From positions 1-64,000 of the forward strand of contig NZ_JABLSI010000014.1 in the NCBI RefSeq assembly GCF_019303475.1: DNA of 64,000 bases, in the 5' to 3' direction. Below are positions 1 through 64,000 of the stretch, one piece after another. Within the stretch, counting starts at the first letter, position 1, and each line of letters begins with the position of its first letter. The notes beneath the pieces are model-generated. The model made no database searches, was not told where the DNA came from, and saw only the letters and a list, made by a program, of their open reading frames with translations. A program made the position numbers and the translations under genes. This DNA comes from Streptomyces sp. JJ38 (GTDB lineage: Bacteria > Actinomycetota > Actinomycetes > Streptomycetales > Streptomycetaceae).

Positions 1-112
1 GGGGCCGCCGCGGTCCCGGCGGCCCTCGGCCTGACGGCGGTCCCGCGCCGGGGGCGGCCCGGCGCGGGAGTGAGGCCCGGCGCGGGCGTGGGCCCCGGCG
101 CCGGGCGGTGGC
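1..112. other. Window edge, no assignable gene
   Basis: This short GC-rich stretch lies downstream of the ispH stop. It contains two copies of GGCCCGGCGCGGG at 56-68 and 74-86. One forward frame stays open from the edge, but it is arginine/proline-rich, has no recognisable protein character and runs on antisense to ispH. I assign no gene. Confidence 0.4.
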
Positions 113-1093
113 TCAGTCGGAGACCTTCTGGGCGGCCTCGGCGCGCAGGTCGCGGCGCAGTTCCTTGGGCAGGGAGAACTCGATGTGCTCCCGGACCGGC
201 TGGACGACCTCGACGTCGGCGAATCCGCGTTCGGCCAGCCAGTCGAGGACGCCCTCGACCAGGACGTCGGGAACGGAGGCGCCGGAGGAGAGGCCGACGG
301 TGGTGACGCCTTCCAGCCAGGACGCGTCGATCTCACCGGCGTTGTCGACGAGGTGCCCGGCCTTGGCGCCGTGGGCGAGCGCGGTCTCGACGAGGCGGAC
401 GGAGTTGGAGGAGTTCTTGGAGCCGACGACGAGGACGAGGTCGGACTCGGCGGCGACCTGCTTGATCGCGGTCTGCCGGTTCTGGGTGGCGTAGCAGATG
501 TCGTCGCTGGGCGGGCTGATGAGCGCCGGGAACTTCTGCTGGAGCGCGTCGACGGTCTCCATGGTCTCGTCGACGGAGAGCGTCGTCTGGGACAGCCACA
601 CCACCTTCTCCGGGTCCCTGACCTCGACGTTCTCGACGTCCTTGGGCCCGTCGACCAGGGTGATGTGCTCGGGTGCCTCGCCGGTGGTGCCGATGACCTC
701 CTCGTGTCCCTCGTGGCCGATGAGGAGGATGTCGTAGTCGTCCTTGGCGAACCGGACGGCTTCCTTGTGCACCTTGGTGACCAGCGGGCAGGTGGCGTCG
801 ATGGTGGCGAGCTTGCCGCGCTCGGCCTCGCGGTGGACCTCGGGGGCCACGCCGTGGGCGGAGAAGATGACGATCTCGCCCGGTGGTACCTCGGAGGTCT
901 CCTCGACGAAGATGGCGCCCTTCTTCTCGAGCGTCTTCACCACGTACTTGTTGTGGACGATCTCGTGTCGGACGTAGACGGGTGCGCCGTACTGCTTCAG
1001 GGCCTGCTCGACGGCGATGACGGCTCGGTCCACGCCCGCGCAGTACCCGCGGGGGGCGGCGAGGAGGACGCGGCGGGCGGTCTCAGCACTCAT
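113..1093 (-). CDS. ispH: 4-hydroxy-3-methylbut-2-enyl diphosphate reductase
   Basis: IspH (LytB) is the last enzyme of the MEP isoprenoid pathway. It reduces HMBPP to IPP and DMAPP using an iron-sulfur cluster. The 326-residue product matches the usual family length of about 315. The three cluster-ligating cysteines are visible in [10 protein letters not shown] (Cys18), DATCPLV and ICYATQNRQ, and the GSKNSSNS substrate-binding motif is present. The open frame extends far upstream, but family homology begins at [18 protein letters not shown], so the ATG at 1093 is chosen. It is divergent from xseA with a gap of about 136 bases. The product is cytosolic. Confidence 0.97.
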
Positions 1094-1229
1094 GCGCCCA
1101 TCGTACGGGCGCACGACGGGCCGGCTGAGGGCGCGTCGGGGTGCGGGACCTCGGGTGCGGGACCTCGGGGCCGGGCACGGGTGTCGTGGGGTCCGGGGGC
1201 TGTCGGCGGTGGCCGGTAGGGTCGCGCGC

Positions 1230-2444
1230 ATGGCTCTCAACACGTCGCCCGAGGCGCCCATCCCGGTGGCGCAGGTGTCGCGGATGATCGGCGGGTGGAT
1301 CGACCGGCTGGGGGCGGTCTGGGTGGAGGGGCAGATCACCCAGCTCAGCCGCCGTCCGGGTGCCGGGGTGGTCTTCCTGACGCTGCGCGACCCCTCGCAC
1401 GAGATGTCCCTGAGTGTGACGTGCTTCCGCCAGGTGTTCGACCGGGTGGCGGACGTCGTCGGTGAGGGCGCGCGGGTCGTCGTGCACGCGAAGCCGGAGT
1501 GGTACGCGCCGCGCGGGCAACTCTCGCTGCGGGCGGCGGAGATCCGCCCGGTGGGGATGGGCGAGCTGCTGGTGCGGCTGGAGCAGCTCAAGAAGGCGCT
1601 GACGGCGGAGGGCGTGTTCGCGGCCGAGCGCAAGAAGCCGCTGCCGTTCCTGCCCCGGGTGGTGGGGCTGGTGACGGGGCGGGCCTCGGCGGCCGAGCGG
1701 GACGTGCTGGAGACGGCGCGGCAGCGCTGGCCGGCGGTGCGGTTCGCGGTGCGCAACGTGGCCGTGCAGGGGGTCCACGCGGTGCCGCAGGTGATCTCGG
1801 CCGTCCGGGAGCTGGACGCGGCGCCGGAGGTGGAGGTGGTGATCGTCGCGCGGGGCGGCGGCAGCGTGGAGGACCTGCTGCCGTTCTCGGACGAGCGGCT
1901 GGTGCGGGCGGTCGCGGAGTGCTCGACGCCGGTGGTCTCGGCCATCGGGCACGAGCCGGACACTCCGCTGCTGGACCTGGTGGCGGATCTGCGCTCGCGG
2001 ACGCCGACGCACGCGGCGAAGGACGTCGTGCCGGACGTGGGCGAGGAGCACGAGCGCATAGAGCGCCTGCGGGACCGGGCGCGGCGCTGCCTCGGCGCCT
2101 ATCTGGAGGCGCAGGAGCGCGGTCTGGCGGACTGCGTGAGCCGCCCGGTGCTGGCGCGTCCGCACCGGATGGTCGAGGAGCGGGCGGGCCAGGTGGAGGA
2201 GCTGTTGCTGCGCGGCCGCCGCACGCTGGGCCACGTGCTGGACCGGGCGGGGGCCGAGCTGGAGCACACGCGTGCCCGGGTCGTCGCGCTGTCCCCGGCG
2301 GCGACGCTGCGGCGCGGGTACGCGGTGCTGCAGCGGGAGGACGGCGCGGTGGTGCGGGACGCCGAGGAGGTCGCCGAGGGCGAGGCGCTGCGGGCCCGGG
2401 TGGCCGAGGGCGAGTTCGCGGTGACGGTGACGCCCGGGAGCTAG
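1230..2444 (+). CDS. xseA: Exodeoxyribonuclease VII large subunit
   Basis: This is the large catalytic subunit of exonuclease VII, which degrades single-stranded DNA to short acid-soluble oligonucleotides together with several XseB subunits. The 404-residue product has an N-terminal OB fold ([21 protein letters not shown]) followed by the catalytic Exonuc_VII_L region with the hallmarks [15 protein letters not shown] and [11 protein letters not shown]. The ATG at 1230 ([13 protein letters not shown]) is chosen because homology starts there, although the frame is open upstream. It sits 59 bases ahead of xseB on the same strand, so the two are probably co-transcribed. Confidence 0.97.
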
Positions 2445-2503
2445 CGCCCCGGCGGTGCCGGATGTGGTCTTCGGGTGTCGGAGGGCGCTCTTAGGCTGGG
2501 GTC

Positions 2504-2806
2504 ATGGCGAACACGGAGACGGGCGCGGGCACCGGCGGGGACGCGGCGCTGGGCTACGAGCAGGCGCGGGACGAGTTGATCGACGTCGTGCGGCGGCTGG
2601 AGGCGGGCGGCGCCACGCTGGAGGAGTCGCTGGCCCTGTGGGAGCGCGGCGAGGAGCTGGCGAGCATCTGCCGGGGCTGGCTGGCGGGGGCGCGGGCCAG
2701 GCTGGACGCCGCGCTGGCGGGGGACGCCGAGGAGGGTGCGGAGTCCGCCGGGGCGGGCGGCGGCCCGGGGAACGGGGAGGAGACCGCGAGCGAGGACCGC
2801 GAGTAG
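2504..2806 (+). CDS. xseB: Exodeoxyribonuclease VII small subunit
   Basis: This is the small accessory subunit of exonuclease VII, which forms helical hairpins binding the XseA coiled-coil region. The 100-residue product has the family core [19 protein letters not shown] followed by [14 protein letters not shown] at about residues 23-57. The tail from residue 70 on is Glu/Gly/Ala-rich and likely disordered, which is common in actinobacterial homologues. The gene lies directly downstream of xseA, so both subunits should be made together. Confidence 0.95.
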
Positions 2807-2838
2807 TCCGGGCGTGATGGGACGCACGGAATAGTCGT

Positions 2839-2848
2839 TGAACGTTCA
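2839..2848. promoter_or_regulatory. Palindrome TGAACGTTCA upstream of the nitroreductase
   Basis: A perfect 10-bp palindrome lies 48 bases before the nitroreductase start, in a lower-GC patch. Its size and position suit a MarR-like or similar dimeric regulator, but no regulator gene is adjacent, so the role is inferred. Confidence 0.4.
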
Positions 2849-2895
2849 TCCTTATGCTCGGAGAGTCCCGTACGACCCCGAACCCAAGGACGGAC

Positions 2896-3489
2896 ATGAC
2901 ATTCGCTCTGGACGCCACGGCCCAGGACCTGCTGTTCCGTGAGGCGCACACCGCGAACACCTTCACCGACGAGCCGGTGAGCGAGGAGCAGATCGAGGCC
3001 GTCTACGACCTCGTGAAGCTGGCGCCGACGGCGTTCAACCAGTCCCCGCTGCGGATCACGCTCATCCGCTCGGCCGAGGCCCGCGAGCGGCTCGTGCGCC
3101 GGCTGGCCGAGGGGAACCAGGCCAAGACGCGCAGCGCGCCGCTGACGGCGATCCTCTCCGTCGACCTGGAGTTCCACGAGCGGCTGCCCGAGCTGTTCCC
3201 CGCCATGCCGGGGCTCAAGGACGCCGTCTTCGCCGAGCGTGCGGCGCGGGAGCAGGCGGGCACGCTGAACGCCACGCTCCAGGCCGGTTACTTCATCCTC
3301 GGCGTCCGTGCGGCCGGGCTCGCCGCGGGCCCGATGACCGGTTTCGACGCGGCGGGCGTCGACAAGGAGTTCTTCGGCGACGGCAGGCAGAAGGCGCTCA
3401 TGGTCGTCAACATCGGGCGCCCCGGCCCGGACGCCTACCGGCCGCGCGCTCCCCGGCTGTCCGCGCGGGACGCCGTCACCACGCTCTGA
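2896..3489 (+). CDS. Nitroreductase family protein, RutE-like (malonic semialdehyde reductase type)
   Basis: This FMN-dependent nitroreductase-fold oxidoreductase has 197 residues, matching E. coli RutE (about 196). Motifs align with RutE: ELYDLVK-like followed by APTAFNQSP (cofactor contacts), LAEGNQAKT, and GPMTGFDAAGVD near the C terminus. RutE reduces malonic semialdehyde to 3-hydroxypropionate in pyrimidine degradation, but no other rut gene is present, so the true substrate is uncertain. The ATG at 2896 is preferred over an in-frame ATG at 2854 because an AAGGA ribosome site lies five bases upstream. A palindrome at 2839-2848 may control it. A hairpin at 3545-3576 separates it from the convergent DUF4245 gene. 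Confidence 0.88.
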   Translation: MTFALDATAQDLLFREAHTANTFTDEPVSEEQIEAVYDLVKLAPTAFNQSPLRITLIRSAEARERLVRRLAEGNQAKTRSAPLTAILSVDLEFHERLPELFPAMPGLKDAVFAERAAREQAGTLNATLQAGYFILGVRAAGLAAGPMTGFDAAGVDKEFFGDGRQKALMVVNIGRPGPDAYRPRAPRLSARDAVTTL

Positions 3490-3544
3490 CGTCCGCGCCG
3501 AGACGTCCACCACGTCGGACGCCTCAGGGTCCGACTCCGGGACT

Positions 3545-3576
3545 CCGGGCTCGCCGGGATGCTCCGGCGGGCCCGG
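3545..3576. terminator. Bidirectional terminator hairpin
   Basis: A 13-bp stem with one G-T wobble (arms 3545-3557 and 3564-3576) and a six-base loop lies between the convergent nitroreductase and DUF4245 genes. There is no T-run, as is usual in Streptomyces. Confidence 0.6.
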
Positions 3577-3586
3577 CCCGGGGTGA

Positions 3587-4156
3587 CTACTCCGGCGAGA
3601 CTGAGGGCGCCGACTCCGGCTCGTGGGGCTCCAGCGCGGCGGCCAGTTCCGCCAGTCGCGCGAAGTCCGCCGTCCCCGTGACGACGGTGGTGAACTCACC
3701 CTCGCGCAGCACCAGCGCGTCGTACTTGTCGCCCTCGTAGCGCGCCCATTCCTCGCCGTCCACCTCGGTCGTGGCACCGGTGTCGACGGCGTCGTGGGTG
3801 ACCTTGGCCACGAAGAGGCGCGGGTCGCCGTCACTCTGCTCGACGGCCGCGTACTCGACGTCGGCGTCGTGGAAGCCCAGGTGCCAGGTGGCTCCGTAGT
3901 CGCTGTTCCGGTCGAAGCTCACCGAGGTGGCCCGCCAGCCCTCGTCCAGCCCCACCGGGGCGAGCACGGGGTAGGAGGCCGTCCGCCCGGCCGTGATCAA
4001 CTCGGCCCGGTAGCTGCGGAGGGGCTTCACCGGGTCCTGCTGCTCGTCGTGCGGGACGAACAGGTACAGGAACCAGGCTCCCAGGCCGATCAGGGCCATC
4101 GAGAGCACCATGTCCTTGACGGTCTTCAAGCCACGCGTTGCTGCCACGCCCTCCAT
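3587..4156 (-). CDS. DUF4245 domain membrane-anchored protein
   Basis: The product has 189 residues, with one hydrophobic segment at about 17-33 ([19 protein letters not shown]) preceded by lysines and arginine, and an outside domain of about 150 residues. The pattern of the domain ([51 protein letters not shown]) fits DUF4245, an actinobacterial family of unknown function found as a single-pass protein next to glpX. The gene is divergent from glpX, whose start is 172 bases away. No catalytic residues are evident. Confidence 0.85.
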
Positions 4157-4327
4157 CGTCCCCTATGGGCGCCGATGCCCGGACCCGGGGCCCCGCTGCA
4201 CGGTCCGCCGCTCATGCGTGGGGCCCTCTGCTCATCATGGCGCTCTCCGGATAAGGTCGTACGTACCCTCTCCCGTCTTGACTGCCTGCGGCTCCTCCCG
4301 GCCGGCCAGGTGGAAAGGTGCGTTCCG

Positions 4328-5359
4328 ATGCCGGAAAACCATCTCCCGTCCCCGCTCGAGGTGAGCCCCGAGGCGCCTGACCGCAACCTGGCCCTGGAGC
4401 TCGTCCGGGTCACCGAGGCCGGCGCGATGGCCTCGGGCCGCTGGGTGGGCCGCGGTGACAAGAACGGCGCGGACGGTGCGGCCGTGAAGGCCATGCGCAC
4501 CCTGGTGTCAACGGTTTCGATGAACGGCGTCGTGGTCATCGGCGAGGGGGAGAAGGACGAGGCCCCGATGCTGTTCAACGGGGAGCGCGTCGGTGACGGC
4601 ACCGGCCCCGAGTGCGACGTCGCCGTCGACCCGGTGGACGGCACCACGCTGACGGCGAAGGGCATGGCCAACGCGGTGTCGGTGCTCGCCGTCGCCGAGC
4701 GGGGCGCGATGTTCGACCCGTCCGCGGTGTTCTACATGGACAAGCTGGCCACCGGCCCCGAGGCCGCTGAGTACGTGGACATCAACGCCCCGGCCTCGGT
4801 CAACGTGCGGCGGGTCGCCAAGGCCAAGGGCTGTGCGCCCGAGGACGTGACCGTCGTCATCCTGGACCGGCCGCGGCACGAGGGCATCGTCAGGGAGGTG
4901 CGGGAGGCCGGGGCCCGCATCAAGTTCATCTCGGACGGCGACGTGGCCGGCGCCATCATGGCCGTGCGGGAGGGTACCGGCGTCGACCTGCTGCTGGGCG
5001 TCGGCGGCACGCCGGAGGGCATCATCGCGGCCTGTGCGATCAAGTGCCTGGGCGGCACGATCCAGGGCAAGCTGTGGCCGAAGGACGACACCGAGCGGCA
5101 GCGGGCGCTGGACGCGGGCCACGATCTCGACCGCGTCCTCCACACGGACGACCTGGTGAGCGGCGAGAACGTCTTCTTCGTGGCCACCGGCATCACCGAC
5201 GGCGACCTGCTGCGCGGCGTGCGCTACCGGGCGGAGACGGCCTACACCCAGTCCCTGGTGATGCGCTCGAAGTCCGGAACGATCCGGCAGATCGACTCCA
5301 CGCACCGACTGGCCAAGCTGCGCGCGTACAGCGCGATCGATTTCGACCGCGCGATCTGA
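4328..5359 (+). CDS. glpX: Class II fructose-1,6-bisphosphatase
   Basis: GlpX hydrolyses fructose 1,6-bisphosphate to fructose 6-phosphate in gluconeogenesis using divalent metal. The 343-residue product matches the family. Visible motifs are [15 protein letters not shown] near the N terminus, [14 protein letters not shown] and [15 protein letters not shown] (metal and phosphate binding, inositol-phosphatase-like fold), and [20 protein letters not shown]. The ATG at 4328 ([12 protein letters not shown]) follows a GGAAAGG ribosome site and is where family homology begins. The upstream extension of the frame is antisense to DUF4245 and is rejected. Gluconeogenic pckG lies elsewhere in the window. 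Confidence 0.96.
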
Positions 5360-5399
5360 CCGCTTCGGGCCTCCCCGCTCCGGCTCCCCCGCTCGCCGC

Positions 5400-5771
5400 T
5401 CAGGCGATGCGGCGGACCTGGGCGGGGACGGCGTCGGGCTGCCCGGCGGCATCCCGGCGGCGACGCCGGGCGAGGACGACCCGGCGCTCGGCCGCCGTCA
5501 GCCCGCCCCACACGCCGTAGGGCTCGGGCTGGACCAGGGCGTGCTCGCGGCATTCGACGAGGACCGGACAGCGTGCGCACACGGACTTGGCCGCCTGCTC
5601 GCGGGCCAGCCGTTCGGCCGTCGGCTCCTTCGACGGGGCGAAGAAGAGCCCGGCCTCATCTCTGCGGCAGACCGCCTCCGAGTGCCACGGGCCGGCTTGC
5701 TCGCGTTCCGCTACGCGACCTTGCTGGGGGAGGACGGCTGCCTGCGGAGACTGATGCTGCGTTCGCGGCAC
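5400..5771 (-). CDS. WhiB-family iron-sulfur regulator (Wbl)
   Basis: This is a 123-residue WhiB-like transcription factor. The four cluster-binding cysteines are Cys35 (AVCRRDE), Cys65, Cys68 and Cys74 (VCARCPVLVEC), giving the C-Xn-C-X2-C-X5-C pattern of a [4Fe-4S] protein. A GVWGG turn (YGVWGGLTAAERR) and a basic C-terminal tail (VLARRRRRD) follow, as expected for DNA or sigma-factor contacts. The GTG start at 5771 is supported by an AGGAG site six bases upstream. It is convergent with glpX. The gene order glpX, wbl, DUF1707, fumarase resembles that around wblI in S. coelicolor, but paralogue identity is not proven. Confidence 0.93.
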   Translation of the reverse strand: MPRTQHQSPQAAVLPQQGRVAEREQAGPWHSEAVCRRDEAGLFFAPSKEPTAERLAREQAAKSVCARCPVLVECREHALVQPEPYGVWGGLTAAERRVVLARRRRRDAAGQPDAVPAQVRRIA

Positions 5772-5893
5772 TGTCTACTCCTGACGACGGCGATGGGAGC
5801 ACCCTGATCAGCCCTCTGGCGCACGGGAGTTCACTGGGAGCCGTGCGAGAGGCGATGCCCGGAGCTCTACCCGCTGTGCGCGCGCTTATGCGC

Positions 5894-6637
5894 TCAGTCG
5901 CCACTCGAGCGCAAGTCGCGTATGCGTATGCCTCGCTTCGCGGCCGCCTGGACCGCTCCGCACACGGCCAGCCCGCGCACGACGACCACCGGTGCCCGGG
6001 GGTCGTCCGCCGCGAGGGGCTCGACTTCGAAGGCGCCCATGACGCCCGACCCGGCCTCCCGCAGGGTGATGTTCTCCGGGACGGTGATCTCCACGCTGCC
6101 GAACAGGGCGAAGGCCGCCACGACGACCTCCTGGCGCTCGAAGACCGCTTCCGCCAGATCGAGCTCCACGCTGCCGAAGACGGCGTAGGCGTGCAGGCCG
6201 CGGCCGACGCGCCAGCGCCCCCTGCGCACGACGGCGGTGAAGACGGCGACCAGCGCACGGCCGAGCGCGCTGTGCGGCGGGCCCGGAAGGGTGCGCGCCC
6301 AACGCGTCACATGCGCCGCGTGCGCCGCGTGCGCCGGATGCGCCGGATGCGCCGCGTGCGCCGGATACGGCACGTGAGCCGGGTAGGGGCGCCCGGCGGG
6401 CAGATCCGCGAGCAGGCGCCGGAGCCCCTCCCGGGTGCGGGCCTCGTACGCCTCCCCCACCCGCTCCGCGTGCTCCTCGGCGGTGAGCCGGCCCTCGGCC
6501 AGGGCCTCCCCGAGGAGGGCCGCGGTGCGGTCCCGCTCGGCGTCCGAGGCGCGGACCGGGGATTCGGGTACGGGCCGGGCCGGGTCGGCGGGCGCCGCCC
6601 CCGCCGTGGCCCGCTTGCTGAGCGCTGCGTCGTCCAC
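5894..6637 (-). CDS. DUF1707 protein with His/Ala/Pro repeat linker and LiaF-like C terminus
   Basis: The product has 247 residues. Residues about 28-80 form a DUF1707 domain (RASDAERDRTAALLGEALAEGRLTAEEHAERV). A linker at about 83-110 is built from short PAH/AAH repeats. The C-terminal half has two copies of a beta motif, FGSVELDLAEAVF and FGSVEITVPENI, typical of the cell-wall-active antibiotic response (LiaF/YvqF) domain. There is no convincing transmembrane helix. Start is GTG at 6637; a palindrome lies 19-28 bases upstream. It is divergent from the class I fumarase. The function of the family is unknown; an envelope stress role is an inference from the LiaF-like part. Confidence 0.85.
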   Translation of the reverse strand: MDDAALSKRATAGAAPADPARPVPESPVRASDAERDRTAALLGEALAEGRLTAEEHAERVGEAYEARTREGLRRLLADLPAGRPYPAHVPYPAHAAHPAHPAHAAHAAHVTRWARTLPGPPHSALGRALVAVFTAVVRRGRWRVGRGLHAYAVFGSVELDLAEAVFERQEVVVAAFALFGSVEITVPENITLREAGSGVMGAFEVEPLAADDPRAPVVVVRGLAVCGAVQAAAKRGIRIRDLRSSGD

Positions 6638-6655
6638 ATCCCGCAGCGTAGCGAG

Positions 6656-6665
6656 TATCGCGATA
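6656..6665. promoter_or_regulatory. Operator-like palindrome TATCGCGATA
   Basis: A perfect 10-bp palindrome, followed by a further half-like GATCGCGA, lies 19-28 bases upstream of the DUF1707 GTG start. It probably overlaps that gene's -10 region and would fit a small winged-helix or GntR-type repressor. The regulator is unknown. Confidence 0.5.
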
Positions 6666-6717
6666 GATCGCGAGAGCCCGACCGGGTGAGGGCACGGGGC
6701 CCGCGGGCTGAGCCCAA

Positions 6718-6759
6718 CCTCACAGGATCGGGGCGCCCCACGCGTTCTACCCTGTGAGG
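6718..6759. promoter_or_regulatory. Inverted repeat upstream of class I fumarase
   Basis: Arms CCTCACAGG (6718-6726) and CCTGTGAGG (6751-6759) form a perfect 9-bp inverted repeat around a shorter palindrome GGGGCGCCCC at 6730-6739. It ends 54 bases before the fumarase ATG. It could be a double operator or a leader hairpin. Confidence 0.45.
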
Positions 6760-6813
6760 CGCGCTTGCCGAAGCCGTCGAGTCGCCGCGTCGTCGAGAGA
6801 GGAACCCGTCTAC

Positions 6814-8508
<1,695 letters not shown>

Positions 8509-8518
8509 TCCGCCGCCG

Positions 8519-8547
8519 CACGCCGGAGGGTTCGCCCCTCCGGCGTG
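8519..8547 (+). terminator. Terminator hairpin between the two fumarases
   Basis: A perfect 12-bp stem (8519-8530 and 8536-8547) with a UUCGC loop begins ten bases after the class I fumarase stop. It suggests the two fumarases are not obligately co-transcribed. Confidence 0.75.
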
Positions 8548-8641
8548 GCGGCCGGAACGCGTGGCGCGGTCGTCGGAAGCGCGCCTCCGGCAGGTGGCCG
8601 GAAGCGCGCCCGGCGCGCGATCGGCGGCATACGCTCGGCCC

Positions 8642-10027
8642 ATGAGCGACTACCGCATCGAGCACGACTCCATGGGCGAGGTCAAGGTACCGGCCCACGC
8701 CAAGTGGCGCGCCCAGACCCAGCGCGCGGTGGAGAACTTCCCCGTCTCGGGTCAGCGGCTGGAACGGGCGCACATCCAGGCGCTGGCCCGGATCAAGGCC
8801 GCCGCGGCGACGGTCAACGCCGAGCTGGGCGTCGTCGACAAGGAGATGGCGGCGGCGATCGTCGCGGCCGCGGGCGAGGTCGCCGACGGCCGCTGGGACG
8901 ACCACTTCCCCGTGGACGTCTTCCAGACGGGTTCGGGCACCTCGTCGAACATGAACATGAACGAGGTGCTGGCCACTCTCGCCGGCGAGCGGCTCGGCGC
9001 GCCGGTGCACCCCAACGACCATGTGAACGCCAGCCAGTCGTCCAACGACGTCTTCCCCTCCTCCATCCACATCGCCGCGACCGCCGCCGTCACCGAGGAC
9101 CTGATCCCCGCGCTCGAGCACCTGGCAGACGCGCTGGAGCGCAAGGCCGCGGAGTTCGCCTCCGTGGTGAAGTCGGGGCGCACGCACCTCATGGACGCGA
9201 CCCCGGTGACGCTGGGCCAGGAGTTCGCCGGATACGCGGCACAGATGCGGCACGGAGTGGAGCGGCTGCACGCCTCGCTGCCCCGCCTCGCCGAACTGCC
9301 CCTCGGCGGGACGGCGGTGGGCACCGGCATCAACACGCCGCCCGGCTTCTCCGCGGCCGTCATCGCCGAGGTGGCACGGATGACGGGACTGCCCCTCACC
9401 GAGGCGCGGGACCACTTCGAGGCACAGGGCGCGCGGGACGGCCTGGTGGAGACCTCGGGGCAGCTCCGCACGGTCGCGGTGGGCCTGACGAAGATCGCCA
9501 ACGATCTGCGCTGGATGGCCTCGGGCCCGCGGACCGGGCTGGCCGAGATCAACCTGCCCGACCTCCAGCCGGGATCCTCGATCATGCCGGGCAAGGTGAA
9601 CCCGGTGATCCCCGAGGCGGTGCTGATGGTGGCCGCCCAGGTGGTGGGCAACGACGTCACGGTGACGACCGCGGGTGCCTCGGGCACGTTCGAGCTCAAC
9701 GTCATGCTGCCGGTGCTGGCGCGGAACGTCCTGGAGTCCGTGCGGCTGCTGGCGGGCGCGAGCCGGCTGCTGGCGGACCGGACGGTGGACGGCATCACCG
9801 CCAACGTCGAACGGGCCCGGGAGTACGCGGAGTCCTCGCCGTCCGTCGTCACCCCGCTGAACCGGTACCTGGGGTACGAGGAGGCCGCGAAGGTGGCGAA
9901 GCGGGCGCTGGCCGAGCGCGTCACGATCCGGCAGGCGGTGCTGGACGGCGGCTACGTCGAGCGCGGGCTGCTGACGGAGGAGCAGTTGGACGAGGCGCTG
10001 GACGTGCTGCGCATGACGCGGCCCTGA
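8642..10027 (+). CDS. fumC: Class II fumarate hydratase
   Basis: This is a cluster-free, oxygen-stable fumarase of the aspartase/fumarase superfamily, converting fumarate to L-malate. The 461-residue product has the signature [11 protein letters not shown], the N-terminal [11 protein letters not shown] and [10 protein letters not shown], and [14 protein letters not shown] (substrate site) with [12 protein letters not shown] at 8642 ([12 protein letters not shown]) is where family homology begins. It is likely transcribed separately from the class I enzyme because a strong hairpin at 8519-8547 lies between them. A hairpin also follows at 10048-10073. Confidence 0.97.
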
Positions 10028-10047
10028 GGGGCGCTTCGGGGGTGCCG

Positions 10048-10073
10048 GCGGCCGGGGCCACGGTCCCGGCCGC
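10048..10073 (+). terminator. Terminator hairpin after fumC
   Basis: A perfect 9-bp GC stem (10048-10056 and 10065-10073) with an eight-base loop lies 20 bases after the fumC stop. Confidence 0.55.
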
Positions 10074-10101
10074 GCTGCGACCGTCCGGGTACCATCCGTG
10101 A

Positions 10102-10818
10102 ATGACAGCGGACACGGAGCGAACGGCGCAGGGAGAAACCGGTCGGAACCCGGGCGGCTACTGGAGCCCGGGGCAGCAGATCCTGTGGCGGTACCGCGCC
10201 AACGGCGAGGACTACCCGCACATCTGCCGTCCGGTGACCGTCGTCCAGGACACGCCGGAGCTGCTGGCGGTCTGGATGGCTCCCGGGACTCCGTGCGTCA
10301 AGCCGCAGCTCGCCGACGGCACTCCGGTGCACCGGGAGCCACTGGCGACGCGGTACACCAAGCCGCGCACCGTCACGCGCTGCCGCTGGTTCGGGGCGGG
10401 CGTGCTCAAGCTGGCCCGGCCCGGGGACCCGTGGTCCGTGTGGCTGTTCTGGGAGCCGGGCTGGCGGTTCAAGAACTGGTACGTGAACCTGGAGGAGCCG
10501 AGGCACCGCTGGTCCCACGGGGTGGACTCGGAGGACCACTTCCTGGACATCGAGGTGCACCCCGACCGCAGCTGGCGCTGGCGGGACGAGGACGAGTTCG
10601 CCCAGGCGCAGCAGGCCGGGCTCATGGACGCCGCCCAGGCCGAGCGGGTGCGCGCGGCCGGCCGGGCGGCCGCGGACGCGGTACGCGCCTGGGGCCCGCC
10701 GTTCACCGACGGCTGGGAGCACTGGCGGCCTGACCCGTCCTGGCCGGTTCCCCGCCTGCCGCACGACTGGGACCGTCCGGCGCGCGGCGGAGAGCGCCCG
10801 GCGCGCCACCAGCCGTAG
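10102..10818 (+). CDS. DUF402 / FomD-like nucleotide hydrolase
   Basis: The 238-residue product has a DUF402 (FomD/YgaC-like) domain at about residues 60-200. The core is recognised by WFGAGVLKLARPGDPWSVWLFWEP, the WYVNLEEP strand and HFLDIEVHPD followed by WRWRDEDEF, which carry the conserved acidic metal-binding residues. Characterised relatives hydrolyse nucleoside di/triphosphates or, for FomD, cytidylylated intermediates of fosfomycin synthesis. No fosfomycin genes are near, so this is likely a housekeeping paralogue. A TACCAT element about eight bases before the ATG and the lack of a Shine-Dalgarno suggest leaderless translation. Confidence 0.85.
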   Translation: MTADTERTAQGETGRNPGGYWSPGQQILWRYRANGEDYPHICRPVTVVQDTPELLAVWMAPGTPCVKPQLADGTPVHREPLATRYTKPRTVTRCRWFGAGVLKLARPGDPWSVWLFWEPGWRFKNWYVNLEEPRHRWSHGVDSEDHFLDIEVHPDRSWRWRDEDEFAQAQQAGLMDAAQAERVRAAGRAAADAVRAWGPPFTDGWEHWRPDPSWPVPRLPHDWDRPARGGERPARHQP

Positions 10819-11106
10819 GCGCCGGGGCGCGCGATCCCGCGCGGGAGAGGGCAGACCTCCCCCGCCGCGCGGGGCCGCGCCCCGGTGCCGTGGCGCGGGC
10901 CCGGCGCTGTTCACCCACATGCCGCATGACCTCGGCGTGAACCAGGCCCCGACCGCGTAACGTCCCTGACTCAGGGACCCCTTGATACGCTCCGGGCTCG
11001 CAACCGTAGGATCTTCCTCCGGACGCACCGCAGAGCATCACGCACCGCAGCAACTCCCCTGTGCTCGGAACGACTTGGTGGGCACCCTTGAGAGGAGCCA
11101 ACGCAC

Positions 11107-11199
11107 GTGAGCAGCATCGGACCGGCGCCCGGCAGACTCGTCCGGGCCCGCCCCCGATACCGGAGGCCGATCTTCCGCTTCCGTTCCCCGGCCGCATGA
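11107..11199 (+). CDS. Possible 30-residue basic leader peptide
   Basis: A GTG-started ORF of 30 codons has a GAGAGGAG ribosome site nine bases upstream. It encodes an arginine-rich peptide (RLVRARPRYRRPIFRFRS in the middle). About 83 percent of third positions are G or C, which fits coding use but is weak evidence at this length. It ends 174 bases before the chosen phosphatase start. It could be a regulatory upstream ORF or chance. Confidence 0.3.
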   Translation: MSSIGPAPGRLVRARPRYRRPIFRFRSPAA

Positions 11200-11208
11200 T
11201 CCGGGTAT
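11183..11208 (+). promoter_or_regulatory. SigB-type stress promoter candidate
   Basis: GTTCCC at 11183-11188 and GGGTAT at 11203-11208 are separated by 14 bases. This resembles the GNNT-N14-16-GGGTAY pattern recognised by Streptomyces SigB-group sigma factors. It lies upstream of a gene encoding a GAF-PP2C-HATPase protein, a class known to control such sigma factors. Confidence 0.4.
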
Positions 11209-11372
11209 CGGGGTAACGGAGAAACGGGGTGCCCGGGTTCACCGTCGACGTCGTCGACGCACCCGGAACACCGAGCACCGGCCCGCCGAGAGAACCGAGC
11301 AGCACAGCCGCAATCAGCCTCACCCGGTCGCCAGCCGGGCGGTGTCCCCCAGGACGGATGGAAACCCGACGC

Positions 11373-13469
11373 GTGACGGAGCACCCGACCACCCCCCGCC
11401 GGTCGCAGGCCGGATCGCCCACGCACCGGCCCGCCGAGTCGGCGATCCCGCACGCGCGGGCCACCGCCGACACGGCGGGCGAGGACAGCCCCGTGCGCGA
11501 GCCCGCGCATCCCTCCCCGGAGACGCCCGTGGAGGCCGCGGCGGAGACCGCCGTGGAGACCGCCGCGGGGCGGGTCACCGCGGTGCCCGCCGGGTCGGCA
11601 CCCGTCCCCGCCCCGAAGGGCCCCGGAGACGCCGCCGTCGAGTCCGAGGACAGCGAACACACCCGGCGCGGCGGAGACCGGCTGCGCTTCGTCGGCGCCG
11701 CGACGCGCCGCATCGCCCGCGGCATGGACCTGGACGAGACGGTGCTCGGCCTGTGCCGGGCCTCGGTGCCCGCCTTCGCCGACGCCATCCTCGTGTACCT
11801 GCGCGACCCGCTGCCCGTCGGCGAGGAGCGGCCCGTCGGCCCGGTCCGGCTCCGGCTGCGCCGCACCGACCGCCTGCCGGACTACGCCGACCGTTCGGAC
11901 GTCCCGACCGCCGTCCCGGGCGAGGACCGCACCGCCGTCGGGGGCCAGGGCACCGTCGGGGGTCAGAGCACCGGGGAGGACCACGCCGGGGAAGCCGCCC
12001 GGCCCGGAGAGGCTCTGCCGCTGCTGGCCGGGCTGGTGGAGCAGCCGGCCGCCGGGACGGCGGAGGTCACGGAGGTCCGCGCGGGCGGGGCCCTGGCCGA
12101 GGTGCTCCGCGGCGTGCGCCCGCTGTTCGGCGACTCACCGGCCGCCGGAGCCGCCCTCCAGGAGCTGCTGGGCCGCGAACGGGACCTGCCCTCGGGCGAC
12201 CGGGCCGTGCTCGCCCCGCTGCGCGGGCGCCGCCGGGTGATCGGGGCGGCCGTCTTCCTGCGCCGCCCGGAGCGCGCCGCGTTCGAGGGCGACGACCTGC
12301 TCGTCGCCGCTCAGCTCGCCACCCACACCGCCCTCGGCGTGGACAAGGCCGTGCTCTACGGGCGCGAGGCCTACATCGCCGACGAGCTCCAGCGCACGAT
12401 GCTGCCCGACCGGCTGCCGCAGCCGACCGGCGTGCAGCTCGCCAGCCGCTACCTCCCGGCCGCCGAGTCGGCCCGGGTCGGCGGTGACTGGTACGACGCG
12501 ATCCCGCTGCCCGGCAGCCGGGTCGCCCTCGTCGTCGGCGACGTCATGGGCCACTCCACGACGTCAGCCGCGATCATGGGGCAGCTCCGCACGACGGCGC
12601 AGACGCTGGCCCAGCTCGACCTGCCGCCGCAGGAGGTGTTGCACCACCTCGACGAGCAGGCGCAGCGGCTGGGCGAGGACCGGATGGCGACGTGCATCTA
12701 CGTCGTCTACGACCCCGTGGCACACCGCATGATCGTGGCCAACGCGGGCCATCCGCCGCCGGTGATGCTGCACCAGGACGGCCGGGCGGAGACGCTGCAC
12801 ATACCGCCCGGCGCCCCGATCGGCGTCGGGGGTGTGGACTTCCGCGCCGTCGAGCTGGACGCCCCGGCCGGGGCGACGCTGCTGCTCTACACCGACGGGC
12901 TGGTGGAGTCGCGGCACCGGGACGTGTGGTCGGGCATCGAGACGCTGCGGGAGAAGCTGGCCGAGACCGGCCGGCTCACCCGTCCGGGCAGCGCGGCGCC
13001 GCTGGAGCCGCTGTGTGACGAGGTCCTCGACATCGTCGGGCCCGGTGACCGGGACGACGACATCGCCCTGCTGGCCGCCCGTTTCGACGGCATCGCCCCG
13101 AGCGACGTCGCCCTGTGGGAGCTGGAACCGCGCCCGGAGACGGCCGGGCAGGCCCGCAGGCTGGCCCGGCGGGCGCTCGCGGCCTGGGGCCTGGAGGAGC
13201 TGACCGACTCGGTCGAGCTGCTGGTGAGCGAGGTCGTCACCAACGCCGTGCGCTACGCCGAGCGCCCGGTGACACTGCGGCTGCTGCGCACCGACGCCCT
13301 GCGCTGCGAAGTGGGCGACGACGTGCCGGAGCTGCCGCGGCTGCGGCAGGCGCGGGCGACGGACGAGGGCGGGCGCGGGCTTTACCTGGTCAACCGCATC
13401 GCCCGGCGCTGGGGTGCTACCCGGCTGTCGACGGGCAAGCTCGTCTGGTTCGAGGTGCCGGTTCCTTGA
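11373..13469 (+). CDS. GAF / SpoIIE PP2C phosphatase / HATPase protein
   Basis: From the GTG at 11373 the product has 698 residues. A disordered Ala/Pro/Glu-rich N terminus (1-100) is followed by a GAF-like sensor with an insertion (about 105-330, ending LLVAAQLATHTALGVDKA), a SpoIIE-type PP2C phosphatase (ELQRTMLPDRLPQPTGVQ, VGGDWYDAIPL with metal-binding Asp, VGDVMGHSTTSAAIMGQ, LLLYTDGLVESR) and an anti-sigma-type HATPase (SEVVTNAVRYAERPV, DEGGRGLYLVNRIARRWG). Such proteins act in partner-switching control of stress sigma factors. The start is uncertain: a GTG at 11229 with a GGAG site would add 48 residues, but codon use there looks less coding-like. The stop codon lies inside a 29-bp terminator stem. 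Confidence 0.9.
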   Translation: MTEHPTTPRRSQAGSPTHRPAESAIPHARATADTAGEDSPVREPAHPSPETPVEAAAETAVETAAGRVTAVPAGSAPVPAPKGPGDAAVESEDSEHTRRGGDRLRFVGAATRRIARGMDLDETVLGLCRASVPAFADAILVYLRDPLPVGEERPVGPVRLRLRRTDRLPDYADRSDVPTAVPGEDRTAVGGQGTVGGQSTGEDHAGEAARPGEALPLLAGLVEQPAAGTAEVTEVRAGGALAEVLRGVRPLFGDSPAAGAALQELLGRERDLPSGDRAVLAPLRGRRRVIGAAVFLRRPERAAFEGDDLLVAAQLATHTALGVDKAVLYGREAYIADELQRTMLPDRLPQPTGVQLASRYLPAAESARVGGDWYDAIPLPGSRVALVVGDVMGHSTTSAAIMGQLRTTAQTLAQLDLPPQEVLHHLDEQAQRLGEDRMATCIYVVYDPVAHRMIVANAGHPPPVMLHQDGRAETLHIPPGAPIGVGGVDFRAVELDAPAGATLLLYTDGLVESRHRDVWSGIETLREKLAETGRLTRPGSAAPLEPLCDEVLDIVGPGDRDDDIALLAARFDGIAPSDVALWELEPRPETAGQARRLARRALAAWGLEELTDSVELLVSEVVTNAVRYAERPVTLRLLRTDALRCEVGDDVPELPRLRQARATDEGGRGLYLVNRIARRWGATRLSTGKLVWFEVPVP

Positions 13470-13529
13470 GGCCCTGACGCACGGATGCCCCGGACCGTGT
13501 GGTCCGGGGCATCCGTGCGTCAGGGCCTC
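13468..13529. terminator. Perfect 29-bp bidirectional terminator hairpin
   Basis: Arms at 13468-13496 and 13501-13529 are perfectly complementary over 29 bp with a four-base GTGT loop. The left arm starts within the phosphatase stop codon and the right arm ends ten bases before the ahpD stop, so it serves both convergent genes. Confidence 0.9.
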
Positions 13530-13539
13530 AGGGCGGGCC

Positions 13540-14076
13540 TCACGCCTGAGCGATGACCGCCTCGGCGTCGAGCGTCGCGCCGACGGCCTGGAGGACGGAG
13601 GCGATCTTGACGGCCTCCTGGACCGTCTCGCGGTCCACGTCCGCCTTCCGCAGCACCTGCTCGTGCGAGTCCAGGCACATGCCGCAGCCGTTGACGGCGG
13701 AGACCGCGAGCGACCACAGCTCGAAGTCAACCTTGTCCACGCCGGGGTTGCCGATGACGTTCATCCGCAGACCGGCACGCAGGTTCCCGTACTCCGGGTC
13801 GGAGAGCAGGTGGCGCGTGCGGTAGAAGACGTTGTTCATCGCCATGACGGCCGCCGCGGCCTTGGCCGCCGTGTACGCCTCGGGCGAGAGGTTCTCCCGC
13901 GCCTCGGGCTCCAGCTCAGCCAGCACCTTCGGCGAGCGGGAGGCGATGGCGCAGGCCAGCACCGTTCCCCACAGCCGCTGCTGGGGCAGGTCGGAGTTGC
14001 CGATGACCGAGCCGAGGTTCAGCTTCAGGTCCTTGGCGTAGTCGGGCAGCGCCGACTTCAGGTCGTTCAGTGCCAT
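13540..14076 (-). CDS. ahpD: Alkyl hydroperoxide reductase AhpD
   Basis: AhpD is a CXXC carboxymuconolactone-decarboxylase-fold protein that reduces AhpC. The 178-residue product matches the mycobacterial and Streptomyces form. The catalytic pair Cys131 and Cys134 with His138 is seen in [11 protein letters not shown], and the proton-relay glutamate in VDFELWS. It is 37 bases downstream of ahpC and the two surely form one operon. A 29-bp hairpin terminates it. Control is likely by OxyR encoded divergently upstream. Confidence 0.97.
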
Positions 14077-14113
14077 GTGCTCAGGGGCCTCACTCAGTCG
14101 CCGTGGATCGCGG

Positions 14114-14668
14114 TCACTCGCCGGCCAGCAGCTTGCCGGCGTCGAGGGTGTCCTCGCCCTTGGTCCAGTTGCAGGGGCACAGCTCGTCGGTCTGCAGGGC
14201 GTCCAGCACCCGCAGGACCTCCTTGGGGTTACGGCCGACGGAACCGGCGGTCACCATCGTGAACTGGATCTCGTTGTTCTGGTCCACGATGAAGACGGCA
14301 CGCTGGGCGAAGCCGTCCTCGCCCTCGACGCCGCAGTCCCGCATCAGCTCGTGCTTGGAGTCCGCGAGCATCGGGAAGGGCAGGTCCCGCAGGTCCTCGT
14401 GGTCACGGCGCCAGGCGTGGTGGACGAACTCGGAGTCGCCGGAGACGCCGAGGATCTGGCAGTCACGGTCGGCGAACTCCTCGTTCAGCTTGCCGAAGGC
14501 CGCGATCTCGGTCGGACACACGAAGGTGAAGTCCTTGGGCCAGAAGAAGACACACTTCCAGGAACCGTCGTAGGTCTTGTGGTCGATCTGCTGGAACTCC
14601 TTGCCCTTCTCCAGCGAGACACAAGCCGTCAGGTCGAACGTGGGGAACTGGTCACCGACAGTGAGCAC
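14114..14668 (-). CDS. ahpC: Alkyl hydroperoxide reductase AhpC (peroxiredoxin)
   Basis: This is a typical 2-Cys peroxiredoxin that reduces organic peroxides and hydrogen peroxide. The 184-residue product has the peroxidatic Cys51 in [13 protein letters not shown] and resolving cysteines at 164 and 166 ([12 protein letters not shown]). The paired CPC arrangement is seen in actinobacterial AhpC that works with AhpD rather than AhpF. The gene is divergent from oxyR across a 184-bp region with a palindrome at 14754-14772. It is first in the ahpC-ahpD operon. Confidence 0.98.
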
Positions 14669-14753
14669 AGACTCTCCTTGATGCGTGAGGGCACACCCCG
14701 GATCGCGGGGGGCCTCTTGAGGGTTGGACGGATCTCACACCCTGCCACAGGGC

Positions 14754-14772
14754 CTATTGATCGCGGAAATAG
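14754..14772. promoter_or_regulatory. Candidate OxyR operator between ahpC and oxyR
   Basis: CTATT at 14754-14758 and AATAG at 14768-14772 form an inverted repeat with a nine-base spacer, in the most AT-rich part of the divergent region. The spacing and the ATAG core fit the OxyR-type half-sites known for LysR regulators. A second CTATC lies at 14811-14815. Confidence 0.6.
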
Positions 14773-14852
14773 CTACACTCGGCGCCGTTGATCGGATCGG
14801 GCTATCAGTCGCCCGGTCACCCTCCCCGTCAACCCCTCAGCGAGTACGTCAC

Positions 14853-15815
14853 ATGAGCAAAGCCCGTCAGCCCAGTCTGTCCCAGCTCCGGGCGTTCACC
14901 GCCGTCGCGGAGCATCTGCACTTCCGCGAGGCAGCGGCCGAGATCGGCATGAGCCAGCCCGCGCTGTCCGGCGCCGTCGCGGCGCTGGAGGAGACCCTCG
15001 GCGTCCAGCTCCTGGAGCGCACCACGCGCCGGGTTCTCCTCTCCCCCGCCGGGGAGCGGCTCGCCGTCCGCGCCCGCGCCGTGCTGGACGCCGTCGGGGC
15101 GCTGCTGGAGGAGGCCGAGGCCACCCGGACGCCGTTCACCGGGACGCTGCGGCTCGGTGTCATCCCCACCTGCGCACCGTATCTGCTGCCCACCGTGCTC
15201 GACCTCGTCCACGAGCGCTATCCCCGGCTGGACCTGCGCGTCCACGAGGAGCAGACGACCTCCCTGCTGGACGGCCTGGCCGCCGGGCGGCTGGACCTGC
15301 TGCTCCTCGCCGTCCCGCTGGGCGTGCCGGGTGTGCGGGAGCTGCCGCTGTTCGACGAGGACTTCGTCCTGGTCATGGAGCGCGGACACGAGCTCGCCGA
15401 CGGCGCGGGCATCCCCCGCGAGCGGCTGCGCGACCTGCCGCTGCTGCTGCTCGACGAGGGCCACTGCCTGCGCGACCAGGCGCTGGAGGTGTGCCGCGAG
15501 GCGGGCCGCCCGCAGAGCCGGGAGACCGGGGGCGAGGTGACGACGACGGCCGCCGGGCTGTCCACGCTCGTGCAGCTCGTGGCGGGCGGGCTCGGGGTGA
15601 CCCTGCTGCCGCGCACCGCCCTGCGCCTGGAGACGGCCCGCAACGAGCACCTGGCCACCGGGCACTTCGCCGACCCGGCCCCGGGGCGCCGCATCGCGCT
15701 GGCCATGCGGACGGGGACGGCCCGCGAGCAGGAGTTCACGGCGCTCGCCGACGCCCTGCGCGAGGCGATGCGGCCGCTGCCGGTCCGCCCGCTGGAGGTC
15801 TCGGCCGCCGCGTAG
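14853..15815 (+). CDS. oxyR: Hydrogen-peroxide-sensing LysR-type regulator OxyR
   Basis: The 320-residue product has an N-terminal LysR winged helix (LSQLRAFTAVAEHLHFREAAAEIGMSQPALSG) and a C-terminal LysR substrate domain. The redox pair is Cys205 (DEGHCLRDQ) and Cys214 (EVCREAG), with the same nine-residue spacing as Cys199/Cys208 of E. coli OxyR, which supports true peroxide sensing. ATG at 14853 starts the homologous region. It is divergent from ahpC-ahpD, which it presumably activates, and it likely autoregulates through the shared palindrome. Confidence 0.95.
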   Translation: MSKARQPSLSQLRAFTAVAEHLHFREAAAEIGMSQPALSGAVAALEETLGVQLLERTTRRVLLSPAGERLAVRARAVLDAVGALLEEAEATRTPFTGTLRLGVIPTCAPYLLPTVLDLVHERYPRLDLRVHEEQTTSLLDGLAAGRLDLLLLAVPLGVPGVRELPLFDEDFVLVMERGHELADGAGIPRERLRDLPLLLLDEGHCLRDQALEVCREAGRPQSRETGGEVTTTAAGLSTLVQLVAGGLGVTLLPRTALRLETARNEHLATGHFADPAPGRRIALAMRTGTAREQEFTALADALREAMRPLPVRPLEVSAAA

Positions 15816-15825
15816 CCGGACGGCC

Positions 15826-15866
15826 GTGCGGGGCTCGCCGGCCCCCTCCGCCGGCGAGTCCCGCAC
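15826..15866. terminator. Terminator hairpin after oxyR
   Basis: A 16-bp stem with one G-T wobble (15826-15841 and 15851-15866) and a nine-base loop starts ten bases after the oxyR stop. Confidence 0.75.
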
Positions 15867-15870
15867 GCGT

Positions 15871-15911
15871 CGCCGCCGCGGGGGCGCGGCGCCCGCGCCC
15901 CCGCGGCGGCG
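15871..15911. terminator. Second hairpin abutting the permease stop codon
   Basis: A perfect 17-bp GC stem (15871-15887 and 15895-15911) with a seven-base loop ends one base before the permease stop on the opposite strand. It is probably the terminator for the PadR-ABC operon. Confidence 0.75.
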
Positions 15912-18302
15912 TCACTCCGTGCGCAGCCCGTCCGGCCGCATGGCCCGCCACAGCACCGGCAGGCTGGCCAGCGTCACGAGCGCGACCATGACGAGGCCCG
16001 CTCCGACGAGCGGCAGGAAGGCCAGCCAGTCGGCGGCGGCAACGTCCGCCATCCACAGGAGCGTCCGGCCGAGCGCCAGGCCGCCGGCCGAGGCCAGCAG
16101 CAGCCCGAGGACGACGGGGACGGCCGTCTGCCACAGGACGGACGCCCCGAGCGTGGCGCGCCGCGTCCCGAACGCCACCAGGACGGACAGCTGCCGCTTG
16201 CGCTCCCGTAGCTGCTCCATCGTCTGGACGACCATGGCGACGCCGATCATCAGCATGACCAGCACCGCGCCGACGAACAGCCCGGTCCGGATGAGCGCGA
16301 ACTCCGGAGCGGTCCGCTCGTCGAGGGTGTCCCAGACGAAGCTGTGCGCGGTGGCGAGGCCCGCGGCGTTCCGCACGTGCTCGACGGCGTCCGCCGCGCC
16401 GGGCTCCGGGTCACTGATCACACTCAGCGCGGCCGAGTTCAGGCTGCCGACGTCCAGCGCCCCCGGGGTCGCGAGCACCTGCGGGTGCCCGGTCCACATC
16501 AGCGTCCCGGCGTCGACCGTGACGGGGCGGGCGTCGGCCGGTACCGCCCACCACAGCGGCTCCGGGCCGCCCTTGACGAAGGGGCCTCCGGCCTGGAGGT
16601 CCAGTCGGTCGCCGGGCTGGACCACCGGGCGCTCGGCGGGCGCTGTTGCGGAACCGGGCTCCCCCTCGGTTCCCGCGGCGAGGAAGACGTCGCCGTCCGC
16701 GCAGGTCTCGGCGGCGGTGATCAGCCGCAGCGTGGCACAGTCCGCGACGGCGAGGGAGAGCGTCGGCCGCCAGCCCTCCTCGTCGGGCTCCGGCGCCCCC
16801 TCCTCCGTGACCTCCGCCTGCACGAAGCCGAGCTGCGAGCGGATGCCCTCCGCGCTCTCGAAGCGCCGCATCACCGCCGCGGCGTGGTCGGCGTCCCGCA
16901 CCCCGACCGCCGCCACGATCGCCTGCCGTTCGCCGGGCTCTCCCGCGAAGGACGTGTACCGCTCCTCCAGGGGGCTGAAGAGCATCTGGAGGGCCACGGC
17001 ACCGGCGACGGCGACCGTGACGCCGCTGACCGCGCGGGCGGCGGGGCCGCTGCTGAGCTGGAGCCTGCGGAGGGCGAGCTGCCAGGAGAGTGTCCCGCCC
17101 CCCGCGCGGGACACCAGCCACTCGACCACCCACGGCAGCAGCGCGGTGATGCCGAGGAGCACCAGCACGACGCCGGTGACGATCCCGACCTCGAAACCGC
17201 CCGAGGAGCCCCGCACCTTGGGGCCGAACACCAGCAGCACGAGGCCGCCGAGGACGAGGAGGGCGACGCGCCACCACAGCCGCCGTCCGCTGTCCGCCCC
17301 CTCCCGGAAGACACCGAGCGGTTCGATCGACACGCGGCGCAGCGCGAACAGCGTGACGAGGACGGCGCACACGGGCACGGCGAGCAGGATCACGGCCGTG
17401 AGTGCGCCGGAGGGCTGGATGTCGGACGGGAAGAGGCTGTGGCCGAGGATGGAGAACCGGTCGGCGTTGGCCCGGGCGAGAAGGAACGCTCCGCCGCCCA
17501 GGAGCAGCCCGAGGACGGCTCCGAACAGGGCCTCCCCCGCGGCGATGCGCCGGGTCATGGCGATGTCCGAGCCGACGAGCCGCAGGGCGGCCAGCCGCCG
17601 GTCCCGGGCCTCGCCGCCCAGGCGGACGGCGGTGGCGACGAACATGGCCACCGGCAGGAGCAGCACGACGAGCACGACAAGGGCGAGGAGGACAAGCTCG
17701 GCGGGCAGCTCCTCCTCCTGGGCGGGCCGCTGCGGCCCGAAGGAGTCGACGCGGACGACCTCCCACGTCGCCTCGGGGTCCAGGAACGTGTCGGCGCCTC
17801 GGTAGAAGGCGAGATCGCTCGGGCCGGTCAGCCCCGCCTCACCGATCGTGCCGACGACGCGCGCGCCGTCGAACCGCTCGGCGAGCAGCTTCCCCTCCCC
17901 GCTCGCCAGCAGCTCCTTCAGCCCGGGCGAGACCACGAGCTCACCGGGCCCCGGCAGCTCCCGCACGCCGGGCGGGCGGACGGCCCGCGAGGGCTCGCCG
18001 TCCGGCTGGACGAGCCGGCCGTACACGTTCCGCCCGCGGAACTCCGTGTCGACGCGCGCCACCTTCAGCGTGTCCGCGGCCTTCGGCACCGCGTCCTCAC
18101 TGCCCGGGTGGGCGTGCTCCCTGGCGTCCGACCGGCCTTCGACCGCGGTGACGACGTTGGGCACGCAGGCCGCGACGAGCAGGACGGTCACCCCGATCCC
18201 GACGCCCGTCGCCGTCAGCACCGCCCGGGCCCAGCCGGCCCGCCCGCCGGTCGCGGCGAACCGGACGCCCAGGGCGAGTTCGCGGAGCCAGCGGGCGATC
18301 AC
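15912..18302 (-). CDS. FtsX-type ABC transporter permease
   Basis: This large permease of the MacB/FtsX/LolC class has 796 residues. There is one N-terminal transmembrane helix (AVLTATGVGIGVTVLLVAACV, about residues 28-48), a long outside domain, a first FtsX core (three helices at about 215-390), a central region and a second FtsX core near the C terminus (ALIRTGLFVGAVLVMLMIGVA, then two more helices). The GTG start at 18302 overlaps the ATPase stop as GTGA, so translation is coupled. The substrate is unknown. PadR-controlled pairs like this often export antimicrobial peptides, lipids or drugs. Confidence 0.9.
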   Translation of the reverse strand: MIARWLRELALGVRFAATGGRAGWARAVLTATGVGIGVTVLLVAACVPNVVTAVEGRSDAREHAHPGSEDAVPKAADTLKVARVDTEFRGRNVYGRLVQPDGEPSRAVRPPGVRELPGPGELVVSPGLKELLASGEGKLLAERFDGARVVGTIGEAGLTGPSDLAFYRGADTFLDPEATWEVVRVDSFGPQRPAQEEELPAELVLLALVVLVVLLLPVAMFVATAVRLGGEARDRRLAALRLVGSDIAMTRRIAAGEALFGAVLGLLLGGGAFLLARANADRFSILGHSLFPSDIQPSGALTAVILLAVPVCAVLVTLFALRRVSIEPLGVFREGADSGRRLWWRVALLVLGGLVLLVFGPKVRGSSGGFEVGIVTGVVLVLLGITALLPWVVEWLVSRAGGGTLSWQLALRRLQLSSGPAARAVSGVTVAVAGAVALQMLFSPLEERYTSFAGEPGERQAIVAAVGVRDADHAAAVMRRFESAEGIRSQLGFVQAEVTEEGAPEPDEEGWRPTLSLAVADCATLRLITAAETCADGDVFLAAGTEGEPGSATAPAERPVVQPGDRLDLQAGGPFVKGGPEPLWWAVPADARPVTVDAGTLMWTGHPQVLATPGALDVGSLNSAALSVISDPEPGAADAVEHVRNAAGLATAHSFVWDTLDERTAPEFALIRTGLFVGAVLVMLMIGVAMVVQTMEQLRERKRQLSVLVAFGTRRATLGASVLWQTAVPVVLGLLLASAGGLALGRTLLWMADVAAADWLAFLPLVGAGLVMVALVTLASLPVLWRAMRPDGLRTE

Positions 18303-19012
18303 GCGGCTCCCGCCAGACCGGCCGAACCCGTGGTGTCCCTGGCCTTGCCGTCCCGGACGACGACCTCGCGGTCGGAGTACGCCGCGACCCGGGACTCGTG
18401 GGTGACGAGGACGACGGCCGCGCCGGTGTCCCGGGCGGCCTCCGTGAGCAGCTCCATGACGCGCTCGCCGTTGAGCGAGTCGAGCGCCCCGGTGGGCTCG
18501 TCGGCGAAGACGACCCGCGGGCCGCCGACCAGCGCCCGGGCGACGGCGACCCGCTGGCCCTGGCCGCCGGAGATCTGGCCGGGCCGGTGGTGTCGGACGT
18601 CCTCCACCTCCAGGCGTTCCAGCCACTCGCGGGCCCGCGCCTCGGCCTGCCTGCGACCGATCCCGGCCAGCCGCAGCGGCAGGGCCACGTTCTCCGTGCA
18701 GGTCAACTCGGGGACGAGCTGGCCGAACTGGAAGATGAAGCCGAAGTCCCCGCGGCGCAGGGCGCTGCGCTCGGCGTCGGACAGGGCCGACAGCTCGCGC
18801 CCTCGGTAGTGCACCGTGCCCGCGTCCGGGACGACGATCCCGGCCAGGCAGTGCAGCAGCGTGGATTTGCCGGAGCCCGAGGGCCCCATGACGGCGACGA
18901 CCTCGCCCGCGTGCACGCTGAAGCCGGCGCCGGAGAGCGCGGGGGTGGAGCCGTACGTCTTGTGCAGCCCTTCGGCCGTCAGGAGCGGCCCGCTGAGGCG
19001 TTCGGCGGTCAT
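18299..19012 (-). CDS. ABC transporter ATP-binding protein
   Basis: The 237-residue ATPase of the LolD/MacB type has Walker A MGPSGSGKSTLLH, a Q-loop region FIFQFGQLVPELT, signature ISGGQGQRVAVARAL, Walker B VVFADEPTGALD and the switch histidine in VLVTHESRVA. It powers the adjacent FtsX-type permease. ATG at 19012 overlaps the padR stop as ATGA, and its own stop overlaps the permease GTG, so all three genes are tightly coupled. The long upstream frame extension covers padR and is not coding. Confidence 0.95.
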   Translation of the reverse strand: MTAERLSGPLLTAEGLHKTYGSTPALSGAGFSVHAGEVVAVMGPSGSGKSTLLHCLAGIVVPDAGTVHYRGRELSALSDAERSALRRGDFGFIFQFGQLVPELTCTENVALPLRLAGIGRRQAEARAREWLERLEVEDVRHHRPGQISGGQGQRVAVARALVGGPRVVFADEPTGALDSLNGERVMELLTEAARDTGAAVVLVTHESRVAAYSDREVVVRDGKARDTTGSAGLAGAA

Positions 19013-19533
19013 GACGTCACCTCCTGGGCGAGTCGGTCCAGGCGGGCGGCGGTGAGTTCGAGCCAGCGCAGGTCGGCTTCGAGGTGGAAGAGCGCGTGGT
19101 CGCAGATGAGCTGGTCGGCGAGATCGCCCTCGCGCTTGCGCCGGGTCAGCTCGCGCATGAGCCGCAGGTGCTCGGCCCGCTGGGTGTCCAGCAGGGCGGC
19201 GGCGTCGCGACCGGTCAGCAAGGCCAGGACCACCTTCGTGTAGAGCGTCGACTGCAGGTACGGCTCCGGCTTCTCGGGGTGCTCCAGCCAGTTCCCGACG
19301 TCGCTGACGCCCGCGTCCGTGATCGCGTAGCGCTTGCGCTCCGGTCCCTCCCCCGCTTCGACGGCGTCGACCTCGACCAGTCCGTTCTTCAGGAGCCGGG
19401 ACATCGTGGCGTAGACCTGGCCGTAGTGCAGCGGCTTGTCGTGCCCGAAGCGCGCGTCGAAGGCGCGTTTCAGGTCGTAGCCGTGCCGGGGCCCCGCTTC
19501 CAGGAGCCCGAGGAGGGTGTGACTGATTGACAT
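19009..19533 (-). CDS. PadR-family transcriptional regulator
   Basis: The 174-residue product has the PadR winged helix at about residues 1-85 (ISHTLLGLLEAGPRHGYDLKRAF, YGQVYATMSRLLKNGLVEVD) and a helical dimerisation region of the Vir_act_alpha_C type. It is the first gene of the operon with the ABC ATPase and permease. A perfect palindrome at 19550-19576, 17 bases before the start codon, is its likely operator. The likely role is a repressor released by the compound the transporter exports. Confidence 0.93.
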   Translation of the reverse strand: MSISHTLLGLLEAGPRHGYDLKRAFDARFGHDKPLHYGQVYATMSRLLKNGLVEVDAVEAGEGPERKRYAITDAGVSDVGNWLEHPEKPEPYLQSTLYTKVVLALLTGRDAAALLDTQRAEHLRLMRELTRRKREGDLADQLICDHALFHLEADLRWLELTAARLDRLAQEVTS

Positions 19534-19549
19534 AGGAGGACCCTACACC

Positions 19550-19576
19550 AGGTGTATACACGCGATGTATACACCT
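19550..19576. promoter_or_regulatory. PadR operator palindrome
   Basis: AGGTGTATACA (19550-19560) and TGTATACACCT (19566-19576) form perfect 11-bp arms around CGCGA. It sits just upstream of padR in an AT-richer patch and overlaps the likely promoter. Its form matches the ATGTATAC-like sites of PadR proteins. Confidence 0.8.
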
Positions 19577-19804
19577 CCTGAGTAGCGCCTCCGGCCCGTC
19601 GGCACCCGGAAGGGCAAAACCGCGTGCCCGGCGACGACACGCGCGGCAGACTGGGAAACAGACCGACGGGACGATCACTGGGGGTGGGGACCCGCAGGGG
19701 TGGCCCCTACTCACCCCTGATTCCGGTGGCACGTTCGTGGATCGCACAGGGCGATCACCTAACGTGTCGCTTACCTCAGGGATTGACAGCCGGGAGAGAC
19801 CTCG

Positions 19805-21592
19805 ATGCTCGACACCGCGGGGGAGCGGGTACCTTTCCCTGGTCAGGACCGCCCCCCAGAGCCGGCGTGGAAACGCGCGGGCCGGCACACGCTGGACGCC
19901 GCGCGCAGACCGTACTGGGACCGGCACGACGAGACGTGGCTGGTGCGCCGCTGGCCGGACCTCACGGCCACGACCGTGGCCACCCTGTTCTTCTGGCTGT
20001 CCCTGACCCCCTCACTGGTACCCCGCCCCTGGGCGCTCCAGGGCGTGATCGGCGGCATCACCGCGGCCATCGGCTACGGCATCGGCGCGCTGCTGAGCTG
20101 GATCGGGCCCGCCGTCGTGCGCTGGCGCCCGAGCGCGGAGGTGCAGCTGCGGGTGCGCGCTCACGCCTGGCAGGCGTACTGGGTCCTCAGCCTCAGCCTC
20201 ACGGTCCTCCTGCTGGGCGAGAGCGCCGACATGCAGCGGGAGCTGCGCAAGCTCCAGGAGCTGCCGCCCACCCTCACCTGGCACTCGATGATGATCGCGC
20301 TGCTGGCCGTCGCCCTGTGCTCGCTCCTGCTCCTGGTGGCCCGGCTCATCCGGCTCGGCACCCGCAAGCTCATCGACCTCCTGCTGCGCTTCGTGCCCCG
20401 GCCCGTCGCCGTCACCGCCGGGCTGCTCATCAGCGCCATGGTCGTGACGTTCGGCGCCAAGGACGTCGTCTTCGAGCGCGGCGTCGTGGACATCGCCTCG
20501 AACATCGCGGCCAACACGGACCGGAGCACCCACAAGGGCATCGTCCAGTCCGACTCGCCGTTCGTCTCCGGCAGCCCGCAGTCGCTGATCCGCTGGGAGG
20601 ACCTGGGGTACCAGGGCCGCAACTTCACCGGCAGCGTGCTCTCCCGGCAGCAGATCAGCTCCTTCACCGAGCGCCCGTCGATGGACCCGATCCGGGTCTA
20701 CGTCGGACGGGCGGCGGCGGACGGCTACACCGAACAGACGGCGCTGGCCATGGCCGAGCTGGAGCGCACGGGCGCGTTCGAGCGTGAGGTCCTGGCCATC
20801 GCCGGGACGACCGGCAGCGGCTGGATCGACGCCCGCACCGCCGAGCCGCTGGAGTACCTCTACAACGGCGACACCGCCATCGTCGCCATCCAGTACTCCT
20901 ACCTGCCCAGCTGGGTGTCCTTCCTGGTGGACCGGGAGGAGGCAGGCCGGGCGACCCGTGAGCTGGTCATGGCCGTGCGGGAGCGGCTCGACGCCTTGCC
21001 CGCGGCCGAGCGGCCCAAGTTCGTCGTCTTCGGCGAGTCCATGGGCGCGACGGCCGTCGAGGACTCCTTCGACGGCCTCGACGACATGCTGGCCACGACC
21101 GACGGCGCGCTGCTGGTGGGCCCGCCGAACTACTCCCCCGTGTGGTCGGAGATCACCGAGAACCGGGACCCGGGGAGCCCGGTGTGGCGCCCGGAGTACG
21201 AGGACGGCCGGCATGTGCGGTTCGCCCAGTACCCGCAGCGCGACCTGCGACGTCCGGACGGCGAGTGGGCCTTCCCGCGCGTGGTCTACCTGCAGAACGC
21301 CTCGGACCCGATCGTGTGGTGGTCGCCCGACCTCGCCCTCCAGCCGCCGGAGTGGCTGGAGGAGCCGCTGGGCCCGGACGTCACCGAGGAGCTGAACTGG
21401 TTCCCGTTCGTCACCTTCTGGCAGACGGCCGTGGACATGAGCATGTCGTACGGCGTGGAGGCGCCGCACGGCCACCGCTACGGTACGAACGCCGTGGAGG
21501 GCTGGGCCGCCGTGCTCCCGCCCGAGGGCTGGACCGAAGCGGACACCCTGCGGCTCAAGGCCTTCGCCGAAGCCCACGAGTCCCCGTACTGA
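19805..21592 (+). CDS. Membrane alpha/beta-hydrolase, Abhydrolase_9 (DUF2319-like)
   Basis: The 595-residue product has an N-terminal membrane part with four or five helices (residues about 60-215, for example TVATLFFWLSLTPSLVPRPW and WVLSLSLTVLLLGES). A large C-terminal hydrolase domain follows, with nucleophile motif VFGESMG (Ser412). PRPW before the second helix and the IRVYVGRAA entry into the hydrolase part are typical of the actinobacterial Abhydrolase_9 family. Its substrate is unknown; a lipid or envelope ester is plausible. ATG at 19805 is supported by a GGGAGAG-like site. The neighbours are unrelated in strand. Confidence 0.88.
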   Translation: MLDTAGERVPFPGQDRPPEPAWKRAGRHTLDAARRPYWDRHDETWLVRRWPDLTATTVATLFFWLSLTPSLVPRPWALQGVIGGITAAIGYGIGALLSWIGPAVVRWRPSAEVQLRVRAHAWQAYWVLSLSLTVLLLGESADMQRELRKLQELPPTLTWHSMMIALLAVALCSLLLLVARLIRLGTRKLIDLLLRFVPRPVAVTAGLLISAMVVTFGAKDVVFERGVVDIASNIAANTDRSTHKGIVQSDSPFVSGSPQSLIRWEDLGYQGRNFTGSVLSRQQISSFTERPSMDPIRVYVGRAAADGYTEQTALAMAELERTGAFEREVLAIAGTTGSGWIDARTAEPLEYLYNGDTAIVAIQYSYLPSWVSFLVDREEAGRATRELVMAVRERLDALPAAERPKFVVFGESMGATAVEDSFDGLDDMLATTDGALLVGPPNYSPVWSEITENRDPGSPVWRPEYEDGRHVRFAQYPQRDLRRPDGEWAFPRVVYLQNASDPIVWWSPDLALQPPEWLEEPLGPDVTEELNWFPFVTFWQTAVDMSMSYGVEAPHGHRYGTNAVEGWAAVLPPEGWTEADTLRLKAFAEAHESPY

Positions 21593-21643
21593 TCCGCGGG
21601 CGGGCGAGAGGCTTCCGGAGGCCGGCGCCCGTCCCGGCGGAGG

Positions 21644-23062
21644 TCAGTCGGGGCGGCGCTCGTCCTCGGCGCGCGCGCCCTCCGGCCCCAGCTCCGTCTC
21701 GACCAGCTCGTGCACCGCCTCCTGACCGGGGTCCAGCGTGCCCATGGGCTGGAGCTCACCGCGGGCGCCCCCCGGCGGCACGGCCGGTGACATGTCGGAG
21801 GCCGTCGAACCGTACAGCCGGTGCGCCTCCGGATGTCGCTGCGCCGCGTACGAGCGCAGATAGCCGACGACCGTGTTGGTCACCGCCACCAGCGGCACCG
21901 AGAGGACGGCGCCGGGGATGCCGGCCAGCAGTGAACCGCTGGTCACGGTCAGCACGACGGCCAGCGGGTGCACCTGCACCATGCGGCCCAGGATGAACGG
22001 CTGGAGGACGTTGCCCTCGATCTGCTGCACCAGCAGGACGACGCCCAGAGCCAGCAGCGCCGTGACGAGCCCGTTGGTGACGAACGCGACGACCACGGCC
22101 AGCGCGCCGGAGACCACGGCGCCGACCAACGGCACGAAGGCGAAGAGGAAGACGATGACCGCCAGCGGCACCGCCATCGGCACCCCGAGGATCCAGATGC
22201 CCGCGCCGATGCCGATGGCGTCGATCATCGCGACGATGACCGTGCCGCGCACGTATCCGGTCAGGGTGACCCACGCCCGCGGCCCGGCCCCCGCCACGCC
22301 CTCCCGGGCGCTCAGCGGTACGAACTTCAGGCACCACATCCACACCCGGCGGCCGTCGTAGAGGAGGAAGAGGCAGACGAAGGCGGCCAGCGCCGCGCCG
22401 CTGAAGAACTGGACCAGGAAGGACGCGCCCTCCAGACCCGCGCTGGTGAGGTCCTGGCTGTGCTCGCCGATCCACTGGTTGAGGTTGTCGACGAAGTCGT
22501 TGAGCTGTTCCTCGGTCACCTGGAAGGGACTGTCGAGGATCGCGTGCCGCAGTTCGTCGAGGCCGTCCTGCACCTGGCGGGTCAGGTCCTCCTGGTTCTC
22601 GATGACCTGCCAGACCACGAACCAGCCGATGAGCCCCATCACGGCGAAGCCGCTGATGAAGGTCGTCGCCGTGGCCAGACCGCGCCCGAGGCCGATGCGC
22701 CGCAGCCGGGCGACCGTGGGCTGGAGCAGGGCGGTGATGAGCAGCCCGGCGGAGAACGCGATGACCACCAGGCTGAGCGCGCCGACCACCTGGATCAGCA
22801 CCCACACGACCCCGGCCAGGACGAGGATCCGCCAGCCCGCCTCGGAGGCGACCCGGATGCCCCACGGGATGACCGTCTCGGGCGCGGGCTGCCTGGGCGG
22901 CGCGGGCGGGGGCGGGGGCACCTCCTCGACCGGCTCCGGCTGGACACGCCGGCCGCGCTCCCGGTCCATGACCTCGCGCTCCTGTTCGGCACGGTGGCGG
23001 TACTCCGCCACCCGCGAGGCGAACCGGGACGCTCCCGATCTCAGCCGCTCAAGTCCTGACAT
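21644..23062 (-). CDS. AI-2E family transporter
   Basis: The 472-residue AI-2E/TqsA-type membrane protein has a charged coiled N terminus (1-60) with a proline run at about 48-57, and eight predicted helices. Family landmarks are the first pair (ILVLAGVVWVLIQVVGALSLV), the long amphipathic middle (ENQEDLTRQVQDGLDELR), YDGRRVWMWCLKFVPL and the C-terminal GNVLQPFILGRMVQVHPL and AVLSVPLVAV. Members export quorum signals or act as sodium/proton antiporters; the substrate here is not known. ATG at 23062 (MSGLERLRSG) is chosen as the start. Confidence 0.92.
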   Translation of the reverse strand: MSGLERLRSGASRFASRVAEYRHRAEQEREVMDRERGRRVQPEPVEEVPPPPPAPPRQPAPETVIPWGIRVASEAGWRILVLAGVVWVLIQVVGALSLVVIAFSAGLLITALLQPTVARLRRIGLGRGLATATTFISGFAVMGLIGWFVVWQVIENQEDLTRQVQDGLDELRHAILDSPFQVTEEQLNDFVDNLNQWIGEHSQDLTSAGLEGASFLVQFFSGAALAAFVCLFLLYDGRRVWMWCLKFVPLSAREGVAGAGPRAWVTLTGYVRGTVIVAMIDAIGIGAGIWILGVPMAVPLAVIVFLFAFVPLVGAVVSGALAVVVAFVTNGLVTALLALGVVLLVQQIEGNVLQPFILGRMVQVHPLAVVLTVTSGSLLAGIPGAVLSVPLVAVTNTVVGYLRSYAAQRHPEAHRLYGSTASDMSPAVPPGGARGELQPMGTLDPGQEAVHELVETELGPEGARAEDERRPD

Positions 23063-23208
23063 TGGTGTTTCCTTCGCCCCCGTACCCGGCCCGTCCTGTC
23101 CCACCGAGGGACGACGTTACCGGACGGAAAGGTTGCGTCCGGGCGGCAGCGCGGGCGGCCTCCCCGCCGAGGCCCCGCGCGGGCGGTACCGCGCCGGAAA
23201 CGCAGGAC

Positions 23209-23236
23209 GCCCTCCCCCACCGAAGAGGGGAAGGGC
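23209..23236 (-). terminator. Imperfect hairpin downstream of the transglycosylase gene
   Basis: GCCCTCCCCC at 23209-23218 pairs with GGGGAAGGGC at 23227-23236 with one mismatch. It lies 63 bases past the transglycosylase stop on the minus strand. Just before it, GGAGCCGGGGGGCTTCC is nearly repeated in tandem at 23266-23298. Confidence 0.4.
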
Positions 23237-23298
23237 ATCGCCGGGTGTCGCTCGCCGCGTCGGAGCCGGGGGGCTTCCCGCCGGAGCCGGGGGCTTCC

Positions 23299-24015
23299 TC
23301 AGTACCAGTGGTTGGCCTGCCAGAACTCCCAGGCCCCACACGGGCTGCCGTACCGCTCGTTCATGTAGTTCAGGCCCCACTTGATCTGCGTGGCGGGGTT
23401 GGTGCGCCAGTCCGCGCCGGCCGAGGCCATCTTGTACCCGGGCAGCGCCTGCACCAGGCCGTAGGCGCCCGAGGACGGGTTCTGCGCCTGGTAGTTCCAG
23501 CCGCTCTCCCGCTCCACGATGTTGGAGAAGCACTGGTACTGGCCGCCGCCGACGATCTGCTGCGCCATCGCCTTGACCTCGGCGATGGTGTACGAGGACT
23601 GCTGCGGGAAGTCGGTCCGCTCGGTGCTGCGGCTGGCGGCCTGCCGGGCCTCCTCGCGCTCCTTCGCGGCCCGCTCGGCGGCCTCCTTGGCCTTCCGCGC
23701 CTCCTCGGCGGCCTGCTTCTTGGCCTCGGCCTCCTTGGCGGCGGCCTTGCGCGCGCTCTCCGCGGCGGACTTCTTGGCCGCGTCGTTGGCGGCGTCCGTC
23801 TGAACGTCCACCTGCTGCGTCAGGGAGGCGGTCTGCACCTGGGTGGTGCCGTCGACGGGGATGTCGGCGAGCAGCGTCGCGTCGGAGGCGGCGAGCTCGA
23901 CCGGCTCCGCACCGATCTGCTGGTTCCCGGAGGCCACACCGACGACGGCGCCGACGGTGGTGACCGCGGTGGCGGACGCCACGGCGAATCCCCGGACCGA
24001 AATCCGAGCAGTCAC
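23299..24015 (-). CDS. Secreted transglycosylase SLT-domain protein
   Basis: The 238-residue product has a signal peptide (ISVRGFAVASATAVTTVGAVVG, residues about 4-26), a long Ala/Glu/Lys-rich coiled stalk (about 75-130) and a C-terminal lysozyme-like domain. That domain carries the catalytic glutamate in NIVERESGWN, then PSSGAYGLVQALPG and a final WGLNYMNERYGSPCGAWEFW. It is expected to cleave peptidoglycan outside the cell, in growth or germination. GTG at 24015 is supported by a GGAAGGAA site. I looked for the c-di-AMP riboswitch that often precedes such genes and did not recognise it. Confidence 0.92.
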   Translation of the reverse strand: MTARISVRGFAVASATAVTTVGAVVGVASGNQQIGAEPVELAASDATLLADIPVDGTTQVQTASLTQQVDVQTDAANDAAKKSAAESARKAAAKEAEAKKQAAEEARKAKEAAERAAKEREEARQAASRSTERTDFPQQSSYTIAEVKAMAQQIVGGGQYQCFSNIVERESGWNYQAQNPSSGAYGLVQALPGYKMASAGADWRTNPATQIKWGLNYMNERYGSPCGAWEFWQANHWY

Positions 24016-24088
24016 ACAGTTTCCTTCCACAGTGCCCACGGTGGTGACCCCGCGGGCAGAATCGTGCCCCTGGCGCTGACCTCCGTCA

Positions 24089-24105
24089 GTACATGTTCGT
24101 ACATG
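24089..24105. promoter_or_regulatory. Tandem GTACATG repeats in the transglycosylase leader
   Basis: Two GTACATG copies are separated by TTC, 74-90 bases upstream of the GTG start. The AT-rich, locally palindromic element may be an operator or part of the promoter. Confidence 0.35.
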
Positions 24106-24342
24106 GCCACAGGAGGTACGGGCCCGGATGGGGTCTCCCTGCGGGAGCCCGCGTGGTTCTTCGGGCGGCATACGGCGGTGATGTCTGTTGAGTTGTGTGG
24201 TGCGGCACCCCTGGAGATGCGGTTGGCCGTATGCGGGGCCTGACAGGAACCACACCCTGCCGGAAGCGCGGTGCCGATGGCAATTCCGAGCGACGTGGCA
24301 AAGCTCACATCCCGTTTGCACCAGGGGCTTTGTGGAAACGCG

Positions 24343-24371
24343 AGCGTAGCCGGGCGTGACCCGGCTACGCT
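24343..24371 (-). terminator. Terminator-like hairpin downstream of phoH-like gene
   Basis: Perfect 12-bp arms at 24343-24354 and 24360-24371 enclose a five-base loop. It lies 141 bases past the phoH-like stop on the minus strand and may instead insulate the transglycosylase gene. Confidence 0.55.
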
Positions 24372-24511
24372 GCTCCACCCTTTGACGGCGTGTCATTCCC
24401 CTTGCCCGCAATCACACCCCTTCGCGGCCTTTCTCACCCCTGTCCGGAATCACCCCGGCGCGGCCGTATCCACCCGCGGCTGCGCGCGCGGAACGGCCGT
24501 CCGAAGCCAGG

Positions 24512-25843
24512 TCAGATACGGCCCTCTTCCAACATTTCGGTCACCAGTGCTGCGATCGGCGAGCGCTCGGAACGCGTCAGCGTGATGTGGGCGAACAGCG
24601 GGTGCCCCTTCAGCTTCTCCACCACCGCGACCACGCCGTCGTAACGCCCCACCCGGAGGTTGTCGCGCTGGGCGACGTCGTGGGTCAGCACGACCCGCGA
24701 GTCCTGACCGATGCGGGAGAGCACCGTCAACAGCACGTTCCGCTCCAGGGACTGGGCCTCGTCCACGATCACGAACGCGTCGTGCAGCGAGCGCCCCCGG
24801 ATGTGGGTGAGGGGCAGCACCTCCAGCATCCCGCGCGCGACGATCTCCTCGATCACCTCGCGCGTCGTCACCGCGGACAGCGTGTCGAAGACGGCCTGCG
24901 CCCAGGGGTTCATCTTCTCGTCGGCCGTGCCCGGGAGGTAGCCCAGGTCCTGGCCGCCGACCGCGTACAGCGGGCGGAACACCATCACCTTGCTGTGCTG
25001 CCGCCGTTCCAGCACCGCCTCCAGCCCCGCGCACAGCGCCAGCGCCGACTTGCCGGTACCGGCCCGGCCGCCCATCGAGACGATCCCGACCTCGGGGTCG
25101 AGCAGCAGGTCGAGCGCGATGCGCTGCTCCGCCGAGCGACCGTGGATGCCGAACGCCTCGCGGTCGCCGCGCACCAGGCGGACCCGGCCGTCCGGCGTGA
25201 CCCGTCCGAGCGCCCTGCCCTTCTCCGACTGCAGCACCAGGCCCGTGTGCACGGGCAGGCCCGCCGCCTGCGGAACCGAGACGGTGTCCGCGCAGTCCGG
25301 ATCGAAGAGTTCGTCGATGGCCTGGCCGGGCAGCGTCAGCTCGCTCATGCCCGTCCAGCCCGACTCGGTGATCGCCAGCTCGGCCCGGTACTCCTCGGCC
25401 AGCAGCCCCACCGAGGACGCCTTGATCCGCAGCGGCAGGTCCTTGGAGACGACGGTGACGTCGAACCCCTCGGCCTGCAGGTTCCGGGCCACGGCCAGGA
25501 TGCGCGAGTCGTTGTCCCCCAGCCGGAAACCGGCGGGCAGCACACCCGTGTCCGAGTGGTTCAGCTCCACCCGCAGGGTGCCGCCGAGTTCACCGATCGG
25601 GATGGGTGCGTCCAACCTCCCGTACCGCACCCGGTACCCGTCCAGCCGCCGGAGTGCCTCGCGGGCGAAATAGCCCAGCTCGGGGTGGTGGCGCTTGGCC
25701 TCCAGCTCCGTGACCACGACGACGGGCAGCACGACTTCGTGCTCGTCGAAGCGGGCCATGGCCCCCGGGTCGGCGAGCAGGACGCTGGTGTCGATGACAT
25801 AGGTGCGCCGGTCGTTCTCGCGGCGCTTCTTGCTGGTCACCAC
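24512..25843 (-). CDS. PIN domain-PhoH family ATPase
   Basis: This is a 443-residue fusion of an N-terminal PIN ribonuclease domain (residues about 14-160: [37 protein letters not shown] with the conserved acidic residues) to a PhoH2-type ATPase. The ATPase has Walker [14 protein letters not shown] and Walker [15 protein letters not shown]. Mycobacterial PhoH2 of this arrangement is an ATP-dependent RNA helicase and ribonuclease. The start is one of two tandem GTG codons at 25843/25840, with GAGGGGG upstream. A 364-bp gap separates it from the cis-prenyltransferase gene. Confidence 0.94.
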
Positions 25844-26207
25844 GGATGGACGAACCCCCTCGGCAGAGGATGGTGCGCGAGCCCGCCGGTTCGCGGGTCG
25901 CTGCGGAACGAGGCCGGGCCGCCCGCTGCCTGTGCGGGCCGGACACCGGCCCCCCGCGTCCCCGCACCCGCGGTGCGACGTCCGTGGCTGGCAAAGGGCC
26001 TCCCGGGGCCGACCTCCCCGTCTGGGTGTCGGCCTGCCAGGGGTATTCCCCCGCGCCGCCGTCCGCATGCCTTGGCATATGCGGACGGCGAGACGAACTC
26101 CCCGACACCCGCGAGTGAACGGGGAGGTCAGCCGTGCGGGCCCGCCCCCGGCCGGCGCACGCCCGACGCCACTCCGGCGCGCTTTGGGGCCGCGTCGGTC
26201 CGGGGTG
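25844..26207. other. Non-coding region upstream of the PIN-PhoH gene
   Basis: These 364 bases contain the hairpin at 26057-26090 and the presumed promoter of the phoH-like gene. No ORF with coding character or known RNA motif is recognised. Confidence 0.6.
26057..26090 (-). terminator. Hairpin downstream of the cis-prenyltransferase gene
   Basis: CGCCGTCCGCAT (26057-26068) pairs perfectly with ATGCGGACGGCG (26079-26090). The ten-base loop can itself pair GC with GC. It lies about 118 bases after the prenyltransferase stop. Confidence 0.55.
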
Positions 26208-26975
<768 letters not shown>

Positions 26976-27099
26976 CCGAGCCCGTCGCCCCTTCCACTGC
27001 CCACGTCGCACGCCGCGAGAAGCCTACTGCCCGTCAGTGGAGCCGGGCGCCCCGGGCGGCTCCGGGGCGATGTCGGCGGCCCGTGATAGTCAGAGGAGC

Positions 27100-28164
27100 A
27101 TGACCGGCACGACCAGCACCACGACCAGTACCGAGCACTACGCGGCGGCGGACTCCCGCTACGACACGATGGAGTACCGCCGCAGCGGCCGGAGCGGGCT
27201 CAAGCTCCCCGCCGTCTCCCTGGGCCTGTGGCACAACTTCGGTGACGACCGCGCGCTGGCCACGCAACGCGCCATCCTCCGCCGCGCCTTCGACCTCGGC
27301 GTCACCCACTTCGACCTGGCCAACAACTACGGACCGCCGCCCGGCTCCGCCGAGCTGAACTTCGGCAAGATCCTCGGCCAGGACTTCCGCCCCTACCGCG
27401 AGGAGCTGGTCGTCTCCACCAAGGCGGGCTACCTCATGCACCCCGGCCCGTACGGGGAGTGGGGCTCCCGCAAGTACCTGCTGTCCTCCCTGGACGTCTC
27501 GCTGCGCCGGATGGGGCTGGACTACGTCGACATCTTCTACTCGCACCGCTTCGACCCCGACACCCCGCTCGAGGAGACGATGGGCGCCCTGGCCTCCGCC
27601 GTCCAGCAGGGCAAGGCGCTCTACGTCGGGCTGTCCTCCTACAACACCCAGCGCACCCGGGAGGCGGTGGGCCTCCTGCGCGAGATGGGGGTACGCCCGC
27701 TCATCCACCAGCCCTCCTACTCCATGATCAACCGCTGGACGGAGGAGGACGGCCTGCTCGACACCCTGGAGGACGCGGAGATGGGCTGCATCGCCTTCGC
27801 CCCGCTCGCCCAGGGCCTGCTCACGGACAAGTACCTCCACGGCATCCCCGAGGGCTCGCGGGCCAGCCGCGGCACCTCGCTCGACCCCGGCCTGCTGACG
27901 GACGAGGTGGTCGGCCGCCTGCGCGCGCTCAACGGCATCGCCGAGCGGCGCGGCCAGAGCCTCGCCCAGCTGGCGCTGTGCTGGGTCCTGCGCGACCCCC
28001 GGATGACCTCGGCCCTCATCGGCGCGAGCAGCGTGGCCCAGCTGGAGGCCAACGTCGCGGCACTGGGCGCCCCGCCGCTGAGCGCGGAGGAGCTGGCGGA
28101 GATCGACACCCACGCGGTCTCGGCGCCGGGCACCAACCTGTGGGCCCGCAGCAGCGAGAGCTGA
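27100..28164 (+). CDS. yghZ: Aldo/keto reductase, YghZ (L-glyceraldehyde 3-phosphate reductase) type
   Basis: The 354-residue NADPH-dependent reductase is closely like E. coli YghZ (Gpr): SLGLWHNFG, THFDLANNYGPPPGSAE, VSTKAGYLMHPGPYG, SRKYLLSSLD, VDIFYSHRFDPDTP and IAFAPLAQGLLTDKYL. The catalytic tetrad is the Asp and Tyr in FDLANNY, Lys in STKAG and His in YSHR. YghZ detoxifies L-glyceraldehyde 3-phosphate and methylglyoxal. The chosen ATG lies only one base after GAGGAG, too close for an ideal site, so an internal ATG at 27169 (MEYRRSGRSG) or leaderless use is possible. Confidence 0.93.
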   Translation: MTGTTSTTTSTEHYAAADSRYDTMEYRRSGRSGLKLPAVSLGLWHNFGDDRALATQRAILRRAFDLGVTHFDLANNYGPPPGSAELNFGKILGQDFRPYREELVVSTKAGYLMHPGPYGEWGSRKYLLSSLDVSLRRMGLDYVDIFYSHRFDPDTPLEETMGALASAVQQGKALYVGLSSYNTQRTREAVGLLREMGVRPLIHQPSYSMINRWTEEDGLLDTLEDAEMGCIAFAPLAQGLLTDKYLHGIPEGSRASRGTSLDPGLLTDEVVGRLRALNGIAERRGQSLAQLALCWVLRDPRMTSALIGASSVAQLEANVAALGAPPLSAEELAEIDTHAVSAPGTNLWARSSES

Positions 28165-28262
28165 GCCGGAAGGACAAGCGGGCCGGTCCGCGGGGGACTC
28201 CATCACGCCGGGGGGACAACCCCCGGCCCCGGCCACACGGACACCCACCGGGAACGAAAAGC

Positions 28263-28295
28263 GGGCCGGTCCGTGGGGGGGATACGGACCGGCCC
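28263..28295. terminator. Bidirectional terminator hairpin
   Basis: GGGCCGGTCCGT (28263-28274) pairs perfectly with ACGGACCGGCCC (28284-28295) across a nine-base loop, between convergent genes. Part of the left arm is repeated upstream near 28179. Confidence 0.75.
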
Positions 28296-28355
28296 GAGGG
28301 GGGGTCTCCACCATAGCCCCTTCCCGGCCGTGATCCGCGCATCGTTGCCGTTTTT

Positions 28356-29084
28356 TCATAGGGCGAGTCCACCTCCGGCCACCCCCGCGAAGGCTCCGAC
28401 GATCATGAAAGGCCCGAACGGCAGAGGGGTCTTCCGCCCTGCTCGGCCCGCCAGGACCAGGGCCGCCCCATAGGCCGCACCCAGCACGAACGCCGTGAAG
28501 GTGCCCACCAGCACGGCCTGCGCGCCGTACCACCCAAGAGCGACACCGCAGGGGATCGCCAGCTTGACGTCGCCCATGCCCATACCCCGGGGATTGATGA
28601 GAAACAGCACAAAATAGCCAACCCCCAGGGCGAGACCGCCGAGCAGCGCACCGGGCCACGTCCCGCCGGCTCCGGGCAGGGGGGCGGCGAGGCCGAGCAG
28701 GGCTGCCGAGGCCGTGGCCAGCGGCAGCGTGAGCGGATCCGGCAGCCGGTGCACGCGCAGGTCGACCGCGCAGAGCAGGGCGGCCACCGGGGTCAGGGCC
28801 AGCCAGACGACGAGTTCCGGCCGCGTGCCGACGGCGGCGGCGAGCCCGCCGCACGCGACGGCCGTGGGCAGCACGAGCCGCAGGGGTGCCGGGCCATAGG
28901 CGGCGCCGGGGCAGCCAGGACACCGGCCGTCGCCCAGCCACCCCACGACGGGGTGGCCGTCCGGGCAGCGATCGCGCCACGGCTCCCCCGCCGGGACGGC
29001 GAACCGGTAGGCGGGGCGGACGAGGAGCCGTCCGGCCACGGCGCCGTACGCGACGGCGAGCAACACCACGATCAGTTCGGCCAC
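28356..29084 (-). CDS. Prepilin peptidase (A24 family)
   Basis: The 242-residue polytopic membrane aspartic protease cleaves type IV and Flp prepilins. The second catalytic aspartate is in the GXGD motif GMGMGDVKLA and the first in AVDLRVHRLPDPLT. An N-terminal cytoplasmic loop carries cysteines (DRCPDGHP, GRCPGCPG) like the zinc-binding element of bifunctional enzymes. Six or seven hydrophobic segments are seen. It is the only prepilin peptidase in the window and probably processes the Flp pilin encoded about 11 kb away. Confidence 0.93.
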   Translation of the reverse strand: MAELIVVLLAVAYGAVAGRLLVRPAYRFAVPAGEPWRDRCPDGHPVVGWLGDGRCPGCPGAAYGPAPLRLVLPTAVACGGLAAAVGTRPELVVWLALTPVAALLCAVDLRVHRLPDPLTLPLATASAALLGLAAPLPGAGGTWPGALLGGLALGVGYFVLFLINPRGMGMGDVKLAIPCGVALGWYGAQAVLVGTFTAFVLGAAYGAALVLAGRAGRKTPLPFGPFMIVGAFAGVAGGGLAL

Positions 29085-29133
29085 GACCCGAGCCTACGGA
29101 CGCGGCGGTCCCGCGGAGGACCGGATCCGGCGG

Positions 29134-29195
29134 CCGGGGTCGGTGGCCCGAGCCGGCCTCCGGGGTCGGCGCCCGGGGTCGGCGGCCGGGGTCGG
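29134..29195. repeat. Four CCGGGGTCGG copies in an intergenic region
   Basis: CCGGGGTCGG occurs at 29134, 29160, 29173 and 29186 in the 246-bp region between the divergent peptidase and DUF192 genes. The spacing is irregular. It is probably low-complexity expansion. Confidence 0.5.
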
Positions 29196-29330
29196 CTGCC
29201 CCGGGTTCGGCACCGGGCGCCCGGGGCGAGGGGCGAAGTCGTCGGGCGAGGGCGGTACGGGGACCGTTCGGCCGGGTCGCCGATCCCGACGGACAGAACT
29301 CGGCCGCCACAGCGGCTAGTCTGACCAGCC

Positions 29331-29705
29331 GTGAGCCTGCCCCCCGCGGCGGCGGCCGACGGCCCCGCCCTCCTGCACGTAGGCGGGGTGACCATCCCGC
29401 TGGAGGTCGCCGCGACCCTGCGCGCCCGCAGTCGCGGGCTGCTCGGCCGGGACGGCGTCGAGGGCGCGCTGCTCCTCACCCCGGCGGGCGGCGTCCACAC
29501 CCTCGGCATGCGGTTCCCCATCGACGTCGCCTATCTGGGCCGTGACCTGCGGGTGCTCGCCGTGCGCACGATGCGGCCCGGGCGCGTCGGCCTGCCCCGG
29601 CCGCGGGCCCGGCACGTCCTGGAGTCCGCGGCGTGCTCGATGGCCGGCTGGGGGCTCGTGCCGGGTGCCGTGGTGCGGGTGGAGCCCCTCCCGATCGGTC
29701 CCTGA
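29331..29705 (+). CDS. DUF192 family protein
   Basis: The 124-residue DUF192 protein has the conserved start of the fold (TLRARSRGLLGRDGVEGALLL), the family motif GVHTLGMRFPIDVAYL and C-terminal VLESAACSMAGWGLVPG. The family is a small beta fold of unknown function. There is no clear signal peptide, unlike many bacterial members. The GTG start at 29331 has no Shine-Dalgarno; TAGTCT lies about ten bases upstream, so translation may be leaderless. The location near the prepilin peptidase recurs in Actinobacteria, so a link to pilus biogenesis is possible but unproven. Confidence 0.88.
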   Translation: MSLPPAAAADGPALLHVGGVTIPLEVAATLRARSRGLLGRDGVEGALLLTPAGGVHTLGMRFPIDVAYLGRDLRVLAVRTMRPGRVGLPRPRARHVLESAACSMAGWGLVPGAVVRVEPLPIGP

Positions 29706-29797
29706 CCCGGGCGGCCCGGCTTCCGCGCCCCGTCTGGCCTGCGATGAATCGTTCCGTTTCGGCCCCGCCGTCCGAGCGGCCGCCTATCCTCGGGCAC

Positions 29798-30298
29798 GTG
29801 ATCACCACCGAACGGCTCTTCCTGCGCCCGCTGACTTCCGACGACGCCGACCGCATCGTGGAGATGCAGTCCGACCCCGAGGTCGGGCGCTACCTGCCCG
29901 CGTTCGACGCGGAGCGCACGCGGGAGCGCGTCGGTCACTTCGTGGCCCAGTGGGCCGAGCGCGGCTACGGCCTGTTCGCCGTCGAGCGGAAGGACACCGG
30001 GGAGTTCCTCGGCCGGGTGGGCCTGATCCACTGGGAGCAGTTCGACGAGGTCGAGGTCGGCTGGACGCTCCGGCGCGACGCCTGGGGCCACGGCTACGCG
30101 ACGGAGGCGGCCCGCGCCTGTGTGGACTTCGGGTTCGCCCGCTGCGGCAAGCCCTATCTCACCTGCAACATCCACCCGGACAACGCGCCGTCCTTCCGTG
30201 TCGCCGAGCGGCTCGGCTACCGCCGCTTCCGGGAGGACACGCTCTTCGGGATGCCCGTCGTCGTCAACCGGCTGGACCGGTCGGCGCACTCCGCGTAG
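29798..30298 (+). CDS. GNAT acetyltransferase, RimJ/RimL type
   Basis: The 166-residue GCN5-related N-acetyltransferase starts ITTERLFLRPLTSDDAD, typical of the Acetyltransf_3 branch, with the acetyl-CoA loop at DAWGHGYATEAARACVDFGF and NAPSFRVAERLGY near the end. The GTG at 29798 is chosen because homology starts there and TATCCT lies a few bases upstream, suggesting leaderless translation. An ATG at 29744 would add 18 unrelated residues. The substrate is unknown; related proteins act on ribosomal proteins or small molecules. Confidence 0.87.
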   Translation: MITTERLFLRPLTSDDADRIVEMQSDPEVGRYLPAFDAERTRERVGHFVAQWAERGYGLFAVERKDTGEFLGRVGLIHWEQFDEVEVGWTLRRDAWGHGYATEAARACVDFGFARCGKPYLTCNIHPDNAPSFRVAERLGYRRFREDTLFGMPVVVNRLDRSAHSA

Positions 30299-30387
30299 GG
30301 CGGGCCGTGCGTCGTTCTGTGCGGAGTCCGCGGGCGGCCGCGTTCGGCGTCCCGCCCGCGGCCCGGCGCCTCGGAGGCCGCCGGTGC

Positions 30388-30642
30388 TCAGGCGGGTGAG
30401 GGCTGTGGCTCCGGCTCCGGTGCGGGCGGCTCGGGCGTGGGCCCCGGGGCGGGTGTCGGCTGCGGCGGTTCCGGAACCGGCGGCTCCGGCGGGATGGGGA
30501 CGGGGCCGGGAGGGGGAGCGGGGATCGGGCCCGGTTCCGGGCCGCCCGGCCCCGGTCCGGGAGTCGGTGCGGGCGGCACCGGCTCGGGGTGCCTCGGGAC
30601 GGCGGCCGTCGGCGTCCGGGGCACGGCTGTCGCGGCGTTCAC
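30388..30642 (-). CDS. Small proline-rich protein
   Basis: The 84-residue product is almost half proline with glutamate, glycine and alanine (PPAPTPGPGPGGPEPGP, PEPPVPEPPQPTPAPGP). There is no signal peptide or transmembrane segment. The gene is accepted because a strong GGAGG site lies five bases from the GTG start and the frame is clean. No family is recognised. It might be a disordered linker or binding peptide. It could still be a repeat-derived chance ORF with a lucky ribosome site. Confidence 0.55.
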   Translation of the reverse strand: MNAATAVPRTPTAAVPRHPEPVPPAPTPGPGPGGPEPGPIPAPPPGPVPIPPEPPVPEPPQPTPAPGPTPEPPAPEPEPQPSPA

Positions 30643-30783
30643 TGCTACCTCCAGTCGCCCGGACGCACCGGCCGGGCCTTGGGGGGCTGGCTGCCTTCCG
30701 TCGTCTCGGGTGCCCGTCGGGCCACGGGCTCACGCATCCCCGGCGCCGGGTGTCCGCGCGGTGCGGTGCCGAGGACGCGCACG

Positions 30784-30825
30784 GCCCCGGCCCGGCCGCC
30801 GTGGTACGGACGGCCGGGCCGGGGC
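30784..30825 (-). terminator. Terminator hairpin
   Basis: A perfect 15-bp stem (30784-30798 and 30811-30825) with a 12-base loop lies 84 bases after the stop of the basic SAP-like gene. Confidence 0.65.
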
Positions 30826-30908
30826 TCGGCAACGGCTCGGCGCGCGGGCCCGGCGGCCGCTGGGCCCGCGGGCCCAGCAGTCGCCCGGCGCGCCGACGGG
30901 ACCGCTGG

Positions 30909-31196
30909 TCAGCGGCCCAGCGCGCTGCGCAGCTGGTCCTTGTTCATCGAGGAACGGCCCTTGATGTCCCGCCGCTTGGCCTCCTCGTACAGCTCGTCCT
31001 TCGTCCGCTCCGAGGCGCCCTGTCGCGAGCGCTGGCCGCCTCGGGAGGACCCCCGGGTCTCCCCCGCCTGCGCCCGTTCCTTGTTCACCGTCCGCGCGGC
31101 GATCTCCTCCGCGCGGCGGGCGTCACGCCCGCCGCGCTGTTTCGCGCTCTCCTTGATGTGCTCGTACTGCCGTTCCCGCTTGGGTGTCTTGGCCAC
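30909..31196 (-). CDS. Small basic protein with Rho-N/SAP-like C terminus
   Basis: The 95-residue, highly charged protein starts MAKTPKRERQYEHIKESAKQRG and ends with TKDELYEEAKRRDIKGRSS followed by MNKDQLRSALGR. That end resembles the helix-extended-loop-helix of Rho N-terminal or SAP domains that bind nucleic acid. Homologues in Streptomyces are sometimes labelled plasmid stabilization proteins. GTG at 31196 is chosen because GGAGGAAG lies about seven bases upstream; the longer frame is not supported. A nucleic-acid-binding role is inferred. Confidence 0.75.
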   Translation of the reverse strand: MAKTPKRERQYEHIKESAKQRGGRDARRAEEIAARTVNKERAQAGETRGSSRGGQRSRQGASERTKDELYEEAKRRDIKGRSSMNKDQLRSALGR

Positions 31197-31417
31197 CGTG
31201 GTCTTCCTCCGTGTCCGTGGGCCGGTCCCGGTTCCACAGCAAGGCCGCCGAATCCGGGCATACGGGCACAAAATATCCCTGAGTCACCACTTCCGCACGG
31301 CGGCGCCCAAACGCCTCCCGCCTCGGGCAATCGGGGGCGGCATATTCACAGAGCAAAGTCATTGGACGCCGTGCACAACCCTTGCCAATCTGGCCTAAAG
31401 CAGCCATCAGTAATCCC

Positions 31418-31446
31418 TTGATGTCGCGTACGCAAACGATCTAACT
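31418..31446 (+). promoter_or_regulatory. Vegetative-type promoter candidate
   Basis: TTGATG at 31418-31423 and CTAACT at 31441-31446 are separated by 17 bases in an unusually AT-rich patch (31272-31480). The -35 box is good and the -10 is weak. It would drive the hypothetical gene at 31493. Confidence 0.45.
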
Positions 31447-31492
31447 TTTACTCGCAGCAATAAAGAATGAACGTTCTACCGGGGTGGGGAAC

Positions 31493-31876
31493 ATGAACGC
31501 ACATGACGGACGAGGCAGTCGGGACCGATCCGGCTTAGGCCGGGCGCAGGACGCGGCCAACCGGTTCGCGGAGTACCTTCGCGAGGGCCCCCCGGAGGGG
31601 GAGGGGCAGTCGCCCCCGCAACTCCTCGACGGCGACTGGCCCATGCCGCCGGGCACCCGCTCGGTGTACGCGGTCGGCCAGGCACTCGTCCTGCGCGGCA
31701 CCTTCACCCAGGCCGACTCCTTCGCCCTCAAACGGGCCTTTCCCGGCCAACTCGTCACCGTGGACGACCCGGACCTGACCCGACAGGGTCAGGCGACGCT
31801 CGTCGTCTGGCCTCCGGCGTTCAGCGGCGACGAGCACGCGGACCCGGTCGACCAGGCCGTCGGCCCCGAGGACTGA
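31493..31876 (+). CDS. Hypothetical protein
   Basis: The 127-residue soluble protein has no family I can name. It has a charged N terminus (NAHDGRGSRDRSGLGRAQDAANRFAEYL) and a compact C-terminal part (RSVYAVGQALVLRGTFTQAD, FPGQLVTVDDPDLTRQGQATLVVW) that looks globular. There is no signal peptide. ATG at 31493 follows GGGGTGGGGA; a GTG nine bases upstream is an alternative. The codon bias is typical of the genome, but the upstream region is unusually AT-rich. Confidence 0.75.
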   Translation: MNAHDGRGSRDRSGLGRAQDAANRFAEYLREGPPEGEGQSPPQLLDGDWPMPPGTRSVYAVGQALVLRGTFTQADSFALKRAFPGQLVTVDDPDLTRQGQATLVVWPPAFSGDEHADPVDQAVGPED

Positions 31877-31895
31877 CCGCCCCGTCACCCTGATC

Positions 31896-31943
31896 GCGCC
31901 GACGCCCACCGGCGCCGACGCCCACCGGCGCCGACGCCCACCG
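31896..31943. repeat. Three tandem 16-bp repeats
   Basis: GCGCCGACGCCCACCG is repeated exactly three times (31896, 31912, 31928) immediately after the stop of the hypothetical gene. Confidence 0.8.
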
Positions 31944-31952
31944 GCGTCGGCG
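31929..31952 (+). terminator. Hairpin formed by the last repeat copy
   Basis: CGCCGACGCC (31929-31938) pairs with GGCGTCGGCG (31943-31952) across a CACC loop. It is a likely terminator for the gene ending at 31876. Confidence 0.55.
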
Positions 31953-32138
31953 CGCACCGGCCGGCCGGGAGGGGACGGCCGGTGCCGGCCCCGGGCCGAC
32001 CCGAACCCCCGGGTCGCCCGGGCGGGCCCGCTCAGCGGGCACAGGCCGCGCAACTCCGGGGTGTACAACAGGCGATATCCGGCATAACCTGACATACGCC
32101 ACTCACGCGATCTTGCCCATGTGACCCCGGGGGTCGAG

Positions 32139-32594
32139 ATGCTCGCAAGCCGCCTGCGTACCGCCGTCGTCGCCGGGCCCGCGTGCGCGCTCGTCCTCGC
32201 ACTCGGGGCGTGCTCCGCCACGGAAGGGGCCGCGGAGGCACCCGCCGGGGCCGCCGCACGGCCGGTGTCCTGGAGCCCGGGCCACGCGGACACCGCGAGC
32301 GCCCTGCTCGCCCAGGCCGCTGCCCTGCGCGAGAGCGCCCCGCCCGCCCCCGCCGCACCCGACACCCCCGCCGCCTCCGACCAGTGCACGACGGACCCCG
32401 CGGACCGCCCCCACTGCACCATGCCGCCCGGGGCCGAGATCACCCCGGACGGCGGCGATCTGGACGGCGACGGAGTCTTCGAGCCACACGAGCCCGTCGG
32501 CCCCGGCTACCGGGACCCGCGCGCCTACGACGGCGGCCCCACGAGCGGCGAGACCCAGTGCGACTGGCTGCGTCGGCAGGGCCACCCCTGCTGA
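32139..32594 (+). CDS. Putative lipoprotein with acidic calcium-binding-like loop
   Basis: The 151-residue product has a lipoprotein signal: basic start MLASRLRT, a hydrophobic core and lipobox LALGAC with Cys25. The mature part has an Ala/Pro-rich stretch and then GGDLDGDGVFEPHEP (near residue 110), a D-X-D-X-D loop like an EF-hand or dockerin calcium site. It ends in a cysteine-containing tail (ETQCDWLRRQGHPC). ATG at 32139 is chosen over a GTG at 32121. The function is unknown; it is probably anchored outside the membrane. Confidence 0.75.
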   Translation: MLASRLRTAVVAGPACALVLALGACSATEGAAEAPAGAAARPVSWSPGHADTASALLAQAAALRESAPPAPAAPDTPAASDQCTTDPADRPHCTMPPGAEITPDGGDLDGDGVFEPHEPVGPGYRDPRAYDGGPTSGETQCDWLRRQGHPC

Positions 32595-32624
32595 GCCGCG
32601 CACCGACGCCGGCCGCGAGCATGC

Positions 32625-33173
32625 TCAGCAGCCGCAGGAGGCGGCGCCGGCCGGGGCCGTGAGGGGGTCGGGGGCGGCACGCCGCGTCCCCGTCGCCGTC
32701 TCGACGGCGAAGCCCTCGCGCGTCCAGTACTCGAAGCCGCCGATCATCTCCTTCACCGGGTATCCGAGCCGGGCCAGCGCGAGGGCCGCCCGGGTGGCGC
32801 CGTCGCAGCCGGGACCCCAGCAGTAGGCGATCACCGGGACCGCGGGGTCGAGGACGTCGGCCGCACGAGCGGGAATGCCGGCCGTGGGCAGATGGACGGC
32901 GCCGGGGATGCGGCCCTGCTCCCACGCCTCGGCCGACCGGGAGTCGACCAGGACGAAACCGGGGTCGCCGCTCTCCAACGAGGCGTGGACGTCGGCGACA
33001 TCGGCCTGGAAGGCGAGGCGGGCCGCGAAGAACGCGGCGGCCTCGGCGGGCGCGGCGGGCGGCGTGCCGAGCGCCGCGCCCGCCGCGGGACGGACGGGGT
33101 CCTGCGGCCCCGCGGCCGTCGCGGACCGGGTCGTGATGGGGTGCGTCGTGATGGGGTGCGTCGTCATGGTCAT
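32625..33173 (-). CDS. Rhodanese-like domain protein
   Basis: The 182-residue single-domain rhodanese has the active-site cysteine in the loop YCWGPGCDGATRAA, and the motifs VLVDSRSAEAWEQGRIPGAVHLP and GYPVKEMIGGFEYWTREG. It ends in a cysteine pair (SCGC). The first 15 residues are repetitive (TTHPITTHPITT) because of a tandem 15-bp DNA repeat. It is divergent from an Lrp-type regulator 87 bases away, which may control it. No Shine-Dalgarno is visible, so translation may be leaderless; a GTG one codon upstream is also possible. Confidence 0.88.
   Translation of the reverse strand: MTMTTHPITTHPITTRSATAAGPQDPVRPAAGAALGTPPAAPAEAAAFFAARLAFQADVADVHASLESGDPGFVLVDSRSAEAWEQGRIPGAVHLPTAGIPARAADVLDPAVPVIAYCWGPGCDGATRAALALARLGYPVKEMIGGFEYWTREGFAVETATGTRRAAPDPLTAPAGAASCGC
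33133..33162. repeat. Tandem 15-bp repeat in the rhodanese start
   Basis: GTGATGGGGTGCGTC occurs twice in tandem (33133-33147, 33148-33162) within the first codons of the rhodanese gene and keeps the frame. Confidence 0.8.
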
Positions 33174-33260
33174 CACGCTATGGGCACACCAGCCGACCCG
33201 GAACCGAGATCCACCGGCATCGCGCTGGACTGGGAGGGGATTCCTCGGCCATCATGCCGC

Positions 33261-33716
33261 ATGACCGTTGATTCCCTGGACGACACTGACCTGCGCATTC
33301 TGGAAGCCCTCCAGCGCGACGGCCGCGCCAGCTTCGCGGAACTCGCGCGGGCCGTGAACATGTCGGCCAGCGCCGTGACGGAGCGCGTGCGCCGGCTGGA
33401 GGAGCGCGGCGCCATCTCCGGCTACTCCGCCGTCGTCGACCCCGAGGCGCTCGGCCTCGACATCATGGCCTTCGTCCGCCTCGCCTACCCGACCGGCAAC
33501 TACAAGCCCTTCCACGACCTGGTCGCCGTCACCCCGGAGATCGTCGAGGCCCACCACGTCACGGGCGAGGACTGCTTCGTCCTCAAGGTGCTCGCCGCGT
33601 CCATGCGGCACCTCGAACGCGTCACCGGCCGCATCGCCACCCTGGGCGCCGTCACCACCAGCGTCGTCTATTCGAGCCCGCTGCCCCGCAGGGCGGTCAC
33701 CGCCGTCGGACCGTAA
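33261..33716 (+). CDS. Lrp/AsnC family transcriptional regulator
   Basis: The 151-residue regulator has an N-terminal helix-turn-helix (LDDTDLRILEALQRDGRASFAELARAV, SASAVTERVRRLEERGAISG across residues about 5-50) and a C-terminal RAM ligand-binding fold (VVAVTPEIVEAHHVTGEDCFVLKV-type strand region). ATG at 33261. Lrp/AsnC proteins sense amino acids and usually regulate the adjacent divergent gene, here the rhodanese. The alpha/beta hydrolase gene 41 bases downstream could be in the same unit. Confidence 0.94.
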   Translation: MTVDSLDDTDLRILEALQRDGRASFAELARAVNMSASAVTERVRRLEERGAISGYSAVVDPEALGLDIMAFVRLAYPTGNYKPFHDLVAVTPEIVEAHHVTGEDCFVLKVLAASMRHLERVTGRIATLGAVTTSVVYSSPLPRRAVTAVGP

Positions 33717-33757
33717 CCCGATTGCCGGGCCGTCGGACGGGTGCGAAGATCACCGGC

Positions 33758-34615
33758 ATGACCGCCTCCCCCGCACACTTCCCGGCCGACGACGGCACCC
33801 GGCTCGCCTACCACGTCCACGGTGAGGGCCGACCGCTCGTCTGCCTGCCGGGCGGACCCATGCGGGACGCCGCCTACCTCGGCGACCTGAGCGGCCTGGC
33901 CGCCGCGGCCGGACGGCGGCTGATCCTCCTGGACCTGCGCGGCACCGGCGAGTCCGCCCGGCCCGAGGACCCCTCGACCTACCGCTGCGACCGGCAGGCC
34001 GACGACGTCGAGGCCCTCCGCGAGCACCTCGGCCTGGAGCGGCTGGACCTCCTCGCCCACTCCGCCGGTGCCAACCTCGCCGCACGCTACGCGGAACGCC
34101 ACCCGAAGCGGATCGGGCGGCTCGTCCTGGTCACGCCCAACGCGGCGGCCGTCGGGATCGACGCGAGTGCCGAGGAGCGCCGGCAGGTCGCCCTCCTCCG
34201 CGAGGACGAGCCCTGGTTCGCCGACGCCTGGGCCGGCCTGCAGGCGGTCGCCACCGGGCAGGCCGCCCCCGAGGACTGGCAGCGCATCACCCCGTTCAAG
34301 TACGGGCGCTGGGACGATGCCGCCCGGGCCCTGGAAGCGGCAGGGAAAGACCAGCGGCACGAGGAGGCCGCCGGGGTGTTCATGAGCGACGCCTCCTTCG
34401 ATCCGGAAACCACACGCCGCGCGCTGGCGGCCCTGCCCGGGCCCGCGCTCCTCCTCGCCGGGGAGTTCGACGTGGCCAGTCCGCCCGCCGCCGTCGAGCG
34501 CCTCGCGGAACTGCTGCCCGACGCCCGGGTCGTCGTCCAGCCCGGCGCCGGCCACTTCCCCTGGCTGGACGACCCGGCACCGTTCGCGTCGACCGTGGCC
34601 GCGTTCCTCAACTGA
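33758..34615 (+). CDS. Alpha/beta hydrolase
   Basis: The 285-residue hydrolase has an oxyanion region CLPGGPMRD, LLDLRGTGESARP, nucleophile motif LAHSAGANLAARYAERHP, acid GEFDVASPP and histidine GAGHFPWLDDP. The layout resembles proline iminopeptidase or esterase relatives, but GHSxG is replaced by AHSAG, so the substrate cannot be named. ATG at 33758 begins the homologous region. The 3' end overlaps the convergent acetyltransferase gene by eight bases. Confidence 0.88.
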   Translation: MTASPAHFPADDGTRLAYHVHGEGRPLVCLPGGPMRDAAYLGDLSGLAAAAGRRLILLDLRGTGESARPEDPSTYRCDRQADDVEALREHLGLERLDLLAHSAGANLAARYAERHPKRIGRLVLVTPNAAAVGIDASAEERRQVALLREDEPWFADAWAGLQAVATGQAAPEDWQRITPFKYGRWDDAARALEAAGKDQRHEEAAGVFMSDASFDPETTRRALAALPGPALLLAGEFDVASPPAAVERLAELLPDARVVVQPGAGHFPWLDDPAPFASTVAAFLN

Positions 34616-35090
34616 CCTCGGCCGGAGGGCCGCTGAACGCGGCCGTCCCGCGGTCGATCATCCACTGGTTGCTGTGCAGCACACGATCGCCGAACGTGCC
34701 CTCCGTCCGGCCCACCAGCGTGCAGCCGAGCCCGCGGCAGACGCCGTTCGACGGTCCGTTCGGCGTCGCCGGGAACGCGTGAACGCGCCCCCAACCGCCG
34801 TCGTCACGCGCTCGCTCCAGCAGCGTCCGCGTCGCCCGCCTGGCCAGCCCGCGGCCCCGGAACTCCGGCAGCTCCATCCAGCCGATCTCCGAGATCCGCC
34901 CGTGTGAGCCGTGGTCACGCGTGACCAGGATCACCAGCCCCGCCACGGCATCGGGGCCCGCCCCGGCCGGGATGACGGCCGTGAACCAGCCCACGTCCGC
35001 CGCCGCGTCCCCGGCGTCCCGCCGCACCTTCTCCCCCATCCCCTCGCGCGGCACCGGCCCGCCCAGCTCGGCCGTCATCACCGGGATCAC
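34608..35090 (-). CDS. GNAT-family acetyltransferase
   Basis: The 160-residue product has a GNAT core: ISEIGWMELPEFRGRGLARRATRTLLERAR (acetyl-CoA binding, residues about 75-105 in blocks) and FPATPNGPSNGVCRGLGCTLVG. The usual first strands of the fold are short or unclear, so the N terminus may be reduced. The start is uncertain among GTG 35090 and nearby GTG/ATG codons. It overlaps the convergent alpha/beta hydrolase stop by eight bases, so there is no room for a terminator between them. The substrate is unknown. Confidence 0.78.
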   Translation of the reverse strand: MIPVMTAELGGPVPREGMGEKVRRDAGDAAADVGWFTAVIPAGAGPDAVAGLVILVTRDHGSHGRISEIGWMELPEFRGRGLARRATRTLLERARDDGGWGRVHAFPATPNGPSNGVCRGLGCTLVGRTEGTFGDRVLHSNQWMIDRGTAAFSGPPAEVS

Positions 35091-35199
35091 ACCGCGTCCC
35101 GACCTACGCCTCGACGTCGCCGGCCACCACGTCCCGCAGCCCCAACCCCACCCCCCCTCCCGCGCGGCCTCGTCGCCGCGCGGGAAGCCCGATCCCCGC

Positions 35200-35970
35200 T
35201 CACCGCTGGCGTTGGGCGGCCAGGAACTCCTCGAACGTCACCGTCCCGACGGCCCGGTCGGGCGCGGTGTGATGACCCTGCGCGAACGCCCGGAACGTCC
35301 TCCCCGGCAACCGCAGTTGCACGATGCGGCGATGCCGCGGCCACGACGCCGTCGTCGCCCGCGCCAGCTCATACCAGGAACGCACCTCGGGCCCCGCCAC
35401 GTCCGGCACGCGCCCGGCGGGCTCCCCCTGCGCCAGCTCCGCCAGCCGGGCCGCGACCTCCCGCACCTCCACAGGCTGGCACGGGACGCCCTTGCCGACG
35501 AAGACGCACGGCAGCCTGCGCTGCGCCGTCGTCACCCCCGCGACCAGCTCGTGGAACTGTGTCGCCCGCAGCACGGTCCACGGCAGCCCGGAGGACTCGA
35601 TCAGCCGCTCCGTCTCGACCTTCGTCCGGTAGTACGAGAACGGGACGCGGTCGACGCCGACGATGGAGACGTAGACGATGTGCGGCCGCCGCCCCTCCGC
35701 CCTCACGGCGTCCAGCAGCCTCCGCGTGTGCGCCGCTTCCTTGCGCTGGTGCATGGCGCAATGGACGACGACGTCGACACCGGCCACCGCCGCGTCCAGC
35801 CCCTCCCCCGTCTCCAGGTCGGCCACCCGCCACTCACACGGCCGCCCGTCCCCCGCCGGACGCGCCCGCCGGCTCATCACCCGCACCGCGGCTCCGTCCG
35901 CCAACAGCCGCTCCACCAGCGGCCGCCCCAGCGTGCCCGTCGCCCCCGTGACCAGAATCCTGCCGCTCAC
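35200..35970 (-). CDS. NAD(P)-binding NmrA-like oxidoreductase
   Basis: The 256-residue atypical short-chain dehydrogenase has a Rossmann start ILVTGATGTLGRPLVERLL, then VDVVVHCAM, VYVSIVGVDRVPFSYYRTKVETE (a YxxxK-like tyrosine and lysine) and VLRATQFHELV. These mark the NmrA/SDR_a5-type sugar-epimerase-like group, often flavin or NADPH dependent. GTG at 35970 is supported by GGAGGG seven bases upstream; the longer frame lacks homology. The role is unknown. Confidence 0.88.
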   Translation of the reverse strand: MSGRILVTGATGTLGRPLVERLLADGAAVRVMSRRARPAGDGRPCEWRVADLETGEGLDAAVAGVDVVVHCAMHQRKEAAHTRRLLDAVRAEGRRPHIVYVSIVGVDRVPFSYYRTKVETERLIESSGLPWTVLRATQFHELVAGVTTAQRRLPCVFVGKGVPCQPVEVREVAARLAELAQGEPAGRVPDVAGPEVRSWYELARATTASWPRHRRIVQLRLPGRTFRAFAQGHHTAPDRAVGTVTFEEFLAAQRQR

Positions 35971-36097
35971 CGTGCCGCCCTCCGCGCACCGACGCCGTCC
36001 TGACCCAAGGGTGACGGCGCGCCCCCGCGAACTGTGACACCGCCACGGCGTTGCCCCGTCACAGCGGAGACCACACGCGGCGCGCCGAGGGAGCGGC

Positions 36098-36134
36098 ACC
36101 GTGTGGGGTGACGGCGGGGCCGTCACCCCACACG
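36098..36134 (-). terminator. Perfect 17-bp terminator hairpin
   Basis: Arms 36098-36114 and 36118-36134 pair perfectly around a GGG loop. It begins six bases past the isochorismatase-family stop on the minus strand. Confidence 0.85.
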
Positions 36135-36140
36135 GCCGGT

Positions 36141-36704
36141 TCAGTCAGCCACCGCCGTGAAGGCCACCTCCGCGGTGCCGGCGGTCACGGCCCGGCGGCC
36201 GGGCCCGGACTGGAACTGCCAGTACAGGTTGGTGTGCGCGATCACCTGGGCCGGCTCGGGTGCGCCGTACTCGCGAAAGTCCTGCGTGGTGTGCGCGTCG
36301 CTGACCAGCGTCACGTCGTACCCGCGGACGAAGCCCCCGTGGATCGTCGCGCGGATGCACCCGTCGGTCACCGCGCCCGTCACGACCAGTCGGCCCACCC
36401 CGCGCTCGGCGAGCACCGCCTCCAGCGTCGTGTCCTCGAACGCGTCACCGTAGGACTTGTGCACGAGCGGCTCAGCCTCGTCGCGGTCCAGCTCCGGCAC
36501 CCACTGCCAGGGCTCACTGCCCCGCTCCAGCTCGTCGTCCGCGTGCTGGATCCACACCACGGGAACTCCCTCGGCGCGGGCCTTGCCCACGAGCGTGTTG
36601 ATGTTCGCGATGACTCCGTCACGGTCGTGGGCGTCCGCCACCACACCGTTCTGGACGTCGATGACGAGCAACGCGGTGTTCGGCCGATCGGTCAGGGTCG
36701 TCAT
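36141..36704 (-). CDS. Cysteine hydrolase, isochorismatase family
   Basis: The 187-residue isochorismatase-fold hydrolase has the catalytic triad visible as Asp in LLVIDVQNGVV, Lys in VHKSYGDAFEDT and Cys in VTDGCIRATIHGGFVRGY. Members cleave amides or vinyl ethers such as nicotinamide, ureidoacrylate or isochorismate; no partner gene indicates the substrate. ATG at 36704. It is followed by a very strong hairpin and is monocistronic. A 237-bp promoter region separates it from the divergent small membrane protein gene. Confidence 0.92.
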   Translation of the reverse strand: MTTLTDRPNTALLVIDVQNGVVADAHDRDGVIANINTLVGKARAEGVPVVWIQHADDELERGSEPWQWVPELDRDEAEPLVHKSYGDAFEDTTLEAVLAERGVGRLVVTGAVTDGCIRATIHGGFVRGYDVTLVSDAHTTQDFREYGAPEPAQVIAHTNLYWQFQSGPGRRAVTAGTAEVAFTAVAD

Positions 36705-36941
36705 GAAGAGCTCCTGTTCGTCGTCACGGGACGTGGTCCCGCAGCCCGGCCGATTCGCCCCCGTACGAACAGCGACCCCGGCCCCACTCGAGCATCGAAT
36801 GGACTTTCACACTACGCGGGCGGACTGACAGCCGGCCCCAACCGCCCCTTCAGCCAAGGGCACGTAGGCAAGGAGCCACCGCCGAATCCCGTACACCACG
36901 TTCGTTAGGCTCCCCTGGCCACCAGGGGGAGGGGAGCGGCT

Positions 36942-37289
36942 GTGAGCACAGGGCGACAACTCGACGGGGAGAAGCTGCGGGCCGAAAGCCGCACCCGCAT
37001 GCTCTGGGGCCTCACGTCTGTGCTGTGGGTGTGGTTCGCCTGGCTGATGCTCGTGCCCTACACACCGAGCGACGAGGCGCGCAAGGCCACATGCGACGCC
37101 CCTCTCGTCAAGGCCTTCGACCGCGAACCGGACCGGTGGCGCAACCCCGGCGCCTGCGCCGCGTACCGCACCTGGCCGGAGCTGCTCGGGGTACTCGCTC
37201 TCGCCACCACGTCCACCACCGCGGCCATGGCGGCCCATGTGCACAGGTCGTTCGTGGTGCGCCTGGGTGCGCGCGGCGAGGCGCGGTGA
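36942..37289 (+). CDS. Small membrane protein of unknown function
   Basis: The 115-residue product has two hydrophobic segments at about 21-39 (MLWGLTSVLWVWFAWLMLV) and 80-98 (LLGVLALATTSTTAAMAAHV), with a loop containing two cysteines (ATCDAPL, GACAAYR) that would face outside. No family is recognised. GTG at 36942 follows a strong GGGGAGGGGAG site. A short hairpin (CCCCTGG with CCAGGGG, 36912-36928) lies just before the ribosome site. It borders the decayed region at 37.3 kb. Confidence 0.75.
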   Translation: MSTGRQLDGEKLRAESRTRMLWGLTSVLWVWFAWLMLVPYTPSDEARKATCDAPLVKAFDREPDRWRNPGACAAYRTWPELLGVLALATTSTTAAMAAHVHRSFVVRLGARGEAR

Positions 37290-37323
37290 GAGCAGTCCTA
37301 CGGCCGCCATGCGACTCGCCCGC

Positions 37324-37623
37324 TCAACGGCGGAGGTTCACACCGAAGCCCCGGAACGCGTCTCCGGTGAGCTCGCTGCCGCCGGTCCATGCGCGGAACC
37401 ACTCGGTGGTCGGCGACGGAAGCGAAGCCCTCGAAAGGCTCCAAGTCCACGCCGTCGCCGCCGTCGTAGTCGAAGGGCTCCGCCAGGGCCGTGGCGAGCG
37501 CGGCGGGAACGCGCGATCGTCGTCACCGTCCGCCACCCGGCAGGTATCGGCGCGCCTGCGCGCCCCACTCGGGCGACGGGCCCGAGCGCACACCGGCGAG
37601 CAGGGAGGCCAGGCCTCGGGGGA
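37324..37623 (-). pseudogene. Frameshifted gene fragment (possible SMI1/KNR4-like)
   Basis: No single frame gives a plausible protein, but pieces in different minus frames do. One reads GLASLLAGVRSGPSPEWGAQ, another ATALAEPFDYDGGDGVDLEP, and a third TEWFRAWTGGSELTGDAFRGFG and then a stop. The last piece resembles sequences I associate with SMI1/KNR4-type proteins, a weak recollection. The apparent order suggests at least two frameshifts. It directly follows the truncated XRE gene on the same strand. Confidence 0.35.
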
Positions 37624-37950
37624 TCACGGCTGTATAGGGAGCAGCGGCTCCAAGGGTGCGGCCGGAAGCATCCCTCGGTACTCGTTCCACCACTGCCGCG
37701 TCCGGTCGTCCGCCATCGCCTTCAGGCTGTGGAGTAGGGCGACGTCGCCGCAGCCGTGGACGCGCGCGAAGGCTTCGACTCGCTCCGGTCTCACTCCGAT
37801 ACGCCCAAGCTCCATGTTGCTTACGCGGGACTGACCCACTCCGAGCAGTGCGCCAGCTTCCGTAGCCGACGACCCAGCACGCTCGCGCAGTTTTCGCAGC
37901 TCAGCGCCAAGCCTCCTCTGCCGGACCGTCGGTGCCTCTCGCGCCGGCAT
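37624..37950 (-). CDS. Truncated XRE-family regulator
   Basis: The 108-residue product has an intact N-terminal helix-turn-helix (LGAELRKLRERAGSSATEAGALLGVGQ, SRVSNMELGRIGVRPERVEAFA, residues about 14-70). It breaks off just after RQWWNEYRGMLPAAPLEP. Streptomyces relatives of this WhiJ-like type are about 280 residues, with a DUF5753 domain exactly after this point. The start is excellent (AGGAGG four bases before ATG 37950), so a DNA-binding stub may still be made. Its usual partners, a DUF397 gene and an ATPase gene, are missing or reduced to a fragment. Confidence 0.75.
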   Translation of the reverse strand: MPAREAPTVRQRRLGAELRKLRERAGSSATEAGALLGVGQSRVSNMELGRIGVRPERVEAFARVHGCGDVALLHSLKAMADDRTRQWWNEYRGMLPAAPLEPLLPIQP

Positions 37951-38109
37951 CTGACCTCCTCCGCTTCGGCGCCAACCGGCATCAGGTCACTCACGGACGG
38001 TGGCACCGTGGCACCGTGGAGGAAGTGCACCGCCCTGCCGCCGCGCGGTGGGGCGGCGGGCCACCGGAACGGGTAGCCATCTCGCCGTCTCCGAGAGGAA
38101 ATACCACGC

Positions 38110-38187
38110 ATGACGATCTCCCCTGCTCCCGGTCACCTCAGGCCGACGACGGACGGGAAGGTCGTCTGGTTCGAGCTGGGAGCTTGA
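38110..38187 (+). pseudogene. C-terminal remnant of an anti-sigma-type ATP-binding protein
   Basis: A 25-residue ORF with a GAGGAA site ends RPTTDGKVVWFELGA. This is the typical last strand of Streptomyces HATPase_c_2 proteins (compare STGKLVWFEVPVP at the end of the phosphatase at 13.4 kb). Such ATPases are normally encoded next to WhiJ-like XRE genes, as here, but the rest of the domain is gone. It probably reflects a deletion that joined a start region to the 3' end of the gene. Confidence 0.6.
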
Positions 38188-38216
38188 CGACCGTTCACGC
38201 CGAGGTCGAGATAGGC

Positions 38217-38260
38217 CTGAGCCGGTCCGCCACGGGGGAGAGGTAAACGAACCGGCTCAG
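38217..38260 (-). terminator. Terminator-like inverted repeat after the OmpA-like gene
   Basis: CTGAGCCGGT (38217-38226) pairs perfectly with ACCGGCTCAG (38251-38260) over a 24-base loop, 25 bases past the OmpA-like stop. Confidence 0.5.
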
Positions 38261-38284
38261 AGTAACTACACTACTACGCTCAGC

Positions 38285-38899
38285 TTATTCGTTGCGGGGG
38301 AACGAGACCTCCACCCGTCGATTCTTTGTCCGGCCTTCCTCCGTGGCGTTGGACGCGACCGGGTAGTCCTCGCTGTAGCCGCGGATGTTGAAGGTGATCC
38401 CCGGGTTGTCGAGATGCTTGGCCAACTCGCGGTGCACGGCCTCGGCCCGGTCCTGGGAGAGCGTAACGCCGTGGTCATAGGAGCCGAGGTTGTCCGTGAA
38501 GCCGTAGATGTTGACCTCGGTCGAGCCCTGCTCGTTGATCTCGTCCGCGATGTCCTTGATGCGGGCGCTCGCCTCGGCGTTGAGTTCGGCACTGTCCATA
38601 CCGAAGAGAACTTCCGCCTGAAGCGTGAACTTCGTCTTCTCGTTCGAGTCCTCGCGCCGCTCCTCGCCCGAGCCGTCCTCGACGACCTGAACGATGTCGA
38701 TGACCCGAGGCTCCGCGAGTGCCGCGCCGTCGCGCATCCGCAGCTGCGGCGAGTTGGCGTCGATGCGTACCGGCGGCTTGTCGTTGGCCGAACCGTAGGG
38801 CCCGTCAGCGCTCGCCCCGGGAGCCAGCGTGAGGGTGAGCGCGGCGGCGGTGAGCGTCGCCAACGCCGCGGATGTCACTGGGCCGCGCCGCACGGTCAT
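38285..38899 (-). CDS. Secreted OmpA-family peptidoglycan-associated protein
   Basis: The 204-residue product has a Sec signal peptide (SAALATLTAAALTLTLAPGASA, cleavage near residue 31) and a C-terminal OmpA_C domain (about 95-204). Its motifs are LFGMDSAELNAEASARIKDIAD, IYGFTDNLGSYDHGVTLSQDRAEAV and GYSEDYPVASNATEEGRTKNRRVEVSF in blocks; the TD and NRR residues bind peptidoglycan. In a Gram-positive it would dock to the wall, perhaps as an anchor for the Tad pilus. It is four bases after the lipoprotein gene in the unit starting with the Flp pilin. Confidence 0.92.
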   Translation of the reverse strand: MTVRRGPVTSAALATLTAAALTLTLAPGASADGPYGSANDKPPVRIDANSPQLRMRDGAALAEPRVIDIVQVVEDGSGEERREDSNEKTKFTLQAEVLFGMDSAELNAEASARIKDIADEINEQGSTEVNIYGFTDNLGSYDHGVTLSQDRAEAVHRELAKHLDNPGITFNIRGYSEDYPVASNATEEGRTKNRRVEVSFPRNE

Positions 38900-38903
38900 A
38901 TGC

Positions 38904-39494
38904 TCACCCCTCCGTGAGTTCGAGCGTCACGGGAGACATTGACGGCACATGGAACTCCACCGCTGCGACATTGGCAGGCGGGGCAGGGAACTGAGCGAAG
39001 ACGGGCCTGCTCTCGCCCGGCTGGACACCCGCCAACCCCGTCGTGCACAAGCATTGACCGTCAGTATCCCGGAGAACCATGTAGCGCTTTTTGCCCGACT
39101 TGTCAATCAAGGTGGCACCTGCGATTGAGGACTTGGACTTGATGGCCGTCTCCTCGGATCGCCACTCAGCGGCACGGAATGTTCGGTCGCCCTTGTTGTA
39201 TAGCGTCCCACTCACAGTGACGAACCCGCCGGCGTCGCGCACGGCGGAGTGAACAGCGATCTCGATCCCGTTGGCACCTTTGAGCTCGCCAATCACCTTG
39301 CTGGTGTCGACTTCATCATCCCCTGCGTCCGTGCTGGCGCTACTGCTTGCGCTGGACTTCTTTGGCGCGGATGGGTTCGCCTCGTCGTCGTCTCCGCCAC
39401 CGCCACACGCGGCCAGCGTGAACAGGGCGACCATGGTCACCGCTGTAGCCACGGCGCTTCGGTAGGCCGTGCGCTCAGTGTGCCGAGAACTCAT
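38904..39494 (-). CDS. Putative lipoprotein in the Flp unit
   Basis: The 196-residue product has a lipobox FTLAAC (Cys30) after a hydrophobic core, then a GGGGDDDE and serine-rich linker. A beta-rich outer domain (about 75-196: IEIAVHSAVRDAGGFVTVSGTLYNKGDRTFRAAE in blocks, CLCTTGLAGVQPGESRPVF) resembles the immunoglobulin-like DUF4352 type. It lies between the TadG-like and OmpA-like genes and is likely anchored on the membrane as part of the pilus or its docking complex. ATG at 39494; an upstream TTG at 39527 would lack a ribosome site. Confidence 0.82.
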   Translation of the reverse strand: MSSRHTERTAYRSAVATAVTMVALFTLAACGGGGDDDEANPSAPKKSSASSSASTDAGDDEVDTSKVIGELKGANGIEIAVHSAVRDAGGFVTVSGTLYNKGDRTFRAAEWRSEETAIKSKSSIAGATLIDKSGKKRYMVLRDTDGQCLCTTGLAGVQPGESRPVFAQFPAPPANVAAVEFHVPSMSPVTLELTEG

Positions 39495-39523
39495 TGGTGA
39501 CAAATCCTTCGGTGGAGTGAACT

Positions 39524-40114
39524 TCAATCGATGAGCCGAACGGAAAACATGATGTCCAGGTCGGGCAAGGAGTCACCTGCCTCAGGATCAACTGTGACCG
39601 AATCGCCATCGCAGTCCAGTTCGATCGGAGCGGGATCACCTTCCGCGTCGGACTCCGACGTCAGTACGCAACGGGGTTCGAGGAGCGCTCGCGCATTCGC
39701 CGTCGCGAAAGTCCCTTCTGTGCCAGGCACGACGGTGTCACCCACCGGGTCCAGCGCCTTCACTTCTACCCGGACACTCTGCGGGGGCCATGGCGAGACC
39801 TCGCACACCAGAGCATCCGCGCCGTTGCTCTCCGCGAACTGGCGGGCTGCGGCACAGGGATCCTGGAGACCGACTATGTGCCCATTGAGCAGGTCCTTCC
39901 AATCATCAGGATTCGCAACGCTGTCCAGAAGTGCTTCGCCCAACTGGTCCCGTGTGTCGTACGCCGCAGCGAGGGCTGCGGCATCTGCAGCTCCTTGTAC
40001 ACCGTTGCGGCTGACGGCAGCCTGCCCGAACGCAAAATAGGCCACAGCCAGGAACAGCAACCCTGCGACCACAGTGATGTACACGGGAAAGGCTTGACCT
40101 CGATCACCCCCCAT
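39524..40114 (-). CDS. TadG/TadE-like pilus assembly protein
   Basis: The 196-residue product opens DRGQAFPVYITVVAGLLFLAVAYFAFG, the TadE/TadG-like N terminus with one membrane helix. NGVQGAADAAALAAA, the hallmark of Tad minor pilin proteins, follows. The outer part contains cysteines (DPCAAA, LVCEV, RCVL, LDCDG) that could pair in disulfides. ATG at 40114 is 11 bases after the Flp pilin stop, without an obvious Shine-Dalgarno, suggesting coupling. Gene order is pilin, TadG-like, lipoprotein, OmpA-like. Confidence 0.88.
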   Translation of the reverse strand: MGGDRGQAFPVYITVVAGLLFLAVAYFAFGQAAVSRNGVQGAADAAALAAAYDTRDQLGEALLDSVANPDDWKDLLNGHIVGLQDPCAAARQFAESNGADALVCEVSPWPPQSVRVEVKALDPVGDTVVPGTEGTFATANARALLEPRCVLTSESDAEGDPAPIELDCDGDSVTVDPEAGDSLPDLDIMFSVRLID

Positions 40115-40125
40115 GGAGCGAGCCG

Positions 40126-40305
40126 CTATTTGCCCCCGGTGACCTTCGAGATCTGGTCGCCGATCGCATTGGCGATCTCCGTTCCGAAGTCCGTCGTCAG
40201 AAGCACGACGATGATCGCGGCTACGACGGCGAGGATGCCGAGGTACTCGATCGCGGTCTGGCCGCGATCGTCGGGGCGGGGCTTGAAGAGCGGAAGGCGG
40301 GGCAT
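40126..40305 (-). CDS. flp: Flp/Fap-type pilin
   Basis: The 59-residue Flp prepilin has a basic leader (MPRLPLFKPRPDDRG), then the processing region GQTAIEYLG with the glutamate and tyrosine of the Flp motif, a hydrophobic helix (ILAVVAAIIVVLLTTDFG) and a short soluble end. Cleavage by the prepilin peptidase is expected at or next to the glycine before QTAIEYLG. ATG at 40305 follows GGGAGAA. It heads a separate transcription unit with a promoter at 40529-40557, so pilin levels can differ from those of the assembly machinery. Confidence 0.93.
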   Translation of the reverse strand: MPRLPLFKPRPDDRGQTAIEYLGILAVVAAIIVVLLTTDFGTEIANAIGDQISKVTGGK

Positions 40306-40528
40306 GGGGTTCTCCCTCTCCGGGGTCGGGCGCGGGGGTGTGAGGTCGGGCTGTGGAGCGGGACGGGGGCGGGGCGGGGCCCAGACCGTCACGGGGGGCC
40401 GGTGTCACATGGTTCGGCACGGGACATGGCCTCCTCGCGGTCCGTCGGGGGTACGCGGTGACGTGGTCAGGGTTCGCTCCAGAGAGTGACTCTGCCACAA
40501 CGGGTTGCGCACGCGAAGGGGGTGCGGC

Positions 40529-40557
40529 GAATTGTGTGGGAACTCGTAATGTGTCAA
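40529..40557 (-). promoter_or_regulatory. Promoter for the Flp pilin unit
   Basis: On the minus strand TTGACA (40557-40552) and CAATTC (40534-40529) are separated by 17 bases, a near-consensus vegetative promoter. Transcription would start about 215 bases before the pilin ATG, giving a long leader. It lies just past the tadC stop. Confidence 0.7.
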
Positions 40558-40575
40558 GGCCACTTCACTCACCCC

Positions 40576-41463
40576 TCACTCCCCCGTGATGCGGCTGAAC
40601 TCGGTTTCGGTGCCGAGGAAGAGACCGGCGACCAGCAGGATAAGCGTGGCCGGGACCATGACGGTGGTGATGACGAGGGTGGCCTTGGGGACGGCACGGG
40701 CGGCTCGGCGGCGGGCCAGTTGGGCGTCGGTGCGCCGCATGTCGGCGGCGATGGCGATGAGGGTGTCGACGATGGGCGCGCCGAGGTCCTCGCCCTGCTG
40801 GAGGGCGGTGACGAACAGGGCCACCTGTTCGGAGTCGTTGCGGCGGCGGAGGTCCTCGAAGGCCTGGCGGCGGCTGACGCCCATGTCCATCTGGCGCAGG
40901 GTGATGCGGAGTTCGTCGGCCCACGGGCCCTCGTACCGTTCGGCGACGCGGTCGAGGGCCTGGCGGAAGCCGAGGCCGGCGGAGACGACGACGGCGAGCA
41001 CGTCGAGGAAGTCCGGCAGGGTGCGCTCGATCTCGGCGCGGCGGATGCGGATGGATGCCGCAATGCCGACCTCGACCCAGAACAGGCCGAAGGCGACCAT
41101 GAGGGCCGCGAGGAGCCATTGGCCGCGGGTGAGCATGGCGAGGGCGCCGAAGGCGCCGAGGAAGCCGTAGACCGCGCGGCGGGCGGCGTAGCGGTCGAGG
41201 GTGAGGCCGCCGGGGTTGCCGGCGCGGTCGATGCGGCGCCGGACGGCGTCGACGCGCCGGGGGCCCATGAGCCGGAGGACGAGGGGTGCCCAGCGCATGC
41301 CGAGGCGGTCGAGGGCGGAGCCGACGGGCGTGGTGCGGGAGGCGCCGACTTCCAGGGCGAGGGCGAGGTCGGCGGGGAGCTTGGCGTCGGCGCGGTAGAG
41401 GCGGATGCCGTAGGCGAGCCCGGTGAGGGAGAGGGCTGCGAGGGCGGCGAGGAGGAGGGTCAT
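40576..41463 (-). CDS. tadC: Tad pilus inner-membrane platform protein TadC
   Basis: The 295-residue type II secretion F-domain protein has the TadC pattern ERTLPDFLDVLAVVVSAGLGFRQALDRVAER, ELRITLRQMDMGVSRRQAFEDL and LFVTALQQGEDLGAPIVDTL in blocks. It has helices at about 1-20, 105-140 and 260-285 near the C terminus. It pairs with TadB to form the membrane platform driven by the CpaF ATPase. ATG at 41463 is 12 bases after the tadB stop. It is the last gene of the assembly operon before the Flp promoter. Confidence 0.93.
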   Translation of the reverse strand: MTLLLAALAALSLTGLAYGIRLYRADAKLPADLALALEVGASRTTPVGSALDRLGMRWAPLVLRLMGPRRVDAVRRRIDRAGNPGGLTLDRYAARRAVYGFLGAFGALAMLTRGQWLLAALMVAFGLFWVEVGIAASIRIRRAEIERTLPDFLDVLAVVVSAGLGFRQALDRVAERYEGPWADELRITLRQMDMGVSRRQAFEDLRRRNDSEQVALFVTALQQGEDLGAPIVDTLIAIAADMRRTDAQLARRRAARAVPKATLVITTVMVPATLILLVAGLFLGTETEFSRITGE

Positions 41464-41475
41464 GGGTGGTGGGCC

Positions 41476-42414
41476 TCAGACGTCGATCCGGGACATGCGG
41501 CGGATGACGAGGAATCCGGCCGCGTAGAGGGAGAAGGCGAGGACGACGGCGGCCTGGCCGACGAAGGTGCTGGTCATGCGGTCGAGGACGCCGGAGCCCG
41601 CGCGGTCCATCATGAGCAGGACGGTGAGGCCGATGAGGGGGACGGCGTAGGCGGTCATCATGACCTGGGAGAGCTGGGTCCGGACCTCCCGCCGGGTCTC
41701 CTTGCGCTGTTCCAGCGTCTCGGTGAGGTTGCGCAGGGAGCTGACGACCTGGCCGCCGGCCCGGTTGGAGAGCACCAGGGTGGTGACGAGGACGACGAGT
41801 TCGCGGGAGGGGAGGCGGGCGGCGAGCTCGCCGAGGGCGTCGTCGAGGGAGTGGCCGACGCCGAGGGCGTGGGAGACCTTGGTGAGCTCCTCCCCCGCCG
41901 GTGCGTCCATCTCCTCGGCGGCCATGGTGATGGCGGTGCGCAGGGCGAGCCCGGCCTGGGTGCCGTTGGCGAGGAGGCGGGCGAGTTCGGGGAGCTGGTT
42001 GATGAACTTGTCGATGCGCTTCTGCCGCTGCCAGTTGAGGAAGGCGTTGGCCGCGCCGAGGCCCAGCACCGCGGCGAGGGGGCCGAAGAAGGGGGAGAGG
42101 AGGGACTGGGCGGCGAGCCACAGTGCGGCGACGGCGGAGGCCACGTAGACCGTGTACTCGCCGGGGGTGAGGTCCAGCCCGGTCGCGGCGAGGCGGAGTT
42201 CGAGGCGGCGGCCGGGGGCGGTACGGCGCAGCCGGCGGTCGAGGGCGGCGAAGCGGCGGTCGCCGCCGGCCACGGGGGGCGTCTGGCTGAGCCGTTCGAC
42301 GAGGGTTTGGTGCTGGGCGCGCCCCGCGGCGTAGGTGCGCAGCCCGGCGACGGCGAGGGCGCAGGCGACGAGCGTGGCGCCGAGGGTGAGCAGTATGAGC
42401 TGGTCGAGAGTCAC
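41476..42414 (-). CDS. tadB: Tad pilus inner-membrane platform protein TadB
   Basis: The 312-residue type II secretion F-domain protein has helices at about 1-25, 95-130, 250-270 and 285-305. The T2SSF core is seen in QLPELARLLANGTQAGLALRTAI, HSLDDALGELAARLPSRELVVLV and LSNRAGGQVVSSLRNLTETLEQR in blocks. GTG at 42414 has GAGGA seven bases upstream, and the gene follows cpaF by ten bases. It works with TadC and CpaF. Confidence 0.93.
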   Translation of the reverse strand: MTLDQLILLTLGATLVACALAVAGLRTYAAGRAQHQTLVERLSQTPPVAGGDRRFAALDRRLRRTAPGRRLELRLAATGLDLTPGEYTVYVASAVAALWLAAQSLLSPFFGPLAAVLGLGAANAFLNWQRQKRIDKFINQLPELARLLANGTQAGLALRTAITMAAEEMDAPAGEELTKVSHALGVGHSLDDALGELAARLPSRELVVLVTTLVLSNRAGGQVVSSLRNLTETLEQRKETRREVRTQLSQVMMTAYAVPLIGLTVLLMMDRAGSGVLDRMTSTFVGQAAVVLAFSLYAAGFLVIRRMSRIDV

Positions 42415-42424
42415 GGCGGAGTCC

Positions 42425-43762
42425 TCAGCGGGCGGCGCGGGTGGCGAGTTCGAGTTCGGAGTCGCCGACGCCGAAGCTGGGCGGGAGGGCTTCGCCGCTG
42501 AGGTAGAGGCGGTCGGCGACGCGGCGTGGGACGGGGTGGTAGGTGAAGTGGCCGCGGACGACGCCGTCAGCCTCGATCGGCCGGTGCTGGAAGCGGGCGA
42601 CGGTGGTGATGCGGTAGTCCTCGCGGCCCGCGGAGTCGAGGAGGGCGAGTTCGGTGACGCGGCGGGAGCCGTCGGGGTGCCGGGTGAGCTGGACGAGGAC
42701 GTCGACGGCGCTGTTGATCTGGTCGCGTAGGGCCTCGAAGGGGATCTTGACCTCGGACATGGAGGCGAGGGTCTGGAGCCGCATGAGGGCGTCCTCGGTG
42801 CTGTTGGCGTGGACGGTGGCGAGGGAGCCGTCGTGACCGGTGGACATGGCTTGCAGCATGTCGAGGGTCTCGCCGCCGCGCACCTCGCCGACGATGATGC
42901 GGTCGGGCCGCATGCGCAGGGAGTTGCGGACGAGGTCGCGGATGGTGATCTGTCCGTTGCCCTCGACGTTGGGCGGACGGGATTCGAGGGAGATGACGTG
43001 CTGCTGCTGGAGCTGGAGTTCGGCGGCGTCCTCGACGGTGATGATGCGTTCGCCGTCGGGGATGAGCCCGGAGAGCGCGTTGAGGAGTGTCGTCTTCCCC
43101 GAGCCGGTGGCACCGGAGACGATGATGTTGAACTTCGCCCGGACGAGTGAGGCGAGGAAGACGGTCATCGGTTCGTCGAGCGTGCCGAGGCCGATGAGCT
43201 CGTGGAGGGTGTACGAGCGGGGAAAGCGGCGGATGGTGAGCGTCGGGCCGGTGAGGGCGAGCGGCGGGATGATGACGTTGACGCGTTCCCCGGTGGGCAG
43301 GCGGGCGTCCACCATGGGGTTGGACTCGTCGACGCGGCGGTTGACGGTCGAGACGATGCGCTCGATGGTCTGCATGAGCTGGTCGCCGGAGGCGAAGCGC
43401 AGCGGGAGGCGTTCGACGCGGCCGGCGCGTTCGACGTAGACGTGGTCGGGCCCGTTGACCATGATCTCGGTGATGGAGGGGTCCTCCAGGAGCGGTTCGA
43501 GGATGCCCAGCCCGAGCGCCTCGTCCACGACACGGCGGATGAGCAGGGCGCGTTCGGAGGTGGACAGGACGGGGCCCTCGCGGCTGATGATGTGGCCGAG
43601 GACGCGTTCGAGCCGGGTGCGGCGTTCCGCGGCGGTCAGCGAGGACATCTCGGCGAGGTCGATCTCCTCCAGCAGCTTGGCCCGGAACGTGCCGACGAGG
43701 TGGCTCTCCTCGGGCCGGTCGGCGGTGGCTTCGGGCGCTGCGATGCGGGCCTTGAGGCTCAC
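42425..43762 (-). CDS. cpaF: Tad pilus secretion ATPase CpaF/TadA
   Basis: The 445-residue type II/IV secretion ATPase powers pilus assembly. Motifs are IMVNGPDHVYVERAGR (N-terminal domain), Walker A IIVSGATGSGKTTLLNAL, the Asp box ITVEDAAELQLQQ, LRMRPDRIIVGEVRGGETLDML (Walker B) and GHDGSLATVHANS (His box). GTG at 43762. It lies in the assembly operon between the second TadE-like gene and tadB. Confidence 0.96.
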   Translation of the reverse strand: MSLKARIAAPEATADRPEESHLVGTFRAKLLEEIDLAEMSSLTAAERRTRLERVLGHIISREGPVLSTSERALLIRRVVDEALGLGILEPLLEDPSITEIMVNGPDHVYVERAGRVERLPLRFASGDQLMQTIERIVSTVNRRVDESNPMVDARLPTGERVNVIIPPLALTGPTLTIRRFPRSYTLHELIGLGTLDEPMTVFLASLVRAKFNIIVSGATGSGKTTLLNALSGLIPDGERIITVEDAAELQLQQQHVISLESRPPNVEGNGQITIRDLVRNSLRMRPDRIIVGEVRGGETLDMLQAMSTGHDGSLATVHANSTEDALMRLQTLASMSEVKIPFEALRDQINSAVDVLVQLTRHPDGSRRVTELALLDSAGREDYRITTVARFQHRPIEADGVVRGHFTYHPVPRRVADRLYLSGEALPPSFGVGDSELELATRAAR

Positions 43763-43798
43763 GGCGGGGTTCTCCTTCCGGCTCGTGCGGTGGGTCGG

Positions 43799-44197
43799 TC
43801 AGTCGCGGACGCGGGGCATGGTGGCCGACTTCGTGGCGCTGCCGAAGTCGACGAAGGGGATGACGGAGGGGATGTCGACGGTGGCCGTCACCGTGACCTC
43901 CCCGGGGGCGCGGGCCTCGGCGAAGGACGCGCCGTCGGCGAGCCAGCCGCTGAGGGCGGCCTCCCCGGCGTCGGCGGCGGCGCGTTCGTCGTCCTGGGAG
44001 ACGTAGCGGGCCGCGGTCCGGGCGGCGGTGCCGGCCTGCTGGGCGGTGTAGGCGGCGAGACCGAGCTGGACGGCGGCGAGGGCGATGAGGAGCAGCAGGG
44101 GCAGGAAGCCGAGGTACTCGATGGCCGCCTGGCCTCGGTCCCTGGAGCGGTTCCGGGAAGGTGCGTGCCCGCGCCCGCAGCTCAGCGGCCGACTCAT
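43799..44197 (-). CDS. TadE-like minor pilin, second copy
   Basis: The 132-residue TadE-family protein has the basic start MSRPLSCGRGHAPSRNRSRDRG, then GQAAIEYLGFLPLLLLIALAAVQLG (Flp-like motif plus helix, in two blocks) and a C-terminal outside part. ATG at 44197 overlaps the stop of the first TadE-like gene as ATGA. It is probably processed by the same prepilin peptidase as Flp and incorporated at low level in the pilus. Confidence 0.9.
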   Translation of the reverse strand: MSRPLSCGRGHAPSRNRSRDRGQAAIEYLGFLPLLLLIALAAVQLGLAAYTAQQAGTAARTAARYVSQDDERAAADAGEAALSGWLADGASFAEARAPGEVTVTATVDIPSVIPFVDFGSATKSATMPRVRD

Positions 44198-44643
44198 TCC
44201 GCCTCCTCCACCACATGGGCGGCCTTGCCCGTGACGTCGAAGGGGAAGGCGACGCTGCCGGGGAAGAGCACGGGCACCCGCAGCCGGACGGTGGCGGTGA
44301 CGAGCCCGCCGGACTCGGCGCAGCCCACGGAGGCCGAGGAGCTCCAGGCGCTCGGCAGGTCGGAGGTGCCCGCGGCGGCGCAGTCGCCACCGACGGCCGC
44401 GGCACGGGCGGCCTCGTCGGCGGCGTTCCCCGCGAGGCTGTAGGTGTAGCCGACGAGCGCGAACTGCCAGAGAAGCACCAGGGTGAGCAGGATCAGCGGC
44501 AGCATGCCGAGGAACTCGATCGTCACCTGCCCCCGGTCTCGGGAAGGCTGTTCCCGGAAACGCCCGCCCCCGAAGCGCCCGCCCCCGAAGCGCCGCTCCC
44601 GTGGCCGCCACGCGCACGGGACCGGCCCCGCCCCGCCGGGCAC
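44194..44643 (-). CDS. TadE-like minor pilin, first copy
   Basis: The 149-residue TadE-family protein has an unusual arginine/glycine-rich cytoplasmic leader (RERRFGGGRFGGGRFREQP) before DRGQVTIEFLGMLPLILLTLVLLW, the pseudopilin-like helix. The outside domain has two cysteines (GGDCAAA, SVGCAES). The GTG start at 44643 lies just after the cpaE stop; the leader is longer than usual and an internal start is possible. It overlaps the next TadE-like gene by four bases. Confidence 0.88.
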   Translation of the reverse strand: MPGGAGPVPCAWRPRERRFGGGRFGGGRFREQPSRDRGQVTIEFLGMLPLILLTLVLLWQFALVGYTYSLAGNAADEAARAAAVGGDCAAAGTSDLPSAWSSSASVGCAESGGLVTATVRLRVPVLFPGSVAFPFDVTGKAAHVVEEAE

Positions 44644-44646
44644 GGC

Positions 44647-45996
44647 TCACCGCTCCCCGGCCGCGCCGCCCCGGCGGCGTCGGCGGGTGGTGAGGGCGCC
44701 CCGGGCGCGGGCGGCCGGGACGAGTGAGGGGCCGGGAGACGCCGGGGCGGGGAGGAGCGCGGAGCGGCCGGAGGCGGCGGGCTGGGTGCCGCCGCGCCGT
44801 TCGCCGCCGACGAGCCCGACCTCCCCGGCCAGGGCCCACAGGGCCTGGCGGACGCTGCCGCGGCTGTCGAGTTCGTGCATGCGGGAGGAGTCCAGGCAGC
44901 TCTGGAGCTCCTTGAAGGCGGCGGGGACGGTGGTGCGGGCGACGCGGGTGCCGGAGATCTGCGCGATGAGCGGGGGCTGGATCTCGGTGCCGCGGGTGTG
45001 CCGGTTGACGAGGGTGACGGTGTCCTCCGCCTTGCGGATCTGGAGCCGGTCCCACAGCCGCACCTGCCGTTTGACGCCGCGTACGGCGACGACGTCGGGG
45101 GTGGTGACGAGCAGGGCGGTGTCGGCGGTCTCGACGGCGGCGGCGCCGGCGGCGTCGAGGTGGGCGCCGCAGTCGACGACGACGGCGTCGTAGCGGGCGC
45201 GCAGGGCGTGGAGGAGCTGGCGGGCCGCGGGGTCGGTGACCTCTTCGGCGCGCTCGCCCTCGGCGGGTGCGAGCAGCAGGGCGAGGCCGCTCTCGTGGGC
45301 GAAGACGGCGTCCTGGAGGACGCGGGGGGTGAGGTCGCTGATGCCGGCGAGGTCGGCCACGGAGCGGCGGAACTGGACGTCGAGGAAGGAGGCGACGTCG
45401 CCGGTCTGGAGGTCGAGGTCGACGAGGACGGTCTCGCGGCCGGAGGCCTGGGCGGCGAGGGCGAGCTGTACGGCGGTGAGGGTCGTGCCGACGCCGCCCT
45501 TGGCGCCGGTGACGGTGACGAGGGTGCCGCCGGGCCCGGAGCCGAACGGGTCCTCGCCGGGGCCGAGGTGGCGGCGTACCCCGGTGGACCACCCGGCGAC
45601 GGCCTGGACCCGGGCGGCGAGGTCCTCGTAGCCGATGGGCAGGGCGAGGACGCCGCGGGCCCCGCTGTCCATGGCGGCGGAGTAGACGGCGGGGCTGGGG
45701 TCGCTGGTGATGAGGACGGTGCCGACGGCCGGGAAGCGCACCGCGATCTCGCGGATGACGTCGAGGGCGGGGCGAGGGCCGACGCGCTCGTGGACGAGGA
45801 CGACCTCGGGGAGCCCGGCGACGGACTCGGAGCCGAGCGCGGCCAGCAGGTCGAGCAGGGACGTCGAGTTGCCGATGGGCGGCTGGGGGTCGGCGGCGGG
45901 GAGGCGCCCGAGGAGCTCGGCGAGGGCGTGGGCCAGGTCGGCGTCGCCCACGGCGGGGAGGACGCGCGTGGCGGGCTGGTGCATGGGCTGCCTCAC
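44647..45996 (-). CDS. cpaE: Tad pilus localisation ATPase, CpaE/ParA-like
   Basis: The 449-residue CpaE-like protein has an N-terminal receiver-like region (about 55-140, LPEVVLVHERVGPRPALDVI) lacking a clear phosphoacceptor pocket. A MinD/ParA-type ATPase follows with deviant Walker A VTGAKGGVGTTLTAVQ, VLVDLDLQTGDVASFL and VDCGAHLD. The C terminus is Arg/Gly-rich (ALTTRRRRRGG). CpaE positions the secretion machinery at the membrane. Its GTG start overlaps the cpaB stop as GTGA. Confidence 0.92.
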   Translation of the reverse strand: MRQPMHQPATRVLPAVGDADLAHALAELLGRLPAADPQPPIGNSTSLLDLLAALGSESVAGLPEVVLVHERVGPRPALDVIREIAVRFPAVGTVLITSDPSPAVYSAAMDSGARGVLALPIGYEDLAARVQAVAGWSTGVRRHLGPGEDPFGSGPGGTLVTVTGAKGGVGTTLTAVQLALAAQASGRETVLVDLDLQTGDVASFLDVQFRRSVADLAGISDLTPRVLQDAVFAHESGLALLLAPAEGERAEEVTDPAARQLLHALRARYDAVVVDCGAHLDAAGAAAVETADTALLVTTPDVVAVRGVKRQVRLWDRLQIRKAEDTVTLVNRHTRGTEIQPPLIAQISGTRVARTTVPAAFKELQSCLDSSRMHELDSRGSVRQALWALAGEVGLVGGERRGGTQPAASGRSALLPAPASPGPSLVPAARARGALTTRRRRRGGAAGER

Positions 45997-46703
45997 TTGT
46001 CCTCGCCGAGCGTGTAGGTGCGTTCGTCCTGGGGAATGCCGCTCTGCTCTCCGGGGGCGACGAGGGCGAGCCGCACGTGGGTGGCGAACGACTCGGCGTA
46101 GGCGATGCGCTGGGCGCCGCGGGTGTCGAGGGCGAAGGTGATGGGCACGGCCTCGGAGGTGCCGCGGGCACGTCCGGAGTCGGCGTCGGTGTCCTCGATG
46201 CTGGTGAGTTCGCCGACGTCGATGACGCGGGCCGACTCGACGATGAGCTGGGAGACGTCGGGGTCGTCGCCCTCACCGCGGAACGTGGCGTAGACGTTGA
46301 CCCGGGCTCCGGGGGTGATCTTCCCGGCGACTCCGGTGGCGGAGTCGATCATGATGGCGATCTCCTGCTGCCCGGTATCGAGGGCCGGGCGGTCGGCGAT
46401 CATGTCGAGCTGCAGGAGGGAACCGGACTTCAGCGGGTTGACGGCGATCTTGCCCTTGATCGCCGCGAGGTCGGTGACGGCCGTCTCGGGCAGCCACCGC
46501 TCGGGCATGCTGATCTCCGTGAACTGCTCGGCCCGCAGTGCCTGGTAGGGCTCGATGTCCTTCTTCACCTCGTAGGCCCGCACCTCGGGCCCGACCTTGG
46601 ACTCCACGTCGTTGACGACGGCGAGGACGCCGACGAACGCGATGAGCGCGCCGAGTGTGGACAGGAGCATCAGGAGGATGCCGCGGCGCTGGCGGGAGTT
46701 CAT
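45993..46703 (-). CDS. cpaB: SAF-domain pilus protein CpaB/RcpC
   Basis: The 236-residue product has an N-terminal membrane helix (GILLMLLSTLGALIAFVGVLAVV, residues 8-30) and an outside part with an SAF domain (VRAYEVKKDIEPYQALRAEQF) and RcpC-like region (GQQEIAIMIDSATGVAGKITPGARVNVYATF in blocks). CpaB proteins sit in the pilus secretion channel; in Gram-positives they may bind the wall. It is the first gene of the assembly operon. ATG at 46703; a G/C-rich tandem repeat lies in the presumed promoter region upstream. Confidence 0.92.
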   Translation of the reverse strand: MNSRQRRGILLMLLSTLGALIAFVGVLAVVNDVESKVGPEVRAYEVKKDIEPYQALRAEQFTEISMPERWLPETAVTDLAAIKGKIAVNPLKSGSLLQLDMIADRPALDTGQQEIAIMIDSATGVAGKITPGARVNVYATFRGEGDDPDVSQLIVESARVIDVGELTSIEDTDADSGRARGTSEAVPITFALDTRGAQRIAYAESFATHVRLALVAPGEQSGIPQDERTYTLGEDK

Positions 46704-46790
46704 ATCGGGGGGCTACCTCTGCTGCGTGGTCGAGTCCGGGCGGGGGCTGTTCGGCGGAGCTGCCGGCCGGAGGCCGGGTGGCCGGGGCCG

Positions 46791-46845
46791 GGGGCTGAGA
46801 GTCAGGGGCTGGGGGTCAGGGCTGGGGGTCAGGGGCTGAGGAGGC
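46791..46845. repeat. Tandem 14-bp G-rich repeats upstream of cpaB
   Basis: GGGGCTGAGAGTCA, GGGGCTGGGGGTCA, a 13-base GGGCTGGGGGTCA and a partial GGGGCTGAGG follow one another. They are 88-142 bases upstream of the cpaB ATG. G-runs of four or five could form a quadruplex on the plus strand. Confidence 0.75.
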
Positions 46846-46905
46846 GGTCCGGGCCGGTCCGGGGTGCTATGGGGTTGTACCAGCATGGTGCGGTCTACGG
46901 GCCCG

Positions 46906-47874
46906 TCATGTCTGCCCATGGGACGGTCCGTAGGGGACGACGTCCGACACCGCGGCCTCGTGCGGTATGACGGCGCCAGGGCCGGTGTCCTCGTGCGGGT
47001 CAAGACCGGTGCCGTAGTCCGCCGGCGCGCGGCGGCTCGGCTGCCGCTGCTCGCCGGGGGGCACCGGGGCGGCGCAGAAGGCGCAGCGGTCACCGATGAG
47101 TTCGAGGCCGCACCAGTGGCACACGGTGCGCCGCACGGAGCCGATGAGCTGGTAGAGGACGGAGATGTCGGGGATGGCCGCGGCGAACTCGACCAGCTTG
47201 CCGGTGCCCCACCAGCGCGCCGAGTCGGGCGGCAGCGTGGCCTGTTCGACGCCGGTGACCTGCCACTGCGCGGCCAGGGTGCCGGCGGGCCAGGCGGAGG
47301 TGAGCTGGCCCGCGGCGGTCGTGAGCCGGGTGACGTAGTCGGGGCCCTTGAGCGGTGCGGCGTGCGGGCCGAGCCGGACGAGCTGCGGCTCCGGGGCCGT
47401 GACGACGGCGAACTGGCTCCCCGGCACCCAGGACCTGGCGTGCGTGGTCAGCGAGACCGGCACCCGGTCCAGCTTGGCGACCGAGGTGAGGACGGCGCCG
47501 GCGTGGACGTAGTGCGCCAGCAACCGGACGGCCGCGGCCAGCACGCCGGGGCTGAGGTCGGTCGCCGACAGCTGCCGCAGCTGCCGCACCAGCACGGCCA
47601 GCGCGAGCGGCGGCAGCTCGGACTCCACGAGCGCGATCCGCTCGGACTCCAGGACGGAGCGGACGGTGTGCAGCCGCCGCCGGACGGCGGCGGGGACCGA
47701 GGCGGGGTAGAGCACGACGAGGTAGCCGTGCTGGTCGAGCAGGTGACGGGTGTGGTCGAGCGCGGCGTCGAGCGGAGTGCGGTCGGGCGGTGGGAGGACG
47801 GCGGCGGGCGGCGTCTGCCGGTCCGGTGGCGGCAGCACCAGCTCCGGGCTGGTCACGGCTATCGCGGTCGTCAC
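46906..47874 (-). CDS. Hypothetical protein with C-terminal zinc ribbon
   Basis: The 322-residue protein is encoded just upstream of the pilus operon on the same strand. It has a mainly helical body (LDAALDHTRHLLDQHGYLVVLYP, LALAVLVRQLRQLSATDLSPG) and a zinc-ribbon-like CHWCGLELIGDRCAFC at about residues 245-260. The tail is disordered. No transmembrane helix or known domain is recognised. GTG at 47874 is chosen; another GTG at 47907 would add 11 residues. Its location suggests a role with the Tad genes, for instance as a regulator or assembly factor, but this is only a guess from position. Confidence 0.75.
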   Translation of the reverse strand: MTTAIAVTSPELVLPPPDRQTPPAAVLPPPDRTPLDAALDHTRHLLDQHGYLVVLYPASVPAAVRRRLHTVRSVLESERIALVESELPPLALAVLVRQLRQLSATDLSPGVLAAAVRLLAHYVHAGAVLTSVAKLDRVPVSLTTHARSWVPGSQFAVVTAPEPQLVRLGPHAAPLKGPDYVTRLTTAAGQLTSAWPAGTLAAQWQVTGVEQATLPPDSARWWGTGKLVEFAAAIPDISVLYQLIGSVRRTVCHWCGLELIGDRCAFCAAPVPPGEQRQPSRRAPADYGTGLDPHEDTGPGAVIPHEAAVSDVVPYGPSHGQT

Positions 47875-47985
47875 ATCTGCCTGCCCGTCGTCGGTCGCGT
47901 TCCGCACGCCCCGCGCGGCGCTCTCGGATACCGGCCGCGGCGGCCGTTCCTCACCATATGTGCTCCTCGTGCCACCGCAGTAGCC

Positions 47986-49404
47986 CTACCAGGGAAGTGC
48001 GCGGATCTGTTCGACGCACAGGACGACGAACAGCGCGGCGGCCAGGACGAGCATGGTGTTGCTGAGCGGGCCGCTGCGCCAGGGCGCGGGCATGTCGCGC
48101 CGGTTGAGCAGCACGAGCAGCGTCCCGGCCAGGAACGGCAGGAACAGCGCCCCGAGGACGCCGTACCCGATCACGAGGGCGAAGGGGCGGTCGAGGAAGA
48201 GCAGCACGATCGGCGGGAACGTGAGCCAGAGCAGGTAGAAGCGGAAGGCGGGCGAGCGTTCCCGGGCCCCGGAGGCCACCGCGCGGGCACCGCCCACGTC
48301 ACCGGCCGCGCCACGGCCCGCGCGACCGCCCGCCCACCGTCCCGCAGCGCCACCCAGGTGGGCGGTGTAGTCGGAGAACAGCAGGCTCACGCCGTGCCAG
48401 ACGCCGACGAGCGAGGAGAACGAGGTCGCGAAGAAGCCGACGAGGAACAGGTCGGCGGTGAACGGGTCGAAGCGCCGCTCGAGTTCGGTGCCGACGTCCA
48501 GCAGGCCCCTGCTGCCGTCCAGCGTGGCCTGGGTGGCCTGCAGCAGCTCGGCGCCGACAATGATCATGGCGATGGTGAAGACGGCCGTGGTGACGTAGGC
48601 CGTCGCGTTGTCCAGCCGCATCATCCGCATCCAGCCCGGGGTGTCCCAGCCCTTGGCGTTCACCCAGTAGCCGTAGGCGGCCATCGTGATGGTGCCGCCC
48701 ACGCCCCCGACGACGCCGAGCGTGTAGACGACGGAGCCGTCGGGAATGGAGGGCCACAGCCCGGCGAACGCCGCGCCCGCGTCGGGCACGACCCGGACGG
48801 CCAGCACCACCACGACGACGAACATGGTGCCGATGAGCACCGTCATGACGCGCTCGACGACCCGGTACCGGTTGAACCACACGAAGACGAGGCCGAGGAG
48901 AGCCGTCCCGACTCCCCACACCTTGAAGTCCACGGTGTCGGGGAAGAGCGCCGCCAGGGGCAGGGCGGCGGCGGACATCGCCGTCGCCCCGTAGACGAAG
49001 CCCCACAGCAGGGCGTAGCCGCCGAAGTAGTAGAGCGTCCAGGAGCCGAGGGAGCGCCAGCCGTCGAAGAGCGTGCGGCCGGTGGCCAGGTGCCAGCGGG
49101 CCGCGCCCTCGGCGAAGGCGATGCGGATGGCGCAGCCGACGACGACGGCCCACAGCAGCGTGTACCCGAAGCGGCTGCCGGCGACGAGCGTGGCGACGAG
49201 GTCCCCGGCCCCGATCCCGGTGGCGGCGACGACGAGGCCGGGGCCGACGGACCGCCAGCGGACCCGGCCCTCCGCCTCGTCCGACGCGGGGCCGGAACCG
49301 GGGCTTGACGCGGCGCCGGAACCGGGGCCTGACGCGGGGCCGGAACCGGGGCTTGACGCGGGGCCGGGGCCGGGGCCGTCAGCCGAAGCTGGGTGGGTGG
49401 ACAC
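47986..49404 (-). CDS. Nramp-family divalent metal transporter
   Basis: The 472-residue NRAMP-like membrane protein has about 11 helices. The first has the form GPGLVVAATGIGAGDLVATLVAG, where Nramp proteins carry DPGN; here the motif is GIGAGD, as in the divergent subgroup, so manganese or iron transport is uncertain. TITMAAYGYWVNAKGW resembles the MPHN region. Residues 10-45 are an SPGSGPAS-type repeat from four 24-bp DNA repeats. GTG at 49404 has GGAGA upstream and lies inside the end of the previous gene (26-base overlap). Confidence 0.88.
   Translation of the reverse strand: MSTHPASADGPGPGPASSPGSGPASGPGSGAASSPGSGPASDEAEGRVRWRSVGPGLVVAATGIGAGDLVATLVAGSRFGYTLLWAVVVGCAIRIAFAEGAARWHLATGRTLFDGWRSLGSWTLYYFGGYALLWGFVYGATAMSAAALPLAALFPDTVDFKVWGVGTALLGLVFVWFNRYRVVERVMTVLIGTMFVVVVVLAVRVVPDAGAAFAGLWPSIPDGSVVYTLGVVGGVGGTITMAAYGYWVNAKGWDTPGWMRMMRLDNATAYVTTAVFTIAMIIVGAELLQATQATLDGSRGLLDVGTELERRFDPFTADLFLVGFFATSFSSLVGVWHGVSLLFSDYTAHLGGAAGRWAGGRAGRGAAGDVGGARAVASGARERSPAFRFYLLWLTFPPIVLLFLDRPFALVIGYGVLGALFLPFLAGTLLVLLNRRDMPAPWRSGPLSNTMLVLAAALFVVLCVEQIRALPW
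49283..49378. repeat. Four tandem 24-bp repeats inside the transporter gene
   Basis: Units at 49283, 49307, 49331 and 49355 begin GACGCGG and share GCCGGAACCGGGGC, with the last one diverged. They encode an eight-residue Ser/Pro/Gly/Ala repeat near the N terminus of the Nramp-like protein. Confidence 0.85.
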
Positions 49405-50365
49405 GGAAGGTCTCCATCGCGAAACGGTGTACCCACGCGATCTCGGTGCTCTCGCCGACGGGCCCGGAGGTGACGAGGCTGTAGGGCGCGCCGTTGTCGG
49501 CGGTGAAGCGCTCGTCGAAGCTGATCCGGGGGCCGAACTCGTCGTGCTCGTACCGGTAGGCGTGCAGCACGCTGTCGGCACGGCTGGGCGTCACGAGCCC
49601 GGACTCATCCCGCTCGTAGCCCTCGAACCGCTCGGCGATGGCGCGGGCCTCGTCCATCGACTCCTGCGGCGAGTCCCACCCCAGGGTGAACACCTGGATG
49701 CGACTGCGCTCACCGGGGGTGCCGATGAAGGTGCTGAACCCGTCCCGCCGCAGCTGCCACGTCTCGGGGGCGGCCACGTCGAAGCGGACGTCGCGGAACC
49801 ACTCCCAGCCCTCCGGAAGCGGGGCCGAGGCCCCGGAGGGCGGCGGCGAGGACGTGGGCGGAGTCGTCGAAGGGGCGGGGTCGGACGGGTTGGAGGGGGA
49901 GGGGGAAGTCGTGGACGGGCGCGGGGGCCGGGCGTCGTCCCGCTCGTCCTCCTCGCTCCCGGTGGCCCGCGCGAGCCACACGGCCCCGCCGACGGCGAGC
50001 AGCACGGCGAGGACGATGACCCCGGCCACGACCGGTGCCCGCCGCCCCCGTGCGGGCCGCGCGCCGACAGGCTCGGGCTCACCGAGCTCGACCGACGGGC
50101 CGACCGGCGGCGGCTGCGCCGACGGCCCGGCGGGTGGCTCGACCGGATGCTCGCCCCGGCCCGCGGGCGTCTCGGCGGGCTGTTCCGGCGCCGCGGGCTC
50201 CGCGGAGCGGCCGGGCGGGCGCGACGGCGGCGCCGCGGGCCGCGCGGGTGGCACGGACGGCATCGGCGGCGGCTGCCCACCGGAGAACCGGGGTTCGGCC
50301 CCTGGCCGGGGCTCGGGCCCGGGCTCGGTGACCCAGGTTCCGCGTTCCTCGTCCCAGTACGCCAC
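49379..50365 (-). CDS. Proline-rich single-pass membrane protein
   Basis: The 328-residue protein starts MAYWDEERGTWV, followed by a proline-rich cytoplasmic region (about 15-105). One membrane helix lies at about 110-130 (APVVAGVIVLAVLLAVGGAVWLA in blocks), then a Ser/Thr/Pro linker and an outside globular domain (about 180-328: GWEWFRDVRFDVAAPETWQLRRDGFS in blocks, FRVHPPSFG at the end). The outer domain has no family I can name. GTG at 50365 lies ten bases after the small motif-bearing protein gene, so it belongs to that operon. Confidence 0.8.
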   Translation of the reverse strand: MAYWDEERGTWVTEPGPEPRPGAEPRFSGGQPPPMPSVPPARPAAPPSRPPGRSAEPAAPEQPAETPAGRGEHPVEPPAGPSAQPPPVGPSVELGEPEPVGARPARGRRAPVVAGVIVLAVLLAVGGAVWLARATGSEEDERDDARPPRPSTTSPSPSNPSDPAPSTTPPTSSPPPSGASAPLPEGWEWFRDVRFDVAAPETWQLRRDGFSTFIGTPGERSRIQVFTLGWDSPQESMDEARAIAERFEGYERDESGLVTPSRADSVLHAYRYEHDEFGPRISFDERFTADNGAPYSLVTSGPVGESTEIAWVHRFAMETFRVHPPSFG

Positions 50366-50375
50366 GGCTGCCCGC

Positions 50376-50810
50376 TCAGCCGAGCAGGGCCTGGACGGCC
50401 TGGACGACGGGGGCCGCGGCGGCGAGGGCGGCCACAGCGCTGCCGCCGGAACGCAGCAGCTCGCGGAGGCGGCCGAGCCGTTCGCGTTCGGCCTGGCCGG
50501 TGCGCTCCAGCTCCGCGAGGCTCTCCCCCACCTCGGCCACGCCCTCGGCCTCGGGGGCGAGCATGGGCAGGTCCCGGCGCAGGTCGTGGACGGCGGCCAG
50601 GAGTTCGGGGCTCGCGGTGAGAACCTGCTGACCCGCCTGGTTCTGGGCGTGCTCGCCGGAGGAGACGACGGCTCCCGGCGAGTCGTTGACGGCCTGGGCG
50701 CCGTCTCCGGCGGCGACGGCGCCGCCGCTCATGTTCCCGACGTAGACGCCCCCGGAGACCCGGACGTTCCGCGGCTCCGGTGTCGGCTCCCGCTCGGCTT
50801 CCCCGTTCAT
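50376..50810 (-). CDS. Small helical protein with glycine-rich motif, DUF5955-like
   Basis: The 144-residue protein has residues 20-39 reading GGVYVGNMSGG then AVAAGDGAQ, a likely beta-arch motif shared with the preceding gene (15 of 20 identical). A weaker second copy PGAVVSSGEHAQNQ follows. The rest is helical (LLAAVHDLRRDLPML, ESLAELERTGQAERERLGRLRELL) and ends in a hydrophobic helix (AVAALAAAAPVVQAVQALLG). The layout recalls actinobacterial DUF5955 proteins, but this is from memory. ATG at 50810 overlaps the previous stop as ATGA. A self-assembly or partner-binding role is inferred. Confidence 0.8.
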   Translation of the reverse strand: MNGEAEREPTPEPRNVRVSGGVYVGNMSGGAVAAGDGAQAVNDSPGAVVSSGEHAQNQAGQQVLTASPELLAAVHDLRRDLPMLAPEAEGVAEVGESLAELERTGQAERERLGRLRELLRSGGSAVAALAAAAPVVQAVQALLG

Positions 50811-52456
50811 GCGCTGCTCTCCCGTGCCGCTGGTTCGGTGGACTTCTGCGTGAGGGTGGACTTGGTGGCGCGGGCCTTGGCACCCGTGCCCGAGGCGACG
50901 GCGCCGCCGCTCATCTCCCCGATGTAGACGCCGCCCTGGGAGACCTGGACGATCTGCTGCTGGAACTCGTCCGTCTGGAAGCCGGAGGCGCGCAGGGCGT
51001 CCCGGACCCCGCTGGCGATCCGGTCCTGCACGGTCTTGATGTAGCGGCTGACGTCCATCTCCTGGAAGAGGGAGAGCTTCGGGGTACTGCCGAGCTCGCG
51101 GATGGACGTCTTCGGGCCGTCGGAGACGGACAGGTGCGGCTTGCGCATCCACAGCCGGAACGCGCTCGCGAGCGCGGAGCCGAGGGTGCGCAGGCTCTCG
51201 TAGAGGGCGGTCGGGGTGTCCCCCAGGGCCCGTACGGCGGACCGGCGGTTGTCGTTGCGCGCCGGGTCGGCCAGTTCGTCGATGCGCGTGAAGGACCTGC
51301 GCACCGGGGTCAGCACGTGCGGGACGACCTCCAGCACCAGCATCCCGCCCTGGGTGTGGACGCGGACGAGGACGGAGACGACGACCTGCTCGTGCCAGGC
51401 GCCGATGCGCACGCGGAGGAAGTACCTGCGGCCCTCGCCGCCCTCGTCGACGGCGACGTCGAGGTGTTCGCGGATGTGCTCGGCCTGCCGGGAGACCGCC
51501 GGGCGGGCGACGCCGCCGGGCAGGTAGACGAACTCCTCGATCTCCAGTGAGCGCATCCGGTCCATGCTGTGCCGGGCGCCGGCGGCGTCCCGCAGGGCGG
51601 TCAGCCGCGGGGTGATGAGGTCGACGACCTGGCGTGGGGTGAGCGGCTCCTTGGACGTGCTGCCGGGCTGCCGCTTGAGCTCCAGGGCGAGGGACCACGG
51701 GTTGTGCGGGAGCCCGGCGCCGAGGAACGGTTCGAAGGGGTCGTAGACGGTCAGCGGTGAGTGCTGTTCCTCGGTGATGGCCGCCTCGATACGCCGGTAC
51801 CGGTCGCTCGCCGGGAGCCGGGGCGGCGGCGCGGTGCGGAACCCCTCGCCGGTCAGCTCGCGGCGCAGGAGCGACATGAGGTCGACCTGCTGGGCCCACA
51901 GCGGCAGGGCCAGGGCGAAGGGCAACAGCAGGCCGGCCCAGGCCGTCGGGTCCCCGGTGACCGCGGCCAGGAACACCGTGACGACGTACAGGGCCATCAA
52001 CAGCCAGCCGAGCAGGCGCCCGACCCGCGCCTTGGACGTCTGCGGCTGCCGGGTGAGGAGCAACAGCAGACCGATCAGGGCGAAGAACAGCGGCCAGACG
52101 GTGAAGAAACCCAGCGGTGAGGCCCCGAGGTCGGCCACGGTGCCGGAGGCGGTGCGGCCGAGGCCGATCGTCAGGGCGAGGAACAGGGCCCAGACGACGA
52201 GCACCCCGACGGCCTTGCCGATCTCCTGGGACCGGGCGCGCAGGGCGTGGTGGAGCACCGAGACGACGTCCACGCCGAGTGAGGGCGGCACGGGGCGGTC
52301 CTCGTGGGCGACGAGCTCGTCGATCACCTTGGTGCGGAACGCGTGGTCGAGGTACACGCCGCCGGAGAGCAGCCGGGTGGCTTCGGTGTGGACGTGGCGA
52401 CGTGGGGTGTCGGCGGGCTGGGCGCCGTCACCGGTGTCCTGGGCAGGAATCGTCAT
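50807..52456 (-). CDS. Four-helix membrane protein with C-terminal GGVYIG motif
   Basis: The 549-residue protein has a cytoplasmic start (1-80) and four membrane helices at about 82-100, 117-134, 148-167 and 173-189. A large cytoplasmic part follows (200-500: WSLALELKRQPGSTSKEPLTP, LRVRIGAWHEQVVVSVLVRVHT). At 508-527 a glycine-rich motif GGVYIGEMSGG is nearly the same as in the next gene's product. The membrane portion resembles the group called TRADD-N-associated membrane proteins in conflict-system surveys, but I cannot confirm this. ATG at 52456 lies within an inverted repeat (52452-52497), suggesting operator control. It is the first gene of a four-gene operon. Confidence 0.8.
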   Translation of the reverse strand: MTIPAQDTGDGAQPADTPRRHVHTEATRLLSGGVYLDHAFRTKVIDELVAHEDRPVPPSLGVDVVSVLHHALRARSQEIGKAVGVLVVWALFLALTIGLGRTASGTVADLGASPLGFFTVWPLFFALIGLLLLLTRQPQTSKARVGRLLGWLLMALYVVTVFLAAVTGDPTAWAGLLLPFALALPLWAQQVDLMSLLRRELTGEGFRTAPPPRLPASDRYRRIEAAITEEQHSPLTVYDPFEPFLGAGLPHNPWSLALELKRQPGSTSKEPLTPRQVVDLITPRLTALRDAAGARHSMDRMRSLEIEEFVYLPGGVARPAVSRQAEHIREHLDVAVDEGGEGRRYFLRVRIGAWHEQVVVSVLVRVHTQGGMLVLEVVPHVLTPVRRSFTRIDELADPARNDNRRSAVRALGDTPTALYESLRTLGSALASAFRLWMRKPHLSVSDGPKTSIRELGSTPKLSLFQEMDVSRYIKTVQDRIASGVRDALRASGFQTDEFQQQIVQVSQGGVYIGEMSGGAVASGTGAKARATKSTLTQKSTEPAARESSA

Positions 52457-52497
52457 ACGCGTCCCCCGACTCGTCCCCCGAGTTGACTGCGTATGAC
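52452..52497. promoter_or_regulatory. Inverted repeat overlapping the operon start codon
   Basis: GTCATACGC (52452-52460) and GCGTATGAC (52489-52497) are perfect 9-bp arms. Between them lie two CGTCCCCCGA copies at 52460 and 52472. The first arm contains the start codon of the membrane-protein gene, so a bound protein or RNA hairpin would block translation or transcription. Confidence 0.55.
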
Positions 52498-52587
52498 CTT
52501 AGTCACAGAGGATCAGGTGTGCAGGGGCGCACAGGGGTGTCAACCGGCGTACGGAGAAGCGCATGCGCCCCGCTCCCAGGCGCCGGC

Positions 52588-53550
52588 CTACGGCCGGGGC
52601 AGGGAGCAGCCGGGGGCGTCGAGGTCGAGGGTGCCGCCGGGGCGGAAGCAACGGGTGAGGACGCTGGTCTGCTGGCCGTAGTTGGTGCCCTGCCGCACGG
52701 TGACCGTGCCGTCGGCGCCGATCTCGCAGGGGTTGTGCACCGTGCAGCGACCGCCCTCGTCGTTTCCGGTGCTGTTGACGCCGACGACCCGGCCGGTGTC
52801 GCGGTTGACGACGGGAGCGCCGGAGGTGCCGCCGACGGTGGCGCACTCGGGGGTGTAGCGGATGGAGTCCGCCATGGTCCAGCGGCCTTCGCGCAGCAGC
52901 GGGACGAAGCCGTCGATCGCGCAGCGGTAGACGTGCTTCCAGTAGCCGGCCGGGATCTCGATGGCGGTTCCGGGGGCGGGCCGCCGGGCGGCCAGGGTGC
53001 GCGGGACGGCGCCGTGGCGGGCGCGGATCTCGCCGTAGGTGGAGGCGAGCCGGTAGACGGCGACGTCGGTGCCGGTGACGGTGGCGTAGAGGAGCCGGTC
53101 GGCACGCAGGGCGCCCAGGGCGTCCCCGTCGACGTCCAGCAGTGTGACGGTGCGGTGGGCGGGCTCGTCGGCGCGCGCCTCACCGGGCTGGGGCACCGGC
53201 CCCGGCAGGCAGTGGCCGTTGGTGAGGACGAGGGCGGGGTCGGCGGGGCGGGAGCGGGGCAGGCGGACGACGGCGCCCGAGCAGTTGCTGAGGGCGACGG
53301 TTCCGGCGAGCCCGCCCGGCGAGTCGGGGGCCGGCGGGGGCGGCCCAAAGGACCCGGGGCCGGCCGGAGTGTACCCGGGGCCGATCGCGGCGGGAACGGG
53401 CGCGGCGCCGAGGGCGGTGACGGCGACGCACAGGAGCGCGCCGCCCGCGGTGCCGAGGCGCCCGGGCCGCCGACTCGGCTTCCGGGGACACCAGGCCCGC
53501 ACGGGACACCAGGCCCGCGCGGAACTCCGTGGCTGTGCGGAACGCGTCAT
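52588..53550 (-). CDS. Secreted trypsin-like serine protease
   Basis: The 320-residue product has an arginine-rich start, a signal peptide (LGTAGGALLCVAVTALGAAPVPA, residues about 32-54) and a chymotrypsin-fold peptidase. The triad is visible as His in LVLTNGHCLPG, Asp in VTGTDVAVYRL and Ser in VGGTSGAPVVN. Four to six cysteines (LSNCSG, GHCL, YRCAI, PECATV, GGRCTVHNPCEIG, TRCF) can form disulfides outside the cell. ATG at 53550 follows GGAGA. It lies 131 bases upstream of the motif-bearing operon on the same strand. Confidence 0.92.
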   Translation of the reverse strand: MTRSAQPRSSARAWCPVRAWCPRKPSRRPGRLGTAGGALLCVAVTALGAAPVPAAIGPGYTPAGPGSFGPPPPAPDSPGGLAGTVALSNCSGAVVRLPRSRPADPALVLTNGHCLPGPVPQPGEARADEPAHRTVTLLDVDGDALGALRADRLLYATVTGTDVAVYRLASTYGEIRARHGAVPRTLAARRPAPGTAIEIPAGYWKHVYRCAIDGFVPLLREGRWTMADSIRYTPECATVGGTSGAPVVNRDTGRVVGVNSTGNDEGGRCTVHNPCEIGADGTVTVRQGTNYGQQTSVLTRCFRPGGTLDLDAPGCSLPRP

Positions 53551-53671
53551 CGCCCGTCTCCCATGCCGGCCTGCTCCCTGTTACGGGGAACTGGGCCGCC
53601 GCCGACGGGTTACGCGTGGGCACGCCCCACTGGGCCGAACCGGTGACGATGGCCGCGAGTAGGCTTTCCGA

Positions 53672-54952
53672 ATGGTGGATTTCGGGTTGAAGGCGCTGCG
53701 GGACGATGTCGTCGACCATCGGTTCAAGGGCTTGCCGCCGGACGCCGAGGGGCTGACGGTCGGGGCGCTGGCGGAGGAGCGGAGGAACCTTTTCCACGGC
53801 GGCTTCAGCACCCCCGTGCTGGCGCTCTCGGCCGAGGCGCTGGAACACAACCTGGCCGCTCTGCAGCACTACACCGAGCGCCACGGGCTGGCCTTCGCGC
53901 CGCACGGCAAGACGTCGATGGCACCGCAGCTGTTCGCCCGGCAGCTGGAGCGCGGGGCGTGGGGCATCACGGTGGCGACGGTCGCGCAGGCGCGCGTGTG
54001 CCGGGCTTTCGGGGTGCGGCGGGTGTTCCTGGCCAACCAGCTCGTGGACGCGGCCGGGCTGCGCTGGGTCGCGCGTGAGCTCGCCGCCGCCCCGGAGTTC
54101 CGGCTCGTCTGCTACGTGGACTCGGTCCGGGGCGTGGAGCTGATGGAGGCCGCGCTGCGCGAGGCCGGCGCCGGACGGCGGCTCGATGTCGTCGTCGAGC
54201 TGGGCGCGGCGGACGGTGCGCGCACCGGCGTGCGCCGGGAGTCCGAGGGCGTGGAGGTGGCGCGGGCGGCCGCGGCGTCCTCCGCCCTGCGGCTCGTCGG
54301 CGTCGCGGGGTACGAGGGCGAGATGCCGGAGCCGGACGTGGCGTCGGTGACGGCGTGGATGCGGCGGCTGACGGCGCTCGCGCAGTACCTCGACGGGCTC
54401 GGCCTCTTCGAGGGCGTGGACGAGGTCCTGGTCAGTGCCGGCGGCAGCGCCTGGTTCGACGCGGTGGCCGATGTCCTGGAGGAGTTCGGGCAGCCGCTGT
54501 CGGTCCCGGTGGTGAAGCTGCTGCGCTCGGGCGCGTACGTGTCGCACGACGACGAGCACTACCGCGTCCTGACGCCGTTCAACCGGGTGCCGGACGAGGG
54601 CGGGCTGCGGGCTGCCTTCACCCTGTGGACCCAGGTCGTCTCGTGTCCGGAGCCGGGACAGGCGTTCGTCAACGCCGGCAAGCGGGACGCGGCGCACGAC
54701 CTGCACCTCCCCCGGCCGATGCTGGTGCGCGACGGGGACACCGGGGCGGTGCGCCCGGCGGACGGGCTGACGGTGACGGCCCTGTCGGACCAGCACGCCT
54801 GGCTGCGGGTGGCGGAGGGCACCGAGCTGGCCGTGGGCGACTGGGTGGGGCTCGGCATGTCCCACCCGTGCACGGTCTTCGACAAGTGGCAGCTCATCCC
54901 GCTCGTCACGGCGGACGGCACCGTCACCGACTACGTGCGCACCTTCTTCTGA
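53672..54952 (+). CDS. D-serine deaminase-like PLP enzyme
   Basis: The 426-residue product has an alanine-racemase-like barrel at the N terminus, with the PLP lysine in FAPHGKTSMAPQLF, and a C-terminal D-serine dehydratase-like domain. The zinc ligands are probably the His and Cys in GMSHPCTVFDKW. Relatives are eukaryotic-type D-serine dehydratase (DSD1) and bacterial D-threonine aldolase-like amino acid deaminases; the exact D-amino acid is not known. ATG at 53672 with TAGGCT a few bases upstream and no Shine-Dalgarno suggests leaderless translation. Confidence 0.9.
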   Translation: MVDFGLKALRDDVVDHRFKGLPPDAEGLTVGALAEERRNLFHGGFSTPVLALSAEALEHNLAALQHYTERHGLAFAPHGKTSMAPQLFARQLERGAWGITVATVAQARVCRAFGVRRVFLANQLVDAAGLRWVARELAAAPEFRLVCYVDSVRGVELMEAALREAGAGRRLDVVVELGAADGARTGVRRESEGVEVARAAAASSALRLVGVAGYEGEMPEPDVASVTAWMRRLTALAQYLDGLGLFEGVDEVLVSAGGSAWFDAVADVLEEFGQPLSVPVVKLLRSGAYVSHDDEHYRVLTPFNRVPDEGGLRAAFTLWTQVVSCPEPGQAFVNAGKRDAAHDLHLPRPMLVRDGDTGAVRPADGLTVTALSDQHAWLRVAEGTELAVGDWVGLGMSHPCTVFDKWQLIPLVTADGTVTDYVRTFF

Positions 54953-54984
54953 GCGGGCGCGGGCCCCGCGAGCGCCGGGGCAGG

Positions 54985-55008
54985 GGGGCGAGCGCGCTCG
55001 CTCGCCCC
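54985..55008. terminator. Bidirectional terminator hairpin
   Basis: GGGGCGAGCG (54985-54994) pairs perfectly with CGCTCGCCCC (54999-55008) around a CGCT loop, between convergent genes. Confidence 0.7.
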
Positions 55009-55016
55009 GCCGGGGG

Positions 55017-55862
55017 TCAGCCGTGCTGGTAGGCGACGATCGAGATGCCGACGTAGTGGACGACGAAGGCGGCCAGCGTGAAGGAGTGGAACACCTCGTG
55101 GAAACCGAACCAGCGCGGTGAGGGGTTCGGGCGCTTGATGCCGTAGATGATGCCGCCCGCGCTGTAGAGGAGCCCGCCGACGATCACGAGGACGAGGACG
55201 GCGATGCCTCCGGCGCGCAGGAAGTCGGGGAGGAAGAAGACGGCGGCCCACCCCATGGCGATGTAGCAGGGGGTGTAGAGCCAGCGCGGGGCACCGACCC
55301 ACAGCACCCGGAAGGCGATACCGAGGGCTGCGGCCGCCCAGACGCCCCACAGCAGGAGATCGCCGCGGGCGCCGTCGAGCAGCAGGATCGTCAGCGGCGT
55401 GTAGGTGCCGGCGATGATCAGGAAGATGTTGGCGTGGTCGAGGCGGCGCAGGACGGCGCCGGTGCGCGGGCTCCAGTCGCCCCGGTGGTAGAGGGCGCTG
55501 ACGCCGAAGAGGAGGCAGGCCGTCAGGGTGTAGACGGCGCAGGCGACCCGGCCACGGGTGGAGTCGGCGAGGGCGGTGAGGAATATCCCCGATGCCATGA
55601 CCGCGGGAAACATTCCGGCGTGCAGCCAGCCCCGCAGCCGGGGCTTGAGGGGCATGGCCCCCGAGGGGTACCCGGCGGACGTACCGGACGCGGCGGCCGT
55701 ACCGGACCCGGTCGTACCGGACGCGGACGTACCGGACGCGGCGGACGTACCGGGAGGCGCTTCCCCCGCGGTTGCGGGGTGCTCGGACACGTGCTCGGGA
55801 GCGGGCTGGAGCCCGGGCTCGGAGGCGGGCTGGGACCCGGGCTCGGAGGCGGCGACAGTCAT
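55017..55862 (-). CDS. trhA: TrhA/hemolysin III family membrane protein
   Basis: The 281-residue PAQR-type protein has a repetitive N-terminal tail (Ser/Gly/Thr/Ala-rich, about 1-68) and seven helices. Family landmarks are ALYHRGDWSPRTGAVLRRLDHANIFLIIAGTYTPL in blocks and FGFHEVFHSFTLAAFVVHY with the metal-binding histidines. TrhA of E. coli influences membrane energetics; the old name hemolysin III is misleading. ATG at 55862 is chosen. The upstream 273 bp are shared with divergent pckG. Confidence 0.92.
   Translation of the reverse strand: MTVAASEPGSQPASEPGLQPAPEHVSEHPATAGEAPPGTSAASGTSASGTTGSGTAAASGTSAGYPSGAMPLKPRLRGWLHAGMFPAVMASGIFLTALADSTRGRVACAVYTLTACLLFGVSALYHRGDWSPRTGAVLRRLDHANIFLIIAGTYTPLTILLLDGARGDLLLWGVWAAAALGIAFRVLWVGAPRWLYTPCYIAMGWAAVFFLPDFLRAGGIAVLVLVIVGGLLYSAGGIIYGIKRPNPSPRWFGFHEVFHSFTLAAFVVHYVGISIVAYQHG
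55681..55755. repeat. GTACCGGACGCGG repeats in the trhA N-terminal tail
   Basis: Copies start at 55681, 55699, 55714, 55729 and 55747 (the last partial) with spacings of 15 or 18 bases, so the frame is kept. They encode the Ser/Gly/Thr-rich tail. Confidence 0.8.
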
Positions 55863-56135
55863 GGCCGTCAGCGTACCTACGCCCCCGTAGGTGAAGGAGT
55901 GGGGTTTACCCCCTGGACTGCGGGTGTACTCAGCACTACTCAAACGAGTGGCGATGCTCACCTGTCGGCCCTCTGGACACATACGAGCGGAGAGAGTCAT
56001 GATCAGATGAGCGTGGTCGACACCGGATGAGCATCGCCGCAGCGTCCGGGTCGCAGCCCCCACGGGGCCGAAGCACAACCCGGAAACAACACCGCCCTGG
56101 GCGGTCAAAAAACCCTCTCACCCTCTGGAGCGATT

Positions 56136-57962
56136 GTGGCGCGCAGTACTGCGGCTCCCACCCAAGCCCCCACCCAGCACCGCGAACTGGTGTCCTGGGT
56201 CGACGAGATCGCTGCCCTCACCCAGCCCGACCGCGTCGTGTGGTGCGACGGGTCGGAGGCCGAGTACGAGCGCCTGTGCGAGGAGCTCGTCGAGAAGGGC
56301 ACGTTCACCAAGCTGGACCCGGTCAAGCGCCCCAACTCCTACTACGCCGCCTCCGACCCGCGCGACGTCGCCCGCGTGGAGTCCCGGACGTTCATCTGCT
56401 CCGCCAAGGAGGAGGACGCGGGCCCCACGAACAACTGGATGGCCCCGGGCGAGATGCGCGAGATCTTCGCCGGTGAGCAGGGCATCTTCCGCGGTTCCAT
56501 GCGCGGGCGCACGATGTACATCGTCCCGTTCTGCATGGGCCCCGTCGGCTCCCCGCTGTCCGCCATCGGCGTGGAGATCACCGACTCCGCCTACGTCGCC
56601 GTCTCGATGCGCACCATGACGCGCATGGGCCAGGCCGTGCTGGACGAGCTGGGCACCGACGGCTTCTTCGTCAAGGCCGTCCACACCCTCGGCGCCCCGC
56701 TCGCCGAGGGCGAGGCGGACGTCCCGTGGCCGTGCAACGACGACAAGTGGATCTCCCACTTCCCCGAGGACCGCGAGATCTGGTCCTTCGGCTCCGGCTA
56801 CGGCGGCAACGCGCTGCTGGGCAAGAAGTGCTACGCGCTGCGCATCGCCTCCGTCATGGCGCGCGACGAGGGCTGGCTGGCCGAGCACATGCTCGTGCTC
56901 AAGCTCACCCCGCCGAAGGGCGAGGCCAAGTACATCGCCGCCGCCTTCCCCTCCGCCTGCGGCAAGACGAACCTGGCCATGCTGGAGCCGACGCTCCCGG
57001 GCTGGACGGTGGAGACCATCGGCGACGACATCGCCTGGATGCGGTTCGGCGAGGACGGCCGCCTCTACGCGATCAACCCGGAGGCCGGCTTCTTCGGCGT
57101 CGCGCCGGGCACCGGTGAGCACACCAACGCCAACGCGATGAAGACGCTGTGGGGCAACACCGTCTTCACCAACGTCGCGCTCACCGACGACGGCGACGTC
57201 TGGTGGGAGGGCATGACGGAGGAGGCCCCGGCCCACCTGACGGACTGGAAGGGCAACGACTGGACGCCCGAGTCCGGCGTCCCGGCCGCGCACCCCAACG
57301 CCCGGTTCGCCGTCCCGGCCGCCCAGTGCCCGACGATCGCACCCGAGTGGGAGAACCCGAAGGGCGTGCCGATCTCGGCCATCCTCTTCGGCGGCCGCCG
57401 CGCCTCGGCGGTCCCGCTGGTGACGGAGTCGCGCGACTGGCAGCACGGCGTCTTCCTGGGCGCGAACGTCGCCTCCGAGAAGACGGCCGCCGCCGAGGGC
57501 AAGGTCGGCGAGCTGCGCCGCGACCCGTTCGCGATGCTGCCGTTCTGCGGCTACAACATGGGCGACTACATGGCCCACTGGATCAAGGTCGGCAAGAACG
57601 CCGCCGACCCGGCGAAGCTGCCGAGGATCTACTACGTCAACTGGTTCCGCAAGAACGACGAGGGCCAGTTCGTCTGGCCGGGCTTCGGCGAGAACAGCCG
57701 CGTCCTGAAGTGGATCGTGGGCCGGCTGAACGGCGAGGCCGAGGGCGTCGAGACACCGATCGGCACGGTGCCGGCGAAGGGCTCGATCGACACCGCCGGG
57801 CTCGACCTCTCCGAGGCCGACCTCGACTTCCTGCTGACGGTGGACAAGGAGGTCTGGCGCGAGGAGGCCGCGCTCGTGCCGGAGCACCTGAACACCTTCG
57901 GCGACCACACGCCCAAGGAGCTGTGGGACGAGTACCGGGCGCTGGTCGAGCGCCTGGGCTAG
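56136..57962 (+). CDS. pckG: Phosphoenolpyruvate carboxykinase (GTP)
   Basis: PckG converts oxaloacetate plus GTP to PEP, GDP and CO2, the first step of gluconeogenesis. The 608-residue product matches the GTP-dependent family: [28 protein letters not shown] with the reactive P-loop cysteine, [21 protein letters not shown] (in blocks), IFGGRR-type [14 protein letters not shown] and [17 protein letters not shown] at 56136 follows GGAG. Strong hairpins follow at 57970 and 58064. With glpX in the same window, the two irreversible gluconeogenic steps are both represented. Confidence 0.97.
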
Positions 57963-57969
57963 CCGCACC

Positions 57970-58003
57970 CGGGGGTCCGCCGGTCACGACCGGCGGACCC
58001 CCG
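57970..58003 (+). terminator. pckG terminator
   Basis: A perfect 15-bp stem (57970-57984 and 57989-58003) with a CACG loop begins eight bases after the pckG stop. Confidence 0.85.
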
Positions 58004-58063
58004 CACAGCGGGCCGCCCCCGCCCGCACGTCGCGCCCGTGGGCACGCTCGGGCCGAGCGCGCC

Positions 58064-58095
58064 GTTCCCCGCGTCCCCTCGGGGGCGCGGGGAAC
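58064..58095 (+). terminator. Second hairpin after pckG
   Basis: GTTCCCCGCG (58064-58073) pairs with CGCGGGGAAC (58086-58095); the loop can extend the stem with four C-G pairs. Confidence 0.6.
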
Positions 58096-58195
58096 GTCTG
58101 TGCGCAGCGTCAGCCGGTGCATGCGCAATGCATCGACTATAACTTTAGACAAGGTCCAAGCTAGGATGGTCTCCCGAAGCACGCAGGAGGCCTCC

Positions 58196-58615
58196 ATGTA
58201 CGAACCGAGTCGAGCGCACCGCGGAACGTCCGTCCACTCCGTCGCCGAGCAGGACGCGGCCGCCGACGGCTACCCCCACCGCTCTCGCGAGGAGGAGCTG
58301 GACATCCGGCTGGCCGGCCACCTCACCGCCCTGCTCACGGTCACGGACGAGCTGCGCGTCCTGGCCCCGAGCCCGGATCTGGACACCGCGGCGCACCGGC
58401 TGGCCACGCAGGTGGACCGGCTCCGCGGCGCTCCCCCGCAGCGGGCCGAGCCGACGTCGAGGCGCGCGGTGGCCGAGCATGTCGAGGCGCTGCACCGGCG
58501 GGCGCACACCCTGGCCGGGAACGCGCTCGTCGTCGCCACCGCGCGGGAGGACGTGCCCGGTGAGGCCCTCGCCGCCGCCCGGATGGAGGCCCACGCCGAG
58601 GCCCTGGGCCTCTGA
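58196..58615 (+). CDS. Small helical protein of unknown function
   Basis: The 139-residue soluble, mostly helical protein (DIRLAGHLTALLTVTDELRVLAP, LDTAAHRLATQVDRLRG, RRAVAEHVEALHRRAHTLAGNALVV in blocks) has no family I can name. The start at 58196 is well supported by AGGAGG five bases upstream, and not the longer frame that runs antisense-like through pckG. It is preceded by an AT-rich patch (58120-58170), unusual in this genome, that likely holds a promoter. The following gene is convergent. Confidence 0.75.
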   Translation: MYEPSRAHRGTSVHSVAEQDAAADGYPHRSREEELDIRLAGHLTALLTVTDELRVLAPSPDLDTAAHRLATQVDRLRGAPPQRAEPTSRRAVAEHVEALHRRAHTLAGNALVVATAREDVPGEALAAARMEAHAEALGL

Positions 58616-58621
58616 GCCCCC

Positions 58622-58681
58622 GGGCGGCCCCGGCCCCTCCCAGGCGGCCCCGGCCCCTCCCGGGCGGCCCCGGCGGCGTCC
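58622..58681. repeat. Three tandem 20-bp repeats
   Basis: Units at 58622, 58642 and 58662 share GGCGGCCCCGGC and lie between the stop of the helical protein gene and the convergent aminotransferase gene. Confidence 0.7.
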
Positions 58682-58703
58682 CGGGACCGGAACGCGGGGA
58701 GGG

Positions 58704-59915
58704 TTACGGCTGGCCGTAGCCGTCCAGGAAGGACCCGATGCGCTGCACCGCGTCCGCCAGCTGGCGGGCCGGGGGCAGCGTCACGACGCGGAAGTGGTCG
58801 GGCTCGGGCCAGTTGAAGCCGGTGCCGTGCACGATCATGATCTTCTCCGCGCGCAGCAGGTCGAGCACCATCTGCCGGTCGTCCTTGATCGGGTAGACCT
58901 TCGGGTCGAGCCGCGGGAACGCGTACAGCGCGCCCTTCGGCTTGACGCAGGTGACGCCGGGGATCGAGGTCAGCATCTCGTAGGCGACGTCCCGCTGCTC
59001 GCGCAGCCGCCCTCCGGGCAGCACCAGGTCGTTGATCGACTGATGCCCGCCGAGCGCCGTGGCCACCGCGTGCTGGGCGGGCATGTTGGCGCACAGCCGC
59101 ATGTTGGCGAGGATCGTCAGACCCTCGATGTAGTTCGACGCGTGCGCCTTGGGCCCGCACACCGCCAGCCAGCCGCTGCGGTAACCGGCCACCCGGTACG
59201 ACTTCGACAGCCCGTTGAAGGTGAGCGTCAGCAGGTCGGGGGCGACGGTCGCCGTCGAGGTGTGCACGGCCCCGTCGTAGAGGATCTTGTCGTAGATCTC
59301 GTCCGAGCAGACGACCAGGCGGTGGCGGCGGGCGATCTCGGTCAGCGACCGCAGCATCTCCTCGCTGTAGACCGCGCCGGTCGGGTTGTTCGGGTTGATG
59401 ATGACGAGCGCCTTGGTGCGATCGGTGATCTTGCGCTCGATGTCCGCGAGGTCCGGCATCCACTCCGACTGCTCGTCGCAGCGGTAGTGCACGGCCGTTC
59501 CGCCCGAGAGCGAGACGGCGGCCGTCCACAGCGGGTAGTCCGGCGCCGGGACGAGGACCTCGTCCCCGTCGTCCAGCAGCGCCTGCATCGCCATCTGGAT
59601 GAGCTCCGAGACGCCGTTGCCCAGGTACACGTCCTCGACGGAGAGCTGGACGCCCTTGGTCTGGTAGTGCTGCATCACCGCGCGCCGGGCGGCGAGGAGC
59701 CCCTTGGCGTCCCCGTATCCGTGGGCGCTGCCCACGTTGCGGAGCATGTCCTCCAGGATCTCCGGCGGGCACTCGAAACCGAAGGCCGCGGGGTTCCCGG
59801 TGTTCAGCTTGAGGATGCGGTGACCTGCAGCCTCAAGCCGCATCGCCTCCTCGAGCACCGGGCCCCGGATCTCGTAGCAGACGTTGGCGAGCTTCGTGGA
59901 CTGGATCACCTGCAT
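58704..59915 (-). CDS. PLP-dependent aminotransferase, alanine-transaminase-like (AlaA type)
   Basis: The 403-residue fold-type I aminotransferase (class I/II) shows IINPNNPTGAVYS, the lysine motif FNGLSKSYRVAGYRSGW, an N-terminal KLNTGNPAAFGF and C-terminal HFRVVTLPP with the carboxylate-binding arginine. The sequence resembles E. coli AlaA/YfbQ, glutamate-pyruvate aminotransferases, so alanine synthesis is the most likely role. ATG at 59915. It is monocistronic. Confidence 0.92.
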   Translation of the reverse strand: MQVIQSTKLANVCYEIRGPVLEEAMRLEAAGHRILKLNTGNPAAFGFECPPEILEDMLRNVGSAHGYGDAKGLLAARRAVMQHYQTKGVQLSVEDVYLGNGVSELIQMAMQALLDDGDEVLVPAPDYPLWTAAVSLSGGTAVHYRCDEQSEWMPDLADIERKITDRTKALVIINPNNPTGAVYSEEMLRSLTEIARRHRLVVCSDEIYDKILYDGAVHTSTATVAPDLLTLTFNGLSKSYRVAGYRSGWLAVCGPKAHASNYIEGLTILANMRLCANMPAQHAVATALGGHQSINDLVLPGGRLREQRDVAYEMLTSIPGVTCVKPKGALYAFPRLDPKVYPIKDDRQMVLDLLRAEKIMIVHGTGFNWPEPDHFRVVTLPPARQLADAVQRIGSFLDGYGQP

Positions 59916-60122
59916 GCGGTCACGATACGGGGGACGGCGCTCCGCCGCGTTATGTTTTTCACCACCCTGGCCCAGTCGCCCCCTCCCACCTGCGACATCG
60001 CCCGGCCGAGCGCCCGGGGCGGCGGCGCACCGGCGGACGCGGGCGCGGCCGCCCCGGGCCCGGGGGACCGGCGGTCACCCGGGCCCCGAGGTCCGGCCGT
60101 CACCCGGCCCAAAACGCCGCCG

Positions 60123-61652
60123 TCAGGGCAGCGGGACGGACTGGGGGAAGCGGAAGAACCCGTGCGGGTCGTAGGAGCGCTTGACCTCGCGCAGTCGCGG
60201 CAGGTTGGAGCCGTAGTAGGCCGAGGCCCAGTCGGTCAGCGCGGTGTCGGGGAAGTTCACGTAGGACCGCCCGTTGGAGTGCGGGTCGATCGCCCCGAAG
60301 ATCCCGTCGAGCCAGTGCTGCGCCGCCTCCCGCTCCTCGGCGGGCGGCGAGGCATCGGCGAGGGAGACGGTGCAGGTGACGCTGTAGAGCGCGTCGCGAT
60401 GCACCCAGGCGGTGTCCCCGGTCGCGGGCTGGTTGGCGTTGGCGCCGAGCCCGAGGACGCTGACGATCCGGGTCTGGCCCGCGCGGCGCTCGGCGTCGAA
60501 GGCGGTGAGCAGGTCCTCCACGCCCTGGTGGGAGAGGTTCGCGTCGAACATCCGGCCGCGGTTCTTCACGTACGCCTGGCGCGGCAGCGCCGCCTCCGGG
60601 TTGCTGCCGGTCAGGTGGCAGGCGTCGACCGTGCGGTCCTCGCAGCCGAAGACCCGCATCATCGCCCGCTGGTACGACAGCTCCTCCACCGCGCGGGTCG
60701 CCGGGGGCGCGCCCACCGCCGAGACCAGGTCGGAGAGCTCCCGCTCCAGCTCCGCGACCCCGCCGAAGTGGACGCCGGTGACGATCACCGTGGGAGGGTT
60801 CCCCTCCCGGGCGTCCGGCAGTCGCAGGAGGGCACCGCAGGCCAGGTCGCCGGAGGCCCGGGACGCCCAGCGCAGATAGGCGTGCACGGCCGCGGGCGCG
60901 TCGTCCCACGTCCAGGTCAGGGCGTAGTGGCCGACGTGGGTGATCGGGTTGGCGACGACCTCGAACTCGGTGACGACGCCGAAGTTGCCCCCGCCACCGC
61001 CGCGCAGCGCCCAGTACAGGTCCGGGTGGGAGTGCCGCGAGGCGGTGACGATCCGCCCGTCGGCCAGCACCACGCGGGCCGAGACGAGCTGGTCGCTGGC
61101 CGGGCCGTACTTGCGGTACTGCCAGCCCGTGCCGCCGCCGCTGATGAAGCCGCCGGGGCTCACCGAGGGACAGAAGCCGCCGGCCACGGCGACCCCGTGC
61201 GGCGCGAGCCGCTCGACGGCGTCCACCGACTGCACGCCCGAGCCCATCCGGGCCGTGCGGCCGCAGGCGTGGACGCCGTTCATGCGGGTCATGTTGACGA
61301 CGAGCCCCTCGGTGGTGGACCAGCCGCCGTAGTTGTGGCCGCCGCTGCGCACCGCGGTGTGCAGCCCGTGGTCCTGGGCGAAGCGCAGGGTGAGGCTGAC
61401 GTCCCAGGGGTTCTCCACGAGGACGACGGCCTGGGGGCGTATGTCGTCGAACATGGCGGTCGCGAGTCGGCGCGCCTGATCATAGGCGGCGTCGTCCGGC
61501 AGCACGACGTCGCCCGTGAGCCACCGGTCGAGCCGGTCCCAGGGGACGGAGGAGTGGCGGGGGCGGGCGGCGGCGCTCTGGACGGCCCCCAGCGTGCCCG
61601 TGACGGCGGCGAGCCCGGCACCTGCGCCCAGGAGCGCCCTACGGCTGATCAT
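60123..61652 (-). CDS. Tat-exported FAD-linked oxidase with BBE domain
   Basis: The 509-residue berberine-bridge/6-hydroxy-nicotine-oxidase-type flavoprotein starts MISRRALLGAGAGLAAV, a twin-arginine signal. The FAD_binding_4 domain has RSGGHNYGG, whose His is the usual 8-alpha FAD attachment, and GGFCPSVSPGG, whose Cys matches the second attachment of bicovalent enzymes. The C terminus is a BBE domain (YYGSNLPRLREVKRSYDPHGFFRFPQ in blocks). Such enzymes oxidise sugars, alkaloids or antibiotic intermediates. ATG at 61652 follows AGGAGA. It lies 170 bases downstream of the aminotransferase gene. Confidence 0.92.
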   Translation of the reverse strand: MISRRALLGAGAGLAAVTGTLGAVQSAAARPRHSSVPWDRLDRWLTGDVVLPDDAAYDQARRLATAMFDDIRPQAVVLVENPWDVSLTLRFAQDHGLHTAVRSGGHNYGGWSTTEGLVVNMTRMNGVHACGRTARMGSGVQSVDAVERLAPHGVAVAGGFCPSVSPGGFISGGGTGWQYRKYGPASDQLVSARVVLADGRIVTASRHSHPDLYWALRGGGGGNFGVVTEFEVVANPITHVGHYALTWTWDDAPAAVHAYLRWASRASGDLACGALLRLPDAREGNPPTVIVTGVHFGGVAELERELSDLVSAVGAPPATRAVEELSYQRAMMRVFGCEDRTVDACHLTGSNPEAALPRQAYVKNRGRMFDANLSHQGVEDLLTAFDAERRAGQTRIVSVLGLGANANQPATGDTAWVHRDALYSVTCTVSLADASPPAEEREAAQHWLDGIFGAIDPHSNGRSYVNFPDTALTDWASAYYGSNLPRLREVKRSYDPHGFFRFPQSVPLP

Positions 61653-61822
61653 GCGTTCTCCTACCTTTCCGGGGTTCCGCGGTCGGTCGGAACCGGTGTT
61701 TCGACGTTCGTTCGGTGGTGGTCTTGGAGGCGGGCCGGGTCAGGGCCCGCCAGCCGGGCCCAGCGGTCGGGGCCGGGTCGGATCCGGGCAGCGGTCACAG
61801 GGGCGGGGGCCTGGGGCAGCGG

Positions 61823-62632
61823 TCACGGGAGGGGCTCCTCCAGGGCGTCGAGGAGCCCCCGCCAGTGCCGCGCCCGTTCGGTGGGGTTCGTGCCGCGGCC
61901 GGTGCCGACCCACGCGCTCACCGGCCGGATGCCGTGCAGCGCGTTGACGAGCCAGACCTCGCGTCCGGCCAGGTCCTCGGGTCCGACGGGGACGGTGCGT
62001 ACCGGCACCCCCCGCCCGGCCGCCAGCTCGGTGATCAACGCCTGCGTGACGCCGTCCAGTTGCCGTTTCCCCGCGTCGGCAGCGCACAGGGTCGCGCCGT
62101 CCCACCACAACAGGCTGGCGGTGGTGGACTCGCTGACGGCGCCGGACGGGAGGGCGAGCAGGACGTCGTCGGCCCCCTCCCGCTGCGCCGCCCGCCTCAG
62201 CTCGGCCAGCACCGGCAGGTCGGGCCCCTTCCTGGCCGGGGCCAGCCGGGGGTCGGGCCGTGGCGGCAGGAGCACCCGGATGTCGGGCCGGAGCGGCGGG
62301 GAGGGGCGGACGCGCAGCCCGAGCACCCCGTCGGCGTGCAGCTCCGCGCGGGGGAACCAGGAGCCGCGCCGGGGCAGGGCGGCCAGGGCGGCGTCCCAGA
62401 ACCGCGCGACGCGCTCCTCCCTCAGGCCCTCCTCCCGGCAGGCGGTCATGAACCGGGCGCGGTGCCGGCACCGGCCCCGCATCCGGCCGTCCCGCACCAG
62501 CCAGGAGTCCGCCGCGAGGAGCTCGGGTCCGGGGCCCGCCGTCTTGGGCGTCCCCGGCTCCCGCGGGCCGGGGACCAAGCCCGCGGAGTCGTCCCAGATC
62601 CACCACCGCGGTTCCGCGTCGTGGCGCCGCAC
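61823..62632 (-). CDS. Class IV aminotransferase (aminodeoxychorismate-lyase-like)
   Basis: The 269-residue fold-type IV PLP protein has the core KGPDLPVLAELRRAAQREGADDVLLALPSGAVSESTTASLLWWDG (read in blocks), with the PLP lysine in ARKGPDLP and the phosphate-binding SESTTASL, and the end motif EVWLVNALHGIRPVSAW. Family members include 4-amino-4-deoxychorismate lyase, which makes p-aminobenzoate. The GTG start at 62632 lies three bases after the monooxygenase stop, so they are co-translated. In natural-product clusters such enzymes supply aminobenzoate-type units; this is an inference. Confidence 0.87.
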   Translation of the reverse strand: MRRHDAEPRWWIWDDSAGLVPGPREPGTPKTAGPGPELLAADSWLVRDGRMRGRCRHRARFMTACREEGLREERVARFWDAALAALPRRGSWFPRAELHADGVLGLRVRPSPPLRPDIRVLLPPRPDPRLAPARKGPDLPVLAELRRAAQREGADDVLLALPSGAVSESTTASLLWWDGATLCAADAGKRQLDGVTQALITELAAGRGVPVRTVPVGPEDLAGREVWLVNALHGIRPVSAWVGTGRGTNPTERARHWRGLLDALEEPLP

Positions 62633-62635
62633 GGT

Positions 62636-63868
62636 TCAGTACCGCCCGCGCGGGTTGGTGCGGGCGCCGTTCCGTGGCCCGTAGGGGGCCCGCTCCAACC
62701 ACTCCCCGCAGGAGGGCAGGACGGGTGCGAGGGCGGCCCCGGCCGCCTGCCTGAGCCGGGTGAGCCGCCGCTTCGGCCGGAGGTGGTCGAGGGCGGTGCG
62801 GGCGGCGTCGCTGTTGAAGAGGGCGGCCTCCCGGCGGAGCAGGGCGAACTCGTCGACCGCGCGCAGCCGCCGCCCCGGGGTGTTCAGGGCCTCGGCCACG
62901 GAGTCGGCGGCGGCCACCGAGTCGGCGATACCGCTGTTCATGCCGCGGGCCCCGAAGGGCGGGAAGAGGTGGGAGGCCTCGCCCACGAGCAGGACGCGGC
63001 GGTGGGCGTCGGCGAAGCGGTCGGCCACCAGGTGCAGGAAGTGGTAGCGGGAGACCCACAGGACGCGCTCGGCGTACTTGGCGGGGACGACGCGGGGCAC
63101 CCAGCGCCGCACCGCCGCCTCGTCCGCCCAGTCCTCCGGGGTGTCGTCGTCCTTGCACTGGACGTCGAGCTGGAAGCCGCCGGCGAACGGCACCCGCATG
63201 ACGCTGCGTCCGCCGAGCCCGGGGTGCTCGTAGGTGAAGACGCGCTCCAGCGGCATGGGGTCGTCGGCGTCCTCCTGGATGTCGACGACGACGTGGAAGG
63301 CCTCGGAACGGTCGCCCTCCATGGTGATCTCCTGGGAGCGCCGGACGCTGGAGCGCGCCCCGTCGGCCCCGATCACGTACCGGGCGCGCAGCGGTCCGCG
63401 CTCGGTGTCGACCTCCACGGCGTCCTCGAAGGCCCGCACGCCCCGCACCGGGGTCCCCCACCGGAAGCGGACACCGGCCCGGAGGCACGCGGCGAGCAGG
63501 TGCCGCTCCGTCTCCACCTGGCGCAGGCTGGTGAAGGGCGGGACGAAGTCCGCGGAGGGGGTGCGCGGCGGGTAGGTCCGCGCGAACACCTCGCGGCCCC
63601 GGTAGACGGTCCGGCGGGTCGGCCACACGACGCCGTGGTCGACCAGGGTGCGGTCCAGCCCTGGGCTGATCCGGCCCAGGAGCTGCAGCGACTCCCGGTG
63701 CACGAACAGCGCCCGGCTGCCGGGCCGCACCCGGTCCTCGGGCTCGGCCTCCAGCAGCACGACGGGCAGTCCGTGGCTGCGCAGGGCCAGCGCCGCCGTC
63801 AGCCCCACCGGTCCAGCGCCGACGACCAGCACCGGCAGCACGTCCTGGGGTGCCTCGGTTTCGGACAT
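62636..63868 (-). CDS. FAD-dependent monooxygenase
   Basis: The 410-residue PHBH-fold aromatic hydroxylase has VLVVGAGPVGLTAALALRSHG (FAD ADP-binding, in blocks), the DG motif VIGADGARSSVRR and the GD-like motif VLLVGEASHLFPPFGARGMNSG, where the usual GDAAH is GEASH. It lacks the C-terminal thioredoxin-like domain of larger relatives. ATG at 63868. Similar enzymes hydroxylate aromatic or polyketide intermediates. It lies between a ligase gene and the class IV aminotransferase gene, all on the minus strand. Confidence 0.92.
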   Translation of the reverse strand: MSETEAPQDVLPVLVVGAGPVGLTAALALRSHGLPVVLLEAEPEDRVRPGSRALFVHRESLQLLGRISPGLDRTLVDHGVVWPTRRTVYRGREVFARTYPPRTPSADFVPPFTSLRQVETERHLLAACLRAGVRFRWGTPVRGVRAFEDAVEVDTERGPLRARYVIGADGARSSVRRSQEITMEGDRSEAFHVVVDIQEDADDPMPLERVFTYEHPGLGGRSVMRVPFAGGFQLDVQCKDDDTPEDWADEAAVRRWVPRVVPAKYAERVLWVSRYHFLHLVADRFADAHRRVLLVGEASHLFPPFGARGMNSGIADSVAAADSVAEALNTPGRRLRAVDEFALLRREAALFNSDAARTALDHLRPKRRLTRLRQAAGAALAPVLPSCGEWLERAPYGPRNGARTNPRGRY

Positions 63869-63900
63869 GGGTTTCCTCGGTCTCCTTCAGCGCGTTCGGG

Positions 63901-64000
63901 TCAGTCGGAGTCGGCGTTGAGGGCGGGCACGCGGTTCTCGCGCAGCATCTGGGTGATCTCCACGCGGCGCACCTTCCAGGTGGAGGTGCGGGGCACCTCG
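63901..64000 (-). CDS. Partial acyl-CoA/AMP-ligase C terminus
   Basis: Only the last 32 residues are inside the window. They read VPRTSTWKVRRVEITQML and then RENRVPALNADSD before the stop. The first part resembles the C-terminal lysine motif of ANL ligases (usually PRTxTGKVxR), with Trp in place of Gly before the catalytic Lys. It is the upstream gene of the monooxygenase, with 32 bases between them. The identification is tentative because so little is seen. Confidence 0.5.
   Translation of the reverse strand, partial: EVPRTSTWKVRRVEITQMLRENRVPALNADSD

Follow-up and report, generated by a model that had tools for sequence, protein, structure and literature searches.

Matched, locus-specific motifs join a family of membrane receptors to exchangeable effector domains in Streptomyces and other Actinomycetes: a candidate amyloid-type signalling system

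What connects a four-helix membrane protein of Streptomyces with the small protein encoded directly behind it? Our computational analysis shows that a membrane receptor is linked to effector domains, which can be exchanged, by matched motifs that co-evolve and are specific to each locus, and it suggests that the motif is a private connector through which the receptor signals to the effector. The starting point was a stretch of 64,000 nucleotides from Streptomyces sp. JJ38 (the window), in which an earlier note had pointed out the gene pair as a candidate for amyloid signalling. We consider it likely that the pair forms, usually together with a third membrane gene, a two-component signalling cassette in which the receptor-tail motif assembles and activates the effector carrying the cognate motif in an amyloid-like manner.

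The genes of the cassette lie on the minus strand of the window. The receptor gene (50807..52456) encodes a predicted membrane protein of 549 residues with four predicted transmembrane helices (residues ~77-190, 51887..52228; from hydropathy and AlphaFold2), a conserved cytosolic domain (residues ~218-506, 50939..51805; pLDDT ~90) and, towards its C-terminus, the motif GGVYIGEMSGGAVASGTGAK (residues 508-527, 50876..50935). The start of the partner gene (50376..50810; 144 residues, the effector side) overlaps the receptor stop as ATGA, and its product carries the motif GGVYVGNMSGGAVAAGDGAQ (residues 20-39, 50694..50753), identical to that of the receptor at 15 of 20 positions, a weaker second copy, SPGAVVSSGEHAQNQ (residues 44-58, 50637..50681), and a DUF5955-like helical domain (residues 68-143, 50382..50609) recognized from a sub-threshold Pfam match, AlphaFold2 and hydropathy. 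Gene overlap, shared motif and second copy are as the earlier note had described them, and the hydrophobic helix it had placed at the end of the small protein is borne out by a 19-residue Kyte-Doolittle mean of 1.88. Its four-helix membrane protein also holds up, with three helices passing a strict hydropathy cut and with an AlphaFold2 model (pLDDT 86, pTM 0.85) that sets four long hydrophobic helices (64-103, 121-134, 141-166 and 170-200) ahead of the cytosolic domain. A third gene (49379..50365), which the earlier note had overlooked, begins 10 bases past the small gene, and a three-gene operon is therefore likely; its product has an N-terminal YWDEERGTWV motif, a Pro-rich region, one transmembrane helix and an extracytoplasmic domain, and matches TIGR03931 (T7SS Rv3446c) weakly. 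Tandem Pro/Ala-rich repeats (GPGSGPAS-like in frame) are found at 49300-49400, near the N-terminus of a long Nramp-like ORF (47986-49581) whose start codon is uncertain. No obvious defence island was seen around the cassette.

How specific is the likeness between the two proteins? Searched against its own 5.9 Mb genome, the small protein has a sole other match at E < 0.001, the tail of the adjacent receptor (E 6e-4), followed by matches at E 0.003 and 1.5, and the local alignment of the pair scores 88, against 45 for the 99.5th percentile of shuffled sequences. The match is thus not a matter of chance. The earlier note had named a widespread linker unrelated to pairing as a finding that would refute its reading; the genome search finds it to be no general linker in the genome of the window. 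Chance or a general linker is likewise excluded by the genome search, the shuffles and the motif-less paralogs of the receptor, which have no matching partner, the comparison of their tails with the next ORF giving scores of 14-21 and no match. One might still see in the likeness a by-product of local duplication, gene conversion or a common low-complexity linker, with no functional pairing behind it, and identical motif residues do share the same codon slightly more often than codon usage would lead one to expect (62% vs 56%). However, this is close enough to expectation to indicate that the likeness mostly does not come from recent DNA copying, and recent duplication or gene conversion was rejected on this ground; moreover, the pairs remain matched across deep divergence, and the motif occurs nowhere in the window's genome but in the pair. 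With the paralog scores, the codon sharing and the swap tests described below, this explanation is already largely refuted, and we give it next to no credence.

For a broader view, receptors were located by profile HMM, and the downstream ORF was chosen from its position and GC3 without regard to the motif. Among 185 distinct loci, defined by receptor bodies less than 90% identical, the receptor tail matches the N-terminus of the next gene in 158 (above the 99.5th percentile of shuffles); the 27 loci without a scoring match are in part explained by partners that were not identified. An ATGA-type overlap is found at the partner start in 78 of the loci, and many related partners have two clear tandem copies of the motif. 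The motifs are rich in G (21%), S (10%) and N (7%), with little L, R and P. Between many loci they are too different to be aligned, yet they are alike within each locus, as in GDDNRVYANNNRGTMYAHN / GDDNRVYANDNRGTLYAHN (L228), NNSFVHGDNNTTNSGTQ / NNSFVTGNNNTTNSGTQ (L149) and NNGVINTGEMSNVQNQPGALGS / NSGIQNSGSMQNVQNQPGAFNS (L176). For 24 receptors less than 45% identical, the mean cognate score is 71 vs 29 for non-cognate combinations, and the own neighbour is the best match for 18 of them (75%; chance 4%).

Co-variation of the two motifs, which the earlier note had named as a check on its proposal, persists after control for phylogeny. When partners were exchanged within disjoint nearest-neighbour receptor pairs, the match fell in 56 of 65 cases and rose in 8 for receptors 45-60% identical, and fell in 46 and rose in 11 for those 60-75% identical; at 75-95% identity the swap was neutral (12 vs 15) and not a positive result, since the motifs have barely diverged there. 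In partial Mantel tests, the motif distances of the two sides remain correlated both in the close family, with receptor-body and partner helix distance held constant (r 0.37, n 90, p 0.0002), and in the broad set, with receptor-body distance held constant (r 0.23, n 100, p 0.0002). Together with the swap tests, this excludes shared ancestry of the whole locus as the sole cause of matching. Concerted change can be followed directly in a syntenic relative (L035), where the GGVYIG..MSGGAVA of the window has become GMFIG..MSGGTAQ in the receptor and GGMYIG.MSGGTAQ in the partner.

The receptor matched no family model in Pfam or NCBIfam. Its relatives are encoded in 390 stretches of a species-level genome collection, mainly from Streptomyces and other Actinomycetes; the 80 loci retrieved are mostly from Streptomyces, with others from Kitasatospora, Actinacidiphila, Embleya, Nocardiopsis and one record named Streptosporangium. 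The neighbourhood search across Actinobacteria that the earlier note had called for thus finds the gene pair recurring across Actinomycetes. When the class was sampled evenly, a match was present in 24 of 198 genomes, belonging to 9 of 90 genera, and a matched pair (L212) is present in one genome from another class of the same phylum. Within the order the count is 116 of 119, a figure that overstates the paired system because it includes the motif-less core paralog. This paralog is widespread in Streptomyces (G000:C118 = L137, L186; L156, L177, L178, L180, L214-L216), and most copies end in a conserved KADxYDA-type C-terminus. In one locus (L145, G051:C1), an apparent frameshift interrupts the receptor gene ahead of the tail with the motif; a match on contig C74 (L033) proved not to be a motif protein and was discarded. 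Plasmid copies in RefSeq are annotated as hypothetical protein or not at all, one of them with the matching motifs GGVQSGSIAGGHTVAQTNQT / GGTQHGPIAGGYHVQQTNQT. On a Streptomyces plasmid, the cassette (L257:445-2378) adjoins an AAA ATPase and an ATP-dependent endonuclease, possibly a defence neighbourhood. No relative was found in viral contigs by tblastn with one TIR-type receptor as query, a search that reaches close relatives only, nor was any found in phage records.

In most loci, the second domain of the partner is helical. Among 47 diverse partners, 13 match DUF5955, 7 a CAP12/Pycsar-type TIR domain (CAP12-PCTIR_TIR), 3 PNP_UDP_1 and one EAD1; that TIR, PNP_UDP and EAD1 can take the place of the partner domain supports an effector role. 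In the receptor tree, the receptors with TIR partners form one clade (support 1.00) and those with PNP partners a separate one, which also contains one receptor for which no partner was called. The partner in the window matches DUF5955 (PF19380) with 19.9 bits and E 0.001, under the cut-off of 27.1 bits; the best match among the other partners (E 3.9e-11) lies in the C-terminal helical domain, the part in which many partners resemble this family. Unlike these partners, core DUF5955 proteins carry no motif in the Streptomyces genomes that were checked. Such true DUF5955 proteins, stand-alone and motif-less, occur once in nearly every Streptomyces genome checked (G000:C63:125308-125565 = L131; L115-L130), and together with the motif-less receptor they could represent an ancestral or separate pair. 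The effector of the window is a small helical protein which, with its hydrophobic last helix, possibly acts on the membrane.

Could the cassette instead serve the cell envelope? The receptor, the small protein and the third membrane protein would then form a house-keeping sensor complex in which the motif would serve as a tag for assembly and which would have no immune or cell-death role. The third gene, with its single transmembrane helix and extracytoplasmic domain, does come next in many loci: in 57 of 90 loci its N-terminal W motif is found downstream of the partner, tblastn finds relatives of it in 10 of 80 loci, and a plasmid carries a copy. At L256:5627-6553, the third gene has the W-rich N-terminal motif RWNDETQRWE in place of YWDEERGTWV, followed by a Pro-rich stretch, one transmembrane helix and an extracytoplasmic domain. 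The wide distribution of the motif-less core paralog in Streptomyces would also suit envelope maintenance. However, effectors that are exchanged for CAP12-type TIR, PNP_UDP and EAD1 domains do not, nor do the similarity matches of the TIR partners to the PADLOC candidate-defence family PDC-S35 and of the PNP partners to a CBASS effector model. With copies on plasmids, and with just one of the 80 loci having flanks in common with the window, we regard a house-keeping complex as quite improbable.

What do predicted structures add to the signalling cassette we favour? In the AlphaFold2 models the motif is of low confidence on both sides, at residues 511-536 of the receptor and in the partner, whose C-terminal part forms a helical bundle with a hydrophobic last helix; compared with known structures, this bundle gave common four-helix matches only. 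For the receptor, a Foldseek search found no match in the PDB with E <= 0.001. Sequence searches of the PDB gave no relative at a useful E-value. The cytosolic domain repeatedly aligns to helix-grip (PR-10/START) folds at a borderline VIA Z of 6-8.4 (at best Z 8.4 over 122 residues, rmsd 3.6), so that lipid or ligand binding is a tentative lead.

A working model can be drawn by analogy with amyloid signalling in fungi and bacteria (PMC7889193, PMC9815663). A four-helix receptor with a cytosolic domain bears at its C-terminus a motif of 20-30 residues, rich in G, S and N and disordered in the monomer model, and the effector encoded by the next gene carries the cognate copy at its N-terminus. 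A signal sensed at the membrane would cluster the receptor tails, and the clustered tails may then assemble into an amyloid-like beta structure. On this structure the similar sequence of the effector would nucleate, so that the effector would assemble and become activated. By diversifying its motif as a private address, each locus would limit cross-talk between cassettes.

A composition rich in G, S and N and poor in L, R and P, together with the like-with-like rule, fits amyloid-like assembly, and fixed beta-solenoid docking would fit most of the data too. In that alternative, the cognate motifs are a defined non-amyloid beta-solenoid or beta-roll module of stacked G-x-x-A-x-G turns, which builds a fixed hetero-oligomer without templating. 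The short repeating Gly/Ala turns and the two tandem copies in many partners can be cited in its favour, and specificity and co-variation would look identical. However, the motifs are single short segments of low confidence, and their huge variation, combined with likeness within each pair, is more readily explained by like-with-like stacking than by a fixed interface. TIR and PNP effectors, which are exchanged here, moreover occur in assembly-driven systems. We therefore hold fixed docking to be unlikely, if a serious contender, and amyloid-like assembly to be the better account.

How does the system relate to known ones? To our knowledge, bacterial amyloid signalling known so far uses NLR receptors. 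Amyloid signalling pairs of this kind, termed BASS, were reportedly described by Dyrka and colleagues in 2020. They consist of an NLR and a BELL, TIR or CHAT effector (PMC7889193), and they share with the present pairs adjacent or overlapping genes, a short motif present in both receptor and effector, and numerous motif families unrelated to one another. TIR and small helical proteins that contain a hydrophobic helix are among the effectors of both, and both occur in multicellular actinobacteria. In contrast, the receptor here is a four-helix membrane protein lacking an NLR/STAND domain (by Pfam, neither it nor its relatives contain NACHT or NB-ARC); the motif, located at the receptor N-terminus and the effector C-terminus in BASS, has the reverse arrangement in all paired loci; and PNP_UDP and EAD1 effectors as well as a conserved third membrane gene are found in the present system. 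A short motif thought to work by like-with-like assembly is also the common ground with RHIM, PP and BASS3, but the RHIM core tetrad [IV]Q[IVLC]G is present in 0 of 181 receptor tails, and the PP pattern NxGxQxGxN in none. Of the BASS/RHIM-like assignment in the earlier note, the matched motif as a link between a membrane receptor and a separate effector therefore stands, whereas membership in these groups does not, given the missing NLR, the reversed polarity and the absent tetrad.

Among fungal NLR amyloid motifs, PUASM is associated with PNP_UDP effectors, and the GDQN motif reads NxxxGxQYxxxGxGDQNxVS (PMC9815663, PMC12261475). The PNP_UDP effector recurs here, and one motif class (GIGDHNTIT / AIGDHNTVT) resembles GxGDQNxVS, for which we claim no homology; the fungal receptors, however, are NLRs with the usual motif polarity. 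EAD-coupled conflict systems and the two-gene EACC1 system (Kaur et al., 2020; PMC7159879) likewise couple the core component to its effector through like domains, are actinobacterial, in one case with a membrane component, and EAD1 is present in one of our partners. The coupling domain there is a folded, mostly helical EAD, though, and the EACC1 protein has a single transmembrane helix, as opposed to four here, and is paired with a caspase, a family absent from the partners we scanned. Our searches, which covered open-access papers, turned up no description of the pair, and the large receptor-effector system around it is apparently undescribed, though priority is not proven.

Thus, a membrane receptor family without a database model appears to use the logic of amyloid signalling with reversed polarity. 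On balance, we incline to see in it a second class of amyloid-type signalling in bacteria, one that does without NLRs: a large family of membrane receptors in which a private self-assembly motif, diversifying rapidly, couples each member to an effector of its own (TIR, nucleoside phosphorylase, EAD1 or a helical protein). Its many natural matched pairs are a data set on the long-standing question of how the specificity of amyloid-type assembly is encoded in sequence. Effectors of the system are shared with anti-phage systems (CAP12/Pycsar TIR, PNP), and the proposed class, if true, would give Streptomyces a further candidate system for immunity or cell death.
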